NCBI RefSeq assembly: GCF_900187855.1
Contig: NZ_FYEG01000003.1
Coordinates: 124,001-188,000, forward strand
Direction: 5' to 3'
Source: Actinomyces minihominis
GTDB taxonomy: Bacteria; Actinomycetota; Actinomycetes; Actinomycetales; Actinomycetaceae
DNA length: 64,000 nucleotides
The translations under genes were made by a program, and so were the position numbers. Within the stretch, counting starts at the first letter, position 1. Every line of letters starts with the position of its first letter. The notes under the pieces are model-generated. The model was not told the origin of the DNA. It saw only the letters and a program-made list of their open reading frames with translations, and searched no databases. This document shows, piece by piece, positions 1-64,000 of the stretch.

Positions 1-593
1 AACCTACGAAGGACCGCGGCCGTGTGGGCATTAATCTGACTTTCGTCAGTAATGACAAAGATGACCGAGCGACGTCGCCCGACCTCGACGTGACGCAGGA
101 CTGCCAGGAGGTCCGATGGTCCCCCGCTGGTCTCAGAGGCAGATGCCACCCTTATCAGCGTCTCAGAGTGCGCCACCCCCGCGCGGGCCGGCATGGTCCT
201 GACAGACCTGGCGTTACCGCTGACGAGGCCGAGGAGGTCCCCGTGGGAGGAAACCAGCCAGGCCAGGGCTCGCACTAACTCTTCGGCGGTCGCACTCTTC
301 GGTTCGCCGTCCTCTCCGGCAGCCGCCATGGCGGCCCCCGTGTCCGAGGCAATAATGATGCTGAGCACTGCGGTCGACTCAAACCGTTTGATTACCGGCT
401 GAGAGAGCCGGGCAGTTCCCTTCCAGTCCATGGCAGAGATATCGTCCCCGGGTTTGTACTCAGCCATATCCAGAAACTCATGGCTGCTTCCCGCGCCCTC
501 GCCACGGTGGTACCCGTCCAGAAGAGAAAGCAGCTTCTTCTGAACCGGGTAGGAGACCAGCCGAGAGTAGTCGTGGAGGCGCGGTGACGACAT
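1..593 (-). CDS. DUF58 domain protein, 3' part cut by the window edge
   Basis: The ATG lies at 593..591, two bases after the stop of the MoxR gene, and the frame stays open to base 1 (about 197 codons seen). The protein begins MSSPRLHDYSRLVS and carries the DUF58 hallmark around residues 45-65: EYKPGDDISAMDWKGTARL, followed by a Lys-Arg-Phe-Glu-Ser stretch. A VWA-like hydrophobic strand (VLSIIIASDTG) comes next. In this family MoxR ATPases and DUF58 proteins are encoded together and are thought to act in envelope or metal-centre maturation; the exact target here is unknown. The C-terminal end is outside the window. Confidence 0.85.
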   Translation of the reverse strand, partial: MSSPRLHDYSRLVSYPVQKKLLSLLDGYHRGEGAGSSHEFLDMAEYKPGDDISAMDWKGTARLSQPVIKRFESTAVLSIIIASDTGAAMAAAGEDGEPKSATAEELVRALAWLVSSHGDLLGLVSGNARSVRTMPARAGVAHSETLIRVASASETSGGPSDLLAVLRHVEVGRRRSVIFVITDESQINAHTAAVLRR

Positions 594-595
594 GC

Positions 596-1615
596 TTAGG
601 GAACCGGAACCACGTTGAAAGCAGCGTCGATCAAACCGGTGACTGAAACCGAATCTGCCACCGCATCCCAGGTCCGCACCAGCCGATGGCGGAGCACCGA
701 GTGGCGCATAGCTTTGATATCAGCTGGAATCACGTAGTTACGCCCATTCATGAGGGCGATGGCCTGGGCCACTTTCATCAGGGCGATACCACCACGCGGT
801 GAAGCCCCCATGCGCAGGTACCTGTCCAGGTCAGGCAGGGGGCTGGGTCCACCCCCGCGGGTTGTGTTGACGATATCGACGATGTAGCTCTTGATAGCGG
901 CGTGGACGAAGACCCTGGCCGAGTATGCCTGCAGCTCCTCTAACTCTTCCAGAGAGATGGGCTCACCGACTACGTCCTCGGCAAAAACCCCCCTGTCAAT
1001 CATTTCAAGGACCCGCACTTCTTCAGAAGCGGAAGGGTAGGAAATGACGACCTTCATGAGGAAGCGGTCCATCTGTGCCTCGGGGAGGATGTACGTGCCC
1101 TCTTCCTCTATCGGGTTCTGGGTGGCCATAACCATGAAGGGTCTGGGCAGCCTGTGGTTCTCACCGCCGATTGTCGTCTGCCCCTCCTGCATCGCCTCAA
1201 GCATCGCGGACTGGGTCTTAGCTGATGACCGGTTGATCTCATCAAGGAGGACGAAGTTGGCGTGCACCGGACCAAGCTGGGTGACGAAAGCCCCGGTGGC
1301 CTGGTTGTAGATCTGCGTGCCCACGATATCGGAGGGCATCAGGTCCGGGGTGCACTGAATGCGTCGGAAGGTTCCGGACACGGCGCTGGCCAGGGTCTGT
1401 GCGGCGGTCGTCTTTGCCAGTCCGGGGACAGACTCAATGAGGAGGTGCCCCCGGGCCATCAGGGTGGCCAGCAGGGTGCGTCGCAGGTCTTCCTGTCCCA
1501 CCACGCGCAGTTCGTAGAGGGCTTCAACCCTGGAGATGAGTTCCTGGGCCCTCTTCGTCTCAGCCTCACTCAGGTGGCGCGAGGTTTCCACCTCGACCTC
1601 AACTTCGTTAGTCAC
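596..1615 (-). CDS. MoxR-family AAA+ ATPase
   Basis: A chaperone-like AAA+ ATPase of the MoxR/RavA type. From the chosen GTG at 1615 it has 339 residues. Walker A is SVPGLAKTT near residues 62-70, Walker B is FVLLDEINR, the sensor region is ATQNPIEEEGTY, and an AAA lid domain follows. The GTG at 1615 has an AGCGGAGG ribosome site four to five bases upstream; an upstream TTG at 1684 adds 23 residues but lacks well-spaced ribosome binding. It is followed immediately by the DUF58 gene, so the two form an operon. The family remodels partner proteins, usually the VWA or DUF58 neighbours; the substrate here cannot be read from the sequence. Confidence 0.9.
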   Translation of the reverse strand: MTNEVEVEVETSRHLSEAETKRAQELISRVEALYELRVVGQEDLRRTLLATLMARGHLLIESVPGLAKTTAAQTLASAVSGTFRRIQCTPDLMPSDIVGTQIYNQATGAFVTQLGPVHANFVLLDEINRSSAKTQSAMLEAMQEGQTTIGGENHRLPRPFMVMATQNPIEEEGTYILPEAQMDRFLMKVVISYPSASEEVRVLEMIDRGVFAEDVVGEPISLEELEELQAYSARVFVHAAIKSYIVDIVNTTRGGGPSPLPDLDRYLRMGASPRGGIALMKVAQAIALMNGRNYVIPADIKAMRHSVLRHRLVRTWDAVADSVSVTGLIDAAFNVVPVP

Positions 1616-1720
1616 GCGACCTCCGCTGTACCGGTTTGAACCCTGTTGCTTCCAACCTAGTTTCGCACGAGCCACCGACACCAAGACTCCCCGTCTAGCG
1701 ATAGCGCTCCCACAAACGGC

Positions 1721-1759
1721 CGAAGCCCCGACCAGCCAAAATGGCCAGCCGGGGCTTCG
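1721..1759 (-). terminator. Hairpin terminator behind pckG
   Basis: CGAAGCCCCG (1721-1730) pairs perfectly with CGGGGCTTCG (1750-1759) around a 19-base loop that contains its own short GGCCAG/CTGGCC-like pairing. It lies just after the pckG stop codon at 1772. The T-tract on the minus strand is short (GTTTG), so termination efficiency is uncertain. Confidence 0.65.
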
Positions 1760-1771
1760 TCCTACGAACTA

Positions 1772-3610
1772 CTAGTTCTTAGCAGCGGCAATGCGCTCCT
1801 GAAGCTTGGCAAGCTCGGCGCGAACCTCTGCGGGAACCTTGTCACCGAACTGCTCGAAGTAGGTCTCCGAGTCAGCGGTCTCAAGCTCCCAGGCTTCCGG
1901 ATCGATCTCGTAGAGAGCGTTCCAGTCTTCCTCGGTGAAGCCCTCAAGTCCCTCGATGTTGAAGTCTTCGAACTTGGGGTAGCGACCGGTGACACCATCG
2001 ACTGCTTCAACCTCACCGGCTGAACGACGAACGATCCAGTCGAGGACACGGGCGTTGTCGCCATAGCCCGGCCACAGGAACTTGCCGTCGTCATCCTTGC
2101 GGAACCAGTTGACCTGGTAGATCTGGGGGAACTTATCTCCCAGCTTCTCACCCATCTCAACCCAGTGGCTCCAGTAGTCGGCCATGTTGTAGCCACAGAA
2201 GGGCAGCATGGCGAACGGGTCGTGACGCAGCGAACCGGCCTTGACGTCGGTCGCGGCGGCAGTTACCTCAGAGGCGACGGTTGCACCGATGTAAACGCCG
2301 TGGTCGGGACTGTAGGCCTCGGCAACCAGCGGAACATTGGTGGCGCGACGTCCACCAAAGAGGATGGCGTCGATCGGGACACCCTGGGGGGCCTCCCAGT
2401 CCTCGGAGATGATCGGGCACTGCCATGCCGGGGCGGTGAAGCGGCTGTTCGGGTGTGACGACAGGGTGCCCGACTCGGGGGTCCAGTCGTTGCCGTGCCA
2501 GTCGATCAGGTGGGCCGGGGTGTCATCAGACATGCCCTCCCACCAGACATCGCCATCGTCGGTCAGTGCGACGTTGGTGAAGATGGCGTTAGCCCTCATC
2601 GACTCCATGGCCATCGGGTTCGTCTTGTACGAGGTGCCCGGGGCAACTCCGAAGAAGCCGGCCTCAGGGTTAATTGCGTAGAGGCGACCATCCGGACCCG
2701 GACGCATCCAGGCGATGTCGTCACCCACGGTCTCAACCTTGTAGCCCGGAATGCTGGGCTCAAGCATGGCGAGGTTGGTCTTGCCACATGCCGACGGGAA
2801 GGCTGCGGTGACAAAGAACTTGCGGCCGTCTGATTCGCGGGTCAGACCCAGGATCAGCATGTGCTCGGCCATCCAGCCGTTGTCGCGGGCCATGGTCGAG
2901 GCGATGCGCAGTGCGTAGCACTTCTTGCCCAGCAGGGCGTTGCCGCCGTAACCGGAACCGTAGGACCAGATCTCATTGGTCTCTGGGAAGTGGGTGATGT
3001 ACTTGTCATCGTTGCAGGGCCAGGTGGTATCTTCCTGACCTTCTTCAAGGGGGGCACCAACCGAGTGAACAGCGGGAACCCATTCCTTACCCTCTGCAAT
3101 GAGGTCCATTGCGGGGGTTCCGATGCGGGTCATGATGCGCATGTTGGTGACAACGTACGGTGAATCCGTGATCTCAATGCCCAGCTGGCTGATCGGACCA
3201 CCCACGGGTCCCATCGAGAAGGGGATCACGTACATGGTGCGGCCCTTCATGCAGCCGTCAAACTTGCCGTGAAGGATTTCCTTCATTTCCTTGGGATCTG
3301 CCCAGTGGTTGGTGGGACCCGCATCCTCTTCCTTCTCAGAGCAGATGAACGTGCGAGATTCAACACGTGCAACGTCGGAGGGAAGTGAACGTGCCAGGAA
3401 TGAGTTGGGACGCTTTTCTTCGTTGAGGCGGATCATCATGCCGCTCTCAACCATCAGGTCGGTGAGTCGCTTCCACTCTTCCTCGGTGCCATCCGAGAAC
3501 TCAACGCGCTCAGGCTTCGTAAGCTCGGCGATCTTTGTCACCCAGTCGATTACATCTTCAGGAGCGTTGGCCGGGGCTGCGGCCCGGACATCCATTTCAG
3601 TGACGGACAT
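1772..3610 (-). CDS. pckG: Phosphoenolpyruvate carboxykinase (GTP)
   Basis: Cytosolic enzyme that interconverts oxaloacetate + GTP with PEP + CO2 + GDP, the entry to gluconeogenesis or, run backwards, an anaplerotic CO2-fixing step in fermenters. 612 residues from the ATG at 3610, the usual length for the GTP family; this ATG has an AGGAGG ten bases upstream, whereas the longer ORF start does not match the family. Diagnostic motifs: the kinase loop [12 protein letters not shown] near residue 275, [12 protein letters not shown], and [19 protein letters not shown] near the guanine-binding side. A monocistronic unit ending in a hairpin. A probable second PEPCK of the PPi type is encoded at 17672-21046, which is unusual. 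Confidence 0.97.
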
Positions 3611-3732
3611 ATGTTGCTTGCCTCCTAGTAAAAGGGCTTGCCATGGGGCTGGTCGCCCCTTCAATCTGCCCCCTAAGTATCCCAATAGAACCGGGGATTT
3701 TTCTGGTCGTTAAGTCCCCCGCGTGGTCTGAC

Positions 3733-3754
3733 TCACATTGCTGAGATCACATTG
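3733..3754. promoter_or_regulatory. Repeated TCACATTG element between pckG and the DUF47 gene
   Basis: TCACATTG occurs twice (3733-3740 and 3747-3754), 14 bases apart, in the 250-base divergent intergenic region. On the minus strand it reads as two CAATGTGA copies upstream of pckG. TGTGA/TCACA half-sites are typical of CRP/GlxR-type regulators, but here they are direct rather than inverted, so the regulator is unknown. Confidence 0.35.
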
Positions 3755-3779
3755 TTGCCGGGGTGAGAGATAGCGGGTT

Positions 3780-3810
3780 AACAGCCTGCAAATCTACCGG
3801 TTAGGCTGTT
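3780..3810. repeat. Inverted repeat upstream of the DUF47-pit operon
   Basis: AACAGCCT (3780-3787) and AGGCTGTT (3803-3810) are perfect inverted 8-mers separated by 15 bases, about 50 bases upstream of the GTG of the DUF47 gene. It may be an operator or an mRNA leader hairpin. No GTTCA-type phosphate box is seen here. Confidence 0.4.
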
Positions 3811-3859
3811 CGTGTTATCGATTTAGTGCCCAAAACTTTCTAAGTAAACGGAGAACACT

Positions 3860-4489
3860 GTGGCAATAAAAGCTGACCGAGGACCAACGTTTTTTGACCT
3901 TCTTACTAAGCAGGCCGAAAAGCTAGTGGATGCATCGGCTCTACTGCGAGACATCTTCAACTCAAAAGGTTCGGAACGTGTTGAAGTACGCGACCGTCTT
4001 CACGACGTCGAGCACGAAGCAGATGAACTGAACCATGTCTTCATCTCGAAGATCAACCAGTCCTTCATCACCCCGTTTGACCGTGAGGACCTGGCACGAC
4101 TGGCCCACCTGCTCGATGACTGCGTCGACCTGATGGATGAGGCCGGCGACATGATCGTCCTCTACAAGATTGACGACATTCCCGCCCCATTCGAGGATCT
4201 CCTGCGCAAGCAGGTTGAAGTTCTTCGCAAGTGCTCGAAGCTGACGGCTCAGGCCATGCCCAAGCTGAAGAAGCCCGTGGACCTGAAGCCCTACTGGCTT
4301 GAGATCAACATTCTTGAGAACCAGGGCGACCAGGCCTACCGTCGCACCATTGCCAACCTCTTCGATTCGGGTCTCGACCCCATCACCATCATCAAGCTGA
4401 AGGACGTTGTCCTCACGCTTGAAAAGGCCACGGATGCCTTCGAGTCGCTCGCACATGCGGTCGAGGGCATCGCGGTGAAGGAGTCCTGA
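3860..4489 (+). CDS. DUF47 family protein (PhoU-like PiT accessory protein)
   Basis: 209-residue soluble all-helical protein of the DUF47/PhoU-like family. The GTG start has GGAG six bases upstream. The family carries repeated acidic helices; here the segments VRDRLHDVEHEADELNHVF (near residue 45) and DDCVDLMDEAGDMI (near residue 88) show the E/D-rich metal-binding pattern. It ends three bases before the PiT-type transporter gene, the standard partner: DUF47 proteins are thought to regulate low-affinity phosphate uptake through PiT. Expected to act at the cytoplasmic face of the membrane. Confidence 0.9.
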   Translation: MAIKADRGPTFFDLLTKQAEKLVDASALLRDIFNSKGSERVEVRDRLHDVEHEADELNHVFISKINQSFITPFDREDLARLAHLLDDCVDLMDEAGDMIVLYKIDDIPAPFEDLLRKQVEVLRKCSKLTAQAMPKLKKPVDLKPYWLEINILENQGDQAYRRTIANLFDSGLDPITIIKLKDVVLTLEKATDAFESLAHAVEGIAVKES

Positions 4490-4492
4490 CAG

Positions 4493-5554
4493 GTGGATCT
4501 AAACCTGATCCTGGTTATTGTAGTCATTGCGATTGCACTGCTGTTTGACTACACCAACGGTTTTCACGATGCTGCTAACGCCATCGCAACTTCCGTCTCG
4601 ACGCGTGCTCTAAAACCCCGCACCGCGCTCGCGATGTCCGCGGTCATGAACCTGATCGGTGCTCTTCTTGGCACCGAGGTCGCAAAGACCATCGGTAAGG
4701 GCATCATCGACATCGACTCATTTTCTCTGGCTGATGATGCCGCCATGCAGAGGGCGGGTCTGATAATCGTTCTGTCCGCACTGGTCGGCGCTGTCACCTG
4801 GAACTACATCACCTGGTGGTTCGGTCTCCCCTCCTCGTCTTCCCACGCCCTCATCGGTGGACTGGTCGGAGCAGGTTTGGCTTCCGCAACCCAGGTTGAG
4901 TGGGCAGGTATTCTGCACACCGTGATCATCCCGATGATCACTTCACCAATCATTGGTTTCGTCCTCGCCTTCATCCTGATGAAGTTGGTTCTGCGCTGGT
5001 TCGCGAATAAGCCCTACCACAAGACCATGGGTCGCTTCCGTTACGCACAGACCGCCTCTGCTGCCGCCATGGCCCTCGGCCACGGCCTGCAGGATGCGCA
5101 GAAGACCATGGGCATCATCGTCATGGCGCTTCTTGCGGGTGGCTACGGCGAAACCCACAACATCTACGACCTCACAACCGGAGAGATGACAATCCCCCTC
5201 TGGGTCAAGGTCGCAGCTGCAAGCGCCATTGCATTCGGCACCTACTCGGGTGGCTACCGCATCATGAAGACCCTCGGTTCGAAGATGATCGACCTCGACC
5301 CGGCCCGAGGCTTCGTCGCCGAGTCGGTTGCAGCCGGCATCCTCTACACAGCTGCCTACGCGCTGCACGCCCCCATCTCCACCACACAGACCATCACCGC
5401 CTCCATCCTCGGTGTCGGTGCGACCAAGCGCCTCAGCGCGGTTCGCTGGTCAGTGGTCGGAAACATCATGGTGGCGTGGGTTGTTACGCTCCCAGCAGCT
5501 GCGGGTGTCTCCGCCGTTATGTACTTCGTCTTCCACTGGGTCATTCCGGTCTAG
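4493..5554 (+). CDS. pit: PiT-family inorganic phosphate transporter
   Basis: 353-residue integral membrane symporter for phosphate, probably H+-coupled. The N-terminal PiT signature is clear: DYTNGFHDAANAIATSVSTRAL at about residues 16-37 (Gly-Phe-His-Asp-Ala-Ala-Asn core), and the second half carries the inverted-repeat counterpart AYALHAPISTTQTITASILG near residues 286-305. Roughly ten hydrophobic segments alternate with loops. The GTG start at 4493 follows GGAG in the end of the DUF47 gene, so translation is likely coupled. It supplies constitutive phosphate uptake, complementing the high-affinity Pst system at 13.7-17.6 kb. Confidence 0.95.
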   Translation: MDLNLILVIVVIAIALLFDYTNGFHDAANAIATSVSTRALKPRTALAMSAVMNLIGALLGTEVAKTIGKGIIDIDSFSLADDAAMQRAGLIIVLSALVGAVTWNYITWWFGLPSSSSHALIGGLVGAGLASATQVEWAGILHTVIIPMITSPIIGFVLAFILMKLVLRWFANKPYHKTMGRFRYAQTASAAAMALGHGLQDAQKTMGIIVMALLAGGYGETHNIYDLTTGEMTIPLWVKVAAASAIAFGTYSGGYRIMKTLGSKMIDLDPARGFVAESVAAGILYTAAYALHAPISTTQTITASILGVGATKRLSAVRWSVVGNIMVAWVVTLPAAAGVSAVMYFVFHWVIPV

Positions 5555-5560
5555 AGAAGA

Positions 5561-6034
5561 TTGGTTCATACCGTGTTGCTGACCAGGCAGACCTCAACCA
5601 CCAGGCCAAACCGCCTTCGCGCCCTTGCGGGTGCGGGGGTGACCGGCCTGGTGGTTCTGCTTGGAGTGTCCGGGTGCTCCGCCCCCTCCACATCCCTGGA
5701 GACCGGTGACTGTCTGCGTGATCCCTACGCTGGGTCCCGCTCCATACATGTCGTTGACTGCGAGGATCCTCACCGGGGTCAGGTCGTCGGTCTCTATGAA
5801 CCTGTCGGCGGACCCTACCCTGGCGTCGACCTTCTCTCAGCTGAGGCCGAACTTCCCTGTGAGGAAGCCTTTGAAGAGTTCATCGGGACCAGCCCTCTGA
5901 CCTCCGTGTTCGACCTCTTCCCCCTGATTCCCTCAGAACAGGCCTGGGAGGAAGGCGATACCCTGGTCGCCTGCATCGCCGCTATCCACGGCGAGGGCGA
6001 GTCATCCTCTAGCTTTGAGGGCTCCCACCGCTAG
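5561..6034 (+). CDS. Septum-formation-like lipoprotein
   Basis: 157-residue predicted secreted lipoprotein. A basic N-terminus (RQTSTTRPNR) is followed by a hydrophobic stretch and a lipobox ending LLGVSGC near residue 39. The mature part has the pattern DCLRD...VVDCEDPHRGQVVG...PCEEAFEEF...CIAAI, which matches actinobacterial septum-formation (DUF4190-associated) domains with paired Cys and a Cys-x3-Pro-His motif. The start is uncertain: TTG at 5561 and GTG at 5573 are in frame, with AGAGAAGA upstream. It follows pit by six bases and may be cotranscribed. The role is known only by family resemblance. Confidence 0.65.
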   Translation: MVHTVLLTRQTSTTRPNRLRALAGAGVTGLVVLLGVSGCSAPSTSLETGDCLRDPYAGSRSIHVVDCEDPHRGQVVGLYEPVGGPYPGVDLLSAEAELPCEEAFEEFIGTSPLTSVFDLFPLIPSEQAWEEGDTLVACIAAIHGEGESSSSFEGSHR

Positions 6035-6047
6035 GCTTCCCTACCGG

Positions 6048-7076
6048 CTATCCCAGCGAAAACTTGGTGAGGGGCTGGTGACGCTCGACCCCGATAACCC
6101 GTGGCGCCGAAGCGTGCGAGACGTGAATCACCAGCATCTCTGCCCGGTCAAGGTTCTTCTTAGGCTGCTCAATCAGCGCCATCATGCGCCGTGGGGTGAT
6201 GTCACGAATCGGTGCCAGCAGCGCCTGGTATCCAGGACGGTGCATGCTGACCGCTCGAGCCCCCTTCGGCTTGTTTAGTAACTTCTCAACCAGCGCGCTT
6301 GAAGGACCGGGATCAATGTTGACCGCCTTCTCTGTCAGGAACGCATGCGTCTTGAACTTCGCCCCACCGACTGCTGAGTACGGGACCACCGTCTGAACGC
6401 AGCGCATCCAGGGGGAAGAGTGAACGACATCGATCCCGAATGCAGACATGAGGGGAACGAGGTCGAGAGCCTGAGCCCCACCAAGGCGACTCAGGGGCCG
6501 CATTCCCTCTTTGCCATCCCACTTGGCCCGGTCAACCGCCCGAGCATGGCGAAGGATGACCGTGGTTGAAGTGATCAGTTCACCGCGCCCAGCACGGTTG
6601 ATGACTTCCGTCAGCAGGCGACGGTCGCCCCGGCGCGTCAGCATTAGGCGGGCGCGGGCCGGAGAAACCCACTGGACGATGTCTATTTCTTTCTTCGGCG
6701 CCCTCTTGACGGGCTTCCTTGAGGCCAGGGCCGGCTTGTCCTCAAGCAGCATTCCCGTCCAGTAGTAGACCTCTTTGAGGTGACCAGAGCCCAGGCGGTA
6801 GCGCTGGGTGGTCAGGGGTGTTCCGAGGGTGACGGCGTAGCCGGTCTCTTCTTCAACCTCACGGACAGCCGCGGCCGGCAGGGTCTCGTTTGTCTCAGCC
6901 TTGCCCTTGGGCCAGCCCCAATCCCGATAACGAGGGCGGTGGACCAGAAGAAACTCCAGGTCGGTTGGCGCTAGAGGCTGTCCCGGCACAATCTCGACGC
7001 CGGGCACCGCCCTCCACACAACCGCCCCTGCGGAGCGAACCATACCTTTGGGGAACACGAGCGCACGACTTGCCAT
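6048..7076 (-). CDS. Nudix hydrolase fused to histidine phosphatase (MutT1-like)
   Basis: 342 residues with two domains. Residues 10-150 are a Nudix domain with the box GKAETNETLPAAAVREVEEE (Gly-x5-Glu-x7-Arg-Glu-x2-Glu-Glu). Residues 170-340 resemble the histidine phosphatase fold: TTVILRHARAVDR gives the catalytic Arg-His (RHA instead of RHG), with VHSSPWMRCVQT downstream. Mycobacterial MutT1 has this architecture and hydrolyses 8-oxo-(d)GTP and Ap(n)A. As in mycobacteria it follows ppk1, 28 bases behind, so it likely shares the ppk1 transcript. Its late C-terminal catalytic His is less obvious (VIHVSHASA), so the phosphatase activity is less certain than the Nudix one. Confidence 0.88.
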   Translation of the reverse strand: MASRALVFPKGMVRSAGAVVWRAVPGVEIVPGQPLAPTDLEFLLVHRPRYRDWGWPKGKAETNETLPAAAVREVEEETGYAVTLGTPLTTQRYRLGSGHLKEVYYWTGMLLEDKPALASRKPVKRAPKKEIDIVQWVSPARARLMLTRRGDRRLLTEVINRAGRGELITSTTVILRHARAVDRAKWDGKEGMRPLSRLGGAQALDLVPLMSAFGIDVVHSSPWMRCVQTVVPYSAVGGAKFKTHAFLTEKAVNIDPGPSSALVEKLLNKPKGARAVSMHRPGYQALLAPIRDITPRRMMALIEQPKKNLDRAEMLVIHVSHASAPRVIGVERHQPLTKFSLG

Positions 7077-7104
7077 ACGGCAACCTTACCGACCGAAAGC
7101 GGTC

Positions 7105-9525
7105 CTAACGTCCAACTACCCGGGAGGATGCCTCTTTCATCAACTCCACCTGGATGTCTCGCAGCGGGGCTCCGTACTTGTCGTGGGTGCGCCTGTTCCA
7201 GCGGCCACTCTTCCTCAGGCTCCAAGCGGAGGTAGAGGGAGACGCCTCCGTCCTCACCAGTCCGGCAAGGTAGTCGGCATGGTCGCGGTTATCGATTCGC
7301 ACCAATGCCTCCACCCGGCGATCAAGGTTGCGGTGCATGAGGTCGGCGGAACCGATCCACACCTCTTCCTCACCGGAGGGTCCGAAAGCAAAAATTCGGG
7401 AGTGCTCTAGGAAGCGCCCCAGAATGGACCGCACCCGGATGTTCTCAGACAGACCCTTGACCCCCGGTTTCACCCCGCAGATGCCACGCACGACAATATC
7501 GACGCGAACCCCGGCCTGGCTGGCTCGGTAGAGGGCATCCGTAATCTGCTCGTCAACGATCGAGTTGACTTTGATGCCGATCCAAGCGTCCTCACCGGCT
7601 AGCTTCCGTCGCGTCTGCTCTTCGATTCGCTCGATGAGTCCGCTGCGAATCGACACCGGGGCCACCAGCAGCCTGCGGAAGGTCGACTTGGGCGCGTATC
7701 CGGAGAGCTGGTTGAACAGCCTGGTCAGATCCTGGGTCACTTCCGGATCGGCGGTAAGCAGCCCGAGATCTTCGTAACCCCGCGCGGTCCCCGGGTGGTA
7801 GTTGCCGGTCCCGACGTGGCAGTACCGCTTAAGAATCTCCCCCTCCTGGCGCACAACCAGCGACAGTTTGCAGTGGGTCTTCAAGCCGAGCATGCCGTAG
7901 ACGACATGGACCCCGGCCTTCTCCAGTTTGCGAGCCCACTCAATGTTCGCCTCTTCGTCAAAACGTGCCTTGACCTCGACGATTGCGACGACCTGCTTGT
8001 TGTTCCTAGCGGCCTCAATCAGGGAGGAGACTATGGGTGAGTCACCGGAGGTGCGGTAGAGGGTCTGCTTAATGGCCAGCACCTGGGGGTCCCGCGCAGC
8101 CTGACTGATGAAGTGCTGGACCGAAGTGGCGAACGAATCGTAGGGGTGGTGTAGGAGGACGTCGTGGTTGGAGACAGTGCCGAAGATATCCTGTGGCTTC
8201 GAGGACTCAACCTCGGTCAGTCCCGCCGGGGTGACCGGCACGAACGGCAGGTACTTGAGGTGGGGCAAATCGAGGGCGTGCAGCTCATTGAAGAGGGTGA
8301 AGTCAAGCGGCCTCGGCAACTTGAAAACATCATCATTGCTCAGTTCTAGCTTCTCGGTGAGGAAGTTGAGAACAAACGGACTCATGGCCTCTTCGACCTC
8401 AAGTCGCACAGCATCACCGAAGCGCCGCCTACGCAGCTCTTCTTCCATCGCGGTGAGCAGGTTTTCGGCGTCATCCTCTTCGACAATCAGGTCTTCGTTT
8501 CGGGTCACGCGGAAGGTGTAAGCCTCAATCACCTCCACCCCGGGAAAGAGGTGGTCGAGGTGCGCGATGATGAGTTCCTCGATGGTGAGGAAAGTGGTCC
8601 CAGAATCCCGGCGCACGTACTGTTCAGGGCGTCCCTCGCGAAGTGCGGCGTCCGCGTTGATAAGCCTGGGCAGTGTCTCTGGAACACGGACCCTCGCAAA
8701 GTGCTGCTTTCCGGAGACCGGGTTCTTAAGGACCACCGCAATGTTGAGGGACAGGCCCGAGATGTACGGGAAAGGGTGGCTGGGATCGACCGCAAGCGGC
8801 GTCAGAACCGGAAAGACCCGGTGGCGGAAGTAGGAGGAGAGCCGGTCACGCGTCGTCGACTCAAGGGTGTCCCAGTCCCCGAAGTGGATGCCCGCAGCGG
8901 CCAGGGCGGGCACAAACTCATCCTTCAGGTTGGCGGCCTGACGCTCTACCAGCTCACGAGTCTCCGAGGTGATGTGCTCCAGGACCTCGCGAGGGGGAAG
9001 ACCCGATGCGCCGGGCCGGGCAATTCCCGCGTTGATGCGGCGCTTGAGACCCGCCACGCGCACCATGAAGAACTCGTCAAGGTTGGAGGAGAAGATACCC
9101 GAGAACCAGAGCCGTTCCAGCAGGGGCACCGACTCATCTTCCGACTGTTCGAGGACGCGCTGGTTGAACGCTAGCCAGGACAGCTCCCGATCCGCGAAGC
9201 GCCCCTCAGGAAGAGGATGGTCGAGGCCGAGCGGTCCCGAAGTATCGACGGGCACCCCGCTGGGAATGAGAACTCCGATGTCATCGAAGTCGTCGTCACC
9301 GAGCAGTCCCTCTCCCAGATCGTACTCATCGTCCTCGTGCTCTTCGCCGACCAGCATGTCAGAGTCCGCGGGAAGCAGCAGTTCGGAGGGACGTGCCGTC
9401 TCAAGCACGGGGATCACCTCGGGACGGTCAACCGCGAAGTCAACCGTATCAAACTCATCCACGTCCCCGGCTGCTCTGAGTGCAGCCCGATCACTGGCAA
9501 TCGTCGGTTTCTCATCCGTAGTCAT
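7105..9525 (-). CDS. ppk1: Polyphosphate kinase 1
   Basis: Reversible transfer of the ATP gamma-phosphate to polyphosphate; membrane-peripheral tetramer in the family. 806 residues from the ATG at 9525, which has AAAGGAC upstream; an earlier ATG at 9558 lacks this. The Ppk fold starts near residue 105 ([17 protein letters not shown]). Catalytic parts are visible: [20 protein letters not shown] with the phosphorylated His, and [20 protein letters not shown] with the second His. The first 100 or so residues are an acidic, low-complexity extension absent from typical 690-740-residue homologues. It sits between a small unknown gene and the Nudix-phosphatase gene, in the phosphate region. Confidence 0.96.
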
Positions 9526-9586
9526 GTTGTCCTTTTCAAAACCACCGGTTTGCGGCATTTGTCAGTGTCCTGGCCGAAGACCCTGG

Positions 9587-10213
9587 TTAGTCCAGTGTGC
9601 CCGCCGCGGCCTGCCGAGCGCTCTCATCCAGTTCGCGTGCGGTGTCCAGCAGGGCCTGGGGGCGACGGGTCACGGTGTGCGCGAGCAGGTGACTGTCCTC
9701 TTCGATCCAGCTGGGACCAAAGCGCACCCCCATGGCCATGACACGCATGGCCTGGGCTGTGGCAGCAAAGACGGGAGCCAGATCATCCTCGTTGGCGTAG
9801 CCAGCCAGCACGCCCTCGATACCCCGAATCACCTCGGAGAGAGGTGGCTGCACATCGGCATCCAAACCCTTCTCTCGCATCGCCTCAACACCCTCGTGGT
9901 AGCGCTCCTCGATCACCTCGGGGTTCATCTGGTGCCACTGCCACAGCAGGTAGACGCGCCAGAGAGCTCCGGGCAGCGTGAACTCGGGTGAGCGCGCCCA
10001 GGCGGCGGCGATAATATCAACACCTTCGGAGCGAACCGAGGACTGCAGTTGGGCTACTGCCTTTTCATCAAAGTCTCCGCTGGTCACACCCAGCAGGGCC
10101 CAGGCGGTGGTGTGGGCAATCTCGGACTCAGCTGCCGGATCCTCGTCCCCGACAATCATTTCCGCATCAGCTTGCTCCAGTGACGCGGGACGACGGAATG
10201 ACCTTTCAGACAT
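9587..10213 (-). CDS. Conserved hypothetical protein upstream of ppk1
   Basis: 208 residues from the ATG at 10213, chosen because GAGGAGG lies seven bases upstream. I do not recognise the family. It is soluble, rich in Ala, Glu and Trp (AAAWARSPEFTLPGALW, LLWQWHQMNPEVIEERY) and predicted largely helical, with no signal peptide or membrane segment. It ends 61 bases before ppk1 in the same direction, so cotranscription with ppk1 and the Nudix gene is likely. The helical bundle with conserved Trp is reminiscent of small regulatory or chaperone-like proteins, but no function can be assigned. Confidence 0.75.
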   Translation of the reverse strand: MSERSFRRPASLEQADAEMIVGDEDPAAESEIAHTTAWALLGVTSGDFDEKAVAQLQSSVRSEGVDIIAAAWARSPEFTLPGALWRVYLLWQWHQMNPEVIEERYHEGVEAMREKGLDADVQPPLSEVIRGIEGVLAGYANEDDLAPVFAATAQAMRVMAMGVRFGPSWIEEDSHLLAHTVTRRPQALLDTARELDESARQAAAGTLD

Positions 10214-10325
10214 GGGCTTCCTCCTCAAAATCGTGGGTACTGGATATCTTGGTGGGTAAACCGCGGGACATCTTCGTAGCCTGAGACTCTTTACTCTAGG
10301 GCCCTAATTCTACGGTACCGCAGGG

Positions 10326-11033
10326 CTAATTGCTTCTGGTCAGAGAACGTACTGCGGCAACAGTTTCCTCTACAACCTGCTCTGAGGTGCCGGTTTTGCC
10401 AGACCTCGGAGCACGGAAATGCACTTCGCTCAAACCAGCAGACCTGATGACCTGAGCGATGTTGTGGGCACGCAGCCCCCCGGAACCGATCACAGCCAGG
10501 TCCGGTTGCGCGTTCCTATAGGCTCCGAGGGCGGCCGGGTTTGCCAAGCCCGTTGTCGACCCTGCGCTAAGAATCCCCGTGTAACCAAGTTTAGAGAGTA
10601 GTCCGAGGGCGGCGGTGGGTTCGGCAAGTTCGTCAAACGCGCGGTGGAAAATCAGGCTGTGCTCCCCCGCGGCTTCCCGCCAGCGCTGTGCGCCAGCCTG
10701 GTTAATGACGGCACCATCGGGTCCCCGCTCTAGGCCACCGACGACGAACCCCAGGGGGACCTCAGCTCCCGAGAACGTCCTCCTGATTTGCTCAATCAGT
10801 CTCGCCTGCTCCTCGACCTCGTCCTCGGACAGAAAGAAGCTCTCCCGGTTCTCCCGCACCAGGACCCGCACGCCGTGGGTTGGCGCGACCGCAAGCGCCT
10901 TTCCAATCGACTCCAGGGAGGGAGTCAAGCCCCCGACGTCCAGTTCGCGGCAAAGCTCGACACGGTCGGCACCCTTCCTACCTGCGATCTCTACCCCGGC
11001 GACGTCATCTACACAGACCTCGATGATCACCAC
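10326..11033 (-). CDS. cutC: CutC family protein (copper homeostasis-like TIM barrel)
   Basis: 235 residues. The N-terminal part IEVCVDDVAGVEIAGRKGADRVELC, then RELDVGGLTPS, and the central LIFHRAFDE motif, are classic CutC signatures of a small TIM barrel. Early E. coli work linked CutC to copper tolerance, but that role is disputed and the biochemical reaction is unknown. It runs in the same direction as the upstream ppk1 unit but is separated by about 110 bases, so it is probably a separate gene. No copper transport or sensing genes are nearby. Confidence 0.92.
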   Translation of the reverse strand: MVIIEVCVDDVAGVEIAGRKGADRVELCRELDVGGLTPSLESIGKALAVAPTHGVRVLVRENRESFFLSEDEVEEQARLIEQIRRTFSGAEVPLGFVVGGLERGPDGAVINQAGAQRWREAAGEHSLIFHRAFDELAEPTAALGLLSKLGYTGILSAGSTTGLANPAALGAYRNAQPDLAVIGSGGLRAHNIAQVIRSAGLSEVHFRAPRSGKTGTSEQVVEETVAAVRSLTRSN

Positions 11034-11116
11034 GACCGCCTCTCTTCAACGATCCTCCACGCTAGCCGAGATTCACGTATGGTCGGAAGGGTCGGCAAAA
11101 ACTTCGAGAAAGAGGC

Positions 11117-11764
11117 ATGGCGTTGGCACTGAAGGGTAAAGAAGTCTCGACGGCACGGGTCATCAACATTGTGCTGACGTGCATCACACTGGTCCTGTTG
11201 ATAGTCATCATCTGGATTGATGTCACCTCCTCCGTGTGGCAGGAAACGGTGATCCTCTCCGGCGTCGCAGCTGGTTTCGTAACCTTCCTTTTCACCGCCC
11301 TGTTTCTAGAACGTGCCCTTGCTCGGCGCGAACACCTCAAGTGGGCTCCCGTCACCCTGCTGGCCCTGGCCGATATCCTGCACACTGTCGCCGATGATAA
11401 GGAAAGCGATATTCACAGGGGGCAGGTTGTCGCACGCTCCCTGGCTCTCCCGACCTCAACGGATCCTGGGGTGCTGGACGATCTCCTCGTGAATGTGGTT
11501 CATGAGCGCGATGAGATTGCCGTGACGCTTTCCCGCTGGTCCCAGTTCTTGGCTTCGAGTGCCGATGTCCAGGTTCTCATGAACCACATCGCAGACCTGG
11601 CTATTCACCTGGATGTCGTTCGGGATCGCACGATCGAGGTCGAACGCGGTGAGTCCAACCTTGAGTCGCTGCGGGACGAGGTGGAGAACTACAACCAGAC
11701 CACCGTAAAGGTCATCGCAGAGATCCTCTCGATTCAGTCCCAGGTTCAGGCCGAGGCCGCCTAG
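11117..11764 (+). CDS. Membrane-anchored coiled-coil-like protein, unknown function
   Basis: 215 residues; family not recognised. Two hydrophobic segments are present near residues 17-36 (INIVLTCITLVLLIVIIWI) and 45-66 (TVILSGVAAGFVTFLFTALFL), then a long charged helical cytoplasmic domain (about residues 75-215) with heptad-like spacing. The ATG follows GAGAAAGAGG. The gene converges on regX3 with a four-base overlap: the sequence CTAG at 11761-11764 provides both stop codons. It lies in the phosphate locus, but nothing in the sequence proves a role there. Confidence 0.75.
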   Translation: MALALKGKEVSTARVINIVLTCITLVLLIVIIWIDVTSSVWQETVILSGVAAGFVTFLFTALFLERALARREHLKWAPVTLLALADILHTVADDKESDIHRGQVVARSLALPTSTDPGVLDDLLVNVVHERDEIAVTLSRWSQFLASSADVQVLMNHIADLAIHLDVVRDRTIEVERGESNLESLRDEVENYNQTTVKVIAEILSIQSQVQAEAA

Positions 11765-12459
11765 GCCTCTTCGAAGCGGTACCCCACTCCACGAACCGTG
11801 CTGATCAGCTTGGTCTCTGAGCCCTCCGGGGTGATCCGCTTCCGCAGTCTCTTAACGTGGACATCCAGGGTTCGCTGGTCACCGAAGAAGTCGGCCCCCC
11901 ACACCTGGTTGAGCAGGTGGGTGCGGGAGACTACCCGCCCACTGTTCCTCATCAGTTCCCTCAGCAGTTGGAACTCTTTGAGTGGCATCTCGACCTCGAC
12001 CCCACCCGCGGTCACGGTGTGGCGCCCGGAGTCGAGAACTACAGAACCGACCTCAAGAACCTCGTCCTCCGGGTCCTCAAAGTCGACCCCCGCGGGCCGT
12101 GACCGTCGCATCACCGAACGGATTCGAGCAATCAGCTCCCTGGAAGAGTACGGCTTGGTGACGTAATCGTCGGCGCCGACCTCTAGGCCGACGACCTTAT
12201 CAATCTCCGCTCCGCGCGCGGTGAGCATGATGATGGGAACATCGGAGGTGAGTCGCACCCGTTGACACACCTCAATCCCCGACATTTCCGGCAGCATGAC
12301 ATCAAGCAGGATGATGTCGGGCTCCTTACGGGAGAACTCCTTTAACGCAGAGAGTCCGTCGGACACCACCTTGACCTTGAAACCCTCCTCCTCAAGCAGG
12401 AATGACAGTGGCAGCGCAATCGCTGCCTCGTCCTCGACAAGAAGTAGGCGTTTTCTCAT
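11761..12459 (-). CDS. regX3: OmpR/PhoB-type response regulator (RegX3-like)
   Basis: 232 residues. The receiver domain has acidic residues LLVEDE (7-12), the phospho-acceptor Asp53 in IILLDVMLPEMSG, Thr in IIMLTARG and Lys in YVTKPYSSREL. The C-terminal winged helix (about 130-230) has the recognition region RTLDVHVKRLRKRI and VRGVGYRFEE. Paired with the kinase gene by a four-base overlap (12456-12459). Its likely targets include pstS, which has six GTTCA-type boxes in front. RegX3/PhoP proteins of actinobacteria activate high-affinity phosphate uptake on phosphate starvation. Confidence 0.92.
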   Translation of the reverse strand: MRKRLLLVEDEAAIALPLSFLLEEEGFKVKVVSDGLSALKEFSRKEPDIILLDVMLPEMSGIEVCQRVRLTSDVPIIMLTARGAEIDKVVGLEVGADDYVTKPYSSRELIARIRSVMRRSRPAGVDFEDPEDEVLEVGSVVLDSGRHTVTAGGVEVEMPLKEFQLLRELMRNSGRVVSRTHLLNQVWGADFFGDQRTLDVHVKRLRKRITPEGSETKLISTVRGVGYRFEEA

Positions 12460-13601
12460 GGGTGCTCCCCCTGTTCGGTCTCAGTCGACGCTACTGGAAC
12501 CGCCGGCATTGAGAAAGTGAAGGTTGCTCCAGCGCCCGGCTGAGAGATGACGGTAACGTCACCGCCCATGCGACGGGCCGTGTTGCGCGCGATGGACAGA
12601 CCCAGTCCGGTTCCCCCGGCTGAGCGATTGCGGGCCGGGTCAACCCGGAAGAAACGCTGAAAGACCTGCTGCTGCATGGCGGTTGGGATACCCTCTCCCA
12701 GATCGGTAACGGAGGCCGTTGCACACTCCCCCTGCCGCCGAACCTCAACTGTCACCGACGTGTGGGTAGGGGCGTAGCGAATCGCGTTCTCCACCAGGTT
12801 GCCAAGCGCCACCTCAAACTGCTGGCTGGTGTCCCAGGCCCGGAGCAGCTCACCCGCTGGGGTGTGAACCAGGGTGACACCAACCTGTTCGGCGAGGGCC
12901 GCGTGACCGGCAACCACCTCACGAACGGCCTCATCGACCTCGAAGGAATGCTGCTGAGCCGCATCATCAACGCCGTGGGTAGCGTGCTGCACCTCGGAGA
13001 GAAGAACTATGTCACGGGTGAGCGAGGTGAGACGACCGGCTTCTTCAACCAGGGACTGGGCGAACACCTCGGAACGGCTCCCCTGCTTTACGGTCTTGGC
13101 CAGCGCTTCTGCGAGTAGGGAGATGGCTGCGGCGGGAGTGTTCAACTCGTGGCTGGCATTCGCGATGAAGTCCTCGCGCAGGGCGGCGGTCTGGTAGCGC
13201 TCCATCTGGTCGATGATGATGGCCGCCACCTTCGGTCCGGGAAGTGGCATCAGATAGATGTCTTCGGGGTACTCGACACTGGCGGGACGCGAGGTGGCCT
13301 CCCCGGTGAGGAAGCTTTCCATCAGCGCCCGCTGGAACCACTCCTGTCTGGTCACCCGGCGAACTAGGCCCTGGCTTGCCTCGTAGGCCGGGTTGACATA
13401 GGTGCGCCGCATTGACTCGCCAAAAACCACCGCGGGCATCGGAATCGTAGCCAAGAGCGCCTCGGTGGTGGGATCCAGCTTCTCCCGTGTCGGGGGTACC
13501 CTCTCGAGGCGCCGCATAGTCAGGATGACCAGGCCTGCCGTAGCGAGCAGGGAAAGGAAGACCCCGGCGGCGATCAACACCGCCATAAGCTGTCTATCCA
13601 T
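12456..13601 (-). CDS. senX3: Sensor histidine kinase (SenX3/PhoR-like)
   Basis: 381 residues. One N-terminal membrane segment (residues 6-28), a short juxtamembrane region, a PAS-like domain (about 45-140), then the HisKA dimerisation motif DFIANASHELNTPAAA with phospho-accepting His near residue 152, and the HATPase part with NLVENAIRYAP, DLGEGIP and GGTGLGLSIA boxes. The SenX3 type has little periplasmic sensor, fitting a kinase whose activity is governed by the Pst transporter and PhoU rather than by an external ligand. The gene diverges from pstS across 141 bases that hold the GTTCA operator array. Confidence 0.9.
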   Translation of the reverse strand: MDRQLMAVLIAAGVFLSLLATAGLVILTMRRLERVPPTREKLDPTTEALLATIPMPAVVFGESMRRTYVNPAYEASQGLVRRVTRQEWFQRALMESFLTGEATSRPASVEYPEDIYLMPLPGPKVAAIIIDQMERYQTAALREDFIANASHELNTPAAAISLLAEALAKTVKQGSRSEVFAQSLVEEAGRLTSLTRDIVLLSEVQHATHGVDDAAQQHSFEVDEAVREVVAGHAALAEQVGVTLVHTPAGELLRAWDTSQQFEVALGNLVENAIRYAPTHTSVTVEVRRQGECATASVTDLGEGIPTAMQQQVFQRFFRVDPARNRSAGGTGLGLSIARNTARRMGGDVTVISQPGAGATFTFSMPAVPVASTETEQGEHP

Positions 13602-13659
13602 GGGTCTATTTTAGGCCGCCAGCTTTTCTGAACCTTATCTGCGCCCACCATCAAGCAGA

Positions 13660-13720
13660 GTTCAGCAAATCTTCACCGTTCGTTCACACTCTGTTCACAT
13701 TGGTTCAAACCCAGGTTCAC
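13660..13720 (+). promoter_or_regulatory. Phosphate-box array (six GTTCA-type direct repeats)
   Basis: GTTCA-like pentamers begin at 13660, 13671 (CTTCA), 13682, 13693, 13703 and 13715; the first four are exactly 11 bases apart, and the last three gaps are 11, 10 and 12. Direct GTTCA(C) repeats of 11-base period are the PhoP/RegX3 binding pattern of actinobacteria. The array lies between senX3 and pstS, ending 23 bases before the pstS ATG, so it probably controls both. Basis is pattern matching only. Confidence 0.8.
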
Positions 13721-13742
13721 ACGGGGTCGAAACACTTGGAGC

Positions 13743-14864
13743 ATGAGCAAACGAAAGAATCTGCTTCGCGCCGCGGCCCTGGTCGCAGCCCTTCCCCTGG
13801 CCCTGGCTGGTTGCGCTGCCAATGAGCAGGCCACCCCCGACACTTCGACAGAAGGTGCTGAGTCTGGCGCCGTCTCCTCTGCCATCTCGGGGATCTACAG
13901 TGGCGCAGGCGCCTCTTCACAGGAAGCCGCACAGGCCTCCTGGGTGGCCGCCTTCCAAACCGCCAACCCGGATGTCACCATCAACTACAACCCGGTTGGT
14001 TCCGGTGCCGGTCGCAAGCAGTTCATCGAGGGGGCCGTGGCCTTCGCCGGCTCGGACTCCTACCTGTCCGAAGATGAACTGACCTCTACCTTCACCCCCT
14101 GCGCAGCTGACACCGATGTTCTCAGCCTGCCTGTTTACATTTCCCCGATCGCAGTTGCCTTCAACCTTGAGGGTGTCGATGCCCTCAACCTTGACGCCGA
14201 GACGATCGCAGCCATTTTCAAGGGTTCAATCACCTCGTGGAACGATGCTGCCATCGTTGCCCTGAACCCCGGTACCGAACTGCCGGAACAGCCGATCACG
14301 GTTGTCTACCGATCAGATGACTCGGGTACCACCAAGAACTTCGCGGCCTACCTGTCTGATAACGCGGACACCATCTGGGATGCCGAGCCTGAGGACAAGT
14401 TCCCCTACTCCTTTGCAGGAGCCGAAGGAGCACAGGGGACCTCGGGGGTAGTTCAGGCGATCTCCGCTGGAACCGGCACCATCGGCTACGCCGATGCCTC
14501 CAAGGTCGCCGACCTGGCGACCGTTGCCCTCAGGGTTGGCAATGAGTTCGTTCCCTACTCAGCCGCAGGTGCCGCAAAGGTGGTTGAGGTTTCCCCGGTC
14601 GTTGAGGGTCGCTCGACCCACGACATCGCCATCGACCTCGACCGCACCACCACCGAGTCGGGTTCATACCCACTGGTCCTTATCTCTTACCTGCTGGTGT
14701 GCCAGCAGTACGAGGACCCCGCCACAGCCGAGTTCATCAAGGCCTACGCGGGCTACATCGTCAGCCCCGAGGGACAGCAGGCCGCTGCGGCAGGTGCCGG
14801 TTCAGCCCCACTCTCGGAAGCCACCACCACCAAGGTAGTTGAGTCCATTGACAGTATTGGCTAA
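13743..14864 (+). CDS. pstS: Phosphate-binding lipoprotein PstS
   Basis: 373 residues. A signal peptide with a lipobox ending LALAGC (Cys near residue 23) anchors it outside the membrane. The mature domain is a type 2 periplasmic binding fold, with the phosphate-contacting loops SGAGASSQEAAQ near residue 60, VGSGAGRKQFIEG near residue 87, FAGSDSYLS, and RSDDSGTTKNFA near residue 194. It delivers phosphate to PstCA-PstB. It is the first gene of pstSCAB and starts 23 bases after the phosphate-box array. Its stop lies inside the pstC reading frame. Confidence 0.96.
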   Translation: MSKRKNLLRAAALVAALPLALAGCAANEQATPDTSTEGAESGAVSSAISGIYSGAGASSQEAAQASWVAAFQTANPDVTINYNPVGSGAGRKQFIEGAVAFAGSDSYLSEDELTSTFTPCAADTDVLSLPVYISPIAVAFNLEGVDALNLDAETIAAIFKGSITSWNDAAIVALNPGTELPEQPITVVYRSDDSGTTKNFAAYLSDNADTIWDAEPEDKFPYSFAGAEGAQGTSGVVQAISAGTGTIGYADASKVADLATVALRVGNEFVPYSAAGAAKVVEVSPVVEGRSTHDIAIDLDRTTTESGSYPLVLISYLLVCQQYEDPATAEFIKAYAGYIVSPEGQQAAAAGAGSAPLSEATTTKVVESIDSIG

Positions 14865-15819
14865 CGAAAATGCCAAGGTCGACCGCCCCAACCCGGGTTC
14901 CCATGCCTCCCATGTCTTTGCTGACAGGGCGTTCAAGGGACTCGCGGTGGGGGCGGGCGCCCTCATTCTGGCGATCCTCGGGTTCGTCACCGTCTTCCTG
15001 CTTGCCGAGGCCTGGCCGGCATTTATCGCGGGGGATGAGGTCGGAGGCGCGCAGCCCCAGAGCATCTGGCAGTACGTAGCCCCGTTCGCCTTCGGGACTC
15101 TCTGGGTGGCTCTGCTCGCCCTCATCCTGGCCACCCCGGTGGCCATCGGTGTCGCACTGTTCATCTCCCACTATGCGCCGCGCAAGCTGGCGACTCCCCT
15201 CGGCTACCTGGTGGACCTGCTGGCTGCGGTACCCTCCGTGGTTTTCGGCCTCTGGGGCATCCTGGTGCTGGCACCTCTGATGCAGCCGATCTACGTCTGG
15301 CTCAACAGGTACTTCGGATGGACTGCCTTCTTTGAGGGCCCCGTCTCCGGAACTGGACGAACCGTGCTCACCATCGCCATCGTCCTCGCCGTGATGATCC
15401 TTCCGATTATGACGGCGGTGTGCCGCGAGTTGTTCCTGCAAACTCCACCCCTCCAGGAGGAGGCCGCATTGGCTCTGGGAGCCACCCGCTGGGAGATGAT
15501 CCGCCTGGCAGTTCTTCCCGGCGCCCGCAGCGGAATCATCTCCGCCATGATGCTGGGCCTCGGCCGCGCTCTCGGTGAAACCATGGCCGTCGCCATGGTT
15601 CTCTCCCCCGCGGCGGTCATCTCATTCGCCCTCATCACCACCCAGAACCCGAACACCATTGCGGCCAACATCGCCCTCAACTTTCCGGAGGCTTTTGGCC
15701 TGCAGATCAACACCCTGATCGCCACCGGTTTGGTGCTCTTTGCGATCACGTTGGTCATCAACATCGGGGCCCGCTGGGCCATTTTGCGTCGGGCCCAGTT
15801 CTCAGGAGCAAACGCATGA
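14839..15819 (+). CDS. pstC: Phosphate ABC transporter permease PstC
   Basis: Inner-membrane permease with six predicted helices and the permease EAA-type loop (EEAALALGATRWEMIRLAVLPGA near residues 210-232). The start is unclear: TTG codons at 14839, 14848 and 14857 are in frame, all overlapping the pstS end by 8-26 bases, so pstS-pstC translation is coupled whichever is used. The 14839 start gives 326 residues. It dimerises with PstA. There is a four-base ATGA overlap with pstA. Confidence 0.93.
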   Translation: MSPLTVLANENAKVDRPNPGSHASHVFADRAFKGLAVGAGALILAILGFVTVFLLAEAWPAFIAGDEVGGAQPQSIWQYVAPFAFGTLWVALLALILATPVAIGVALFISHYAPRKLATPLGYLVDLLAAVPSVVFGLWGILVLAPLMQPIYVWLNRYFGWTAFFEGPVSGTGRTVLTIAIVLAVMILPIMTAVCRELFLQTPPLQEEAALALGATRWEMIRLAVLPGARSGIISAMMLGLGRALGETMAVAMVLSPAAVISFALITTQNPNTIAANIALNFPEAFGLQINTLIATGLVLFAITLVINIGARWAILRRAQFSGANA

Positions 15820-16859
15820 GTGAAGACATTCGTACCCCCAGGGGGACCTCGAAGACCGACCGTCCCTCGGAACTGGCGGCGGCGGGCCCCGCCATCCTCG
15901 CGGAGATCATTGCGCTGCCCGAGCTGGCACACGACTCTCACCGCAGCGTGCCCCTCCCCCCAGCGCCCTCCCCCTTCAAGACCGACAGGGCCGACCGCGA
16001 CCTTCGCGCGCGCCGACGAAAGAACCGTCTGGCGACCATCGCCGTCTACGGGACGTTCGTCCTCGCCATGATTCCGCTGGCATCCCTGGTCTTTACGGTC
16101 GTGTCGCGCGGCGCCGAACGCTTCGATACCACCTTCTTCACCAACTCGATGAGGAACATCGTCGGGGACGGCGGAGGCGCCCTGCACGCGCTGGTCGGAA
16201 CCCTGGAGATCACGGGCCTGGCGGCCCTCATTTCGGTTCCCATTGGCCTGATGACTGCAATCTATCTGGTTGAGTACGGGAGGGGCCGACTGGCGCGGGC
16301 CGTAACCTTCTTCGTGGATGTCATGACCGGCATTCCCTCGATTGTGGCCGGCCTCTTCGCCTATGCCCTCTTCCTGCTGGTGTTCGGGCCGGGTTCGCAA
16401 AATGGGGTGGCCGGGGCGATTGCGCTCTCCGTCCTCATGATCCCCGTAGTCGTTCGCTCCTGTGAAGAAATGCTGCGCCTAGTTCCGAACGAACTGCGTG
16501 AGGCCTCCCTTGCCCTCGGGGTCCCCCGCTGGCGCACCATCACCAAGGTCGTCCTCCCCACCTCAATGGCCGGCATCGCCACCGGTGTGATGCTGGCGGT
16601 GGCCCGCGTCATCGGTGAAACCGCCCCCCTGCTGGTCGCCGTGGGCTTCACCCAGTCGATGAACTACTCCCTGACCGACGGGCCGATAATGACGCTTCCG
16701 GTCTTCGTCTACAACTCCTACATGTCGCAGGGCGTGGATGCCGCCGCCTACGTCGACCGCGCCTGGACCGGCGCCCTCACCCTGATCCTCATTGTTATGG
16801 CCCTGAATCTGGTTGCACGCCTGATTGCTTCCCGTTTCAGGCCGAAAGGAAGCCGCTGA
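15816..16859 (+). CDS. pstA: Phosphate ABC transporter permease PstA
   Basis: 347 residues, about 50 longer than the family norm. The first 65 or so residues are polar and Pro/Arg-rich with no homology expected to permeases; six membrane helices follow from about residue 72. The EAA loop is [19 protein letters not shown] near residue 227. ATG overlaps the pstC stop by four bases. Together with PstC it forms the channel for phosphate delivered by PstS. The long N-terminal tail might contact regulatory partners, but that is speculation. Confidence 0.93.
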
Positions 16860-16861
16860 GC

Positions 16862-17641
16862 ATGGCTATGCAGATTGATACCCAGAACCTCAATGTCTAC
16901 TACGGTGACTTCCTCGCCGTAGAGGACGTCACCATGACCATTGCGCCGCGTTCGGTCACCGCCCTCATCGGGCCCTCCGGCTGCGGGAAGTCCACCTTTC
17001 TGCGCACCCTAAACCGTATGCACGAGGTCGTACCCGGCGGGCGCGTCGAAGGTACGGTCATGGTGAATGGCGAAGACCTCTACGGGGCGAAGGTCGACCC
17101 GGTGGATGTTCGGCGCAATGTGGGCATGGTGTTTCAGCGCCCCAATCCCTTCCCCACCATGTCGATCGCAGACAACGTTCTGGCGGGCGTGAAACTCAAT
17201 GGTGGACGACTCTCGAAGTCTGAGTCGGCGGCGATCGTCGAGAAGGCTCTGCGGGGAGCCAACCTCTGGGAAGAGGTCAAGGACCGCCTCGACAAACCCG
17301 GATCGTCCCTGTCGGGCGGACAGCAGCAACGCCTCTGCATTGCACGTGCGATTGCCGTGGAGCCCGAAGTGATCCTGATGGATGAGCCCTGCTCCGCCCT
17401 CGACCCCATCTCAACCCTGGCGATTGAAGACCTCATCGGTGAGTTGAAAGAGGACTACACCATCGTCATCGTCACACACAACATGCAGCAGGCAGCCCGA
17501 GTGTCAGACAAGACCGCCTTCTTCAACCTGGCGGGCGCGGGAAAGCCGGGCCGACTGGTGGAGTTTGATGACACCTCACGGGTCTTCTCAGCCCCGAAAC
17601 ACCAGGAGACAGCAGACTACGTCTCCGGCAGGTTCGGTTAG
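16862..17641 (+). CDS. pstB: Phosphate ABC transporter ATP-binding protein PstB
   Basis: 259 residues. Walker [12 protein letters not shown] near residue 39, Q-loop VFQRPNPFP, signature [14 protein letters not shown] near residue 153, Walker [14 protein letters not shown] near residue 173, and switch His in VTHNMQQ. It couples ATP hydrolysis to phosphate import and ends the pst operon. No phoU gene follows in this window, so PhoU must lie elsewhere or be replaced by the DUF47 protein. Confidence 0.97.
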
Positions 17642-17669
17642 CCCCACGGCGGGGGCTAACCACCCCCGC
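17638..17669. terminator. Overlapping hairpins between pstB and the large PEPCK-like gene
   Basis: TTAGCCCC (17638-17645) pairs with GGGGCTAA (17652-17659), overlapping the pstB stop codon. A second stem, GCGGGGG (17649-17655) with CCCCCGC (17663-17669), is mutually exclusive with it. It sits between two convergent genes only 30 bases apart and may end both transcripts. There is no T-tract, so confidence is moderate. Confidence 0.5.
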
Positions 17670-17671
17670 TG

Positions 17672-20600
17672 CTAGATGTGCCAGTTCGTCTGGCGTCCCA
17701 GCGTCCCTGAGTAGTTCTCCAGGGGCGCTGCCTGCAGTTCAGCCAGCTCCTTGGTGAGGGCATCCCGACGCTCCTCAAATACTTCCCGGCGATCCTCAGT
17801 GGCACCATGGGGTCGCGAAAGGAAGTCCTCAACCGCCGCAACTGACCTGGTCAAGAAGGCGATATGACCATCCTTCTCAGACTGGAGGCGCTCACGGTAC
17901 CAGTCCGAAGCCAGGATTGACTCCCGCTCAAACTGCGCGCGGAACTCTGGGTCCTTCAGCGTCAGGCCATCGGCGGTTTCCCCGTTGGCCATCACCTCAA
18001 GGAGGGCGCGAATCGGGGGGATGCCGAGGGCGATGGTGCCGTCATCAATGTAGGACTGAGCCACACGCCTGTGGGTCTTGACGATGGTCGCAATCGACTC
18101 TGCGTAGACCTCTTCGTCCTGGAGCTCCGGAGCCAGCATGGCCGGGGTGAAGACCAGGTTCGGGTGCAGGAAAATGCGTCCGAAGTACTTGGTCGCAAAC
18201 CTCTCGGTCATGCGGTAGCCGAGGCGACTGGCCGGAACCTCTTCACCATTGATGACCAGGTCCGGAACCGGCTCCAGGGCGCCCTCGGCAATCAGGTTGG
18301 CAGCCTTACGTTCATCGTCGTTCATACGTGAGAACAGCTCTGGGATCAGCATCGAGATGTCGTGATCAACCTTCACCTTGGGGCCGACGTAGCCGGCACT
18401 GGAGAGCCAACCATCGTAGCCGGTGAGCGCGAACGAGAGCAGGGCCGCATTGAGGTCGACGATAGAGGGAAGGGCGTTGAACGGTCCCTTGGTCATCGCA
18501 CCCTCTGAACCGGCACCCGTGGTCGAGGGCGACTTTCCGGTCATGGAGGAAATGAACTCCATGAACAGCTCGGGAAGTTCCATGTAGTGCAGCGGTCCGT
18601 AGGAGGCGAGCGGGGGCACCCCATTTTCAGCGGGGTTGTTGCGACGTCCGGCCACGACGATGTCCACCGGTTGCTTGAACTCAGCATCCATGGGCACCCG
18701 CGCGTACAGGCGCGAGGCCAGGTCGGCGTTGGCGGTGGCGAGGGGGTGGGCCAGGTCGGGGCGAATCTGCAGGTAGCGCGGGTTCTTCGACGGCTTGCCA
18801 TCAACAATGCGCGGCTGTGAGGAGGAGACGACGTAGGCCGGCTGATCCTTCGGACCGAAGGCCGCCTGCTTGATTACCTTACGCATCGGCTTCGTAAACT
18901 GGCTGAAACCAACCGCATCCTCGACCATGGCCACTGCCTGTTCCCGTGTCAGTGCCTCGTAGTTCGAGAGGAAGACGCCGGGACCCGCAATATCCTTCTC
19001 AGCCTGCTTGTCGTACCCGCGGATAATCGCGTCATCCGGGCGCTGGAACAGCAGGTTCTCGCAGTTGTCCACGTACTTGCGTGAAGGGGCGCCGTCCTTA
19101 CCGGGAACCACGATGGAGGCGGTGATATCGTCCTCAGTCTGGACCTTGGCTGCGGGGTGGAAGTCATAGCGCAAACCGAACAGACGCCACGAACCGTCCT
19201 CTTCGTAGCCCACGCGAAGCATGGAGACACGCACCTTGTCCCGGTCGGCATGCACCATGGTGCCCTTGCGGCCGTTGACCATCCCGGTGGTGAAGTGGCT
19301 GGCCCAGTCATCGCCCCACTCGGGCTGGTAGTAGCGCTTGACGATCAAAACCAACTCAATGATGTACCCGGGCAGGGTGTTGAGCCACGCATTGTACTCA
19401 TCGGTGTAATCAGGGCTCGGGGTGAGCAGCTTGACGACGGAGCCAATCGACCGCTTATCCGAGAGGACGGAGCGACTGTCAGCGCTGATGTTCGCCGGAT
19501 CGATGAAGCGGTTGGTGAAGTCCTTTTCGAGGATCTCAGCCACGCGCGCCATATCCGCATCGAAGTCGGGCGAGTAGGAGTCCCCGTTGATGACAGCATC
19601 GGTGATGGCCTTTGAAATTTCAGACTTGCCGCCACCGGAAACCGTGGCCGGCTTGTGGCAGGTGGTGGAGCGCGGCGATGTGCCGATCAGGGTCCACTGG
19701 GTCGGATCATTCTCTATTTGCATCAGCTGGGTGTAGTAGCCATCCGGGGCAACATAGAGCTTCTCGCTGCGCAGCGGGATCGACTGGGTCTGCCCCTCGT
19801 GCTCCCACGACACCGAGTTGTCCCACAGCGAGTAGGTTGCACCCGCCGGCACCAGGATGTTTCGCTCATCCTCGAGGTCGAGGACGTACCCCTCGGGCTG
19901 GGTAGCAAAGCGCTGCGGGTCGCGCCAGACAACCTCTGCAAGCGAGTAGGAGGTATCGGACTCCTTGTCCGTGAAGTGCTGACCGAGGTTGTAACGCGGG
20001 TAGACCCTCGCCCCACCCGCGTGCTCCTCCTCGACCTCACCAAACAGGTTGGCGGAGTAGGAAATCTGCGCCTTTACTTCCTTCTTGCAGTAGCCGAAGT
20101 AGTTGTCGGCAATGACGGTGGTGATGACACCGCGTTCGTCACGCGCACACACCTTGAATGCGGAACCACCGTTGTAAAGCTCGTCCGAATCTTCCCAGCA
20201 CATGCCATCGCGGCGCTGACGCTCCGTCGCGTCCTCCCACTTCGGCAGGCCCAGTTCCTTCTTGGTCACCTTCGTCAGGTGGGGGGCAAGGACGACGAGG
20301 CCGGTGGTTCCCGTCCACGAGTCGGGATCGAGCGAGGCATCAAACTCAGGCACGTAGGGATCGCCGCCGTTGCCAAAGATTCCCTCAACGAAGTCGAGGT
20401 TCGCCACCAGGGAACCCGGGGCGATGAAACGCACCTCCATGGTGCGCTCAGCACTGAACTTCGGCACCTCCGGGACCACCACGGGTCGCAGCTGGAGGGA
20501 GACCCACGCGCCAACCGGATTTTCCGAATCAGAGCTGTAAGGAAGGGTCATGGCGTCTTCTGGCGGCTGGAAGGCACGCTCCATCAAACGGCCAAACACC

Positions 20601-21046
20601 GCGCGCGGGACCTCAATCTTGTCATCCTGAACCGGCAGTCCCCCGTCGGCAATGTGAAAGACGCCCTTGGTGGTACGGCGGTCATTGGCGGGGTTGTGGA
20701 GGACACCGTTGAGGGTGCGGTACGAGGTCAGCAGATCCGACTCAAACTTATCCCCACCAATTGGCAGCGACAGGGTGCGAGCCAGACCCGGCTGGTCGAG
20801 GACGAAGGTGACGCGCGGCAACTGGGGTGAGACCCCGGTGCCATCCAGATAGGAATCAAGGAACGACTGAATCCGGCTGTCAACCGCCGAAAGTCGGTGT
20901 GAGAGCCTGCGGTCCATTTCCCGCTGACGCGCAATTATCGGCTGCACCAGCTTCGCTTCATCCGTTGCACTTGCAACAGATGGGATCGGTAAACCGATTA
21001 GGTTCAGTCGAAGATTTACGGCCGCGATATCCAGATTGTTCTCCAT
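17672..21046 (-). CDS. Probable pyrophosphate-type phosphoenolpyruvate carboxykinase
   Basis: 1124 residues, cytosolic (no signal or membrane segment), and about twice the length of GTP- or ATP-dependent PEPCK. The length and a Gly/Ser-rich loop at residues 828-850 (FISSMTGKSPSTTGAGSEGA, then TKGPFNALP) agree with what I recall of PPi-type PEPCKs described in Entamoeba, Propionibacterium and Actinomyces relatives. These convert PEP + CO2 + Pi to oxaloacetate + PPi and back. Other features: a charged N-terminus with RQREMDRRLSHRL (about residues 36-48) and a charged helical C-terminus. Start ATG at 21046. It converges on pstB. Confidence in the gene is very high; in the function, moderate, since it rests on length and one recalled motif. 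Confidence 0.68.
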   Translation of the reverse strand: MENNLDIAAVNLRLNLIGLPIPSVASATDEAKLVQPIIARQREMDRRLSHRLSAVDSRIQSFLDSYLDGTGVSPQLPRVTFVLDQPGLARTLSLPIGGDKFESDLLTSYRTLNGVLHNPANDRRTTKGVFHIADGGLPVQDDKIEVPRAVFGRLMERAFQPPEDAMTLPYSSDSENPVGAWVSLQLRPVVVPEVPKFSAERTMEVRFIAPGSLVANLDFVEGIFGNGGDPYVPEFDASLDPDSWTGTTGLVVLAPHLTKVTKKELGLPKWEDATERQRRDGMCWEDSDELYNGGSAFKVCARDERGVITTVIADNYFGYCKKEVKAQISYSANLFGEVEEEHAGGARVYPRYNLGQHFTDKESDTSYSLAEVVWRDPQRFATQPEGYVLDLEDERNILVPAGATYSLWDNSVSWEHEGQTQSIPLRSEKLYVAPDGYYTQLMQIENDPTQWTLIGTSPRSTTCHKPATVSGGGKSEISKAITDAVINGDSYSPDFDADMARVAEILEKDFTNRFIDPANISADSRSVLSDKRSIGSVVKLLTPSPDYTDEYNAWLNTLPGYIIELVLIVKRYYQPEWGDDWASHFTTGMVNGRKGTMVHADRDKVRVSMLRVGYEEDGSWRLFGLRYDFHPAAKVQTEDDITASIVVPGKDGAPSRKYVDNCENLLFQRPDDAIIRGYDKQAEKDIAGPGVFLSNYEALTREQAVAMVEDAVGFSQFTKPMRKVIKQAAFGPKDQPAYVVSSSQPRIVDGKPSKNPRYLQIRPDLAHPLATANADLASRLYARVPMDAEFKQPVDIVVAGRRNNPAENGVPPLASYGPLHYMELPELFMEFISSMTGKSPSTTGAGSEGAMTKGPFNALPSIVDLNAALLSFALTGYDGWLSSAGYVGPKVKVDHDISMLIPELFSRMNDDERKAANLIAEGALEPVPDLVINGEEVPASRLGYRMTERFATKYFGRIFLHPNLVFTPAMLAPELQDEEVYAESIATIVKTHRRVAQSYIDDGTIALGIPPIRALLEVMANGETADGLTLKDPEFRAQFERESILASDWYRERLQSEKDGHIAFLTRSVAAVEDFLSRPHGATEDRREVFEERRDALTKELAELQAAPLENYSGTLGRQTNWHI

Positions 21047-21329
21047 GCCCCAAGCTTAGGCTCCCCCGTCGAGGCAGGGAGGTACCTGTCTTAGATCCAT
21101 GCGATAGGTAGTATTCCCAGGCCCGCCTGAGAATCTAGTCACCATGAGTTTGGGGGTGTTTTTCGCCAAAGGTCCCAGAGACGCCGCAAGCTTTCAGTTA
21201 AACCACCGACTCTCTGTGACCACTCTGGATGACCAGCGTCACTTCCCATCGAAAACCCTTGCAATCAAAGGTAAATTTCAGGTGTTTTGATTGGCCAGGC
21301 AGGGGCGTTGACTCCCGGAGGGTTCAGTG

Positions 21330-23987
21330 ATGAGTAAGGTTCCGACTTCTGAGAAGCCGAAAGTGGTCGGAAGACCAAAGATGACCGGCAGCACCCTAGC
21401 GAACCTGCTGGTGGTCGTCGCCATCATCTTCATCCCCCTCATGTACGGCGGCGTACTCACCTCCGCCTACCAGGACCCGGTCGGGCGCATCAACCACATC
21501 CAGGCTGCCGTGGTTAACGAGGACACCCCGTATCAGGCGCAGCTGGTCTCCGGTGAGACCGAAACCGTCGATGTCGGCGCCATGCTGACGGACGCCCTCG
21601 TCAATCCGGCAGAGGGCGAGGACACCGGCTTTACCTGGCACGCCATGACCGCGCAGGAAGCCGAGAAGGACATTCTGGACGAGTCGATCCGAGCCATCCT
21701 CTACATCCCCGCCGATCTCTCCCAGCAGGTGGCGCAGATCGGTACGGCCGAGGCCGCCCAGACGATCCCCTCCCAGATCAGGCTCGTCACCGATGACGGC
21801 ATCAACTACCTTTCCGGAACCCTGGCCATGACCGTGGCGGCAACCCTCGAGGACCGCATCACCTCAGAGGCATCGGCAACGTACGCCGAGGCCCTTCTGG
21901 GCTCACTCGGGACCATCCGCACCGGCATGGGAACCGCCGCAGACGGGGCTACCCAGCTGACAGATGGTTCGACCACCCTGGCCAGCGGCCTCACCCAGCT
22001 GAACGAGGGCGCTGCAAGCGCAGCCACCGGATCGAACACGCTGTCTGACGGCGCCGACCAGCTGGCAGCCGGTCTGAACCAAATGGCGGATCAGGTTCCA
22101 GCCCTTCAGGAGGGCGTCAGCGCCCTCGACAGCGGCACCGCGCAGCTTGCCGGTGGAGCCAGTTCCCTGAACAGCGGGCTGAACCAGTACACCTCCGGCG
22201 TCGACCAGGTGGCAGCCGGAGCCAGCACGCTGCGCTCCCAAACCCCTGAGCTGGCGCAGGGGATTGCAGAACTCCAGGACGGCTCTGCCCAGGTCGCTGC
22301 GGGTAACAAGCAGCTGGACGAGACATTCAAGAAGATCAGTGAGCCGATCGCCGGCCTCGCCCCCATTCCCGGCGAGATTCGCGACCTCCTGACCGGACTT
22401 TCAGGCAACATTGCTGGACTCTACGAAAAGTGCGTCGCCCAGAACGGAGCCTCCGACCCCCTCTGCCTCCTCGTTGAACAGCTGACAACACACCAGGACG
22501 AGATCCTCGGAAAGATCGATGACATCACCGCCAATGCTGACGAGGCGATTGCCGGTGTGGCTGCGGCACAGGACGCCATGGACCAGCTGGCCGACGGATC
22601 CGAACAGGTCAGCCAGGGTCTCACCAACCTCAAGTCCTCAGTGGGATCGACCTCGGACACCGCTACCAACAAGACTGTCCTCGGAGCAATCAACTCCATT
22701 GATGACGGGCTGACGACGCTTGCGGGCAACTCGCAGTCCCTGCGCAGTGGCGCAGAGCAGCTGCTGGCCGGCAGCCAGGCACTAAAGGATGGAACCGGCA
22801 CACTCTCCTCCAAGGTTCCCACCCTGGTGGACGGTGTCACGCAGCTGGACTCCGGAGCCGGTGAACTGGCGTCGGGCGCCACGGAACTGAGCACAGGTCT
22901 CGGTACTCTCGCAGAGGGAATCTCCACAGCGGCCGACGGTTCCAAGTCCCTCGTGCAGGGTAGCGAACAGCTCAGGGATGGTCTGGTTGAGGGCGAGGCA
23001 CAGATCCCCAACTACTCATCCTCGGAAGCCAATGAGATCGCTGCGACCTCATCCAATCTTCTTGAGATCACCCCGGTTCGCGACCATGAGGTAGCCGGCA
23101 CCGGAGCCGGCTTCAGCCCCATGTTCCTCTCCCTGGCCCTCTGGGTCGGCGGCATCGCAATCTTCCTGGTGCTGCCCGCCCTCGACCGCCGTCCCGGTCC
23201 CGGAGAAACCTGGTGGATGGCTGCGGCGCGTCCCGCTGCCACGGCATCGATCTTCGCGGTGGCACAGGCAACCTTGGCTGTTGTCCTCACGAACCTGCTG
23301 GTTGAACTGCACGCCGCTCAGATCTGGGGCATGATCGGCATCGCCGTCCTCGCCTCGCTGACATTCGTCGCCATCAACCAGGCGTTCATCGCCACCATGG
23401 GTTACCGGGGGCGGTTCGTCTCGATCGTCCTCCTGCTGCTGCAGATCGCGTCGATGGGGGCCACGTTCCCGATCGAAACGATGCCCAGGTTCTTCAACTG
23501 GATCCACCCGCTGCTTCCGATGACCTACACCCAACTGTCGTTCCGGGCCATGATCGCCGGCAGCGGTAGGCCGGGCATCATCGGCGCCACCGTGGTGGTC
23601 CTGCTGATCTGGATGGCCGTGGCGGTCGCCCTCATCCTGCTTGGTGCCTACCTGCGCGAACGCAACCACCCGCTGCCCTACGACGCCGCACTGCTGCCTG
23701 ACAACTACCCGAACGAGGACGAGGTCGGGGCAGCCACGCTGGCACAGCGCCGCGACATTAAGAAGGAACTAGTCGAGTTCGCTCGGGCACGTCTGGCTTG
23801 GATCGACTCCCGGGGGGCGGGTCACGCCTCTTTGGGAACGCTAGGTCCCCGATCGACTTCTGAGGAGAACTCCGAGGACGACCCGGCCGTTGAGCCGGCG
23901 GACGTGGTTGAGGAAACCAAGGAAATCGAGGAGGTTGAGGAGCCCTCGAAGGAGGAAGCCACAACGCCCTCGGCCAAGCAGTCCTAG
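21330..23987 (+). CDS. YhgE/Pip-family membrane protein
   Basis: 885 residues from the ATG at 21330 (GGAGG eight bases upstream; a GTG at 21327 is just before). One N-terminal membrane helix (about residues 24-44), a long extracellular domain of repeats of the form (G/L)xxGxxxLxxGxxxL (residues 190-570, for example DGATQLTDGSTTLASGL) forming extended coiled coils, then five C-terminal helices (from about 592) as in ABC-2-like exporters, and an acidic tail. YhgE/Pip proteins include lactococcal phage-receptor Pip and proteins near type VII secretion; the transported substrate is unknown. An 11-base gap leads into the frameshifted small gene behind it. Confidence 0.88.
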   Translation: MSKVPTSEKPKVVGRPKMTGSTLANLLVVVAIIFIPLMYGGVLTSAYQDPVGRINHIQAAVVNEDTPYQAQLVSGETETVDVGAMLTDALVNPAEGEDTGFTWHAMTAQEAEKDILDESIRAILYIPADLSQQVAQIGTAEAAQTIPSQIRLVTDDGINYLSGTLAMTVAATLEDRITSEASATYAEALLGSLGTIRTGMGTAADGATQLTDGSTTLASGLTQLNEGAASAATGSNTLSDGADQLAAGLNQMADQVPALQEGVSALDSGTAQLAGGASSLNSGLNQYTSGVDQVAAGASTLRSQTPELAQGIAELQDGSAQVAAGNKQLDETFKKISEPIAGLAPIPGEIRDLLTGLSGNIAGLYEKCVAQNGASDPLCLLVEQLTTHQDEILGKIDDITANADEAIAGVAAAQDAMDQLADGSEQVSQGLTNLKSSVGSTSDTATNKTVLGAINSIDDGLTTLAGNSQSLRSGAEQLLAGSQALKDGTGTLSSKVPTLVDGVTQLDSGAGELASGATELSTGLGTLAEGISTAADGSKSLVQGSEQLRDGLVEGEAQIPNYSSSEANEIAATSSNLLEITPVRDHEVAGTGAGFSPMFLSLALWVGGIAIFLVLPALDRRPGPGETWWMAAARPAATASIFAVAQATLAVVLTNLLVELHAAQIWGMIGIAVLASLTFVAINQAFIATMGYRGRFVSIVLLLLQIASMGATFPIETMPRFFNWIHPLLPMTYTQLSFRAMIAGSGRPGIIGATVVVLLIWMAVAVALILLGAYLRERNHPLPYDAALLPDNYPNEDEVGAATLAQRRDIKKELVEFARARLAWIDSRGAGHASLGTLGPRSTSEENSEDDPAVEPADVVEETKEIEEVEEPSKEEATTPSAKQS

Positions 23988-24004
23988 GGGGTCAGAAGCC
24001 TTCG

Positions 24005-24026
24005 CACCAGGGCCTGGGCCCTGGTG
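24005..24026. repeat. Perfect 22-base palindromic hairpin
   Basis: CACCAGGGCC (24005-24014), a TG spacer, then GGCCCTGGTG (24017-24026). It follows the YhgE-type gene by 17 bases and overlaps the GTG that opens the next reading frame. It could be a terminator or a translation-blocking structure; no T-tract follows. Confidence 0.6.
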
Positions 24027-24394
24027 ACGGCCCACTTTGCCGGAACAGTCTGCATTCTTCTTGCTGCCGAGATCTATCCACTGCTGGCCCGCCGTCCCGA
24101 GCTGTACATCATGGCCCGCATCTACACCCTGGCGGCACACCTGCTGATTCGGGCCTGCTGGGACATCTTCCCCGTTATCATGCCGATCTCGGTCTTCGAT
24201 CCGGTCTTCAACCACTGGTGGGGGTCTTCAACGCCGTCATCGCAGTCGCGTACGTCTTCTGGTTCACCTGGCAGCTCAACACCGGAAAGGCCTCCGTGTC
24301 CTTCCGCAGGGGCAGTGCCCGTCAGGCTTACATCGACAGCCACCCGGAAGAGATGCGCCGTCTGGAAGAGGACCGGGACCTGCAGAACGGCTAG
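24024..24394 (+). pseudogene. Frameshifted small membrane protein gene
   Basis: The first frame (GTG 24024 onward) encodes a hydrophobic protein (AHFAGTVCILLAAEIYPLL, then TLAAHLLIRACWDIFPVIMP) up to the run GGGGG at 24220-24224. The sense then continues in another frame: VFNAVIAVAYVFWFTWQLN, then a basic and acidic tail ending EEDRDLQNG with a stop at 24392-24394. Adding one G would join both parts into about 124 residues with three membrane segments. A single-base loss in a G run may be a real mutation or an assembly error. The family is not recognised; placement suggests a partner of the YhgE/Pip gene. Confidence 0.7.
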
Positions 24395-24402
24395 GGCGCG
24401 AA

Positions 24403-24747
24403 CTACTTCGCTCGGTTCCTGTTCACCGCCACGGTCAAGAGCATTACCGAGTCGTCGAGTGCTTCCACCGCGTGAAATGCGGGAGGGATGATGAGAAAAT
24501 CTCCCTCCCGCATTTCCTGTTTTGAGCCGTCCTCGGTATTCACCAGCCGAACGTGACCCCGCAGGACCTGCAGGGTGGCTTCGCCCGGACTGGCGTGTTC
24601 AGCCAGTTCCGCCCCCGACCTGAGGGCAATCAAGGTCTGACGCAACGAGTGCTCATGACCCCCGTAGATGGTGTGGGCGGCCCGCCCCGAGGATGTTTCA
24701 CGGGCTCTTTCAAGTTCTACTTCGCCAAGTTCTGTTAGTGAGATCAT
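24403..24747 (-). CDS. Small cupin-domain protein
   Basis: 114 residues from the ATG at 24747 (a TTG at 24780 is in frame but would add a Pro-rich, unlikely start). Single conserved beta-barrel cupin with a weak motif 1 (LRSGAELAEHASPGEATLQVLRG) and motif 2 (GDFLIIPPAFHAVEALDD), where His and Glu could bind a metal. Single-domain cupins of this size serve as small-molecule sensors or isomerases; the substrate cannot be inferred. It converges on the frameshifted gene and lies 60 bases downstream of the threonine-synthase-like gene in the same direction. Confidence 0.8.
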   Translation of the reverse strand: MISLTELGEVELERARETSSGRAAHTIYGGHEHSLRQTLIALRSGAELAEHASPGEATLQVLRGHVRLVNTEDGSKQEMREGDFLIIPPAFHAVEALDDSVMLLTVAVNRNRAK

Positions 24748-24806
24748 GCTCACACCATAGGGGGGGAGAACTGCCACCAATCCAGAGGGGGTCCGCCGCC
24801 GGTTAA

Positions 24807-25946
24807 CTAACCAAAGATTGCGACCATCTGCTCGGCGGCCTTCAAGCCCGACCCAGTCAGCACAACAACCGTGGTCTGCTCCGGTTTGATCACGCCTGTA
24901 GCAATGAAGTGCTCAAGGGTTGCCGCAGCAACGGCGCTGGTTGGTTCGGCATAGAGTCCGCGCCTGGCAAGACCCCGCGTTGCACTGGTGATCTCGTCCT
25001 CGGGAACCGCATATCCCAGGCCTCCGGAACGCCGCACTGCGTCAACGACCTCGGGCAGCCGCACCGGATGCGCAATCGAAGCGCCCTCAGCGCTGGTCGA
25101 CGACCTCGGTTTTCTAGATGCGGGATCGACCTCGTTCACCGTATCCACAATGGTGGCCCAAGACTCTGGTTGCCCCACGAGCAGTCGCGGACGCTTCTCA
25201 ATCGCCCCGGACTCCAACAACTCTGTAAATGCTAGGTCGCAGCCGAGGACGAGGCTGCCCGAACCCGCTACCATAACCACATTATCGGGGGCTTGGAAGC
25301 CAAGCATCTCCCACATCTCGTAGCCCAGGGTCTTGATGCCCTGGATGAACATGGGGTGCCAGTTGTGACTGGCATAGGGGATGGACTCAGACTGGCGGAC
25401 TGCTTCGGCAGCGACCTCGTCCCGGGCCCCTGGAACCCGTTCGACCTCGGCCCCAAAAGCGCGGGCCTGCAGGATCTTGGCCTCTGAGGTTGAGGCCGGA
25501 ACGATGATCTTGGCCCGGATTCCCGCGGCCGCGGCGTAGGCGGCGACGGATGAACCCCCGTTGCCCGAACTATCTTCGAGGACGTCCCGGGCCCCCAGGG
25601 AACGAAGGTGGGAGATCATCACGCTCACGCCCCGGTCCTTGAAGCTGGAGGTGGGGTTGAACCATTCCAGCTTGAAGTGGATCCGCAGTCCTGACCATTC
25701 GCCTTCGACCAGCGGGGTGTACCCCTCCCCCAGGCTCACGGCCCCGGCAACATCAACCGGAAGAACTCGGTGGTATCGCCAAATCGACCGCCGACCCGTA
25801 TCGACCTGCTCCCTGGTTAACCCGACCAAAGGGGTCACGGCCAGGGGAGTACCGTCTTCGCCCCGCCATCTTGGATCGGACAGCTCATACAGGTTGCCTG
25901 AGCGATCGACAAGCCGGGGTGTTGGCACATCAGCTGCTAGTTTCAC
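24807..25946 (-). CDS. Threonine-synthase-like PLP enzyme
   Basis: 379 residues of the fold type II PLP family. The Schiff-base Lys is in NPTSSFKDRGVSV near residue 104; the phosphate-binding loop VAGSGSLVLG near residue 228 and the PLP-pyridine Ser in VLTGSGLK near residue 364 match threonine synthase and related ammonia-lyases. The Asn-bearing SSGNGGSSVAAYA loop is also seen. It is slightly divergent from the housekeeping ThrC of actinobacteria, so a paralogue acting on another amino acid is possible. No other threonine genes are near. Confidence 0.82.
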   Translation of the reverse strand: MKLAADVPTPRLVDRSGNLYELSDPRWRGEDGTPLAVTPLVGLTREQVDTGRRSIWRYHRVLPVDVAGAVSLGEGYTPLVEGEWSGLRIHFKLEWFNPTSSFKDRGVSVMISHLRSLGARDVLEDSSGNGGSSVAAYAAAAGIRAKIIVPASTSEAKILQARAFGAEVERVPGARDEVAAEAVRQSESIPYASHNWHPMFIQGIKTLGYEMWEMLGFQAPDNVVMVAGSGSLVLGCDLAFTELLESGAIEKRPRLLVGQPESWATIVDTVNEVDPASRKPRSSTSAEGASIAHPVRLPEVVDAVRRSGGLGYAVPEDEITSATRGLARRGLYAEPTSAVAAATLEHFIATGVIKPEQTTVVVLTGSGLKAAEQMVAIFG

Positions 25947-26030
25947 TTTCCACCGCCTGCGTTCCGAGAACTGCAGCCCCCATTGGGCATTTCATTGCGC
26001 ACCTTCAGGATCTAGGGCTCCATACTCCCT

Positions 26031-28121
26031 TCACCCCCTGCTGGAGCGCACTCCTTCGAGAAGGCGAGTGATCTGCTCAGCTACCACATCGCCACGAAGC
26101 TGGACCCAAGTACTGGTGAGGTGGTGGGAGTCGCGGTACATGGTAACCACCCCATCATTGGCACGGCACATGTCCCCCTCACAATAGATGTCCGCCAGGT
26201 CCATGAAAGTCACACCCTCGATCTGCGGAACATCGAGATCCTCAAAAGGCCGGTAGAAATCAGCCTTTGAAATGGCGCACTTCTCCAGGGGATTTGATTC
26301 CAGGCACACGGGTGCTAGGTTCCCACCTGCTGGATTATCCCGTAGCCCTAGGACCTGAACCCCGGCGGCAGACAGGGTCTCAAAAGCCTTCGTGTAACCA
26401 TCGGGAATCCACTCTCCACTCATCCGGGCTCGCGTCCCCATGGTCACAACGAGGTCGACGTCCTCATCCAAAAGGGACTGCATGACCTCTTCATTCCACT
26501 CGGCGCAAGTCGAATCCAGTTCAAACTCGGAATCAACATCGCTTGAAAAGAGACAGCTCGATTTAATGTACGTAAGGAGGCGGGCATCTGCCTCCTCTGC
26601 GGCCCTTTCAGCAACCTCAACCCACTGCTGGGAGTGGGATCCCCCGACCACCGCAACGGTTAGGTCCGAGTCTTCATCCCCCCACTCACAGGTGAGTACT
26701 TCGGGCTTCGTAATCTCTTGCACACAGCCCTCCTCGACCACACGTCGGTAGAAGTCATCCTTCGCAATTGAGGGGTGCGGAACAAGGTCGTCGTTGGAGT
26801 TGGCGGGTGTCAGCTCACCCAGGTCCGTAATGGTGATCTGGTCAGAGAGCTTGGCTGCTGCCGCCACGTCGAGGGCGTCCCGGCGGTCCAACTGTCCGGT
26901 CCAGAAGGTAATGGCCATGGCGGGCAGCGCCAAAAGGAGAACCAACACCATCAAAGTGGCGCGCCAGGATCGCGTCAAAACCTTTGACTTCCGAAGCGGG
27001 TCCTCAATCAGCTTGGTTGTCGCCACTGCCAGCACTAGGGCGAGGACGATGATACCCAGTCCTCCGAGCAGGGAGACCTCCGATCCAAACTGGTAGCGGT
27101 ATGCCACAAGAAGGGGCCAGTGCCACAGGTAGAAGGCAAACGAAGAGTCGGCTATCACCAGGACGGGCTTCCACGTCAGCGGCTTGGGCTCGACGCGGTT
27201 CCAAGAAGAAGTGATGATCCCCAGGGCTGCAAGGACCGGGATCAGCGAGAGGTAGCCGGGGAGCAGTCGTGACAGATCCAGAAATGCACCAAGGAGAAGA
27301 AGCGTCAGAAGGCCGAGCCAACCAAGGATCTTCGCAGTTTGCCGGCTGCGGAACTCTCGCCTCATGAGCAGGAAGAGCAGTGCCCCCGCCATGAACTCCC
27401 AGAGTCGGGCAAAGGTGTTGAAGTAGGCCGCAGGCTGGTTGGTTTCAGTGGTGTAGACAGAGTAGGCGAAAGAAACCACAAAGATGGTGCCGCTTAGGAC
27501 AATCAGTGCTCGTCGTGGGTCCCGATCTGAGCCGTGTCGCGCCCGAACCAATGTGACAATCAGCCACGTGGCCAAAGCGAACAGGATGTAAAACTGCACG
27601 TTCACTGCCAGGGCCCAGAACTGCTGGAACGGCGAGGCAGCGTCATCCTGCTGTGCATAGTCGGTTGCGGCACCGATCAACTGCCAGTTCTCGAAGAAAC
27701 CAACCGAGGCCCAGGCCGAACCAAGCGCTGCCCGTTGGGCACTTCGCGGCATCCAGAGGGCTGCGATCATGATGGTTCCGAGGATGACGACGACAGCAGA
27801 GGGAATGACGCGGCGAGCGGTCCTCAGGAGATAGTCACGCAGGCGAAGAGCCAGGTCCCTGAAGCTTGTTGACCTGTGGAATGACCTGTACAAGGATCCC
27901 ACCGCAAAGTAGCCCGCGACGACGAAAAAGACATCGACCCCACCGGAGACCCTGCCAAACCAGATGTGGTAGACCGCAACCAGTAGTGCGGCCACGGTTC
28001 GCAGCCCCTGCACACCAACCAGATAGCGCCTGGGAGCCCCTGTCCCGCTTTGGGATACTGCGGATGCTTTGACCGCCAGATAACCAGACGGTCGAGAGTC
28101 GTGTTGAGCCGGGGTGGCCAT
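26031..28121 (-). CDS. Acyltransferase-3 with C-terminal SGNH domain (OatA-like)
   Basis: 696 residues. Residues 30-400 are the acyltransferase-3 membrane domain with about ten helices and the hallmark RYLVGVQGLRTVAALLVAVY plus DVFFVVAGY at the start. Residues 480-690 form a secreted SGNH-type hydrolase: nucleophile Ser in VVGGSHSQQW near residue 494 and the C-terminal Asp-x2-His in MYRDSHHLTS near residue 664. The architecture O-acetylates cell-wall or surface polysaccharide (OatA of peptidoglycan; others act on exopolysaccharide). A single gene with no glycan cluster in the window. Confidence 0.92.
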   Translation of the reverse strand: MATPAQHDSRPSGYLAVKASAVSQSGTGAPRRYLVGVQGLRTVAALLVAVYHIWFGRVSGGVDVFFVVAGYFAVGSLYRSFHRSTSFRDLALRLRDYLLRTARRVIPSAVVVILGTIMIAALWMPRSAQRAALGSAWASVGFFENWQLIGAATDYAQQDDAASPFQQFWALAVNVQFYILFALATWLIVTLVRARHGSDRDPRRALIVLSGTIFVVSFAYSVYTTETNQPAAYFNTFARLWEFMAGALLFLLMRREFRSRQTAKILGWLGLLTLLLLGAFLDLSRLLPGYLSLIPVLAALGIITSSWNRVEPKPLTWKPVLVIADSSFAFYLWHWPLLVAYRYQFGSEVSLLGGLGIIVLALVLAVATTKLIEDPLRKSKVLTRSWRATLMVLVLLLALPAMAITFWTGQLDRRDALDVAAAAKLSDQITITDLGELTPANSNDDLVPHPSIAKDDFYRRVVEEGCVQEITKPEVLTCEWGDEDSDLTVAVVGGSHSQQWVEVAERAAEEADARLLTYIKSSCLFSSDVDSEFELDSTCAEWNEEVMQSLLDEDVDLVVTMGTRARMSGEWIPDGYTKAFETLSAAGVQVLGLRDNPAGGNLAPVCLESNPLEKCAISKADFYRPFEDLDVPQIEGVTFMDLADIYCEGDMCRANDGVVTMYRDSHHLTSTWVQLRGDVVAEQITRLLEGVRSSRG

Positions 28122-28553
28122 TGAAACTCACTTTCAAATCCTGCGTCACCTACGGAAGCGAACTGGCAACACCGCAATTGGGCGGTACCTTTGTTGCTCC
28201 CCCAGCAGGCTACCGGGCCCCGCTCTGCCAACTCCTCGAACCCCTGTCCCTGTGCGTGAGATCTCGTCAATATGAAGCCTTGAGCTTGAGTTCGGCTCTC
28301 ACTTTGGGCCCCGCGGTCCTCCGGAGGCGCCTTGGTCCTTCACCGGTGCAGATTTAGCCAGATTTGGGTCCCAAATGGCCCCTGCGCAGGACCACCGCAC
28401 CCCCGGAGGACCAAGGCGGCGTAAAGGTAGCGATCTGCTCCCCGTTTTCCCTACGGAACTGCGACTCTATGCTGGTCGCCGACTTCGCATCCCCGCCCGG
28501 CCTAGCAGACCGTCTCTAGCCATGAAACTGACACAAAGGAGTAGAAGGTCGAG
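28122..28553. other. 432-base intergenic region with palindromes
   Basis: No convincing gene. It separates the acyltransferase gene (leftward) from the decayed unit (rightward) and contains the palindrome cluster described at 28315-28418. A ribosome-site-like AAAGGAG lies 18 bases upstream of the ATG at 28554. Otherwise I see no clear promoter, and the long frames here have no sensible protein sequence. Confidence 0.6.
28315..28418. repeat. Cluster of palindromes with two competing long stems
   Basis: Perfect palindromes: CCTCCGGAGG (28318-28327), CACCGGTG (28341-28348), ATTTGGG-T-CCCAAAT (28362-28376) and CCTGCGCAGG (28381-28390). Two longer arms also pair: CGCCTTGGTCCT (28328-28339) with AGGACCAAGGCG (28407-28418), and GGTCCTCCGG (28315-28324) with CCGGAGGACC (28403-28412). 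These share the right arm and so exclude each other. It could be an attenuator-like RNA switch, a recombination site or a DNA-binding array. Confidence 0.7.
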
Positions 28554-29604
28554 ATGGTCAAGACGCCTGATTTCAGCAAAATGAAAGACATCATCGGTGA
28601 TGCGAAAGACGCGGTTGGAAAGGCTGTCGGAAGTGCCGCCGATGTGGTCGAAGTGCCTCTGAGAAGATCGGTTCCCAGATCGATGAGATGAAGTCACAAA
28701 GAGCGCAGAACGCCGCGGAGAAGGAAGCTGCGAAGCAGCCCACCCCTCATGAGTAAGCAGTCATTGAATACAACGACGCCTACATGGAGTTGAACGACGC
28801 AGGAATGCAGCTCTTTGGCCAGCGTGAGCGCACGGTGGATTTGCTCGACTTGATCGAGTTTCTCGTGAACAGCATTGCCCGAACCTCCAAGTCATTCGAC
28901 GCTGATTTCGTCGAAATCAAGACCCACAAGCAGGACTTTAGTTCTCTTACACAGTTCGCCGAAAATGAGCTTGCGACCGTCCGGAAGAGCGCTGTTGGTG
29001 CTGGTGCTGGTGTGGCCACTGGAGCGAGCGTTGCTGCAATCGCCCCGACCGCAGCCATGTGGGTCGCCACCACCTTCGGCACAGCATCCACAGGAGCTGC
29101 TATTTCCTCACTCTCCGGCGCTGCAGAAAAAATGCTGCCCTCGCATGGCTGGGTGGGGGGACCCTCGCCGCAAGCGGTGGCGGAATGGCAGCAGGGTCTG
29201 CATTCCTTGCCCTTGCGGGACCTGTGTGGTGGACTATCGCCGGGGCCACGGTACTCACCTCTGTGGTGGTCATTACCAACACGAAGTTGAGGTCAAAAAA
29301 GGAGAAGGAAAAGGTCCTCTCGGAGGGCAAGAGGAATACCGCGAGCACGGACCGCATGACTGCCAAGGTCGCAGCACTGGCGCAGAAGACTGAAGTACTC
29401 CGTGAGCGTCTTGTCGAGAGCTACGAGGGCTCCCTTCCGACCTTCGGAGAGGACTACGCAGAACTCAGCCGTGATGAGCAGGTCCGACTCGCCTCCCTCG
29501 TCAACAGCGCCAAGGCCTGTTCTGTGCTTCTGAGCGAGCGCTTTGAAGAGAAGTCCGATGAAATATCAGATGACGAGACAGTAGAGGTGCCAGACGGTGA
29601 GTGA
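28554..29604 (+). pseudogene. Decayed gene for a Gly/Ala-rich membrane-inserting protein
   Basis: Coding sense is continuous across three lesions. (1) ATG 28554 (MVKTPDFSKMKDIIGDAKD) shifts frame near 28653; one added base restores SEKIGSQIDEMKSQRAQ. (2) A TAA stop at 28754-28756 interrupts the same frame, which goes on as AVIEYNDAYMELNDAGMQLF from 28757. (3) At 29127-29132 an A6 run breaks the frame; one extra A joins ISSLSGAAEK to NAALAWLGGG. The reconstructed protein has a polar helical N-terminus, a long Gly/Ala membrane segment (GAGAGVATGASVAA to LAGPVWWTIAGATVL) and an acidic coiled-coil tail. Family unnamed. It overlaps the partner gene at 29597 by eight bases. Confidence 0.7.
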
Positions 29605-30323
29605 TGCCGAAAAGCTCATCAAGAGTAACCAAGAGCAAGCAGTCGCCTCATGGATCAACTACCTCAACCAGGTTCGCCTGGATCGTCTTGTCGATGCACT
29701 AACGAAACAGGACATGAACTTGGGTAACGCTCTGTCAAGTGTTCAGGATGCCTTGGAGCAGATTGGCCGAAGCGTCGTCGACGTGAACCGTGGCGGACAG
29801 AAAGGAATGCACGGCTTTATCGCCGAGATCTCGGAAATGGGCATAGGCAACGCCAGGGAACAGATCCTCGGTAAACCCTCCGTGTACGAATGGGTCAATG
29901 ACAACGGGCCTATCGACCTGCTGCGCGACGGCGTCGCCATCCAGCAGAAGTTCGTGGCAGCAGGGGTACGCTACGGTCTCGGCGCAATCTCTGAACACCT
30001 TGACAAGTACCCGGACTTCATCAAAGCAGGGAGTAAGTACCAGATCCCCAGCGACCACTATGCCGTTATCGACCGATGGCTAAACATGTCAGGTGAGGAT
30101 GCCCAGCGGTCCCTGAGCCACAGCGGAGATGGGCCCTCGTATAGAGACTGGCTGCGTGTCCAGGAATTCTTCAAGGAGGGCACAGTACCCGTCGATTCGC
30201 TGGAGCCATCGACCCTCGGGTACGCGCAGGTGCAGCGCGGAACCTACCAGGCAACTCTGGATGGAGAGAAAAAATCGCTACGCGAAACTGACAAATCAAT
30301 ACGCGAAGAAGCGTACCAAGAGA

Positions 30324-30342
30324 GCTGCCCGGGGCTGCCCGG
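30324..30342 (+). repeat. Tandem GCTGCCCGG repeat at the truncation junction
   Basis: GCTGCCCGGG (30324-30333) is followed directly by GCTGCCCGG (30334-30342). It marks the point where the upstream frame stops looking like protein-coding sequence and the lacI promoter begins, so it may be the scar of the rearrangement that brought the cassette in. Confidence 0.5.
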
Positions 30343-30348
30343 TAGAAT
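30343..30348 (+). promoter_or_regulatory. Probable -10 element of the lacI gene
   Basis: TAGAAT at 30343-30348 lies eight bases before the ATG at 30357, so transcription would begin at or next to the start codon. No good ribosome site precedes the ATG. Leaderless messages are common in actinobacteria. The -35 box is unclear. Confidence 0.5.
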
Positions 30349-30356
30349 AGGCATCC

Positions 30357-31436
30357 ATGGAGACACCCCAAGAAGACCTAGCTTCTCGCTCACGCCCATC
30401 AATGAAGGACGTGGCAGAGCTCGCCGGAGTTTCACAACGGACCGTCTCTAATGTCCTTGGTAAATACCCTCACGTCACTCCTTACACTCGAGATCGAGTG
30501 CTGGCCGCAGTCGAGCAACTCGGGTATCGACCCAATATCGCTGCCCAGCAGCTACGGATGGGTGTCACCAAGACAATCGCATTGGTGCTTCCCAATCTCT
30601 CCTGGCCTTACTTTGGCGAGATCGCCCACCTGGTGCAGAAGGAGGCTCAGCGCGCCGGCTATCGACTGTTGATCGCAGAGACCGAAGGCTCTAGAGAACG
30701 TGAGGCCGCTGTCCTCTCGAACCTCGGTACCAATCTGATTGATGGCGTTATCCTCTCCTCAATTGAGTTGGATACAAAGGAACTCGATGACCTTCGGATA
30801 GACGCTCCCCTAGTCCTCCTTGGTGAGATGATTTCTGGCGCAACTCATCCTCACTACACAATCGACAATGTCGAAGCGGCTCGCGAGCTAACCTGGCACC
30901 TCCACAGCCAGGGAGTACGGCGATTCGCTCTCCTGGGTGCCACAGCAACCAAGGCAACTGCCTCGGCTGGTGTGCTTCGTCGAGCAGGGTTTGAGCAGGC
31001 ATTGGTCGAGGCGGGAGTCACGACTTCAGCAGGAACCGCACGGTATGATCATCTCCCCGCCTCACCGTGGACGGCTGAACGAGGGAGAGCCCACGTTGCC
31101 GAATGGGTTCGAAGAAATCCTCTGCCAGACGCGATCGTTGCCCTCAATGACCTACTGGCCGCAGGAGCTTTGCGCGCATTGAGCGACGCGGAAATCAATG
31201 TTCCCGGAGAGGTCCTACTCACGGGATGGGACGGAACAGTAATCTCCAAGTACGCGACCCCATCGATGACTACGGTGTCCCCTAACAAAGCTGCAATCGC
31301 TCAGCACGCGGTGCGGGGGTTGATTTCACTCATTGAAGGCAACCCAACCCCCGCCGGCGACGTCTTTGTCGAACATTCCATCAAGATCCGCGAATCATCA
31401 CTCCCAATCAAAACAGGGAGAGAGTTCCTGGACTGA
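30357..31436 (+). CDS. LacI-family transcriptional regulator
   Basis: 359 residues. N-terminal HTH (residues 16-62): MKDVAELAGVSQRTVSNVL, a hinge helix ending PNIAAQQLRMG, then a periplasmic-binding-type sugar sensor domain (TKTIALVLPNLSWPYF to the end), with the usual ALNDLLAAGALRAL and LTGWDG motifs. It converges on the MBL/MFS/GH2 genes and most probably represses them, with a sugar or sugar phosphate as inducer. Candidate operators lie at 35805-35829 and 33875-33890. Confidence 0.93.
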   Translation: METPQEDLASRSRPSMKDVAELAGVSQRTVSNVLGKYPHVTPYTRDRVLAAVEQLGYRPNIAAQQLRMGVTKTIALVLPNLSWPYFGEIAHLVQKEAQRAGYRLLIAETEGSREREAAVLSNLGTNLIDGVILSSIELDTKELDDLRIDAPLVLLGEMISGATHPHYTIDNVEAARELTWHLHSQGVRRFALLGATATKATASAGVLRRAGFEQALVEAGVTTSAGTARYDHLPASPWTAERGRAHVAEWVRRNPLPDAIVALNDLLAAGALRALSDAEINVPGEVLLTGWDGTVISKYATPSMTTVSPNKAAIAQHAVRGLISLIEGNPTPAGDVFVEHSIKIRESSLPIKTGREFLD

Positions 31437-31475
31437 CACTCCAAAGTCTGCTCGCCTAACACTGGTGGCGTTGGG

Positions 31476-32312
31476 CTAAAACTCTATCTCCATCCCGTCG
31501 TATGCAATAACAAAGCCCTCTGGCTCGGCCACTTCACACATTGACTCGTAGGTGCATGGGATGTTGTGAGTGAAGTGGTTTGCCACAAAGATCGTGTCTG
31601 GTTTCACCAAACCCATTTCCTCCATACGCTCACGCACCTGTAGATTCTCACTAAAGTTCATGTGCACCTCGGACTCAATATCCGTGTTACCAAAGGTACA
31701 ATCAAGCGAGACATAGTCAAAGCAAAGCCCCGACTCTGCTAACGCAGCCCAAGTCTTGTCCGAGATGAACCCGGTATCGTGCGCGTACAAGAGGGACTTC
31801 TCCCCATGGGAGATAGCGTAGATAACACAGTCACCGAAATTGAATCCGTGGCGTGCGTCAAGCGTCAACACGTCGTACTTGTCTAGCACTCTAAATCTGT
31901 CACCATGCTTGACCTCGTGAAACTTCAGCTTCGTTTCGTCAACCATCTGCTCCAGCATGAGAGCACGCTCGTACATTCCCCGAACCGTGTGTGTCGAGTA
32001 GACATCCAGGCAACCTGTGAGCCCGTTTGAGTAGTACCCCATTCGGTAGGCCAAGTCCTCACCGTAAAAGTGGTCCGAATGCCAGTGTGTTACTAATAGT
32101 GCTTCGATGTCAGAAAGTGGAAATGGGTGCTCCAGAGTGTGCAGGTAAGTATCCCCGGGGAAGTCGATCAGCAGTTCATCGTTGATCAGCGCCTGAGTCT
32201 GAGTACGAATCTCCCGACCACGTACGGTTCGTGCGTTTTCACAAGTCTCACAATGGCAGAAAATTGCCGGTACTCGTTCGGCTGCTGCCGTCCCCATTTG
32301 TCGAATTTTCAT
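31476..32312 (-). CDS. Metallo-beta-lactamase-fold hydrolase (PhnP-like)
   Basis: 278 residues. The dinuclear metal motif VTHWHSDHF lies near residue 75, with further ligands in DARHGFNFGD, YAHDTGF and VANHFTHN. A Cys cluster near the N-terminus (FCHCETC, residues 18-24) resembles the extra Zn site of PhnP-type phosphodiesterases. In PhnP the substrate is a cyclic ribose phosphate; here the sugar cassette context suggests a cyclic or phosphorylated sugar ester, but that is inference. It starts 33 bases after the MFS gene in the same direction, so it belongs to the same operon. The start matches the family (MKIRQMGTAA). Confidence 0.85.
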   Translation of the reverse strand: MKIRQMGTAAAERVPAIFCHCETCENARTVRGREIRTQTQALINDELLIDFPGDTYLHTLEHPFPLSDIEALLVTHWHSDHFYGEDLAYRMGYYSNGLTGCLDVYSTHTVRGMYERALMLEQMVDETKLKFHEVKHGDRFRVLDKYDVLTLDARHGFNFGDCVIYAISHGEKSLLYAHDTGFISDKTWAALAESGLCFDYVSLDCTFGNTDIESEVHMNFSENLQVRERMEEMGLVKPDTIFVANHFTHNIPCTYESMCEVAEPEGFVIAYDGMEIEF

Positions 32313-32345
32313 CGCATATCCTCCTCTTTTCTCGTAATGGAACTT

Positions 32346-33719
32346 CTAGTCGACTACGTCAACCAGCGGGTCGACTTCAGTTCCGGTCCCAACCCCGGCT
32401 GTCGTTGACCGATCCTGTTCCGTCGTCACTGTTGAGCGTCCACCATTTCGCTTGATGAGGTAGGCGCCAAGTATGTTCACTAGGACCGATACCAAACAGA
32501 AAACACCCATGATGATGAACATCCGACTGTAGGCATCTTCGGTTGAGTAGTTGTCAAGCAACGCGCCAAAAATCAGGTATCCAAAAAAGGCTGGTGAGTA
32601 CCCGATTGCCGATGCCAAAGACATAGCAGTCGCCGAGATCCCACGGCTGACCCCGTACTCTCCGATCGGAGCGTAGTAGACAGCGCGAACCGCGTAGCAG
32701 CATAGGGAGATGAGTAGCGCTACCCCAATGACAACGAACATGTAGCCATCACCCCTTGGGATGACCAGCATTAGTACGCAAAGCAGACCGATTACTGCAA
32801 AGACAACGGCCATCCACTGTGCACTGGACTTGAACTTCCAGCTCGCCATCATGCCTGAAAGTGGCGACGCAATAATTGCCATAACCCCAATGTTAAGAAT
32901 CCCGAAGAATCCCATGACGCCCGAGGAAAGGCCGAAGGTGCTCTGGATTATGGGAAGGAAGTAAGTGTTGGCGGCGACAAAGACCAGGTATCCGCCCGCA
33001 GCACCAAAGCCGGTGGTCCAAACAATCGGAAGCTTGGCAGCTTTTGCCAGCATCAGCAGTGCCTCTTTTTTGTTGGTCTTCTCTTTCTTCTGAAGAATCG
33101 TGCTCTGCAAGAAATCATTCGGGATCAGCTTCAGGACGACCAACGAGTACAGGATCATGAACACCGAGTAGAACGTCATCGCCAGTCGAACACCGAAAAC
33201 GCTTGAACCACCAATGAAGAACAGCCCCAACGTCAAACTGTTGATAATCAGACCATTGACTGAACGGATTGCCTCCTGGGTTGAGAAGGAGGCGGCTTGC
33301 GTGGCATCCGATGCTGTTCCACGGGTAGCCTTCTGCACAGTGGGCCAGTAGATCGCGTCCCCAAACAAACCAAATGCAATAAAGGTAATAACCAGATACC
33401 AGAACGGAAGGTCGGGAACCAGGGATGCGATTAGAGCAAAAATGCCGTAACCGACCATGTCAATCGCGATCATCTTCCTGATTGGAATCAAGTCCTGAAG
33501 CCAGCCGAGTAGAACATATCCAAAGATCTGGACAAATCCCACGAGTCCGAGCAGGAACCCCAGCTGCGTATTACTCACCCCGAGCGCTTCACGAAACGGC
33601 TCATAGAGCACGCCTCGTATGGAACCCCACCAGTAGATGCTGGTGGAGAAAGTTACAGTTAGGAAGACCGTAAAGCTGAGCTTATTCATTCCCAGATAAC
33701 GGAGAAACTTCTCTTTCAT
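32346..33719 (-). CDS. MFS transporter, sugar-type
   Basis: 457 residues with twelve hydrophobic helices. The start (MKEKFLRYLGMNKLSF) fits the family; a cytoplasmic loop with KKEKTNKKEALLML near residue 215 separates the two halves, and a polar tail follows the last helix. It resembles the sugar-phosphate/oligosaccharide porter branch with a WWGSIRGVLYEPFREALG first loop, but the exact substrate is unknown. Codon choice and base composition differ from the surrounding high-GC genes, which suggests acquisition with the cassette. Between GH2 and MBL genes in the same direction. Confidence 0.9.
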   Translation of the reverse strand: MKEKFLRYLGMNKLSFTVFLTVTFSTSIYWWGSIRGVLYEPFREALGVSNTQLGFLLGLVGFVQIFGYVLLGWLQDLIPIRKMIAIDMVGYGIFALIASLVPDLPFWYLVITFIAFGLFGDAIYWPTVQKATRGTASDATQAASFSTQEAIRSVNGLIINSLTLGLFFIGGSSVFGVRLAMTFYSVFMILYSLVVLKLIPNDFLQSTILQKKEKTNKKEALLMLAKAAKLPIVWTTGFGAAGGYLVFVAANTYFLPIIQSTFGLSSGVMGFFGILNIGVMAIIASPLSGMMASWKFKSSAQWMAVVFAVIGLLCVLMLVIPRGDGYMFVVIGVALLISLCCYAVRAVYYAPIGEYGVSRGISATAMSLASAIGYSPAFFGYLIFGALLDNYSTEDAYSRMFIIMGVFCLVSVLVNILGAYLIKRNGGRSTVTTEQDRSTTAGVGTGTEVDPLVDVVD

Positions 33720-33874
33720 TGGTCACGCTTTCTTCTATGCGTATATGGTTCAACGTATTGAGAGCTGACGGATCCCTCGTTCTATGTGCGACATTGCATT
33801 GGAAACCGTCGTGATTGACTCACCCACTGAGCCCCGCTTAAGTGTCTGGACCACGGGTGAGCTATGTACGTAAT

Positions 33875-33890
33875 GGTTCATCGGCGAACC
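33875..33890. promoter_or_regulatory. Imperfect inverted repeat between GH2 and MFS genes
   Basis: GGTTC (33875-33879) and GAACC (33886-33890) are inverted around ATCGGC in the 212-base gap between the GH2 stop and MFS start. It might be a LacI-type operator for the distal genes or a hairpin. Only the symmetry is seen. Confidence 0.35.
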
Positions 33891-33931
33891 GAGGATGTTA
33901 TTGGCCTTCTATTGCCACTATGGTGCCATCA

Positions 33932-35794
33932 TCACTCCCTCGCTAATACCGGGGAACTGGCACGAACCTCTGTTATGGTGCGCGGACGAATCTGGCTCCG
34001 GTGAGGCTCAGTATTGGTAACGATGCTGTGGATACTTGCGGTGGGCAGCTTGGGCTTCCGATTGGCGTCGCATAGCCCATTGGTTTCCTGTCCGGTATCA
34101 GTGAGCTGCGTGTAGCAGATCCCGCCAAGTACCGGAGAGGCATATAGTGCAGCAAATAGCTCGGCGAGATTTGCCTCGAAGCCTTCTTTGGTCTTCGCAA
34201 CTCGGTAACCCCACGCGTCTTTGAATGACTCCTGCAGGGAAATACCACCGAACTCAGTGACCATGATTGGTTTGTCGTCTTGCCAAGTGGTGGAGAGGAG
34301 TATCCTTCGACCCTGTGGGCCAGTGCCCGAGACAGTTTGCCGAATTGCCTCCACGTCTTGATAGGCGATTTCCAACTCTTGCCCGGTTGAGCCGTAGTCA
34401 TGAGTGCTGACAATGTCCGTGTCGAGCTGTTCCCATCCGTCATTGGCTATCACGGGGCGCGTTGGATCAAGAGCGCGGGTCGCACTTACCAAAGCGTTGA
34501 CGAAATGTCTCTGTTCGGGCACATCAGCGATAGAAGAAACTCCCCAGCTTTCATTGAATGGTACCCATACCACGATGCTCGGGTGCGATTTGTCGCGGGC
34601 AACCAGGGCAACCCACTCGGCAAGAGTCCGCTGAACTGCTAACGGACTAAACCCATATGCTGATGCGCTCTCACACCAAACCATGATTCCGAGGCGATCT
34701 GCCCAGGTGAGATAGCGACGGTCTGCAGATCTCTCGTGAACACGAACCATGTTGAATCCTAGGTCGCGAACCAGTCTCAGATCTTCAAGAATTGCTTCGT
34801 GAGAGGGCGCCGTAAAGTAGCTTTCTTCCCAGTAACCCTGGTCCAGCACACCGCGCTGGAAGACAGGCATGCGGTTTACCTGGAGGTAACGGTTATCCAA
34901 AGAGATCTTTCGAACTCCCAAGTACGACAAAACTTGGTCGTCTGAAACAGGGTCATGGTACGTCACCCGGGCGTCGACAAGGTTCGGGTGATCTGGCGAC
35001 CATGCTAGTTCGTCCCACTCATGGCGATTTCTCAGGCATGGAATATTCAGCGTGACTTGAGAGTGAGTCACCGAAGTGAGCACCGTGGCCTTGGCGAGCA
35101 GGCGACTTCCCATCGACAACTCAATACACAGGGTGCTGTTCGGCGATACCGCCCCACGAAGAGTCACATCGGCCGTGACAAGGGCCCGATCCAAGTCCGA
35201 AGACCAACTGACAGAGGCAATCGACGTCTCCGGCACACGTTCAACCCAAACGTCGCGCCAAATACCAACGGACTGTTGGTACCAGATGCCGTGCGGTTCT
35301 TCATTCCAATCTTGTTTGCCACGAGGTTTGTCTATATCCTCCGCTCTGTCCTCTGCGCGGACCACCAACACCATTCCATCGACGATGCTCGCGAAATCAA
35401 TGACAACTTCAAACGGAGTAAACCCGCCTTCATGTCGGACCACATGTTGGCCGTTAACCCAAACATCAGCCACAAAGTCCACAGCTTCGAAATGAACCAC
35501 GACTTTCGAGCCAGTCCCCTGCACCTCGTCCGGCCTGACTACACGGCGGTACCAGCAGATATCGGGGACCTCACCACTCCATTGGGAAAGCAGGCTGCCG
35601 ACGGGATAGGGGACCACGATGCTGTCAGCAAAGACTTCGCTTCGGTTGTACCAGCTTTGGGATATTCCAACATCCTGCAAATCAGGAGCAAACTCCCAAA
35701 GACCGTTGAGTGACGTCCATGAAGGTCGACAAAGCTGAGGCCGGGGGTAACCTGCGTCGCTCCATGCGCGAAAAGTATCTGCTTTGATAAACAT
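33932..35794 (-). CDS. Glycoside hydrolase family 2 protein
   Basis: 620 residues from the ATG at 35794; cytosolic, no signal peptide. Beta-sandwich sugar-binding domain (DAGYPRPQLCRPSWTSLNGLW), an Ig-like domain, then the GH2 TIM barrel. Acid/base Glu in VPFNESWGVSS near residue 411, nucleophile Glu in IMVTEFGGISL near residue 515. An earlier ATG (35893) is next to AGGAGA, but its 33 extra residues are not family-like and an operator-like repeat lies in between, so I chose the later start although it lacks a good ribosome site. GH2 covers beta-galactosidase, -glucuronidase and -mannosidase; the specificity here is open. First gene of the operon with MFS and MBL genes. Confidence 0.88.
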   Translation of the reverse strand: MFIKADTFRAWSDAGYPRPQLCRPSWTSLNGLWEFAPDLQDVGISQSWYNRSEVFADSIVVPYPVGSLLSQWSGEVPDICWYRRVVRPDEVQGTGSKVVVHFEAVDFVADVWVNGQHVVRHEGGFTPFEVVIDFASIVDGMVLVVRAEDRAEDIDKPRGKQDWNEEPHGIWYQQSVGIWRDVWVERVPETSIASVSWSSDLDRALVTADVTLRGAVSPNSTLCIELSMGSRLLAKATVLTSVTHSQVTLNIPCLRNRHEWDELAWSPDHPNLVDARVTYHDPVSDDQVLSYLGVRKISLDNRYLQVNRMPVFQRGVLDQGYWEESYFTAPSHEAILEDLRLVRDLGFNMVRVHERSADRRYLTWADRLGIMVWCESASAYGFSPLAVQRTLAEWVALVARDKSHPSIVVWVPFNESWGVSSIADVPEQRHFVNALVSATRALDPTRPVIANDGWEQLDTDIVSTHDYGSTGQELEIAYQDVEAIRQTVSGTGPQGRRILLSTTWQDDKPIMVTEFGGISLQESFKDAWGYRVAKTKEGFEANLAELFAALYASPVLGGICYTQLTDTGQETNGLCDANRKPKLPTASIHSIVTNTEPHRSQIRPRTITEVRASSPVLARE

Positions 35795-35804
35795 GCGAAC
35801 ATAT

Positions 35805-35829
35805 TTGCAGAGTTCTTGAACTTTTGCAA
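35805..35829. promoter_or_regulatory. Candidate LacI operator in front of the GH2 gene
   Basis: TTGCA (35805-35809) and TGCAA (35825-35829) are inverted and enclose AGTTC-TT-GAACT (35811-35822), giving a 25-base nearly symmetric element about ten bases upstream of the chosen GH2 start. LacI-family operators are symmetric sites of this kind. The two symmetry axes differ by half a base, so the true site may be one of them. Confidence 0.45.
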
Positions 35830-36051
35830 TCGTAGCAGACCTGTGTTCTAGCTCACCTTTAATGAGTATATTGGCCTTTGCTAGCCCTGCCATTCTCCTG
35901 AACGGTAGCCATGACTCCGGGCCGGGCCGGGCTCCCTGGTGTCAACCTTGCCGCCAACGTACTTCCTACGCCCGCTTCAGCACAGATCGCAGCTGACTCA
36001 GGATCAAGTAGCGAAGCAAGGATCACGTTTTGGAAAAAGACAATGACGTCG

Positions 36052-36071
36052 GGGAACTAACCAATGTTCCC
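36052..36071. repeat. Inverted repeat upstream of the microprotein
   Basis: GGGAAC (36052-36057) and GTTCCC (36066-36071) flank TAACCAAT, about 35 bases before the ATG at 36105. Possible operator or leader hairpin. Confidence 0.4.
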
Positions 36072-36104
36072 TAGCAGACTCATTCCTTTAAAGGAGCGAT
36101 CAAG

Positions 36105-36215
36105 ATGACCATGGCAGCAGCACTCGGTTTCCTCGGAATCGGCTTGCGCATCGCATTTGCCGTGATGCTACTGTGGCTTCTCTACCGGATCGGCAGCAAG
36201 ATCGGCAAGCAATGA
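36105..36215 (+). CDS. 36-residue membrane microprotein
   Basis: ATG at 36105 with AAGGAG eight bases upstream, a start site as good as any in the window. The peptide begins MTMAAALGFLGIGLRIAF, has one hydrophobic helix (about residues 7-27) and ends in the basic tail YRIGSKIGKQ, giving an inside-positive orientation. A hairpin with T-rich flank follows (36263-36295). The sequence resembles membrane-active or single-helix regulatory microproteins (toxin-like, stress-like, or subunit-stabilising); which is not determinable. It lies at the right end of the accessory stretch, before tRNA-Lys. Confidence 0.6.
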   Translation: MTMAAALGFLGIGLRIAFAVMLLWLLYRIGSKIGKQ

Positions 36216-36262
36216 TCTCGGAAACCTGCCTGTAAACGAACCCACTAGGCCTTCGACTTGCG

Positions 36263-36295
36263 GCCCTCCAGATGAAGAGTCTGGGGGCTGAGTTT
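36263..36295 (+). terminator. Terminator-like hairpin behind the microprotein gene
   Basis: GCCCTCCAGA (36263-36272) pairs with TCTGGGGGC (36280-36288) with one bulged T, followed by TGAGTTTTA. It is 48 bases after the microprotein stop and in the right orientation. Confidence 0.5.
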
Positions 36296-36383
36296 TACTT
36301 CGAACTGCCAAGGACATGGAAACTGGCTTCGCAGTCCATCTTCCTGGGGACAGTTCAATGTGGGAAAGGCGGCCCTTGCGTAG

Positions 36384-36455
36384 TAGGCCCACCGGGACTC
36401 GAACCCGGAACCCACGGATTAAAAGTCCGTTGCTCTACCATTGAGCTATAGGCCC
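36384..36455 (-). tRNA. tRNA-Lys (anticodon TTT)
   Basis: 72-base cloverleaf on the minus strand. Acceptor GGGCCTA with TGGGCCT (one G-U at each of positions 1 and 6), D arm GCTC/GAGC around AATGGTA, anticodon arm ACGGA-CTTTTAA-TCCGT, T arm CCGGG-TTCGAGT-CCCGG, discriminator A. The loop anticodon is TTT (Lys). The CCA end is not encoded. The 3' end points toward the accessory stretch at left. Confidence 0.93.
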
Positions 36456-36601
36456 ATCGGAAGTCATTGTAATAGGCTCCTTCGCGCTAACAAGACACGG
36501 CGGATGTAAAACGTGGCGAAGCTCAAGCAGAGTTGCCTGAGTTGAAGCCTTCCTGATTACTCCCGCCAGCTATAGCCTTTGCCCATGGAACAGGAACCTA
36601 A

Positions 36602-39600
36602 ATGCTAAACCCAGACATCGAAGCGGTCCTATTTGATCTTGATGGTGTGCTGACCCCGACGGCAACCATTCATGAAGAGGCCTGGAGGCGCCTGTTTAGC
36701 AGGTTCTTCGAAGACCACGAAGTGGCCCCCTACACCGATGAGGACTACTTCGAACACCTCGATGGTCGGGCTCGCTACGACGCCGTAGCAGCCATCCTTG
36801 AGGCTCGCGGCATTCACCTTCCCTACGGCGATCCCTCTGATCCGCCGGAAGCGTTCACCATCTGCGGCCTCGGCAACAGGAAGAACCTAGAGTTCAACCA
36901 CGCCATCGCTTCCGAGGGCGTCCAGCCCTACCCCGGCTCCCTCCTCTTCCTCGATTACATCGCCGGAAACATGCGTGACAAAGCCAGCATGAAGCGCCCC
37001 CCGTTGAAGGTCGCTGTGGTGTCCTCCTCAAAGAATGCCCCCGAGGTCCTTCGCGCCGCCGGACTGTTCGACCACTTCCCCGTCATTATCGATGGCAACG
37101 TGGCGGCTCAGGGCGGCCTTCCCGGCAAACCAGATGCTGCCACCTACCTGGAAGCAGCCTCTCAGCTCGGTCTTGCACCAGAGGTTTGCGCCGTTGTCGA
37201 GGACGCCGTCTCAGGGGTTCAGGCAGGCCGTAACGGCAACTTCGGAATGGTGATTGGGGTTGACCGGGGTGCGGGGGCAGACGTCCTCGCAGAAAATGGC
37301 GCCACCCTGGTCGTAGACGACCTCGCGCAGCTAGTCCCCCACGAGTCCGTCGCAGAGATGCGTCCCGGTTTCGATATCCCCTACCGCTATCCCGTTAACA
37401 ACGACCCCGACTGGCAGATCAGCGAGGCCCAGTTCACGGTGGAGGGGCCCGATGTTAAAGCCTCCCTTCTGGCGCAAACCAACGGTTACCTTGGTATGCG
37501 CGGTGATGTCGGGCTCCGCTTCAATGAGAACACTCGTGGAACATTCCTCAATGGTCTTCACGAGGTCTGGCCAATCACCCACGCTGAGGATGCCTACGGT
37601 TTCGCCCGTATCGGCCAGTCGATGGTCACCCTCCCGGACGCGACCGGTTTCGACGTTTTCGTGAACGGGGTGTCGATTACAGATGAGGACGAGGGCGAGA
37701 TCCTCTTCCGCAGCCGCACTTTCGACCTGCAGGCAGGCGTCCTCATCGAACGAATCACCTGGCGCGGCGCAGAAATGGGTCCGGCTCATCGCAAGAGCGT
37801 GCGGGTCGAACAGCGTTCTGCCGTAGCACTGTTCGACTCCCACCTGGCGACATTGCAAATCTCAGTGACACCGCTGACCGGCGACTGTGAACTGGAGATT
37901 CGCTCGATTGTCGACACCCCGGCCCTCCCCCCGGTGTTGATCACCGAGGGCATCATCCTCGAACTGGATGATCCCCGAAAGGCCAACAAGCTGATTGCCG
38001 GTGCCGTAGTTGAGACCGAGGTCTTTCCCGGCACCCACGGAGCCACAGTTTCGTATCGGGTGCGGGCCTCCAAAATGGCCGCCGCCCTCTCCGTCAGCAA
38101 CCGTTCAGAGGTGGTGACAGCGATCCATGATGGCGGGTCCGTCGAAGCCGAGTATGTCGCTACCACGCCCGTGGAGCCCAACCTCGGTGAAAGCCTGGCC
38201 TGGTCGTCTTCTGCCCTCGTGGAACGGGGAAACTCGCTGGTGATGACCAAGCGGTTGGCCTATGCCCGGGACGATCTCTTTGAACCGTGGCCCGGCAACC
38301 CCACCCCCCGCGCCGAAGCTGCCCTGGCTACTGTGTCTGCGATCGACCCCGAACAGTTCTTCACGAAACAAGCCGCCCGCCTCGCAGAGCTTTGGGAGCG
38401 CGCCGACATCACGATTGAGCAGTCAGCCGCCCCCATGTCCCGAATAGCGACGATCATTGATGATCCGTCCGAGGGGTCAATCTCGCTCCAGGCCGGGGTG
38501 CGCTGGTGCCTGTTCCAGATCCTCCAGGCCAGTTCGTGCATCAGTGACACGGGGGTTCCCGCCAAGGGGCTCACCGGTTCCGGGTACGACGGTCACTACT
38601 TCTGGGATTCCGAAATCTACCTGGTTCCGGCCCTCATTTACACCAATCCCGAGGCCGCCCGGCAGCTGCTGCACTACCGTTACCGCACGTTAGATGCCGC
38701 GCGGATCCGCGCGATCGAGATGCATGAGAGTGGCGCCCTCTACCCCTGGCGCACCATCGCCGGCCTGGAATCTTCGGCCTACTACCCCGCGGGAACGGCG
38801 CAGTACCACATCAATGCGGCAATCGCGTATGCCCTGGACCAGTACCTCAACGCCACCGGTGACATGCAGTTCATGCTGGCGGAGGGCGTGGACGTCCTCG
38901 TCGAGACCGCTCGCATGTGGATGTCCCTGGGCTTCACCAGCGGGCGCGACGGAAAGTTCCACATCAACGGGGTGACGGGCCCCGATGAGTACACCGCGGT
39001 TGTCAACGACAACACCTACACCAACTTGATGGCCCAGGCGAACCTGCGGTACGCCTACCACTGGCTCACGGTCGCGAAGGATGACTTCCCTGAGGACTAC
39101 GCGGAGATTATCCGCCGTCTTGCCCTCTCTGATGAAGAGGTGGCCTCGTTTGCAAGCATCGCGGACACCATGTTTATCCCGTGGAACGAAGCGCTGGAGA
39201 TTTTCCCCCAGGATGTCGACTTCCTCGACAAGCAGGTGTGGGACTTTGCCGGGACCCCTCCCGAGAACTACCCGCTGCTCCTCAACTACCACCCGCTGGT
39301 CATCTACCGCCACCAGGTTCTGAAGCAGTCCGACACCGTCCTCGCGCTCTACCTGCTGGGCTCGCAGTTTGAAGACCACGTCAAGAGGTCGAACTTCGAT
39401 TACTACGATGCCATTACAACCGGGGACTCATCGCTTTCGTCGGCCGCTCAGTCAATCGTTGCGGCCGAGGTCGGGCACCCCGAACTTGCGGCCACCTACT
39501 TTGAGAGGCTTTTGAAGATCGACCTGGCGGACCTGCACAGGAACACCGATGCGGGGTTGCACATCGCATCTCTCGGCGGAACATGGAGCGCCCTGATCAT

Positions 39601-39823
39601 GGGCTTTGCCGGCCTGCGTGACGACACCGGCACGCTTCGTTTCGCACCGCGCCTTCCCGTCAACTGGTCGGGGATGCGGTTCACCCTGCAGATCCACGGC
39701 TACTCACTACACGTTCACGTCACTCGCAACGGTATCCAGTTCGACTACGACGCACCTGATTACGTTGCGGTTGAAGTCGAAGTTGAGGGCGAGACCATGA
39801 GCATCCACGGTCGAGGGCTCTAA
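36602..39823 (+). CDS. HAD (beta-phosphoglucomutase-like) fused to GH65 phosphorylase
   Basis: 1073 residues. Residues 1-245 are a HAD phosphomutase of the beta-PGM type: nucleophile Asp in AVLFDLDGVLTPT (residue 12 or so), HEEAW cap contact, SSSKNAPEVL and the KPDAATYLEAA and VVEDAVSGVQAG motifs. Residues 260-1050 are a GH65 disaccharide phosphorylase: general acid Glu in NGVTGPDEYTAVVND near residue 794 and a HRNTDAGLHIASLGGTW loop. Such fusions cleave trehalose, maltose, kojibiose or nigerose with phosphate to beta-glucose-1-phosphate and convert it to glucose-6-phosphate in one polypeptide, saving ATP. The exact disaccharide cannot be read from the sequence. Start ATG 36602 behind AGGAAC. 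Confidence 0.92.
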   Translation: MLNPDIEAVLFDLDGVLTPTATIHEEAWRRLFSRFFEDHEVAPYTDEDYFEHLDGRARYDAVAAILEARGIHLPYGDPSDPPEAFTICGLGNRKNLEFNHAIASEGVQPYPGSLLFLDYIAGNMRDKASMKRPPLKVAVVSSSKNAPEVLRAAGLFDHFPVIIDGNVAAQGGLPGKPDAATYLEAASQLGLAPEVCAVVEDAVSGVQAGRNGNFGMVIGVDRGAGADVLAENGATLVVDDLAQLVPHESVAEMRPGFDIPYRYPVNNDPDWQISEAQFTVEGPDVKASLLAQTNGYLGMRGDVGLRFNENTRGTFLNGLHEVWPITHAEDAYGFARIGQSMVTLPDATGFDVFVNGVSITDEDEGEILFRSRTFDLQAGVLIERITWRGAEMGPAHRKSVRVEQRSAVALFDSHLATLQISVTPLTGDCELEIRSIVDTPALPPVLITEGIILELDDPRKANKLIAGAVVETEVFPGTHGATVSYRVRASKMAAALSVSNRSEVVTAIHDGGSVEAEYVATTPVEPNLGESLAWSSSALVERGNSLVMTKRLAYARDDLFEPWPGNPTPRAEAALATVSAIDPEQFFTKQAARLAELWERADITIEQSAAPMSRIATIIDDPSEGSISLQAGVRWCLFQILQASSCISDTGVPAKGLTGSGYDGHYFWDSEIYLVPALIYTNPEAARQLLHYRYRTLDAARIRAIEMHESGALYPWRTIAGLESSAYYPAGTAQYHINAAIAYALDQYLNATGDMQFMLAEGVDVLVETARMWMSLGFTSGRDGKFHINGVTGPDEYTAVVNDNTYTNLMAQANLRYAYHWLTVAKDDFPEDYAEIIRRLALSDEEVASFASIADTMFIPWNEALEIFPQDVDFLDKQVWDFAGTPPENYPLLLNYHPLVIYRHQVLKQSDTVLALYLLGSQFEDHVKRSNFDYYDAITTGDSSLSSAAQSIVAAEVGHPELAATYFERLLKIDLADLHRNTDAGLHIASLGGTWSALIMGFAGLRDDTGTLRFAPRLPVNWSGMRFTLQIHGYSLHVHVTRNGIQFDYDAPDYVAVEVEVEGETMSIHGRGL

Positions 39824-39840
39824 GGCCAAGAGGGTACGCG

Positions 39841-39871
39841 AAGGCCCCGCTCCTACACGGGGCGGGGCCTT
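39841..39871. terminator. Bidirectional terminator between GH65 and bS22 genes
   Basis: AAGGCCCCGC (39841-39850) pairs with GCGGGGCCTT (39862-39871), followed by TTCG. It sits between convergent genes. Confidence 0.7.
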
Positions 39872-39888
39872 TCGAAGACTGCGTCAGG

Positions 39889-39987
39889 TTACTTCTTGTT
39901 GCGACGCTGGTGGCGGGTCTTGCGCAGCATCTTGCGGTGCTTCTTCTTCGACATCCTCTTGCGGCGCTTCTTGACCACAGAACCCAT
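39889..39987 (-). CDS. Ribosomal protein bS22 (AURKAIP1/COX24 domain microprotein)
   Basis: 32 residues, missed by length-limited gene finders: it starts [18 protein letters not shown] and ends [11 protein letters not shown]. The highly basic pattern is the actinobacterial COX24-domain protein, identified in mycobacterial ribosomes as bS22, in the small subunit near the decoding centre. As in mycobacteria, an excisionase-type HTH gene is next to it, here upstream on the same strand. Confidence 0.9.
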
Positions 39988-40137
39988 AGGGTCACTCCCT
40001 CCAACAACATCACTTCTTGATTGGTCGGTTTTTCACCGAACCAACATGGCTTTGAACGTCCCCACAATACTACGAAGGGGACCTACTGATAAACCTCAGC
40101 CGAAAACCGGCCAAACGTCACAGGTTCGAAGGCAGGC

Positions 40138-40347
40138 TCAGCTGCCGACCTCACGGTCCTCACCGGCGTTCCACGAAGCTTCAAGAAGCTGCGCCACCCC
40201 TGACTGCGGCACGCGGAAACTCTTGCCCACCCGAATAGCCGGCAGTTCCCCGGCGTGAATCAAGCGGTAGACAGTCATCTTGGATACCCTCATGACGTCC
40301 GCGACTTCACTTACCGTCATGAAGCGGGGTGAAGGCTGAGTTTCCAT
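40138..40347 (-). CDS. Excisionase-type helix-turn-helix DNA-binding protein
   Basis: 69 residues from the ATG at 40347 (AGGTAAG seven bases upstream). The winged HTH MTVSEVADVMRVSKMTVYRL with the wing LPAIRVGKSFRVPQSG is the MerR/Xis-type fold also seen in BldC and in the mycobacterial gene next to bS22. The conserved pairing with bS22 across actinobacteria suggests a chromosomal regulator rather than a phage excisionase; the targets are unknown. Confidence 0.85.
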   Translation of the reverse strand: METQPSPRFMTVSEVADVMRVSKMTVYRLIHAGELPAIRVGKSFRVPQSGVAQLLEASWNAGEDREVGS

Positions 40348-40490
40348 CGACTTACCTAATCCCATTAAAAAGAACCGGATTGAAAAACTGGCACGGGGCG
40401 GAGACCCGTAGGTCACCCCTCCCACACCATAGACTGAATACTAGCGCAGGATGCTACAACTAGCCGGATGATTTCAGGGGAGGGTTTCCA

Positions 40491-42023
40491 TTGGGTTCAC
40501 GAAGGGGCGACTCGCGTCACGGCTTAGGTTGGCGCCGCGACCCTCTGCGTTCTGAAGCCCTGGACAGCGCCCTGGGGGATTCGCACTTCGCAGACTCAGA
40601 ACCGGTCGGTCACGTCGACACACCCCTTCGCACGGATCACCTCCTCATCCGTTCCGGTGGGGGGCGCTCGTGGCTGCACCGCTCAAGGCTCTCCTTCAAC
40701 CAGTTCGCCATGCGCTACCCGGCACGCCTCACCCTGCTGGTGTTCACCTTCCTGATCGCGGTCACGACCCTCTTGCTCTCACTTCCGATCGCAAACACGG
40801 GACGGCACTTCACCCCTTTCATCGACGCACTATTTACTGCGGTTTCTGCCGTCTGCGTCACCGGCCTGTCTGTGGTTGATACCGCCACCTACTGGTCGGG
40901 ATTTGGTCAGGCTGTAATAGCCGCCGGTATCGCCCTCGGCGGCCTGGGCGTCATGACCATGGCGTCCCTGCTGACACTGGCTGTCTCTCGGCGCCTCGGC
41001 CTCACCCAGAGACTGATGGCACAGGATGACACCCAGGGGCGCATGGGGGACGCGGTCACCCTGGTCAAAGCCGTCTTTATCACCACCGTCATTGCCGAGG
41101 TCGTCCTCTTCCTAGTCATCGCCCCCGCTTTCCTTAGGCAGGGGCGCCCCTTCCTGACCTCGGTTTGGGACGCCCTGTTCATTTCGATCTCGTCGTTCAA
41201 CAACGCCGGCTTCGTGAATATGGAGGGCGGGGTGGCGCCGTATGTCAGCGACTGGTTCGTCCTGCTCCCCCTGGTGCTGGCTGCATTCGTCGGTGCGATC
41301 GGCTTTCCCGTCTTCGTTGACCTACGCCGGAACTGGCGCAAGCCGCGTTCGCTCAGCCTGCACAGCAAGATCACCATCACTACCTACATCAGCCTCGCCG
41401 TCATCACCGGCCTTATCATCGCGGCACTGGAGTGGAACAACCCCTACACATTCGGAGCCCTCGACTTCTCTGGAAAGTCCCTCAGCACCATCGTCGGAGC
41501 CATTAACACCCGCTCCCTGGGTGTCAGTGCCATTGATGTTTCACAGATGACAGGCGCCTCCTGGCTGGTTCAGGACATCTCGATGTTCATCGGCGGTGGG
41601 TCGGCCTCACACGCCGGTGGCATCAAGGTGACGACATTTACCATCCTGCTCTTGGCGGCATGGGCAGAGGCCCGAGGGCGTCGGGACGTCGAGGCGTTTC
41701 ACCGCCGCCTTCCCCTCGGCACTATTCGCCAGGCAGTCGCCGTGCTCCTTGCCGCCGTGGTGCTGGTGCTCGGAGCATCGGCCGTCCTGCTGGTTATCAC
41801 CCCGTTCACCCTGGACCGCATTATCTTTGAGGTGATCAGCGCGTTTGGAACCGTGGGCCTCTCCACCGGGATCACCTCCGCACTCCCTCCCGCGGCGAAG
41901 TTCGTCCTCTCCCTGCTCATGGTCATCGGAAGAATCGGTCCCATGACATTTGCGGCCGGGCTGGCACTGCGTGAAAAGCAGAGCTTCCTGCGCCTTCCAG
42001 AGGAGCGCCCTATCGTGGGTTAA
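40491..42023 (+). CDS. trkH: TrkH/KtrB-type potassium uptake membrane subunit
   Basis: 510 residues. The TTG start at 40491 has GGGGAGGG six bases before it. A polar N-terminal tail of about 70 residues precedes eight or more membrane helices with the four P-loop regions of the superfamily; the first selectivity loop includes AVSAVCVTGLSVVDTATYW, the second SSFNNAGF, the third NTRSLGVSAIDV and the fourth SAFGTVGLSTGIT. K+ passes through the pore, gated by the RCK protein encoded next. Closely followed by trkA (50 bases). Confidence 0.92.
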   Translation: MGSRRGDSRHGLGWRRDPLRSEALDSALGDSHFADSEPVGHVDTPLRTDHLLIRSGGGRSWLHRSRLSFNQFAMRYPARLTLLVFTFLIAVTTLLLSLPIANTGRHFTPFIDALFTAVSAVCVTGLSVVDTATYWSGFGQAVIAAGIALGGLGVMTMASLLTLAVSRRLGLTQRLMAQDDTQGRMGDAVTLVKAVFITTVIAEVVLFLVIAPAFLRQGRPFLTSVWDALFISISSFNNAGFVNMEGGVAPYVSDWFVLLPLVLAAFVGAIGFPVFVDLRRNWRKPRSLSLHSKITITTYISLAVITGLIIAALEWNNPYTFGALDFSGKSLSTIVGAINTRSLGVSAIDVSQMTGASWLVQDISMFIGGGSASHAGGIKVTTFTILLLAAWAEARGRRDVEAFHRRLPLGTIRQAVAVLLAAVVLVLGASAVLLVITPFTLDRIIFEVISAFGTVGLSTGITSALPPAAKFVLSLLMVIGRIGPMTFAAGLALREKQSFLRLPEERPIVG

Positions 42024-42072
42024 CCTTCGGACCCCTGACTGCAATCAGTTCATCCGTTTCTAAGGAGCAGAC

Positions 42073-42744
42073 GTGGCATCACGAACCAAGAAGACCAGCG
42101 GCACCCTCGTCGTCGGGATGGGGCGCTTCGGCGCCGCCGTCGCAGTCACGCTTGAACACCTTGGTTTTGAAGTCCTTGCAATGGAGAAGGACTACAGCAG
42201 GGTTCAGCACTACAGCGGCATCCTCCCCCTGGTTCAGGGGGACGGCACCGACCCGGATGCCCTGGAGCAGGCGGGCGCCAAGGACTTCTCCAGTGCGGTT
42301 GTCGGGGTGGGAACATCCCTCGAGGCCTCCGTCCTCATCACCGCCAACCTCGTCGACATCGGGGTGGAGAACATTTGGGCGAAGGCCACCTCGCGTGAGC
42401 ACGGAAGGATTCTGCGACGCATCGGAGCCCATCACGTGGTCTACCCGGAGTACGACGCGGGCCAGCGAACCGCACACCTCGTCGGTGGTCAGATGCTCGA
42501 CTACATCGAGATGGACAAGTCAGAACTGGTGATTGCCAAGATGCGTCCCCCGCGAGAACTGGACGGTTTCACGCTGGGCGAGTCCCAGGTGCAGACCAGG
42601 TATGGCGTTCACATCATCGGTTGTCTGCGCGGCGGGAAGCCCTTCCGCTACGCCGATGCGACCACGCGGATTGACCTTGAGGACGTCCTGGTTGTCTCCG
42701 GTAGCTCTGTCGATGTCATCCGCTTCTCGGAGAGACCGCGCTGA
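42073..42744 (+). CDS. trkA: TrkA/KtrA-type RCK regulatory subunit
   Basis: 223 residues, GTG start behind GGAGCAG. Rossmann-type RCK-N domain with the nucleotide motif VVGMGRFGAAVA (residues 13-24) and Asp/Glu downstream; RCK-C domain from about residue 140. In KtrA homologues RCK-C binds c-di-AMP, which closes K+ import. disA, the c-di-AMP synthase gene, lies 1.5 kb downstream, so a regulatory loop is plausible but not shown by sequence. Confidence 0.93.
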   Translation: MASRTKKTSGTLVVGMGRFGAAVAVTLEHLGFEVLAMEKDYSRVQHYSGILPLVQGDGTDPDALEQAGAKDFSSAVVGVGTSLEASVLITANLVDIGVENIWAKATSREHGRILRRIGAHHVVYPEYDAGQRTAHLVGGQMLDYIEMDKSELVIAKMRPPRELDGFTLGESQVQTRYGVHIIGCLRGGKPFRYADATTRIDLEDVLVVSGSSVDVIRFSERPR

Positions 42745-42823
42745 GTCGGCTTTTCCACAGCGTTCCTCTGATGTCGGAGGGACTGGGTACCCTCGGGGAA
42801 GAAGAACCAACCGAGGGGGAGCC

Positions 42824-44215
42824 GTGGCCCGGATCAAGACTGCCTACCGCTGTGCCCAGTGCCAGTGGGAAAGTCCCAAGTGGCTGGGGCAGTGCCGCCA
42901 GTGTGAGGCCTGGGGAACCCTGGAAGAGTACGTTCCGGTCCCCGTAGCCACCGGTAAGGGCGCCCCCATGATCAGTTCCGGATCCGGGATGGGGGCCGTG
43001 GCGGTGGCTCTGGACCAGGTGCGGGTCGAGGACGCTGATGCCCGGCCCAGCGGAATGGGAGAGTTTGACAGAGTACTGGGTGGTGGCATCGTCCCCGGTT
43101 CTGTTGTCCTGCTTGCCGGGGAACCCGGGGTGGGGAAATCAACCCTGCTGCTAGATGTGGCGGCTCGCTATGCCCGTGCAGCCACCGCCTCCGGGTTGGG
43201 TCCGGTCCTCTATGTCACAGGCGAAGAGTCGGTGGCCCAGGTTTCCAAGCGCGCGCACCGCATCGGCGCCCTCGAATCAAACTTGCTTCTGGCAGCTGAG
43301 GGCGATGTGGGGTCCGTCGCCTCCCTGGTGCAAACCCACAGTCCCTCGATGCTGATTGTCGACTCGGTGCAGACCATGACGTCCTCCCTTGCCGAGGGAT
43401 CACCGGGTTCTGTCAGCCAGGTGAAGGCAGTCAGCCAGGTGGTTATCAACGCTGCCAAGGCCAATGCATTGCCAACGCTCCTTGTTGGCCACGTCACCAA
43501 GGACGGCACCATCGCCGGCCCCCGGACCCTTGAACACCTAGTCGATGTCGTCTGTCAGTTTGAGGGAGAGCGGACGGGATCACTGCGGCTGCTGCGCACT
43601 GTAAAGAACCGCTACGGCTCAACGGATGAGGTCGGATGTTTCACGCTGGTCGACAGCGGAATCCGGGAGGTGTCGGACCCATCGAAGCTGTTCACATCAG
43701 GCTCAAGGGGTGAGGCGCCGGGTAGCTTTGTCACCGTGACCCTCGAGGGGAACAGACCGCTCCTCACTGAGATTCAGGCCCTGGTTGCCCCCGGTAGCGG
43801 CGGAAGTCCGCGACGGACCACTTCGGGTCTTGAGTCCTCCCGTGTCGCCATGATCATGGCTGTCGTACAGGCCCACCTTCGCCTCGACCTCTCCCAGAAA
43901 GAGGTCTACGTATCGACGGTTGGGGGAGCCAAGATCGTCGAACCCGCCGTCGACCTCGCCATTGCCCTGGCGATCTGGTCGGCAGCCCGCGGAAAGAGGC
44001 CTTCGGGTCACATTGTTGCTCTCGGAGAGGTCGGGCTCACCGGAGAAGTGAGGGGCGGAACCGGCCTGTCAAGAAGAGTTTCTGAGGCCGCACGTCTCGG
44101 TTGGGACACAGCTATCGTCCCCGCGGGCCAAATCAGTGAGATACGGGCTCCCAGGGGCGTTAGGCTGTTCCCAGTCGATAGTCTTGGCGAAGCTGTGCGC
44201 CATGCGTTTAGCTAA
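42824..44215 (+). CDS. radA: DNA repair protein RadA
   Basis: 463 residues from the GTG at 42824 (GGGGGAG upstream). A longer frame starting inside trkA is not credible. N-terminal C4 zinc finger (CAQCQWESPKWLGQCRQC), RecA-like domain with Walker A GEPGVGKST near residue 105, the RadA-specific KNRYGSTDE near residue 260, and a Lon-like C-terminal domain (HIVALGEVGLTGEVR). RadA promotes branch migration in recombination. It precedes disA by eleven bases; the pair is conserved in Firmicutes and Actinobacteria. Confidence 0.96.
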   Translation: MARIKTAYRCAQCQWESPKWLGQCRQCEAWGTLEEYVPVPVATGKGAPMISSGSGMGAVAVALDQVRVEDADARPSGMGEFDRVLGGGIVPGSVVLLAGEPGVGKSTLLLDVAARYARAATASGLGPVLYVTGEESVAQVSKRAHRIGALESNLLLAAEGDVGSVASLVQTHSPSMLIVDSVQTMTSSLAEGSPGSVSQVKAVSQVVINAAKANALPTLLVGHVTKDGTIAGPRTLEHLVDVVCQFEGERTGSLRLLRTVKNRYGSTDEVGCFTLVDSGIREVSDPSKLFTSGSRGEAPGSFVTVTLEGNRPLLTEIQALVAPGSGGSPRRTTSGLESSRVAMIMAVVQAHLRLDLSQKEVYVSTVGGAKIVEPAVDLAIALAIWSAARGKRPSGHIVALGEVGLTGEVRGGTGLSRRVSEAARLGWDTAIVPAGQISEIRAPRGVRLFPVDSLGEAVRHAFS

Positions 44216-44226
44216 CAGGAAGGGGC

Positions 44227-45306
44227 GTGTGGCAGGTGGATTCGGGCAGTATTGAACTGCGCAAGGCCCTTCAGTTGGTTGCCCCCGGCACCGCACTTCG
44301 TGAAGGTCTGGAACGCATACAACGGTCCCATACCGGCGCACTCATTATCCTGGGCTACACCCCTGAGATTGAGGCGCTCTGCTCGGGGGGCTTTGAGCTT
44401 GAGGTCCCCTTCTCACCAGCCCGCCTTCGCGAACTGTGCAAAATGGATGGCGCAGTCGTGATCGATTCGGACACCTGGATGATTCGTAAGGCGAATGTTC
44501 AGCTGATCCCCGATCCCACCATCCCCACGAATGAGTCCGGAATGAGGCACCGCACCGCCCAGAGGGTTGCTCGCCAAACCAACATCCCCGTGCTCTCACT
44601 ATCAGCTTCGATGCGTCTGATCTCAATCTATGTTGGCAAGCTGCACCACACGGTAGAGGAACCAGAAACGCTGTTGGCCCGGGCCAACCAGGCGGTCGAC
44701 ACCCTAGAGCGCTACAGCCAGCGCCTGGATGAGGTGCTGGCTTCGATGGCCATCTTTGAGATGCGTGAGGCCGTGACGGTTCGCGATATTGCCACCGTGG
44801 TTCAGCGAATGGAGATGATCCGACGCATCACCTCAGAGATCGATGGCTTCCTCAGCCAGCTGGGAGATGAGGGCCGTCTGCTCTCACTCCAGGTCGATGA
44901 CCTCCTGCGCGGCGCAGCGTCAGAGCGAGCCCTGGTACTTCGCGACTACGTTGCCGACCCCTCGATGCTAGAGGTAGTAGAGGAACGTCTGGCGGCCCTC
45001 TCGGGTGAATCACTGGTTGACCTGGCTCAAATCGCTGAGAGTTTGGGGATGTCGGTCTACGATCCGGCTGACCTTGATGAAGTGGTGCGTCCCCGTGGGA
45101 TCAGAGCCCTGGCAGTCATCCCGCGCCTCCCCTGGCGCCTCATCCAGCAGATCTCTGACCGCTGGCCCACCCTGTCAGATCTTCGTGAGCTGACCGCAGA
45201 GGACTTCCAGCAGATAGAGGGAATCGGACCCTACCGGGCCCAAACCATTGTTGATCACCTGCGGCAGCGAGCCAATGCAGCCAGCAATCCCAATCTGCCC
45301 TGGTAG
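44227..45306 (+). CDS. disA: DNA integrity scanning diadenylate cyclase DisA
   Basis: 359 residues; GTG start with AGGAAGGGG upstream. N-terminal DAC domain with KMDGAVVIDSD near residue 75 and the SGMRHRTAQRVA loop near residue 106, a helical linker, and a C-terminal HhH DNA-binding domain (AEDFQQIEGIGPYRAQTIVDH). It makes c-di-AMP from two ATP while scanning DNA and stops at branched structures, which explains its cotranscription with radA. Products would act on K+ channels such as the Trk system upstream. It ends at 45306, directly before the stop of the opposite gene. Confidence 0.96.
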   Translation: MWQVDSGSIELRKALQLVAPGTALREGLERIQRSHTGALIILGYTPEIEALCSGGFELEVPFSPARLRELCKMDGAVVIDSDTWMIRKANVQLIPDPTIPTNESGMRHRTAQRVARQTNIPVLSLSASMRLISIYVGKLHHTVEEPETLLARANQAVDTLERYSQRLDEVLASMAIFEMREAVTVRDIATVVQRMEMIRRITSEIDGFLSQLGDEGRLLSLQVDDLLRGAASERALVLRDYVADPSMLEVVEERLAALSGESLVDLAQIAESLGMSVYDPADLDEVVRPRGIRALAVIPRLPWRLIQQISDRWPTLSDLRELTAEDFQQIEGIGPYRAQTIVDHLRQRANAASNPNLPW

Positions 45307-45882
45307 TTAGCGGATCTGTATCGACACGGTTTGCGGCGTTGATGCGCCCGGGGCCAGTGCCGTCAGGGTGTAGGTGCCCTGCGAGGCGGTGGCACCCCCG
45401 GTTTCTGCGGCCACGGCATCACACCCCTCGTAGATGTGACCGTTCCACGTCAGTGAACCCTCCCAGGTGTCCCCCGGTGCCAGCAGCAGAGTCTTAGACC
45501 AGTCCGCATCGCAGGCAGATGGTGACCACACCACAGTGGTTGCTCCCGCGAGCTTAATGTCAACCTCTGAGGTTTCGACACTGCAGTCGACCTTGCCGGT
45601 GTTCTCCAGCTGCACACCCAGGGTGAACCCAATCCCCTCGTCGACAACACCTGAAGAAGGTGTTAGGCGTACCCCCAGGTCATCACCGGCGCAGGGCAGA
45701 ATCTCCACCGGCTTCGGAGCCGCACTCTCAGTAACTTTGGCGTGCTCCTCACCGAGAATACCCATCACCCACTGCACCCCCTTGGTGATGCCAAAGATGA
45801 GCCCGATCAACAAGGCGAGCAGGATGGCGGTCGAAATAATCCGTCTAGCCCAGGGAACCTGCTGTGAACGACTAGCGGTCAC
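45307..45882 (-). CDS. Membrane-anchored extracellular protein, unknown function
   Basis: 191 residues: basic N-terminus, one membrane helix (about residues 16-40), then an extracellular beta-rich domain with LGVRLTPSSGVVDEGI, LENTGKVDCSVET and a Cys pair (CSVETS...CDADW) plus another Cys near residue 150. The fold looks like an immunoglobulin-type or DUF4232-like domain of actinobacterial envelope proteins. It lies two bases after the DUF3180 gene in the folate operon direction, so it is probably the last gene of the fol transcript, without obvious folate role. Confidence 0.75.
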   Translation of the reverse strand: MTASRSQQVPWARRIISTAILLALLIGLIFGITKGVQWVMGILGEEHAKVTESAAPKPVEILPCAGDDLGVRLTPSSGVVDEGIGFTLGVQLENTGKVDCSVETSEVDIKLAGATTVVWSPSACDADWSKTLLLAPGDTWEGSLTWNGHIYEGCDAVAAETGGATASQGTYTLTALAPGASTPQTVSIQIR

Positions 45883-45884
45883 GC

Positions 45885-46382
45885 CTAACCCACCTCCGGG
45901 GCACGGGGACCGGTCTTGCGCCCCGAAGATACCGAACTGTCATCATCACTGCCTGAATCCCTGCACCAGCGCTCAACCAGAATGGCGACTGCGCAGGCGG
46001 CAAACGCGGTGACAGCCCCCGCCAGGCCGCTCCAGGCCGACAGTGCTGTAGCAGGAGCCCAGAGCCGGGTAAAACCAACGATCGCTACCCCCGCCAGGAA
46101 CCCACCGCAACCGGAGGTGACGTAAGCGGTGGCTCGCGACAGCACGGCAACGCGCGCTGCGCCAATAGGGGTCACCCAGGTGTCCTTACGAGCCCGCAGG
46201 CGACGGACTGCCTTTCCCCCGACCAGTAGCCAGATCGCGATGAGGACAAAGAAGAGAGAGATCAAGGGGGTGACAACAAAGGGGTGGGCTCCGGCCCGGA
46301 CCAGGAGCGCTGAGGTTAGAGCTCCGAGGGCAAGTGTGACAACACCGATTGAAGCAACCAGAAGAAGATTAAGTGGTTTCAT
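45885..46382 (-). CDS. DUF3180 family membrane protein
   Basis: 165 residues with four hydrophobic segments (residues 5-27, 36-54, 80-104 and 118-135) and a polar C-terminal tail. DUF3180 proteins are conserved in actinobacteria directly downstream of folK, as here: the ATG overlaps the folB-folK stop by four bases. The physiological role is unknown. Confidence 0.85.
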   Translation of the reverse strand: MKPLNLLLVASIGVVTLALGALTSALLVRAGAHPFVVTPLISLFFVLIAIWLLVGGKAVRRLRARKDTWVTPIGAARVAVLSRATAYVTSGCGGFLAGVAIVGFTRLWAPATALSAWSGLAGAVTAFAACAVAILVERWCRDSGSDDDSSVSSGRKTGPRAPEVG

Positions 46383-48223
46383 GCCTTGTGTTTGCCACTT
46401 CCATTACCCCTCTTCGGCAAGCGGAAGACCGGAACCGAGCCCGTCGGGGTGGGACGAACTGTGACGTGGCGGGCCACCTTCGGAATCGATCCTGCAGGGG
46501 TGATGGGAGAGCGCTCCTCGGTTGTGGTAGGGCCGTTCAATCTGGGACGCTCCGCCTCTGTTTCAATGGCGTGGCGCCGGGCGAGAGACTGTTGAACATC
46601 AATCCCTTCCAGCGGAGTCTGGATGGATTCAACCGCGTGAACATCATCCGGGGCATCGACCGAATCAACCACTCGGACCCGTCTACTGCGTTGGGCGAAC
46701 TCCCAGTTCGGGAGGCTTGGAACCCGACTCTTCACCTGCGGTGAAGGGTCCACAACCTTAGCTGGGAGATCCTGGGACGCTCGGGGAAGCACCGGGGTGG
46801 GCGCCGCCTCTCGCACCGGGGTGGGTGCAACCTGCGACCTGGGCCGAGGTGGTGGCGGAGGCTTAACCACTGTGCGGGGCTTCGCCTGGGCCCGGGCGCG
46901 TGGAGTCTTCCGCGCTTCCCGCTGTTCCCTGTCAAGCAGGCTCTGGAAAATCGGATCGCCCTCAACATCTGCCAGGCGAACACCCTGACCGCGAAGCACC
47001 ACCTGCGGGGAGGTTCCATCGAGGTGAATCTGCCTCGACCGGGCAGGGCGCGGGGCCAGATGCACCTCGACCGCTGCACCGGGGTCATTCCCCTGCTGTT
47101 CCAACCAGTCGGGATACTCAAACAGTATGCCCCCGAGGTCGTCCGTCCTCGGCAGCAAATCCCGAGCAAACCCGTGTCGGGGTAGGTGGGCCTGCGAATC
47201 CGCGAGAAGCCAGGGGTAGAGCACAAAGGCACGCACATGAGCCCGCGGGTGGGGCAGCGTCAACTTCTTCAGGTTGAGCAACATGTGGTCGAGGTCGATG
47301 ATGTCTATGTCGAGTGTTCGGGCTCCCCAGTGGCTGGTCCGCACACGACCAAATCTCTGTTCAATGCCCTGGGTCGCCTCAAGCAGTGCCGGGGGTGCCA
47401 GAACCGTCTTGGCAACCACAATCGCGTTGTAATAATCGTCCTGAGGGAGCGCGCCCTGTTCCAGGACGGGCTGCGTGCGCACCAGGGGTGATACGGAGTC
47501 AATCTCAAAGCCGTCCACAGCTCCCAGGGCCTCGACGGCACCCCGCAGGTTCTGCACCGCGGGACCCTGATTAGCGCCGAGCGCTAAGACCACGTCATAG
47601 ACGTGCGGCTTGGGTCGGGAAGGGGTGGCGCGGTAGGTGGGTTCCGGGCTTGGACGTCCGTGCTTCCCCGTGTGCCGGCTCCTTGGCTCCGGCCTCACCT
47701 CTGGTGCAACCTTGGCCGGCTTGGGCGCAGGTGGGGCAGGCGGGGGCGGAGTTAGCACCTTCGGTCGCCCCTGGTTGGTTTCTACAGGAGGACGGTTCGT
47801 CGCCGGTTGCACCTTCGCTGCGGAGGGCAGGTTGGCATCGATGGTTGGTACACCCTGACGCCTCTCTCGTATCACGGTGACGGAGACGTCTGTGAACTGC
47901 TGTTCCAGCGGGGCCATGGGCTTGTGAACAGTGACTTTGGCGCGATGTACCCCGGGGTAGCCGAGGGCGATTTCTGCCAGTCGGGAAGCAAGAGTTTCAA
48001 TGAGGAAGACTGCGGGTCCAGAGAGGACAGCAACCGCGTCCTCAGCCACCTTGGAGTAGTCAACGGTGTCGGCAACATCGTCCGACTGCGCGGCCTTACG
48101 GGCATCAACATACAGGGTCAGGTCGGCGACAAACTCCTGGCTGCCGTCTCTCTCAAAGTCATACACGCCGTGGTTGCCGACAGCCGTCAGCCCACTCAGC
48201 GTGATGACATCCCACTTGCTCAC
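46379..48223 (-). CDS. folBK: Fused dihydroneopterin aldolase and HPPK with a long disordered tail
   Basis: 614 residues. Residues 1-120 are FolB (dihydroneopterin aldolase): GNHGVYDFERDGSQEFV, and IETLASRLAEIAL. A Pro-rich linker (about 130-205) leads to FolK/HPPK at residues 207-365 (DVVLALGANQGPAVQNL, RTSHWGARTLDIDI, and LPHPRAHVRAFVLYPW). After residue 370 or so come about 245 residues rich in Pro, Arg and Lys with no folate domain. FolB and FolK act on successive steps of dihydropterin synthesis, and their fusion is known in actinobacteria; the long tail is uncommon. The stop overlaps DUF3180 by four bases, and folP lies upstream. Confidence 0.9.
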   Translation of the reverse strand: MSKWDVITLSGLTAVGNHGVYDFERDGSQEFVADLTLYVDARKAAQSDDVADTVDYSKVAEDAVAVLSGPAVFLIETLASRLAEIALGYPGVHRAKVTVHKPMAPLEQQFTDVSVTVIRERRQGVPTIDANLPSAAKVQPATNRPPVETNQGRPKVLTPPPPAPPAPKPAKVAPEVRPEPRSRHTGKHGRPSPEPTYRATPSRPKPHVYDVVLALGANQGPAVQNLRGAVEALGAVDGFEIDSVSPLVRTQPVLEQGALPQDDYYNAIVVAKTVLAPPALLEATQGIEQRFGRVRTSHWGARTLDIDIIDLDHMLLNLKKLTLPHPRAHVRAFVLYPWLLADSQAHLPRHGFARDLLPRTDDLGGILFEYPDWLEQQGNDPGAAVEVHLAPRPARSRQIHLDGTSPQVVLRGQGVRLADVEGDPIFQSLLDREQREARKTPRARAQAKPRTVVKPPPPPRPRSQVAPTPVREAAPTPVLPRASQDLPAKVVDPSPQVKSRVPSLPNWEFAQRSRRVRVVDSVDAPDDVHAVESIQTPLEGIDVQQSLARRHAIETEAERPRLNGPTTTEERSPITPAGSIPKVARHVTVRPTPTGSVPVFRLPKRGNGSGKHKA

Positions 48224-48242
48224 CGCAGCCCCCGCCTATCAA

Positions 48243-49073
48243 TCATGACAGCTCGTCAATAAGACGAACGTGTCCGGCAACGTGGTGGACCCGAACGGCC
48301 CACACTCCCGCCTCCACACACCTCTTAGTTACCTCTAGCGTTCCACCCTCAACATCATCCGGGTACCGACTGACAACGAACCTCTTTCTCGAGGCCCCCA
48401 CCAGAACGGGAAGGCCCCGCGCAGTAAGAGAACTGAGGGAGTACACAACGCCCCAGGAATCTTCAGGCTTCTTTGCAAATCCTAGCCCGGGGTCAATGAT
48501 CATCTGGGATTGACGCAGCCCGTTTTCCAAAGCGAGGCGTAATTGGCCCTCAACCTCTTCGAGGACATCACCCACAACCTCGATGTAGTCCTGGTTGAGA
48601 TCCTTCTGGGACGGGAAACCTCGCCAGTGCTGGATGACCATCGGCAGTCCGGCCTCGGCAGCGACCCGGGTCATCTGCGGATCGTGAACCCCGCCTGAAA
48701 CATCATTGATGAGGTCGGCGCCCTCTTCAATGGCCCGGCGCGCCACCTCGGAGTTGACGGTGTCGATCGAAGTGGTGATATCGCGACGTGCCAGGGCGGC
48801 AACCACGGGACCGACCCTCTCCCACTCTTCCTCAACGGAGACCCTGCGGGCCCCCGGTCTGGTCGACTCTCCGCCAACGTCGATGATGATGGCGCCCTCA
48901 TCCATCATCCTCAAGCCGTGATCCACGGCCATGAGCGGATCCAGCCAAAGGCCCCCATCCGAGAAGGAGTCCGGGGTAACGTTGAGGACACCCATGACGG
49001 AGGTCTTGCCGCCGCCGAGTGGAACCCCGCGAAGGAGGGGCGCTGGAACGGGCGGCTTCGTAGTGGTAAACAT
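48243..49073 (-). CDS. folP: Dihydropteroate synthase
   Basis: 276 residues, TIM barrel. Motifs: MGVLNVTPDSFSDGG near residue 26, DVGGESTRPGAR near residue 63, INDVSGG near residue 124, and IIDPGLGFAKKPEDSW near residue 196 with the pterin-binding region and Arg-x-His at the end (VRVHHV). It joins the pterin diphosphate to p-aminobenzoate. A start at 49073 is supported by the family length. Operon order folE, folP, folBK. Confidence 0.96.
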   Translation of the reverse strand: MFTTTKPPVPAPLLRGVPLGGGKTSVMGVLNVTPDSFSDGGLWLDPLMAVDHGLRMMDEGAIIIDVGGESTRPGARRVSVEEEWERVGPVVAALARRDITTSIDTVNSEVARRAIEEGADLINDVSGGVHDPQMTRVAAEAGLPMVIQHWRGFPSQKDLNQDYIEVVGDVLEEVEGQLRLALENGLRQSQMIIDPGLGFAKKPEDSWGVVYSLSSLTARGLPVLVGASRKRFVVSRYPDDVEGGTLEVTKRCVEAGVWAVRVHHVAGHVRLIDELS

Positions 49074-49085
49074 CAGCCTCGGTTC

Positions 49086-49673
49086 CTAGAGAAGTTCCAA
49101 AACCTCTTGGCGCCTACCGGTTTCACGCAGCTCACCGGAGTAGTGCGTTGTCACCGTCTCCGAGCCACCCTTGCTGACGCCCCGCATGGTCATGCACATG
49201 TGCTCCGCCCTGATGATGACCGCCACGCCGCGCGGTGCCAGAGCCGCCTCCACCGCCTCGGCAACCTGCCTGGTCAGCCTCTCTTGTACCTGGGGTCGGC
49301 GGGCAAATCCCTCGACGCAGCGAGCCAGCTTCGACAGTCCCGTCACTCGACCACCCGCGGGCAAATAGGCGACTGAAACCGTGCCGAAGAAGGGCAGCAG
49401 GTGGTGTTCGCACATTGAGAAGAATTCGATGTCCTTGACGATCACCAGACCGTCAGCATCAACCTCAAAGGTCTTTTCCAAGTGCTTGGACGGATCCTCG
49501 CCCAAGCCACTGAACAACTCTGCGAATGAGCGTGCCACACGCTCTGGCGTCTCCACGAGGCCATCACGAGTCGGATCCTCACCAACCCCGCTTAGGAGCT
49601 GGCGGATAGCGTGTTGTACCAGGGCGGCATCGAAGTTTGCGCCGCCCTCAGCCGAGCTGTCCCGTCCGCTCAC
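49086..49673 (-). CDS. folE: GTP cyclohydrolase I
   Basis: 195 residues. Zn ligands in MCEHHLLPF (Cys and His), the catalytic His in the same motif, and [21 protein letters not shown] near residue 165. It makes dihydroneopterin triphosphate, first step of folate synthesis. Its ATG overlaps the ftsH stop by four bases, so ftsH and folate genes are translationally coupled. Confidence 0.97.
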
Positions 49674-51676
49674 AACTGTTCTTCCAAGGGTGCGGGAGGG
49701 TCAATATCCTTCGGATTCAGCCCGATGGGGTTACCGAGGACTGCCCCCTCGACTGCGCCGTGGTGACCGTAGTTCCACACCTCACGCTTGGGCTGCTTCT
49801 TAATATCGACAAAGATCTCTGCCAGACCCTTCTCATCTATCGTCTCAATATCGAGAAGCTTCAGAGCGAGGGTATCGAGGACATGGCGGTTGTTGGTTAG
49901 AACCGTCCACGCCTCACGAATGGCGTTGTCGAGCAGTTCACGAACCTGGTCGTCAATCAGGGTGGCCTGGTGGTCTGAGATGTTCAAGCCGCGGCCCTGG
50001 CCCATCTCACGACCCACGAACGGATCGGTATCCTGGTGCCCCAGTTTGACAATGCCGACGCTGCTGGTCATGCCGTAGTCGGTGACCATGGCCCTCGCAG
50101 TCTTGGTGGCCTTCTCGATGTCATTCGAAGCCCCGGTTGAGGGGTCCCGGAAGACGATCTCTTCCGCAACTCGACCGCCCATCGCATAGACGAGGTCGTC
50201 GAGCAGCTGGTTTCGCGTCCTCGAGTAGCGGTCTTCCGTTGGCATCACCATGGTGTACCCGAGGGCGCGCCCGCGGGGCAGGATCGTCACCTTCGTCACC
50301 GGGTCCGTGTACTGCAGGGCCGCCGCCGCAACGGCATGACCGGCTTCGTGGTACGCGGTGACGTACTTGTCGTGCTCATTCATGACGCGAGTGCGTTTTT
50401 GCGGTCCGGCAATCACCCGGTCAATGGCCTCATCAATCGCCCGCATATCGATGAGGTCGGCATTCGACCTCGCGGTGAGCAGGGCGGCCTCGTTCAGAAC
50501 ATTGGCCAGGTCAGCGCCGGTAAAGCCGGGGGTTCGCTTAGCAATCTGGTGAAGGTTGATGTCATCCGTGAATGGCTTGCCCTGGGAGTGAACCCTCAGG
50601 ATGGCCTCGCGTCCCTTGAGGTCGGGGGCCTCAACCGCAATCTGGCGGTCGAAACGGCCCGGCCGCAGCAGGGCCGGATCAAGAATATCGGGCCTGTTGG
50701 TCGCGGCAATCATGATCACGTTGGTGCGGGCATCGAAACCGTCCAGCTCAACAAGCATCTGGTTTAGTGTCTGCTCACGTTCGTCATTGCCACCGCCAAT
50801 GCCGGAGCCGCGGTGGCGGCCAATCGCATCAATCTCATCGACGAAGATGATGGCCGGGGCTGCCTTGCGAGCCTTGGTGAAGAGGTCACGGACCCGGGAG
50901 GCGCCAACACCAACGTAAAGCTCCATGAACTCGGAGCCAGAAATGGAGAAGAACGGCACCTTAGCTTCACCTGCAACAGCCTTGGCCAGCAGGGTTTTAC
51001 CGGTTCCGGGTGGGCCGTAAAGAAGAACACCGCGGGGAATCTTGGCCCCGACCGAAGTGAACTTCTCCGGGGCAACCAGGAACTCTTTGATCTCTTCCAG
51101 TTCCTCAACCGCCTCGTCCTCACCCGCCACGTCGGCGAAGGTGATCTGCGGATTCTCCTCATTAAACTCTTTGGCCTTAGAAGCAGAGAACGAACCCATC
51201 ATGCCACCGCGGGTGGAGCGAGACATGAGGAACCAGAACGCACCGAGGATCAGCAGCATGGGGATCATCAGCTGCAACATGGCGCTGAACGCAGAGGACT
51301 GCGGGTACATCGCGTTGTAGCCGAGCTTCGGTTCAGCCTTCTCAATCAGGCCCAGAATCTCATCGGTTTGGGCGCGAGCATATGTGAAGGAGATGTTCTT
51401 GCCGAGCTCCTTCTCAGGGTCCTCAACCGAGGTGGACTCATGGGTGTAGGACTCTTCCAATACCATGGTGACCTGCTGCGAGCCATCGTTGAGGACGGCG
51501 CTGTTGACCGTCTCGGTACGAAGAATCTCCAGGCCCTCAGAGGTGTTGACGACTCCCGGCTGAAGGAGGCGCCAAACCATCCACCCGATCACTAAAAGTG
51601 CGATCAGTGGTATGACGATGTAGGGCCAGACCTTTGCCTTCTTGGTCTTCTTCTCCCTGGGCTGAGCTTCTGCCAT
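49670..51676 (-). CDS. ftsH: ATP-dependent zinc metalloprotease FtsH
   Basis: 668 residues. Two N-terminal membrane helices (residues 19-38 and 131-148) with an extracytosolic loop, AAA+ domain with Walker [14 protein letters not shown] near residue 220 and Walker [12 protein letters not shown], second region of homology, and the M41 protease with [11 protein letters not shown] near residue 430 and a distal Asp ligand. It degrades misfolded membrane and short-lived proteins. Placed between hpt and folE as in many actinobacteria. Confidence 0.97.
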
Positions 51677-51679
51677 CGG

Positions 51680-52243
51680 CTATTCGCCCTCCACTTCATA
51701 GACGTGACGAGCCAGGGTCCCGATGAAGGGCAGGTGCCTGTACTGCTCTGCGTAGTCGAGGCCGTATCCGATCACGAACTCGTTTGGAATATCAAATCCC
51801 ACGTAGTCGACATCAACGTCGACCTGGGCCGCATCGGGTTTACGCAATATCGTTACGATACGAACGGAGTTCACGCCGCGATTGATCAGGTTTTCCTTCA
51901 GCCACGCGAGTGTCAGTCCCGAGTCAATAATGTCCTCAACGATGAGGACATTGCGCCCGTGAACGTCAGCATCGAGATCCTTGAGGATGCGAACCACCCC
52001 GGAGGTCTTGGTCCCCGCCCCGTAGGACGACACTGCCATCCAGTCCATCTCAATTGGCCGGTGGATCTTCCGAGACAGGTCAACCATTGCCGGTGCCGCC
52101 CCCTTGAGGACACCCACCAAAAGCAGGTCGCCGTCGGGGTAATCGCGGTCAATTTCAGCAGCCAGCTCCGTGAGACGCTGGTCAATCTGCTCAGCTGAAA
52201 TCAGGACTTTCTCGAGGGCGTCGCCCATATCGTTTGCGTCCAC
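51680..52243 (-). CDS. hpt: Hypoxanthine phosphoribosyltransferase
   Basis: 187 residues from the GTG at 52243 (GGGAG five bases upstream); the longer frame is not typical. The PRPP loop is VLIVEDIIDSGLTLAWL near residue 105, with KGAAPAMVDLSRKIHRP early and the FVIGYGLDYAEQYRHLPFIG end typical of HGPRT. It salvages hypoxanthine and guanine into IMP and GMP. The conserved gene order tilS, hpt, ftsH is kept. Confidence 0.95.
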   Translation of the reverse strand: MDANDMGDALEKVLISAEQIDQRLTELAAEIDRDYPDGDLLLVGVLKGAAPAMVDLSRKIHRPIEMDWMAVSSYGAGTKTSGVVRILKDLDADVHGRNVLIVEDIIDSGLTLAWLKENLINRGVNSVRIVTILRKPDAAQVDVDVDYVGFDIPNEFVIGYGLDYAEQYRHLPFIGTLARHVYEVEGE

Positions 52244-52411
52244 ACCGCTCCCTTTCGATGTCAGTGGCAAGGTGCCTGGAATTTCGGGGGCTCTAAGGGG
52301 TGATGGCCTACGAAATTGCTGCCCCCACTCTAGCGCGTGACCACGGCTTTCCCCCACGCGGTCAAAGAAAAACAGTCTTCTGCGACGTGCAATTGCCCGG
52401 AGTTCTCAACC

Positions 52412-53518
52412 CTAAAGTCGTTCCAATACTAGGGTTTCACGGGTTCTCCGGGCCCGCCAACCCCCCGGGAGTGCAATGCATTTACCCGTTGGCGAACGGG
52501 GTCCAGACCGGGCTGCGGTGACCAGTTGGTCGACTGCTTCGACCTGCTCGGCCGTGATCATCCCCTCAGCCAAATCATCCCAGTGCAAGACGAGGACACG
52601 ACGCCGCAGTGCCGGGGGGAGATCGGCGAGGGGGGTGAGCTCTAGGTGGGCTCCATCGCGCACTCTCGCAAGTTCTTTTTGCGCCAGATCTGCAAGAAGG
52701 TCCTCGTCCTCACCTAGCATCTGGGCAACCCGCGCCAGGGCTGGCACCGGGTCCTGCCCCAGCGCCTCGCGCAGGGCCGGCAACACGCTGTGGCGCAGGG
52801 CAGTCCGCGGAAGCGGCCGACCAGATGCACCAAGCCAGGACCCCTCGGCAGAGTTGCTGGGATCATCAACCCACTCCAGACCCAACGCCCTGCAGAACCC
52901 CTCTGTATCCCCACGACGAATCGTCAGCAGGGGTCGTCCGCGGTAAAGGTGAGGTGAGCTGTGTCCCGTATCTACGTGCTGACGAATCGCCGCAAGCGAA
53001 CGCGGACTAGCTCCGCGCCCAAGACGCATGAGTACGGTTTCGGCCTGGTCTTCCATGGTGTGCCCGTAGAGGATTTCCACGCCCTCAAGTCCGGAGCTCT
53101 CAGCCCACGAGAGCGCGTAATCATCTAGAAGTCTGTGGCGTAGTTGGCGTGCTTCGCCCTCAAGGGGATGCGAGACCTCTGTTTCACCACCCTGTCCCCC
53201 AAGGATGACTACCTCCGGTAATCCAGCCGCGCGGAGTCGCCGCTCTACCAGCAGGGCTTCCTGCGCAGACTCGGGCCGTAGGCCATGATCGACGATCGCA
53301 GCGGTGTACGGAAGGTTCATCCGTTCGGCGTGGTCGGCCGTCGCAACTGCCAGCGCCAGCGAGTCAGCCCCACCGGACACCGCAAGCACCAGGCCCCTCG
53401 CCTCGTCATGGTTACGTCCCAGGTAGTCGCGGATCGCCAGGGAAACCGGTCGCGCCGCTCGAGGTGGGGTTGCTCCCACCACCGCCGAGGGCGTCATCCC
53501 GCGACTCAATCCGTCCAC
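52412..53518 (-). CDS. tilS: tRNA(Ile)-lysidine synthase
   Basis: 368 residues. The PP-loop ATP motif AVSGGADSLALAVA lies near residue 45, followed by ATPase loops typical of TilS (YGHTMEDQAETVLMRLGRG near residue 155); the C-terminal domain includes RSPTGKCIALPGGWR. It modifies C34 of tRNA-Ile(CAU) to lysidine, essential for AUA reading. Start GTG at 53518 lies five bases after the dacB stop; an internal ATG at 53497 is another possible start. Confidence 0.94.
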   Translation of the reverse strand: MDGLSRGMTPSAVVGATPPRAARPVSLAIRDYLGRNHDEARGLVLAVSGGADSLALAVATADHAERMNLPYTAAIVDHGLRPESAQEALLVERRLRAAGLPEVVILGGQGGETEVSHPLEGEARQLRHRLLDDYALSWAESSGLEGVEILYGHTMEDQAETVLMRLGRGASPRSLAAIRQHVDTGHSSPHLYRGRPLLTIRRGDTEGFCRALGLEWVDDPSNSAEGSWLGASGRPLPRTALRHSVLPALREALGQDPVPALARVAQMLGEDEDLLADLAQKELARVRDGAHLELTPLADLPPALRRRVLVLHWDDLAEGMITAEQVEAVDQLVTAARSGPRSPTGKCIALPGGWRARRTRETLVLERL

Positions 53519-53523
53519 CCCGG

Positions 53524-54900
53524 TCAGCTCTCTGCCAGCGCAGTTACAAAGTCGTCAAGGTAGCTGCGATACCATGCTGCGCCGAAGTCCGGCACCTCAT
53601 CCGCTCCGACAGCGAAGACCAGCGTGTGTCCCGACTCGGTGGTCACCAGTCCCGCCAGGGAGGCTACGCTGCCAAGCGAGCCGGTTTTAGCCGTCACATT
53701 GCCACTGGCGCTTCCCTCTTGGAAACGCTCTGAAAGCGTTCCGTTGACGCCTCCTACGGGAAAGAATCGGGTGAGCGAAATGGCTCCCTGCTCGGTTGAG
53801 TTCATGATGGTGTCAGTCAGTGTTTGGGCCTTAACCTTCGTTCTCGAGTCAAGGCCGGAACAGTCGTAGGCCTTGAGCTTTTCACTATCGACCGGGGACT
53901 CACTGAGGAAGGACGAGAGTGCTGCGACAGACTCGGCCAAACTAGCCGAGGTTCCCAGGTAGCTGGAGGCTGCAAGGTGGCAGTATTGCTCCGCCAGGGT
54001 GTTATCCGAAGTTATGGCCATGAACTCGATCTGGTCGAGGACGGTGGCCGACTCAACCGAGGCAATCCAGGTGGCCGTTGACGGTTGTAATCCCGGTGAC
54101 ACGGAGGTGACCTTGATCCCGCGACTTTGCAACGAGTCTGCAAATGAGTCTGCCACCGACTTGGCTGAGTCCGCGACGAACTCCCACGCCCCGGGGTAGG
54201 TCCGTCCTGTATCGATGGCGAACGCCGTGACGTCTCCACCGAAGTCCGTCACCTCCTGCTCCACCCAGCCCGGGGGTCGCAGCGGACCCTCGAATAGCGC
54301 CTCCTGGTAGGAGAGGCTCACTTCGGTGACTGCCGCCTGCTTCAATGCAGCAGCTGCCTGCTCGGCCAGATCGTCGAGGCCAGCGCGGCCGTTGACGGCC
54401 CCCGCATCCCCCGCTCCGGCGGTGAGTAGCAGATCGCCCTCGCCCCAGAGAAACAGGTCCGAACCCGCAAGTGACACGCCCGTTTTCAGCGTCTGGGCTG
54501 GATCCAGCATCGAGAGGGCAAAGAATGTGGTGAGGATCTTCATGGTCGAGGCCGGGGTGTGGGCAGACCCGTCGTTCGCGGCCAACACCACCCGGCCCGT
54601 TGAGGTATCAATCACCCGCACCCAGGGGGTCCACTTCCCCGCTTTAGCGACCTCCTCGACCTCCTGCCAAGCCGTGGCGATCAGGGCCTGATCCAGGGGT
54701 TGGAGGCTTGGCTCGGCTCCGCTCTGGCCGCCCTCATCAACCGCAATGGTCGGGATGGGGGGCGGAGAAACGGGCGCAGAAAAACCCGAGGTAACCACAA
54801 ATGGAGTCCAACGACCCACTGTTAGAACAAGCAAAACCAGCACAATGACCAAAATGCTGATGGTTACCCCTACAATTGCGGGAAATGCACGGCGTCGCAC
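53524..54900 (-). CDS. dacB: D-Ala-D-Ala carboxypeptidase/endopeptidase (PBP4/DacB type)
   Basis: 458 residues, GTG start behind GGAGGAGG. One signal-anchor helix (residues 9-30), then the penicillin-binding fold: Ser-x-x-Lys in [12 protein letters not shown] near residue 120, Ser-x-Asn in [10 protein letters not shown] near residue 300, and Lys-Thr-Gly in [10 protein letters not shown] near residue 410. It trims peptidoglycan stem peptides outside the membrane. Gene order dacB-tilS-hpt-ftsH is the actinobacterial pattern. Divergent from ppa. Confidence 0.93.
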
Positions 54901-54988
54901 TTCGCCTCCTCCAGGTAGGGTGACCGTCCTACATTACTTGAGGGCGCTGGGGCAGCCCATGCCTAACACTCGCAAAGAAGGGTCGACA

Positions 54989-55495
54989 ATGGAGTTCGAT
55001 GTAACGATCGAGATTCCCAAGGGAAACCGAAACAAGTACGAAATCGATCATGAAACGGGGCGCATCCGCCTTGACCGTCTTCTGTTCACCTCAACCAGGT
55101 ACCCGGACGACTACGGTTTCATCGACAACACTCTGGGCGAGGACGGGGATCCACTGGATGCCCTGGTCCTTCTTGAGGAACCCACCTTCCCCGGCTGCGT
55201 GATTCGTTGCCGCGCCCTCGGCATGTTCCGCATGAAGGATGAGATGGGTGGCGACGACAAGGTCCTCTGCGTGCCCGCCGGAGATCACCGCGCCGCCTGG
55301 CGGACAGAGATTGAGGATGTCTCTGAGTTCCACCGCCTTGAGATCCAGCACTTCTTTGAGGTCTACAAGGACCTCGAGCCCGGCAAGTCTGTTGAGGGCG
55401 CCCACTGGGTGGGCCGCGAAGAGGCAGAGCGTGAAATCAAAAGGTCGTTCGAACGACTGAAGCACGCTGAGGCCGAAGGCAAGAGCTGGCACTAG
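54989..55495 (+). CDS. ppa: Inorganic pyrophosphatase (soluble, type I)
   Basis: 168 residues from the ATG at 54989 (AGAAGGG upstream); a longer frame from 54746 is not credible. Family I signature: [17 protein letters not shown] near residue 47, substrate and Mg2+ ligands, plus [13 protein letters not shown] near residue 130. It hydrolyses PPi to two Pi in the cytosol. The presence of a probable PPi-dependent PEPCK and PPDK elsewhere in the window means PPi is also a usable currency, so expression of this enzyme would set that balance. Confidence 0.97.
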
Positions 55496-55504
55496 TCAGA
55501 TAGC

Positions 55505-55542
55505 AAAGAACCGGACCCCCTTTTGAGGAGGTCCGGTTCTTT
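55505..55542. terminator. Bidirectional 13-base-pair terminator
   Basis: AAAGAACCGGACC (55505-55517) pairs with GGTCCGGTTCTTT (55530-55542) around CCCTTTTGAGGA. T-rich flanks on both sides serve ppa and the convergent NlpC gene. Confidence 0.9.
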
Positions 55543-55561
55543 GTGTTTGGATCAGTTTCGA

Positions 55562-56956
55562 TCAGATACGCACGGCGTTCGGCATGATGCTGGAGACGTG
55601 GTAGAGGCCGACGATCTGAACGTTGGAACCCGGCTGGGGTGCGTGCAGAATCATCCCACCCCCCAGGTAGAACGCCACGTGGTAGATGCCCGACTGGGTT
55701 CCGTTAGACGACCAGAAGATCAGGTCACCGGCCTGGGCCTGAGAGAACGGAATGTGGGTGCCCCCGTAGTACTGCGCGGATGAAACTCGAGGAATGGTCT
55801 TCCCCAGGTTCTGGTAGGCGCGGTAGATGAGGCCGGAGCAGTCGTAAGAGTTTGGTCCAGATGCTCCCCAGACGTAGGGCTTACCAATCTGCGTCTTCGC
55901 CCACTCCAGCGCACTTGATGACTGACCGGTTGTGGGCGGCGGGGTCACCGTGACCGGGGGGTCTGGAACGTAAACCGGCGGCGGGGTCACCGTAACCGGG
56001 GGATCCGGGGTGGTCACAGGCGGCGGGTTGGTGCTTCCTCCGTTACCCGAACCACCGGAGTTACCCGTGTTGCTGGAACCACCCGAGCTACCCGAGTTAC
56101 TAGAGCCTCCCGAGTTACTCGAACCACCAGAGTTATTTCCGCCGCCCTGGTTGAGGAGGTCGTCGAGCGCCTCCTGCTCACGCTGCTGCTCAGCCGCTTC
56201 GATGCGAGCGGTCTCTAGTTCAACTGAGGTCTGGCGCTTTTCTGCCAGCTGCACGATCATCTGCTGACGCGAAGCATCAACCTCTGCGACAACCTGCTGG
56301 GCTGAAGCAGCGGCCGCACTGGCCTGGTCCGAAGCGGCTTTCGCATCTTCGAAGGCAGCTTCCTGCTTCACCTTGGCTTCATCGGCTGCCACCTGCATGA
56401 GATCGGCAACCTGCTTCAGGGCCGCAACCTGCTGCATCTGGTTGTCAGCGGCCAGACCGAAGGAGGAGACGGCGTTGCGACGCTGCTCCAGGGTCTTCAG
56501 TCCGTCGGCTTCCAGGTAGGGGGCCAGGGCATCCAGGGCTCCGGTGCCGCCTCGCGAGGCCACCTGGGCCACGCTGGCGAACTCCTTCAGACCCACCTCA
56601 AAGGCTTCGTAGGACTTCTTAGCTTCTTTTTCTGCGGTCACCACCGCAGCGCTTGCCTCATCCAGCTTGACCTGGGCTTCGTTAGCGGCCTCACCGGCAA
56701 CGGAGGCAGCCACCTGGGCTTCCGCTGCTGACTGCGCCGCAGCCGCCAGCTGGATCTCAAGTTGCGCCACCGACATCTCGGCGTAGGCAACCTCCTGTTT
56801 AGCCCGGTTGACATCTTCTTGCGAGGGGGCCGCGAAGGCGGACTGGGCGCCAAGTGCCGCCCCGAATGCAAGCGCGATCGAAGCGATCAGCCCTGCAGCC
56901 TTCTTTGGTTTTGAGGCACCAATGGTTGCAGCTTTTGACTGTGCCAACGTGACCAT
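55562..56956 (-). CDS. Secreted NlpC/P60 peptidoglycan hydrolase with coiled-coil
   Basis: 464 residues from the ATG at 56956. Signal peptide (Lys-Lys at 18-19, hydrophobic core LIASIALAFGAALGAQSAFA), coiled-coil (about 50-285) as in RipA/Spr-like proteins, Ser/Gly/Asn-rich linker followed by Pro-rich repeats, and the NlpC/P60 domain: catalytic Cys in YDCSGLIYRAY near residue 385, His in IYHVAFYLG and His in GGMILHAP. A longer frame up to 57610 overlaps the divergent gene and lacks a signal peptide, so I rejected it. It cleaves peptide cross-links during growth and division. Confidence 0.92.
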   Translation of the reverse strand: MVTLAQSKAATIGASKPKKAAGLIASIALAFGAALGAQSAFAAPSQEDVNRAKQEVAYAEMSVAQLEIQLAAAAQSAAEAQVAASVAGEAANEAQVKLDEASAAVVTAEKEAKKSYEAFEVGLKEFASVAQVASRGGTGALDALAPYLEADGLKTLEQRRNAVSSFGLAADNQMQQVAALKQVADLMQVAADEAKVKQEAAFEDAKAASDQASAAAASAQQVVAEVDASRQQMIVQLAEKRQTSVELETARIEAAEQQREQEALDDLLNQGGGNNSGGSSNSGGSSNSGSSGGSSNTGNSGGSGNGGSTNPPPVTTPDPPVTVTPPPVYVPDPPVTVTPPPTTGQSSSALEWAKTQIGKPYVWGASGPNSYDCSGLIYRAYQNLGKTIPRVSSAQYYGGTHIPFSQAQAGDLIFWSSNGTQSGIYHVAFYLGGGMILHAPQPGSNVQIVGLYHVSSIMPNAVRI

Positions 56957-57042
56957 CCTGAATCTCGACTTCCATTTACCTGCGGCAGTGGAGGCCGTGT
57001 CGCATGAACTGAGCATCGACGCAGATACACCAATCCTCACGG

Positions 57043-57078
57043 CAACCTTTGCAACATTCGCAACACTAGCAACATTCA
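57043..57078. repeat. Four tandem 9-base repeats GCAACNNTN upstream of the NlpC gene
   Basis: GCAACCTTT, GCAACATTC, GCAACACTA and GCAACATTC lie consecutively (57043-57078) in the 198-base region between the divergent NlpC and hydrolase genes. It could be a regulator binding array or RNA leader element; no known riboswitch core was recognisable. Confidence 0.6.
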
Positions 57079-57154
57079 TCCCAACTGCACCAGGTTTTTC
57101 GACCGTAATCTCGATCTCTGGAAAGAGATCGGGGGCCTCCTCTACCCTTGGATC

Positions 57155-58450
57155 ATGCGAAACCGACCGAATAATCCCCGTTTGGGAGAGGTTCGAACGC
57201 GCCGCAGCCGAGGGCCCGCTTCGAATGAACCATCCGGGCAGTCCGCCCTCACTGATGAGGCCCTGCTCGATGAAGCTACTTTTGATGAGGCCGAGGCCCG
57301 ACTGACAGACATTGAGGACAGGGGAAGTATCGACGTCCTCGCGCCGTGGGAAGAGTTCGGCCCCCCACCCACCGGCAGCTGGGGTCCCGACGTCCTCGGG
57401 GAAGGATTCGAAGCCCAGACCATCCCGCTGCAGCCCGACGAAGAGGGTGAGCTGGTGGCAACCCTGGTGCGGCAGAAGCCCCATGAAGAGCCTGCGGGAA
57501 GCACCCAGACCAGGTCCTGGATGCAGGCACTGCACGTTAAAGCGGCGAAAAAGTCCAAGCCCAAGTTCGTCATGCTGCATGTCCACGGCCGCAACGACTA
57601 CTTCTTTCACCCGGACTCAGCGCAAAAGTTCTCCGAGATGGGCGCTGCTTTCTATGCCCTGGACCTGCGCAAATACGGACGCTCCCTTCGACCCTGGCAG
57701 ACCATCGGTTACACCCTCAACCTCGCTGACTACGACGAAGAGATCAACGCTGCCCTCGACGTGATTCGACAGGATCACCCCGGCCTCCCAGTTTTCATGA
57801 TCGCTCACTCCATGGGCGGACTGGTTGCAACGCTGTGGGCGTGGAGGAACCCGGGGGTTCTCTCGGGACTGATCCTGAACTCCGCCTGGCTTGAGCTGCA
57901 GGTCCACACCGGTATGCGCAACGCCATTCACCAGGTTGCTAAGCGCGTGGCCCGGATTCGCCCCCGGGCCGCCATCATGGGTGTCTCCAAGAACGACTAC
58001 TACTTCAGGTCGCTTGCCAGTGGATGGGGTGGCAGCGGGTTCGACGCGCCCGACTACTTTGCCGAGAACCTCGAGGACCGCGCCAACGTGGGTTGGAAGA
58101 TCATTCCGGAATGGAAACTCCCCTACTCCTACCCGGCCCCGGCCGCCTGGGTGGTAGGGATCCTTGAGGGCCACGAACTGGTCCAGGACCACGTTCACCT
58201 CGACTGCCCGGTTCTGGCGATGGCATCGACGAACTACGACCCCTCGGAAGAGTGGACCGAGGCGGTGTTCAACAGTGATGTCGTCCTCGACGCAGATGTC
58301 ATCACCGAACGCGCCGGGAACCTTTCCGATTCCGTCACGATTGCCCGTTTCCCCGGCAAACACGATCTGCTGCTATCAGACCCACCGGTTCGCCGCGACA
58401 TCTTCACCACCATTTCCCGGTGGATGAAGTTCATTGGCGAGGACGACTAG
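57155..58450 (+). CDS. Alpha/beta hydrolase (monoacylglycerol-lipase-like)
   Basis: 431 residues. A polar N-terminus, then the fold with HGRNDYFFH near residue 149 and nucleophile Ser in MIAHSMGGLVATLW near residue 214; the catalytic His is FPGKHDLLLS near residue 406, and an Asp is upstream in CPVLAMAS region. The S33-type fold with lid resembles lysophospholipases and monoacylglycerol lipases. No signal peptide. It overlaps the convergent hypothetical gene by four bases (CTAG). Confidence 0.88.
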   Translation: MRNRPNNPRLGEVRTRRSRGPASNEPSGQSALTDEALLDEATFDEAEARLTDIEDRGSIDVLAPWEEFGPPPTGSWGPDVLGEGFEAQTIPLQPDEEGELVATLVRQKPHEEPAGSTQTRSWMQALHVKAAKKSKPKFVMLHVHGRNDYFFHPDSAQKFSEMGAAFYALDLRKYGRSLRPWQTIGYTLNLADYDEEINAALDVIRQDHPGLPVFMIAHSMGGLVATLWAWRNPGVLSGLILNSAWLELQVHTGMRNAIHQVAKRVARIRPRAAIMGVSKNDYYFRSLASGWGGSGFDAPDYFAENLEDRANVGWKIIPEWKLPYSYPAPAAWVVGILEGHELVQDHVHLDCPVLAMASTNYDPSEEWTEAVFNSDVVLDADVITERAGNLSDSVTIARFPGKHDLLLSDPPVRRDIFTTISRWMKFIGEDD

Positions 58451-59640
58451 GCGCCCCGGTTGACCTCATCGATCGACTCTCGAAGGGTCGGTCCGGCCTC
58501 ATCTCCAAGGTGCCAGGCAGTCCACCCATCCTCACCGTAGATTCCGGCGGCACGAAGGGCCTGGGTGGGATCGGAGAACGCTCCGGCTGGAACCAGCACG
58601 CGACCCTCGAGTGTGAGGACGGCGCCCTCGGGTGTGCGGTGCGCCGGGCGCAGGGACAGCGGGGTATCCGTTCCGAGCATGACTGCAAGTGATCGCAGGC
58701 CAACGGGATCCATCCGCACCTCCGCCATAGCCGCCCGCTGCATCTGTGCGCGACGGGCCCTGCGACTGGGCAGGGGGCTGACCGGTTCGGCGACGGCCTG
58801 TTCCTGAGCTCGACGACGCGCAAAACGACTGGCGCGGGTCGGCATCCCGCCGGGGGCGGTGGTGGTTGGAACCGACGGCTTGGGAACGGGAACCTGTTCG
58901 GCAACTGGAGCGGACTTTTCGCCAGCCTTCTCTGCCTCACGCCGGACCTCGGGATCACGACGACGCGCCATCACATCGGGCGCCGGTTCGCCCTCAACCG
59001 AAACGCTTCTGCGGGTGCTGCGCCCCGAGGACTCCAGTGTGGCAACCAGGTTGCCGCTCTCAACCACCGGGGTGAAGCGGTGGTTGTACAGCCTCTGACC
59101 GACCGGGTCCACCTCGAGGAAGGCGCGACCGTTGCTGGTGCGCCGCAACGACATCTCGTGAACCTCGACGCCGGAGGAGGACAGGACATCAAGCGCTGGA
59201 CGTACCTCCGGGGTGATCTCAGCCGCCACGAGAACCATGCGCGGACCGTTGGGAGGCGAGGTCGGCATCGACTCGCGGAAACGAGCCCAACCGGCCTTGA
59301 AACCCTCGATACCATGCGGATAGTGGCGGGCCAGATCGGTCCACGACATCGCGGCTGAGTCAGCCAGGCGTGAAAGGGCATCAATCAGAATGTCGGCATC
59401 AAGCAGCCGAACGACCTCGACTGCCACCACCTGGCCCGCTGCATCCAGTGCTGTTAGACGAGGAGCATCGCTGGCTTCATCCGAGCCACCCTCCCAGGTG
59501 ATGGGGAAAAGTGGACGCGAAACTATCTCAAGGACCTGCGAGCGAACCGCCTGCAAGACATCTTCACTGAACCCATCGGGGACCACGTGACCAAACTGAG
59601 CTGGGACAAGCCGACCGTTCTCAAGCTCAAAAAGTGCCAT
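58447..59640 (-). CDS. Actinobacterial conserved hypothetical protein
   Basis: 397 residues; I do not recognise the family. N-terminal domain (about 1-200: MALFELENGRLVPAQFGHV, then TALDAAGQVVAVEVVRLLDAD) with EVHEMSLRRTSNGRAFLEVD downstream, a basic linker (about 200-310, RRARRAQ), and a C-terminal domain with RPAHRTPEGAVLTLEGRVL and AWHLGDEAGPT. The first part could be a nuclease-like fold, but no catalytic set is certain. It lies upstream of nothing obvious on its own strand and converges on the hydrolase gene. Confidence 0.75.
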   Translation of the reverse strand: MALFELENGRLVPAQFGHVVPDGFSEDVLQAVRSQVLEIVSRPLFPITWEGGSDEASDAPRLTALDAAGQVVAVEVVRLLDADILIDALSRLADSAAMSWTDLARHYPHGIEGFKAGWARFRESMPTSPPNGPRMVLVAAEITPEVRPALDVLSSSGVEVHEMSLRRTSNGRAFLEVDPVGQRLYNHRFTPVVESGNLVATLESSGRSTRRSVSVEGEPAPDVMARRRDPEVRREAEKAGEKSAPVAEQVPVPKPSVPTTTAPGGMPTRASRFARRRAQEQAVAEPVSPLPSRRARRAQMQRAAMAEVRMDPVGLRSLAVMLGTDTPLSLRPAHRTPEGAVLTLEGRVLVPAGAFSDPTQALRAAGIYGEDGWTAWHLGDEAGPTLRESIDEVNRGA

Positions 59641-59679
59641 CGTCTACCCCTAAAAAGTGCGTAACTACCCCCTATTGTG

Positions 59680-59946
59680 TCACGCGGAACGCGGCCGTAG
59701 TGGCACAAGGGGGCATCCCGCGCAGTGGAGCGCTACCTGGGGCGAGTCGCCACCGCTGCAGGCACCCAGTCCCGAGGCGCAGAGGGACTCTGCCTGACTG
59801 GCCAGTCCTCGCCTCTCTAGATCGTCGACCAGGATCTCCACCAGCACCGGACTGACGCCCTCGGCTCCCGCTATGGACGAAACTGTGGCCCCGGTTCGAA
59901 GGTGGGCACGGACTCGCTCGGCAAGGGAGAACGGCGCGGTACTCAC
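59680..59946 (-). CDS. feoC: FeoC-like small HTH protein
   Basis: 88 residues from GTG at 59946, overlapping the feoB stop by four bases (GTGA). Winged-helix part FSLAERVRAHLRTGATVSSIAG and SPVLVEILVDDLERRG is followed by a Cys cluster (LCASGLGACSG and LHCAGCPL), as in FeoC proteins that stabilise or regulate FeoB and may bind an iron-sulfur cluster. Identified by gene order and pattern rather than strong similarity. Confidence 0.75.
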   Translation of the reverse strand: MSTAPFSLAERVRAHLRTGATVSSIAGAEGVSPVLVEILVDDLERRGLASQAESLCASGLGACSGGDSPQVALHCAGCPLVPLRPRSA

Positions 59947-62117
59947 AGGAAAAGCCGTCCGATCTGGAAGAAACCAACGGAGAGCAACCACGCCACCACC
60001 AGCTGGACACCCACAGCCGCTACCGTGAGGCGACCACCGATCTGCCGCACCTGTTCCGCGACGGTGGCGAGGCACGGCGTGTAGGTGAGGACGAAGATCA
60101 GGAAGGCCAGGGCTCCGAGCGGGGCCGCGGATCCCGCCGCCTTCTCAAATGAACCCGTCACGAGGGCCGGGAGTGCCCCAAGATCTTCGCCTCCCTCTTC
60201 GGCATCGCCAGCATCCTGAACGTCCATGTTGTAGGAGACAACGATCGAGGAGATGACAGTTTCCTTAGCCACGAACCCGGTCATTAGTGCGCCGGTCATG
60301 TGCCACTCACCAAAACCCGCAGGTTTGAACACCGGCACCAGCATCTGGGCGGTAGCTCCGTAGGCGGAGTCTTCCATCGGCATCTCGGGGTCGGCGAATC
60401 CATATCCCGAGGCCGTGGGGATAGAAGCGAGGAGCCAGACCACCATGGTCATGACCACGATGATCTTCCCGGCCCCCTTGACGAAGGACCACGAACGCAA
60501 CCAGGTCTTATGCACCGTCGAGAGGATCCTGGGCACACCGTAGGGCGGCAGCACCAGCATCAGCGGTGCCTCGGTCTGGTTCTTCGTGAAGATCGGCCTG
60601 AGAGCCAGAGCCCCCAGCACCACCATGGCAATCGACAGCATGTAGAGGCCGAAGATGACGGTCCCCGTGTTCTCCGGGAAGAAGATGCGGGCAATCATCA
60701 GGTAGATGGTCAGCCGCGCCGCACAGGAGGTGTAGGGAGTGATCAGGACGGTGACGATGCGCTGGCGTGCGTTTGGTAGGGAACGCACCGCGGCCAGGGA
60801 GGGAAGGTTGCAGCCAAACCCCATGATCAGCGGCATAATGACCCGACCGTCGAGGCCGATCTTGCGCATCAGTCGATCACCGAGGAATGCCGCCCGCGCC
60901 ATGTAGCCAGAGTCTTCCAACAGCGAGATCATCAGGAAGATGATGAACATCAGGGGCACGAAAGAGGCCACAACACCCAGTCCGGTGAGTAGTCCCCCAA
61001 CCAGGAAACCCTGCACCCAGGTCTGCTCCCAGCCGATCGAGGTGAGGAGCGAGTTGGTGAGGTTTGTTAGCGAGGCGGTCCCGGGAACATCCGATGTGAA
61101 AAGACCGTCGAACAGGTCCATGACCGGCGCAACCCACTCCCCCGCGATCTTGAACAGCAACCACATGAGGGCGAAGAAAATGGGCAGACCCAGCCACGGG
61201 TTGAGCAGAACGCGGTCGATACGATCGGAACGGGACATCCGGGGTTGATCGAGGACGAGGTGACCCAACTCCTTTTCGACCCCGTCGACCCAGTCAAACA
61301 GCTCTTCGGCCTCATCAATCAGCTGCCCGCTCCGGAGGGCCGAGGTCGAATCAACGGCCGCGTGGGCACAGACGCCGGTCTCTTGGCAGTGACAGCTGAC
61401 CTGACCGACCAGGTGGGCCGGTGTCGAACAGTTCTGAGTGGCGAGGGCGGCGGCCGCTGCGACCTGGTTGTAACCCGGAGCCGTGGGCTGCGGTTGCACC
61501 CCCCGCACCCGAGGTCGTAGCTGGAGTCCCCGGGCGAGGAAGTCTTCGACCTCGTCTCTCTGGCGAGAGTTCCTTGAATCCACGGCCATGACGGGAACCC
61601 CGAGGGTCTTCTCAAGAGCTTCAATCGAGATGTGCTCGCCCTCGGCCTCAGCCACATCTGTGAGTGTCACCATGGCGACTATGGGCCTGCCGGTGCGAGC
61701 CACCTGGGCCAGCAGGTACAGGGAGCGTGTCAGGGCTGTGGCGTCGAGGACGCACACCACCAGGTCGACGGAGCGCCCACTGGCCGGATCGGTGAATGAT
61801 CCGGCTACCCCCGCCAGGGTGTCGACCACTACCTTCTCATCAGGGGACTGCGCCACCAGCGAGTAGGTTCCCGGCATATCAACAATGCGCGCCCCACCCC
61901 GAACCGAGCGTCCCACCGCGACCTCTACGGTCGTGCCCGGAGCATTGACCACCGCCTGGCGCGAACCGGTAATCATGTTGAAAAGCGTTGACTTGCCGAC
62001 GTTGGGGTTACCCGCCAGGAGAATGGTGGGTTCGCCGGACTCGTCCTTTATTCCAGCGGTTCCCGAAAGTGCAATGGAGTGGGGGCCCGAGGTCGGGGAG
62101 CAGTGGGAGCAGCTCAC
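59943..62117 (-). CDS. feoB: Ferrous iron transport GTPase FeoB
   Basis: 724 residues. G domain: GNPNVGKSTLFN (G1), DMPGTYSL (G3), and later G4/G5-like parts. GTG start at 62117 overlaps feoA stop by four bases. Membrane part with eight or so helices, NLPSLAAVRSLPNARQ near residue 440, Gate-type repeats. Two unusual Cys-rich elements: CSHC at residues 3-6 and a segment NCSTPAHLVGQVSCHCQET near residue 225-245 containing four Cys, absent from common FeoB. The protein imports Fe2+ with energy from GTP hydrolysis. Confidence 0.95.
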   Translation of the reverse strand: MSCSHCSPTSGPHSIALSGTAGIKDESGEPTILLAGNPNVGKSTLFNMITGSRQAVVNAPGTTVEVAVGRSVRGGARIVDMPGTYSLVAQSPDEKVVVDTLAGVAGSFTDPASGRSVDLVVCVLDATALTRSLYLLAQVARTGRPIVAMVTLTDVAEAEGEHISIEALEKTLGVPVMAVDSRNSRQRDEVEDFLARGLQLRPRVRGVQPQPTAPGYNQVAAAAALATQNCSTPAHLVGQVSCHCQETGVCAHAAVDSTSALRSGQLIDEAEELFDWVDGVEKELGHLVLDQPRMSRSDRIDRVLLNPWLGLPIFFALMWLLFKIAGEWVAPVMDLFDGLFTSDVPGTASLTNLTNSLLTSIGWEQTWVQGFLVGGLLTGLGVVASFVPLMFIIFLMISLLEDSGYMARAAFLGDRLMRKIGLDGRVIMPLIMGFGCNLPSLAAVRSLPNARQRIVTVLITPYTSCAARLTIYLMIARIFFPENTGTVIFGLYMLSIAMVVLGALALRPIFTKNQTEAPLMLVLPPYGVPRILSTVHKTWLRSWSFVKGAGKIIVVMTMVVWLLASIPTASGYGFADPEMPMEDSAYGATAQMLVPVFKPAGFGEWHMTGALMTGFVAKETVISSIVVSYNMDVQDAGDAEEGGEDLGALPALVTGSFEKAAGSAAPLGALAFLIFVLTYTPCLATVAEQVRQIGGRLTVAAVGVQLVVAWLLSVGFFQIGRLFL

Positions 62118-62356
62118 CGGAGCGAACCCGACGGCGCGATGTCCTCAACCAGGATTCGCTGTGAACTGCGGTGGTCAACCGCAATGCGTGTGCCCGCAAT
62201 GTTGATGACCCGGCCGCCAAAGGCCGCCCGATTTACCACGGAGAGTTCCGCACCCACCCGAATACCCAGTTCCCGAAGGCGCAACTCAAACTCTCGGTCC
62301 ACGTCGACACTGAGAATCCGCGCCCGACTGCGCACGGGACACTTCGCAAGCTTCAT
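62114..62356 (-). CDS. feoA: Ferrous iron transport protein FeoA
   Basis: 80 residues from the ATG at 62356 (AGGGG a few bases upstream). SH3-like beta-barrel: ILSVDVDREFELRLRELGI, then VGAELSVVNRAAFGGR and ISVDHRSSQRILVEDI-type end. It binds FeoB and supports uptake. The longer frame to 62530 is not family-like. The start lies only five bases after the iron box, so translation is probably repressed by the bound regulator too. Confidence 0.92.
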   Translation of the reverse strand: MKLAKCPVRSRARILSVDVDREFELRLRELGIRVGAELSVVNRAAFGGRVINIAGTRIAVDHRSSQRILVEDIAPSGSLR

Positions 62357-62361
62357 ACCCC

Positions 62362-62380
62362 TATGGTAAGCCTCACCTAA
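62362..62380 (-). promoter_or_regulatory. DtxR/IdeR-type iron box in front of feoABC
   Basis: Read on the minus strand the 19 bases are TTAGGTGAGGCTTACCATA, 15 of 19 matching the DtxR/IdeR consensus TTAGGTTAGGCTAACCTAA. It ends five bases before the feoA ATG. A likely -10 (TATCTA near 62390) lies just upstream, so the box overlaps the transcription start. Iron-loaded DtxR/IdeR would repress the operon. Confidence 0.82.
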
Positions 62381-62489
62381 GCTCCCGTATAGATATTTCG
62401 TGCAGGTTATGTTGCGTAAATGGGGGATCTCCCCCACACCCCGACTCGTTTGGGCCCTTGGTCCCAAGAATCGCTTGGGAGCAAAGACA

Positions 62490-62528
62490 GGGGCCCGACC
62501 CCCACCTTGCGGCGGAAGATCGGGCCCC
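62490..62528 (-). terminator. Terminator-like hairpin after ppdK
   Basis: GGGGCCCGA (62490-62498) pairs with TCGGGCCCC (62520-62528), 11 bases after the ppdK stop. A second hairpin TCCCAAG/CTTGGGA (62462-62480) lies further on. Confidence 0.65.
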
Positions 62529-62539
62529 AAACTACTGGC

Positions 62540-64000
62540 TTACTCGCCCTGCATTACGACGGCGCGGCCTGCCTCAAGGCGAGCAACCGGAACGCGGAAC
62601 GGCGAGCAGGAAACGTAGTTCAGACCCACCTTGTTGAAGAAGTGGATGGAAGCCGGATCGCCACCGTGCTCACCACAGACACCGAGCTTCAGCTCAGGCT
62701 TGGTGGAACGGCCGCGCTCTGCGCCCATCTCAACCAGGCGACCCACACCGTTGACATCGATGGTTTCGAACGGTGAAACCCCAAAGACACCGGCTTCGAT
62801 GTACTCGTCGAAGAAGGCGCCCTCAACGTCGTCACGTGAGAAGCCCCAGACAGTCTGGGTCAGGTCGTTGGTGCCGAACGAGAAGAAGTCGGCTTCACGA
62901 GCCAGGTCCATGGCGGTAACAGCCGCGCGGGGCAGCTCGACCATGCAGCCGATCGGAATGTCCAGCTTGACGTTGAACTGCTCCTCAACAGCCTTCAGCT
63001 CGGGCTCCAGGAAGGAACGAACCAGCTGCTGCTCACGAATCGAAGCCACCAGCGGAACCATGATCTCCGGGCGAGGATCCAGTCCCTCTGTCTTCAGCTC
63101 GGCGGTTGCCTCAGCAATCGCGCGGGCCTGCAGCTTGAAGAGGCCGGGCAGGTAGAGGCCCAGGCGGACGCCACGCAGACCCAGCATCGGGTTCGCTTCG
63201 TGGAGGCGGCGCACCTCGGTCAGCAGGCGCTCGTCCTCAGCCGAGATCTCCTCGCCCATTGCCTTGGCAACGGCCGACTTAACCTCGAGGCTGGTGAGGT
63301 CCGGAAGGAACTCGTGGAGCGGCGGGTCAATCAGGCGGATGGTCATCGGCAGACCATCCATGGTGCGGAGCATCTCGAGGAAGTCACCCTTCTGGAGAAC
63401 CTCGAGGGCATCCAGTGCTTCCTGCTGGTCCTCAGAACCGGCTTCGGAGAGAATCACACGCTCAACCAGCGGACGACGGTCACCGAGGAACATGTGCTCG
63501 GTACGGCACAGGCCGATCCCCTGGGCGCCAAAGTCAATGGCGTGGCGGGCATCCATCGGGTTGTCTGCGTTGGCACGGACCTCCATGCGACGAACCTCGT
63601 CGGCGTGGGTGAGGATACGGTGAACCGAGTCGATCAGCTCAGCCGTCTCAGAGTCATCACCCGCGGCTGCCAGTCCGGCCTCAAGGCCCTCGAGAAGGTA
63701 GGTGGTAACTGCAGAATTCTCAACCTCAACCTCTCCGAGGAAGACCTCACCGGTTGAACCATCAATGGTGATGACATCTTCGGTGGTGAGGATGTAGTCG
63801 CCGACGCTCACGGTGCCTTCGGCAGCGCGAATGTCGAGGTCGTCTGCACCAACGACACAGGTGGTGCCCATGCCACGGGCAACAACGGCGGCGTGCGAGG
63901 TCTTACCACCGCGGGCAGTCAGAACGCCCTCGGCTGCAACCATGCCCGGAAGATCCTCCGGGTTGGTCTCGCGTCGAACCAGAACGCAGGCAATGCCGGC
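62540..64000 (-). CDS. ppdK: Pyruvate phosphate dikinase, N-terminal part beyond the window
   Basis: The frame runs from the stop at 62540 to the right edge (about 487 codons). It contains the phosphohistidine domain with GGKTSHAAVVARGMG (catalytic His) and the PEP/pyruvate barrel (FGAQGIGLCRTEHMF, LGLRGVRLGLYLPGL, SFGTNDLTQTVWGFSRDD, and CGEHGGDPASIHFF with the catalytic Cys). The frame starts upstream of the window (AGIACVLVRRETNPEDLPGM), so the ATP-grasp domain is missing here. The enzyme interconverts PEP + AMP + PPi with pyruvate + ATP + Pi. Confidence 0.97.
   Translation of the reverse strand, partial: AGIACVLVRRETNPEDLPGMVAAEGVLTARGGKTSHAAVVARGMGTTCVVGADDLDIRAAEGTVSVGDYILTTEDVITIDGSTGEVFLGEVEVENSAVTTYLLEGLEAGLAAAGDDSETAELIDSVHRILTHADEVRRMEVRANADNPMDARHAIDFGAQGIGLCRTEHMFLGDRRPLVERVILSEAGSEDQQEALDALEVLQKGDFLEMLRTMDGLPMTIRLIDPPLHEFLPDLTSLEVKSAVAKAMGEEISAEDERLLTEVRRLHEANPMLGLRGVRLGLYLPGLFKLQARAIAEATAELKTEGLDPRPEIMVPLVASIREQQLVRSFLEPELKAVEEQFNVKLDIPIGCMVELPRAAVTAMDLAREADFFSFGTNDLTQTVWGFSRDDVEGAFFDEYIEAGVFGVSPFETIDVNGVGRLVEMGAERGRSTKPELKLGVCGEHGGDPASIHFFNKVGLNYVSCSPFRVPVARLEAGRAVVMQGE

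What the first reader, a model, noticed from the sequence alone, without database searches (positions are those of the whole stretch)
28554..30451. Decayed two-gene unit with a Gly/Ala membrane segment
Three separate lesions (near 28653, TAA at 28754, A6 at 29127) break a gene whose reconstructed product has a polar helical N-terminus, a long Gly/Ala membrane segment and an acidic coiled tail; its overlapping partner is truncated. The pair looks like an effector plus partner from an uncharacterised system, possibly a defence or lytic one, now inactivated. Intact homologues elsewhere could be the interesting, undescribed system.
Basis: partly seen in the sequence, partly recalled or inferred. 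Interest (0 to 1): 0.62.

Follow-up and report, generated by a model that had tools for sequence, protein, structure and literature searches.

The report
Broken copy of candidate phage-defence pair
Two overlapping broken genes in this actinobacterial genome are the remains of a mobile two-gene unit that a defence database lists only as an untested anti-phage candidate; intact copies exist in many other bacteria, including inside E. coli defence islands, so the family is worth testing although this copy is dead.

Summary
Gene A (from 28554) is split over three frames, with TAA at 28754 and a frame break at the A6 run 29127-29132. Gene B (29597) loses its family match after residue 247 of about 486, and its frame then runs into a LacI gene. 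A also departs from the family at 9 of 67 otherwise invariant positions, against 0-3 in intact relatives, so decay is likelier than assembly error; reads were not available.

The pair is PADLOC candidate system PDC-M09 (A 6e-53 and 2e-53; B 5e-114). No paper in the library names it, and Pfam, NCBIfam and PHROGs give no credible match. Intact A-B pairs are patchy, on plasmids and islands of four bacterial phyla. In E. coli they follow a WYL regulator and share an island with Dsr1 and Olokun genes. No match appeared in 50,697 phage genomes, against a lysis cassette.

Likely mechanism (inferred): B is a membrane-anchored nuclease-like protein (invariant H, E, D, QxK; glycine-zipper membrane domain). 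A is a coiled coil around a charge-free Gly/Ala membrane insert. Together they would act against incoming DNA or the infected cell. The window copy is a dead member of a known candidate family.

The parts
28535..28541 (+). Shine-Dalgarno-like AAAGGAG, 12 nt before the ATG of gene A
   Evidence: read directly in the sequence
28554..28652 (+). gene A, first piece (variable N-terminus), frame 1
   Evidence: N-termini of the family vary, so this piece is placed by position and frame only
28655..28756 (+). gene A, second piece in another frame, closed by TAA 28754-28756
28757..29132 (+). gene A, third piece: first coiled-coil helices and first half of the Gly/Ala segment; ends at the A6 run
   Evidence: PDC-M09A profile 61-183, 5.8e-53
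29127..29132 (+). A6 run where the frame of gene A breaks
29128..29604 (+). gene A, fourth piece: second half of the Gly/Ala segment, second coiled coil, stop TGA 29602-29604
   Evidence: PDC-M09A profile 186-328, 1.5e-53
29597..30337 (+). gene B stump: N-terminal nuclease-like domain with HGFIAE (72-77), D107, IQQKF (115-119) and IPSDH (150-154) all kept
   Evidence: PDC-M09B 1-247 of 486, 5e-114; motif positions
30338..30451 (+). unrelated tail of the B frame after the loss of its membrane half; reads across the start of the LacI gene
   Evidence: no family match after residue 247; C-terminal half absent from the genome
30357..31436 (+). intact LacI-type regulator, right-hand boundary, not part of the system
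   Evidence: assignment from sequence by eye
26031..28121 (-). intact membrane acyltransferase-like gene (OafA type), left-hand boundary, not part of the system
   Evidence: assignment from sequence by eye

Best explanation
The window holds a dead copy of a horizontally mobile two-gene unit, PADLOC candidate PDC-M09. SHOWN: gene A is interrupted by frame breaks and a stop, gene B has lost its membrane half, and intact A-B pairs with the same overlap exist in distant bacteria. INFERRED for the intact system: it is an anti-phage (or anti-mobile-element) defence unit. B combines an N-terminal nuclease-like domain of PD-(D/E)XK type (variant E...D...QxK) with a C-terminal glycine-zipper membrane domain. 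A is a pair of long coiled-coil arms around a charge-free Gly/Ala membrane insert. A would hold or open a membrane complex with B, and on infection B would cut nucleic acid at the membrane (incoming phage DNA, or host DNA in an abortive response). The cost of a membrane-active nuclease would explain why copies are often broken. Confidence by step: broken PDC-M09 pair 0.95; defence role of the family 0.7; nuclease-type N-domain 0.6; 'A and B form one membrane complex that acts through B' 0.4.
For: Family and decay. A-B linkage: every full-length B found (about 25 loci) has A directly upstream on the same strand, with start/stop spacing of -8 to +13 nt in the nine relatives measured; one genome (L090) has a diverged A-like region fused in frame to B. 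Defence context: in E. coli the pair starts 34 bp after a WYL regulator (such regulators co-localise with defence systems: PMC9122601) in a tRNA-Thr/integrase island with Dsr1, OloA and OloB matches; Curtobacterium copies adjoin a NERD-UvrD gene; a Rhodococcus plasmid remnant adjoins a type I restriction system. Patchy, mobile distribution: 5 of 5426 E. coli genomes, 4 of 396 sampled genomes of the window's phylum including its own, one of them full length, 6 full length in 296 of one class, plasmids of Klebsiella, Lactococcus, Rhodococcus, Curtobacterium and Leptolyngbya. Nuclease reading: G66, H72, G73, I75, E77, D107, Q116, K118, F119 invariant in 16 diverse B; predicted order helix 68-90, strands 97-99, 108-110, 113-117, helix 129-137, strand 147-150; related proteins keep the membrane module behind another E...D...QxK N-domain, or in L039 an HNH-like motif seen by eye. 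A: two confident coiled coils flanking a low-confidence Gly/Ala insert.
Against: No experiment on the family was found, so defence rests on association and a candidate list. The E. coli defence-island context is one island type in a handful of strains; Klebsiella copies lie beside the tellurite (ter) operon. The N-domain gives no Pfam or PDB sequence match and Foldseek returned no nuclease; the QxK variant may be inactive. The membrane-domain fold match (Tim17/NDUFA11 type, best Z 7.5) is below the level that is safe for helical models. A complex of A and B was not modelled. The E...D...QxK pattern alone would also fit a nucleic-acid-binding domain without catalysis.
Confidence: 0.6

Rival explanations
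1. The frame breaks are sequencing or assembly errors and gene A is intact in the organism.
For: One break lies at an A6 homopolymer; the assembly is a draft in 24 contigs; no reads available.
Against: Three separate lesions in one gene, together with loss of about 240 residues of B that exist nowhere else in the genome, and 9 departures at invariant positions of A against 0-3 in intact relatives; both neighbouring genes are open over their full length.
Confidence: 0.06
2. Phage lysis cassette (holin-like A plus partner) left by a prophage.
For: Gly/Ala membrane segment in A; nine IMG/VR contigs carry A-type genes, most with a B gene behind.
Against: No match to A or B in 50,697 phage genomes; carried on plasmids and integrative islands; B carries no cell-wall hydrolase match.
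Confidence: 0.04
3. Plasmid-maintenance or conjugation-related membrane system (entry exclusion, toxin-antitoxin) and not anti-phage defence.
For: Often on plasmids, beside ter in Klebsiella; two overlapping genes resemble a toxin-antitoxin layout.
Against: Also in chromosomal defence islands; neither protein looks like a small antitoxin; hosts range from Actinomycetota to Cyanobacteriota without a shared plasmid type.
Confidence: 0.17
4. The B stump is still expressed and useful as a soluble nuclease-like fragment after loss of its membrane half; only A is dead.
For: The stump keeps all motif residues and shows no excess of departures (3/50); two other copies (L090, ending near residue 240; L009, near 263) end at about the same domain border.
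Against: Its own translation signals are uncertain once A is broken; L009 has lost its motif histidine and looks dead; three cases could be coincidence.
Confidence: 0.12
5. A acts alone as a pore-forming effector of the ClyA type and B's N-domain only senses nucleic acid.
For: Foldseek's best hit for A is the ClyA protomer (E 0.21), with SmhB and AhlC pore proteins also near the top; A is broken while the B stump is not.
Against: Hits are far from significant and Z is at most 4.3 for these proteins; any two long helices with a hydrophobic tip would score so.
Confidence: 0.25

Closest known systems
PDC-M09 (PADLOC-DB candidate system, genes M09A and M09B)
   Same: Both gene families, their order and overlap
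   Different: This copy is broken: A interrupted, B cut after residue 247. The published system is itself only a computational candidate; papers describe PDCs as mostly unvalidated (PMC12988326)
PD-(D/E)XK nuclease superfamily
   Same: Order of predicted secondary structure and an invariant E...D...QxK pattern in the B N-domain
   Different: Glutamine in place of the usual acidic residue; no sequence or fold match found
Tim17/Tim22/Tim23 and NDUFA11 membrane fold
   Same: The B membrane domain gives this family as a block of top structural hits (Z up to 7.5, rmsd 3.2, 119 residues)
   Different: Below a safe threshold for helical models; no Pfam match; attached to a nuclease-like domain
ClyA-type alpha pore-forming proteins
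   Same: A: long helices with a hydrophobic insert between them
   Different: No significant score (E 0.21); no sequence relation
LeoBC (PADLOC)
   Same: Weak match to the C-terminal membrane and coil part of A (0.0005-0.002)
   Different: No GTPase domain in A; probably a shared type of Gly/Ala membrane segment

Membership tests
PDC-M09 (PADLOC) | M09A protein | tested here: met
   two pieces match consecutive parts of the profile, 5.8e-53 and 1.5e-53
PDC-M09 (PADLOC) | M09B protein | tested here: met
   5e-114 over 1-247 of 486
PDC-M09 (PADLOC) | A directly followed by B, same strand | tested here: met
   8-nt overlap as in relatives
PDC-M09 (PADLOC) | both genes complete, so a working system | tested here: not met
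   A broken, B lacks its membrane half
PDC-M09 (PADLOC) | protects against phage | not testable with these tools
   no assay; no paper in the library names it
PD-(D/E)XK nuclease (B N-domain) | alpha-beta-beta-beta-alpha-beta core | tested here: inconclusive
   order fits in the model; no coordinates compared for this domain alone
PD-(D/E)XK nuclease (B N-domain) | conserved acidic residues and (D/E)xK | tested here: inconclusive
   E77, D107, Q116, K118 invariant in 16 sequences, but Q replaces D/E
PD-(D/E)XK nuclease (B N-domain) | sequence-profile relation to a known member | tested here: inconclusive
   no Pfam or PDB match
PD-(D/E)XK nuclease (B N-domain) | nuclease activity | not testable with these tools
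   needs an assay
Tim17/22/23-type membrane fold (B C-domain of relatives; lost in the window) | four-helix glycine-zipper fold | tested here: inconclusive
   top 19 rows are this family, Z 6.5-7.5; below a safe threshold
ClyA-type alpha pore-forming protein (A) | fold match | tested here: inconclusive
   best Foldseek hit E 0.21; Z 4.0-4.3
Phage lysis cassette | occurs in phage genomes | tested here: not met
   no match to A or B in 50,697 phage records

The most novel reading that the evidence does not exclude
The intact family is a modular, membrane-anchored nuclease defence: one glycine-zipper membrane module carries interchangeable nuclease-like N-domains (QxK-type in M09B and its relatives, HNH-like in L039), or none (L091, L092), and in most cases works with a partner that inserts a charge-free Gly/Ala hairpin into the membrane, so that foreign DNA is met and cut at the membrane. 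The window shows a broken end product of this.
Probability: 0.3. Interest if true: 0.75.

Novelty: new member of a known kind. Interest (0 to 1): 0.4.

Why it matters
The copy in the window is only a relic, but it points to a family that spans at least four phyla, sits beside known defence genes in E. coli, has no described mechanism, and shows swapped N-terminal domains on a shared membrane module. If the nuclease-at-the-membrane reading is right, it would be a compact two-gene way to stop phage DNA at entry, and the E. coli version can be tested directly in a laboratory strain.

Tried and rejected
Pfam, NCBIfam and PHROGs on the window pieces, and Pfam on 19 A and 17 B relatives, gave no credible family; weak PHROG tape-measure hits to A and the PF10247 (Romo1) hit to single B members reflect glycine-zipper composition. 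Separate searches with the B N-domain and C-domain found nothing credible. PDB sequence profiles gave only chance coiled-coil hits. Same-genus genomes do not share the flanks well enough to show an empty site. The paper on plasmid pDRC3A does not discuss the pair.

Full report
CHECK OF THE OBSERVATION. The frame opened by ATG 28554 is left between about 28650 and 28659; the following frame holds TAA at 28754-28756; a further frame break lies at the A6 run 29127-29132. The two long pieces match consecutive stretches of one protein family (profile positions 61-183 and 186-328), so they are remains of one gene. Gene B begins at GTG 29597 inside the end of A, with the same 8-nt overlap as in five intact relatives from Actinomycetota and Lactococcus. 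Its family match stops at residue 247 of about 486; the rest of the frame reads across the start of an intact LacI-type gene. Nothing of the missing half is elsewhere in the genome, and there is no second copy of A or B.

DECAY OR ARTEFACT. The 3' loss in B cannot be a base-calling error. In gene A the window copy departs from the family at 9 of 67 columns that all other compared actinobacterial sequences share, including P>S, A>E, G>S and G>W; intact relatives depart at 0-3, and the Serinicoccus copy, which has a TGA at a conserved tryptophan, at 6. The B stump departs at 3 of 50, which is ordinary. So A has been decaying for some time, whereas the stump has not visibly done so. Reads were not available. 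I put no base back; all searches used the pieces apart.

WHAT IT IS. PADLOC names the pair PDC-M09. PDC stands for putative (phage) defence candidate, from a 'guilt-by-embedding' prediction; most are unvalidated (PMC12988326; PMC11514479). No paper in the library names M09. No credible Pfam, NCBIfam or PHROG family covers either protein.

INTACT RELATIVES. Full pairs are on plasmids of Curtobacterium, Rhodococcus fascians, Lactococcus, Klebsiella and Leptolyngbya, on E. coli chromosomes (5 of 5426 genomes), in one other genus of the window's own family (L002), in six of 296 genomes of another actinobacterial class, and on IMG/VR contigs. Every full-length B found has A directly upstream. The distribution is patchy: 4 of 396 sampled genomes of the phylum match, the window's own included, and one of them is full length. 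Broken copies recur: Serinicoccus A with a nonsense codon (L004), a Rhodococcus plasmid with only a middle piece of B (L009), G699 with B cut near residue 240 (L090), Klebsiella grimontii-type plasmids with an A remnant, and E. coli plasmids with only the last residues of B beside an IS5-family remnant and the ter operon.

DEFENCE CONTEXT. In E. coli PSJ-29 and Z226-5 the pair begins 34 bp after a WYL-domain regulator in an island bounded by an integrase and tRNA-Thr near proA; the same island holds matches to Dsr1 (9e-86), OloA (3e-77) and OloB (5e-58). WYL regulators are known to co-localise with defence systems and islands (PMC9122601). Two Curtobacterium copies adjoin a NERD-UvrD gene. In Klebsiella the pair is next to the tellurite operon. 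Together with the candidate listing this makes defence the best reading, but it remains association.

ANATOMY AND MECHANISM. B: residues G66, H72, G73, I75, E77, D107, Q116, K118 and F119 are invariant in 16 diverse sequences. The model (mean pLDDT 81.6) gives helix 68-90, strands 97-99, 108-110 and 113-117, helix 129-137 and strand 147-150. This is the order of a PD-(D/E)XK core, with E77 in the first helix, D107 at the second strand and QxK in the third. From residue 245 follow long helices with glycine zippers; the best structural neighbours form one block, Tim17 and NDUFA11 (Z up to 7.5, rmsd 3.2, 119 residues), which is suggestive only. The same membrane module occurs behind other N-domains: E...D...QxK variants in L016, L075, L076, L078 and in the 840-aa neighbour in E. 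coli, and an HNH-like DH...N...N motif in L039 (by eye; Pfam does not confirm it). In L091 and L092 an intact A is followed by the membrane half alone. In L023 and L024 A follows a different protein whose last residues resemble the B tail. A: two confident coiled-coil arms (residues 54-142 and 242-320) enclose a low-confidence Gly/Ala insert that in L005 holds no charged residue from 141 to 235. I infer that A and B form a membrane complex and that B's N-domain acts on nucleic acid. Whether it cuts phage DNA at entry or host DNA in an abortive response is open, as is the rival that A is the effector.

NOVELTY. The window feature is a broken member of a known candidate family. What is added here is the reading of B as a nuclease-like domain on a shared membrane module, its domain swaps, the island context, and the repeated breakage of copies. 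Three truncated B genes (window 247, L090 about 240, L009 about 263) end near the border between the two halves; this may be chance or may mean that the membrane half is the costly part.

Noticed in passing
window 28307-28420: Imperfect inverted repeat (arms of 35 nt, 77% complementary) upstream of gene A; similar sequences at two other places of the genome (C2:425921-426025 and C23:254263-254303), so perhaps a small dispersed repeat.
   Followed up: partly
L018:17355-19877 (E. coli PSJ-29): 840-aa uncharacterised protein directly after the intact pair, with weak similarity to both halves of B (GFAAE...ADRLVNGSEIQTKYC and a glycine zipper); may be a third component or a paralogue.
   Followed up: partly
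L091:9494-11377 and L092:8289-10171: Intact A followed by a short protein that has only the membrane half of B; a variant without the nuclease-like domain.
   Followed up: partly
L058:15-1605 and L059:4245-6783: A with a C-terminal extension preceded by another partner protein whose last residues resemble the B tail; upstream instead of downstream of A.
   Followed up: partly
L090:9517-11082: One ORF joins an A-like region without the usual Gly/Ala core to the B N-domain, then stops near B residue 240; a different protein follows.
   Followed up: partly
L040-L054: A short GQ(A/V)(L/I)IPVPxxGAxxG glycine zipper of B recurs in unrelated long proteins of viral contigs, several of which look like tail tape-measure proteins.
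   Followed up: no
L012, L101, L103 (Klebsiella plasmids), L019 (E. coli plasmid): Intact or truncated pairs lie between mobile elements and the tellurite (ter) operon; E. coli ter plasmids keep only the last part of B or the sequence after it.
   Followed up: partly
window 29597-30337: The B stump keeps all motif residues and shows no excess of substitutions although A is dead.
   Followed up: partly
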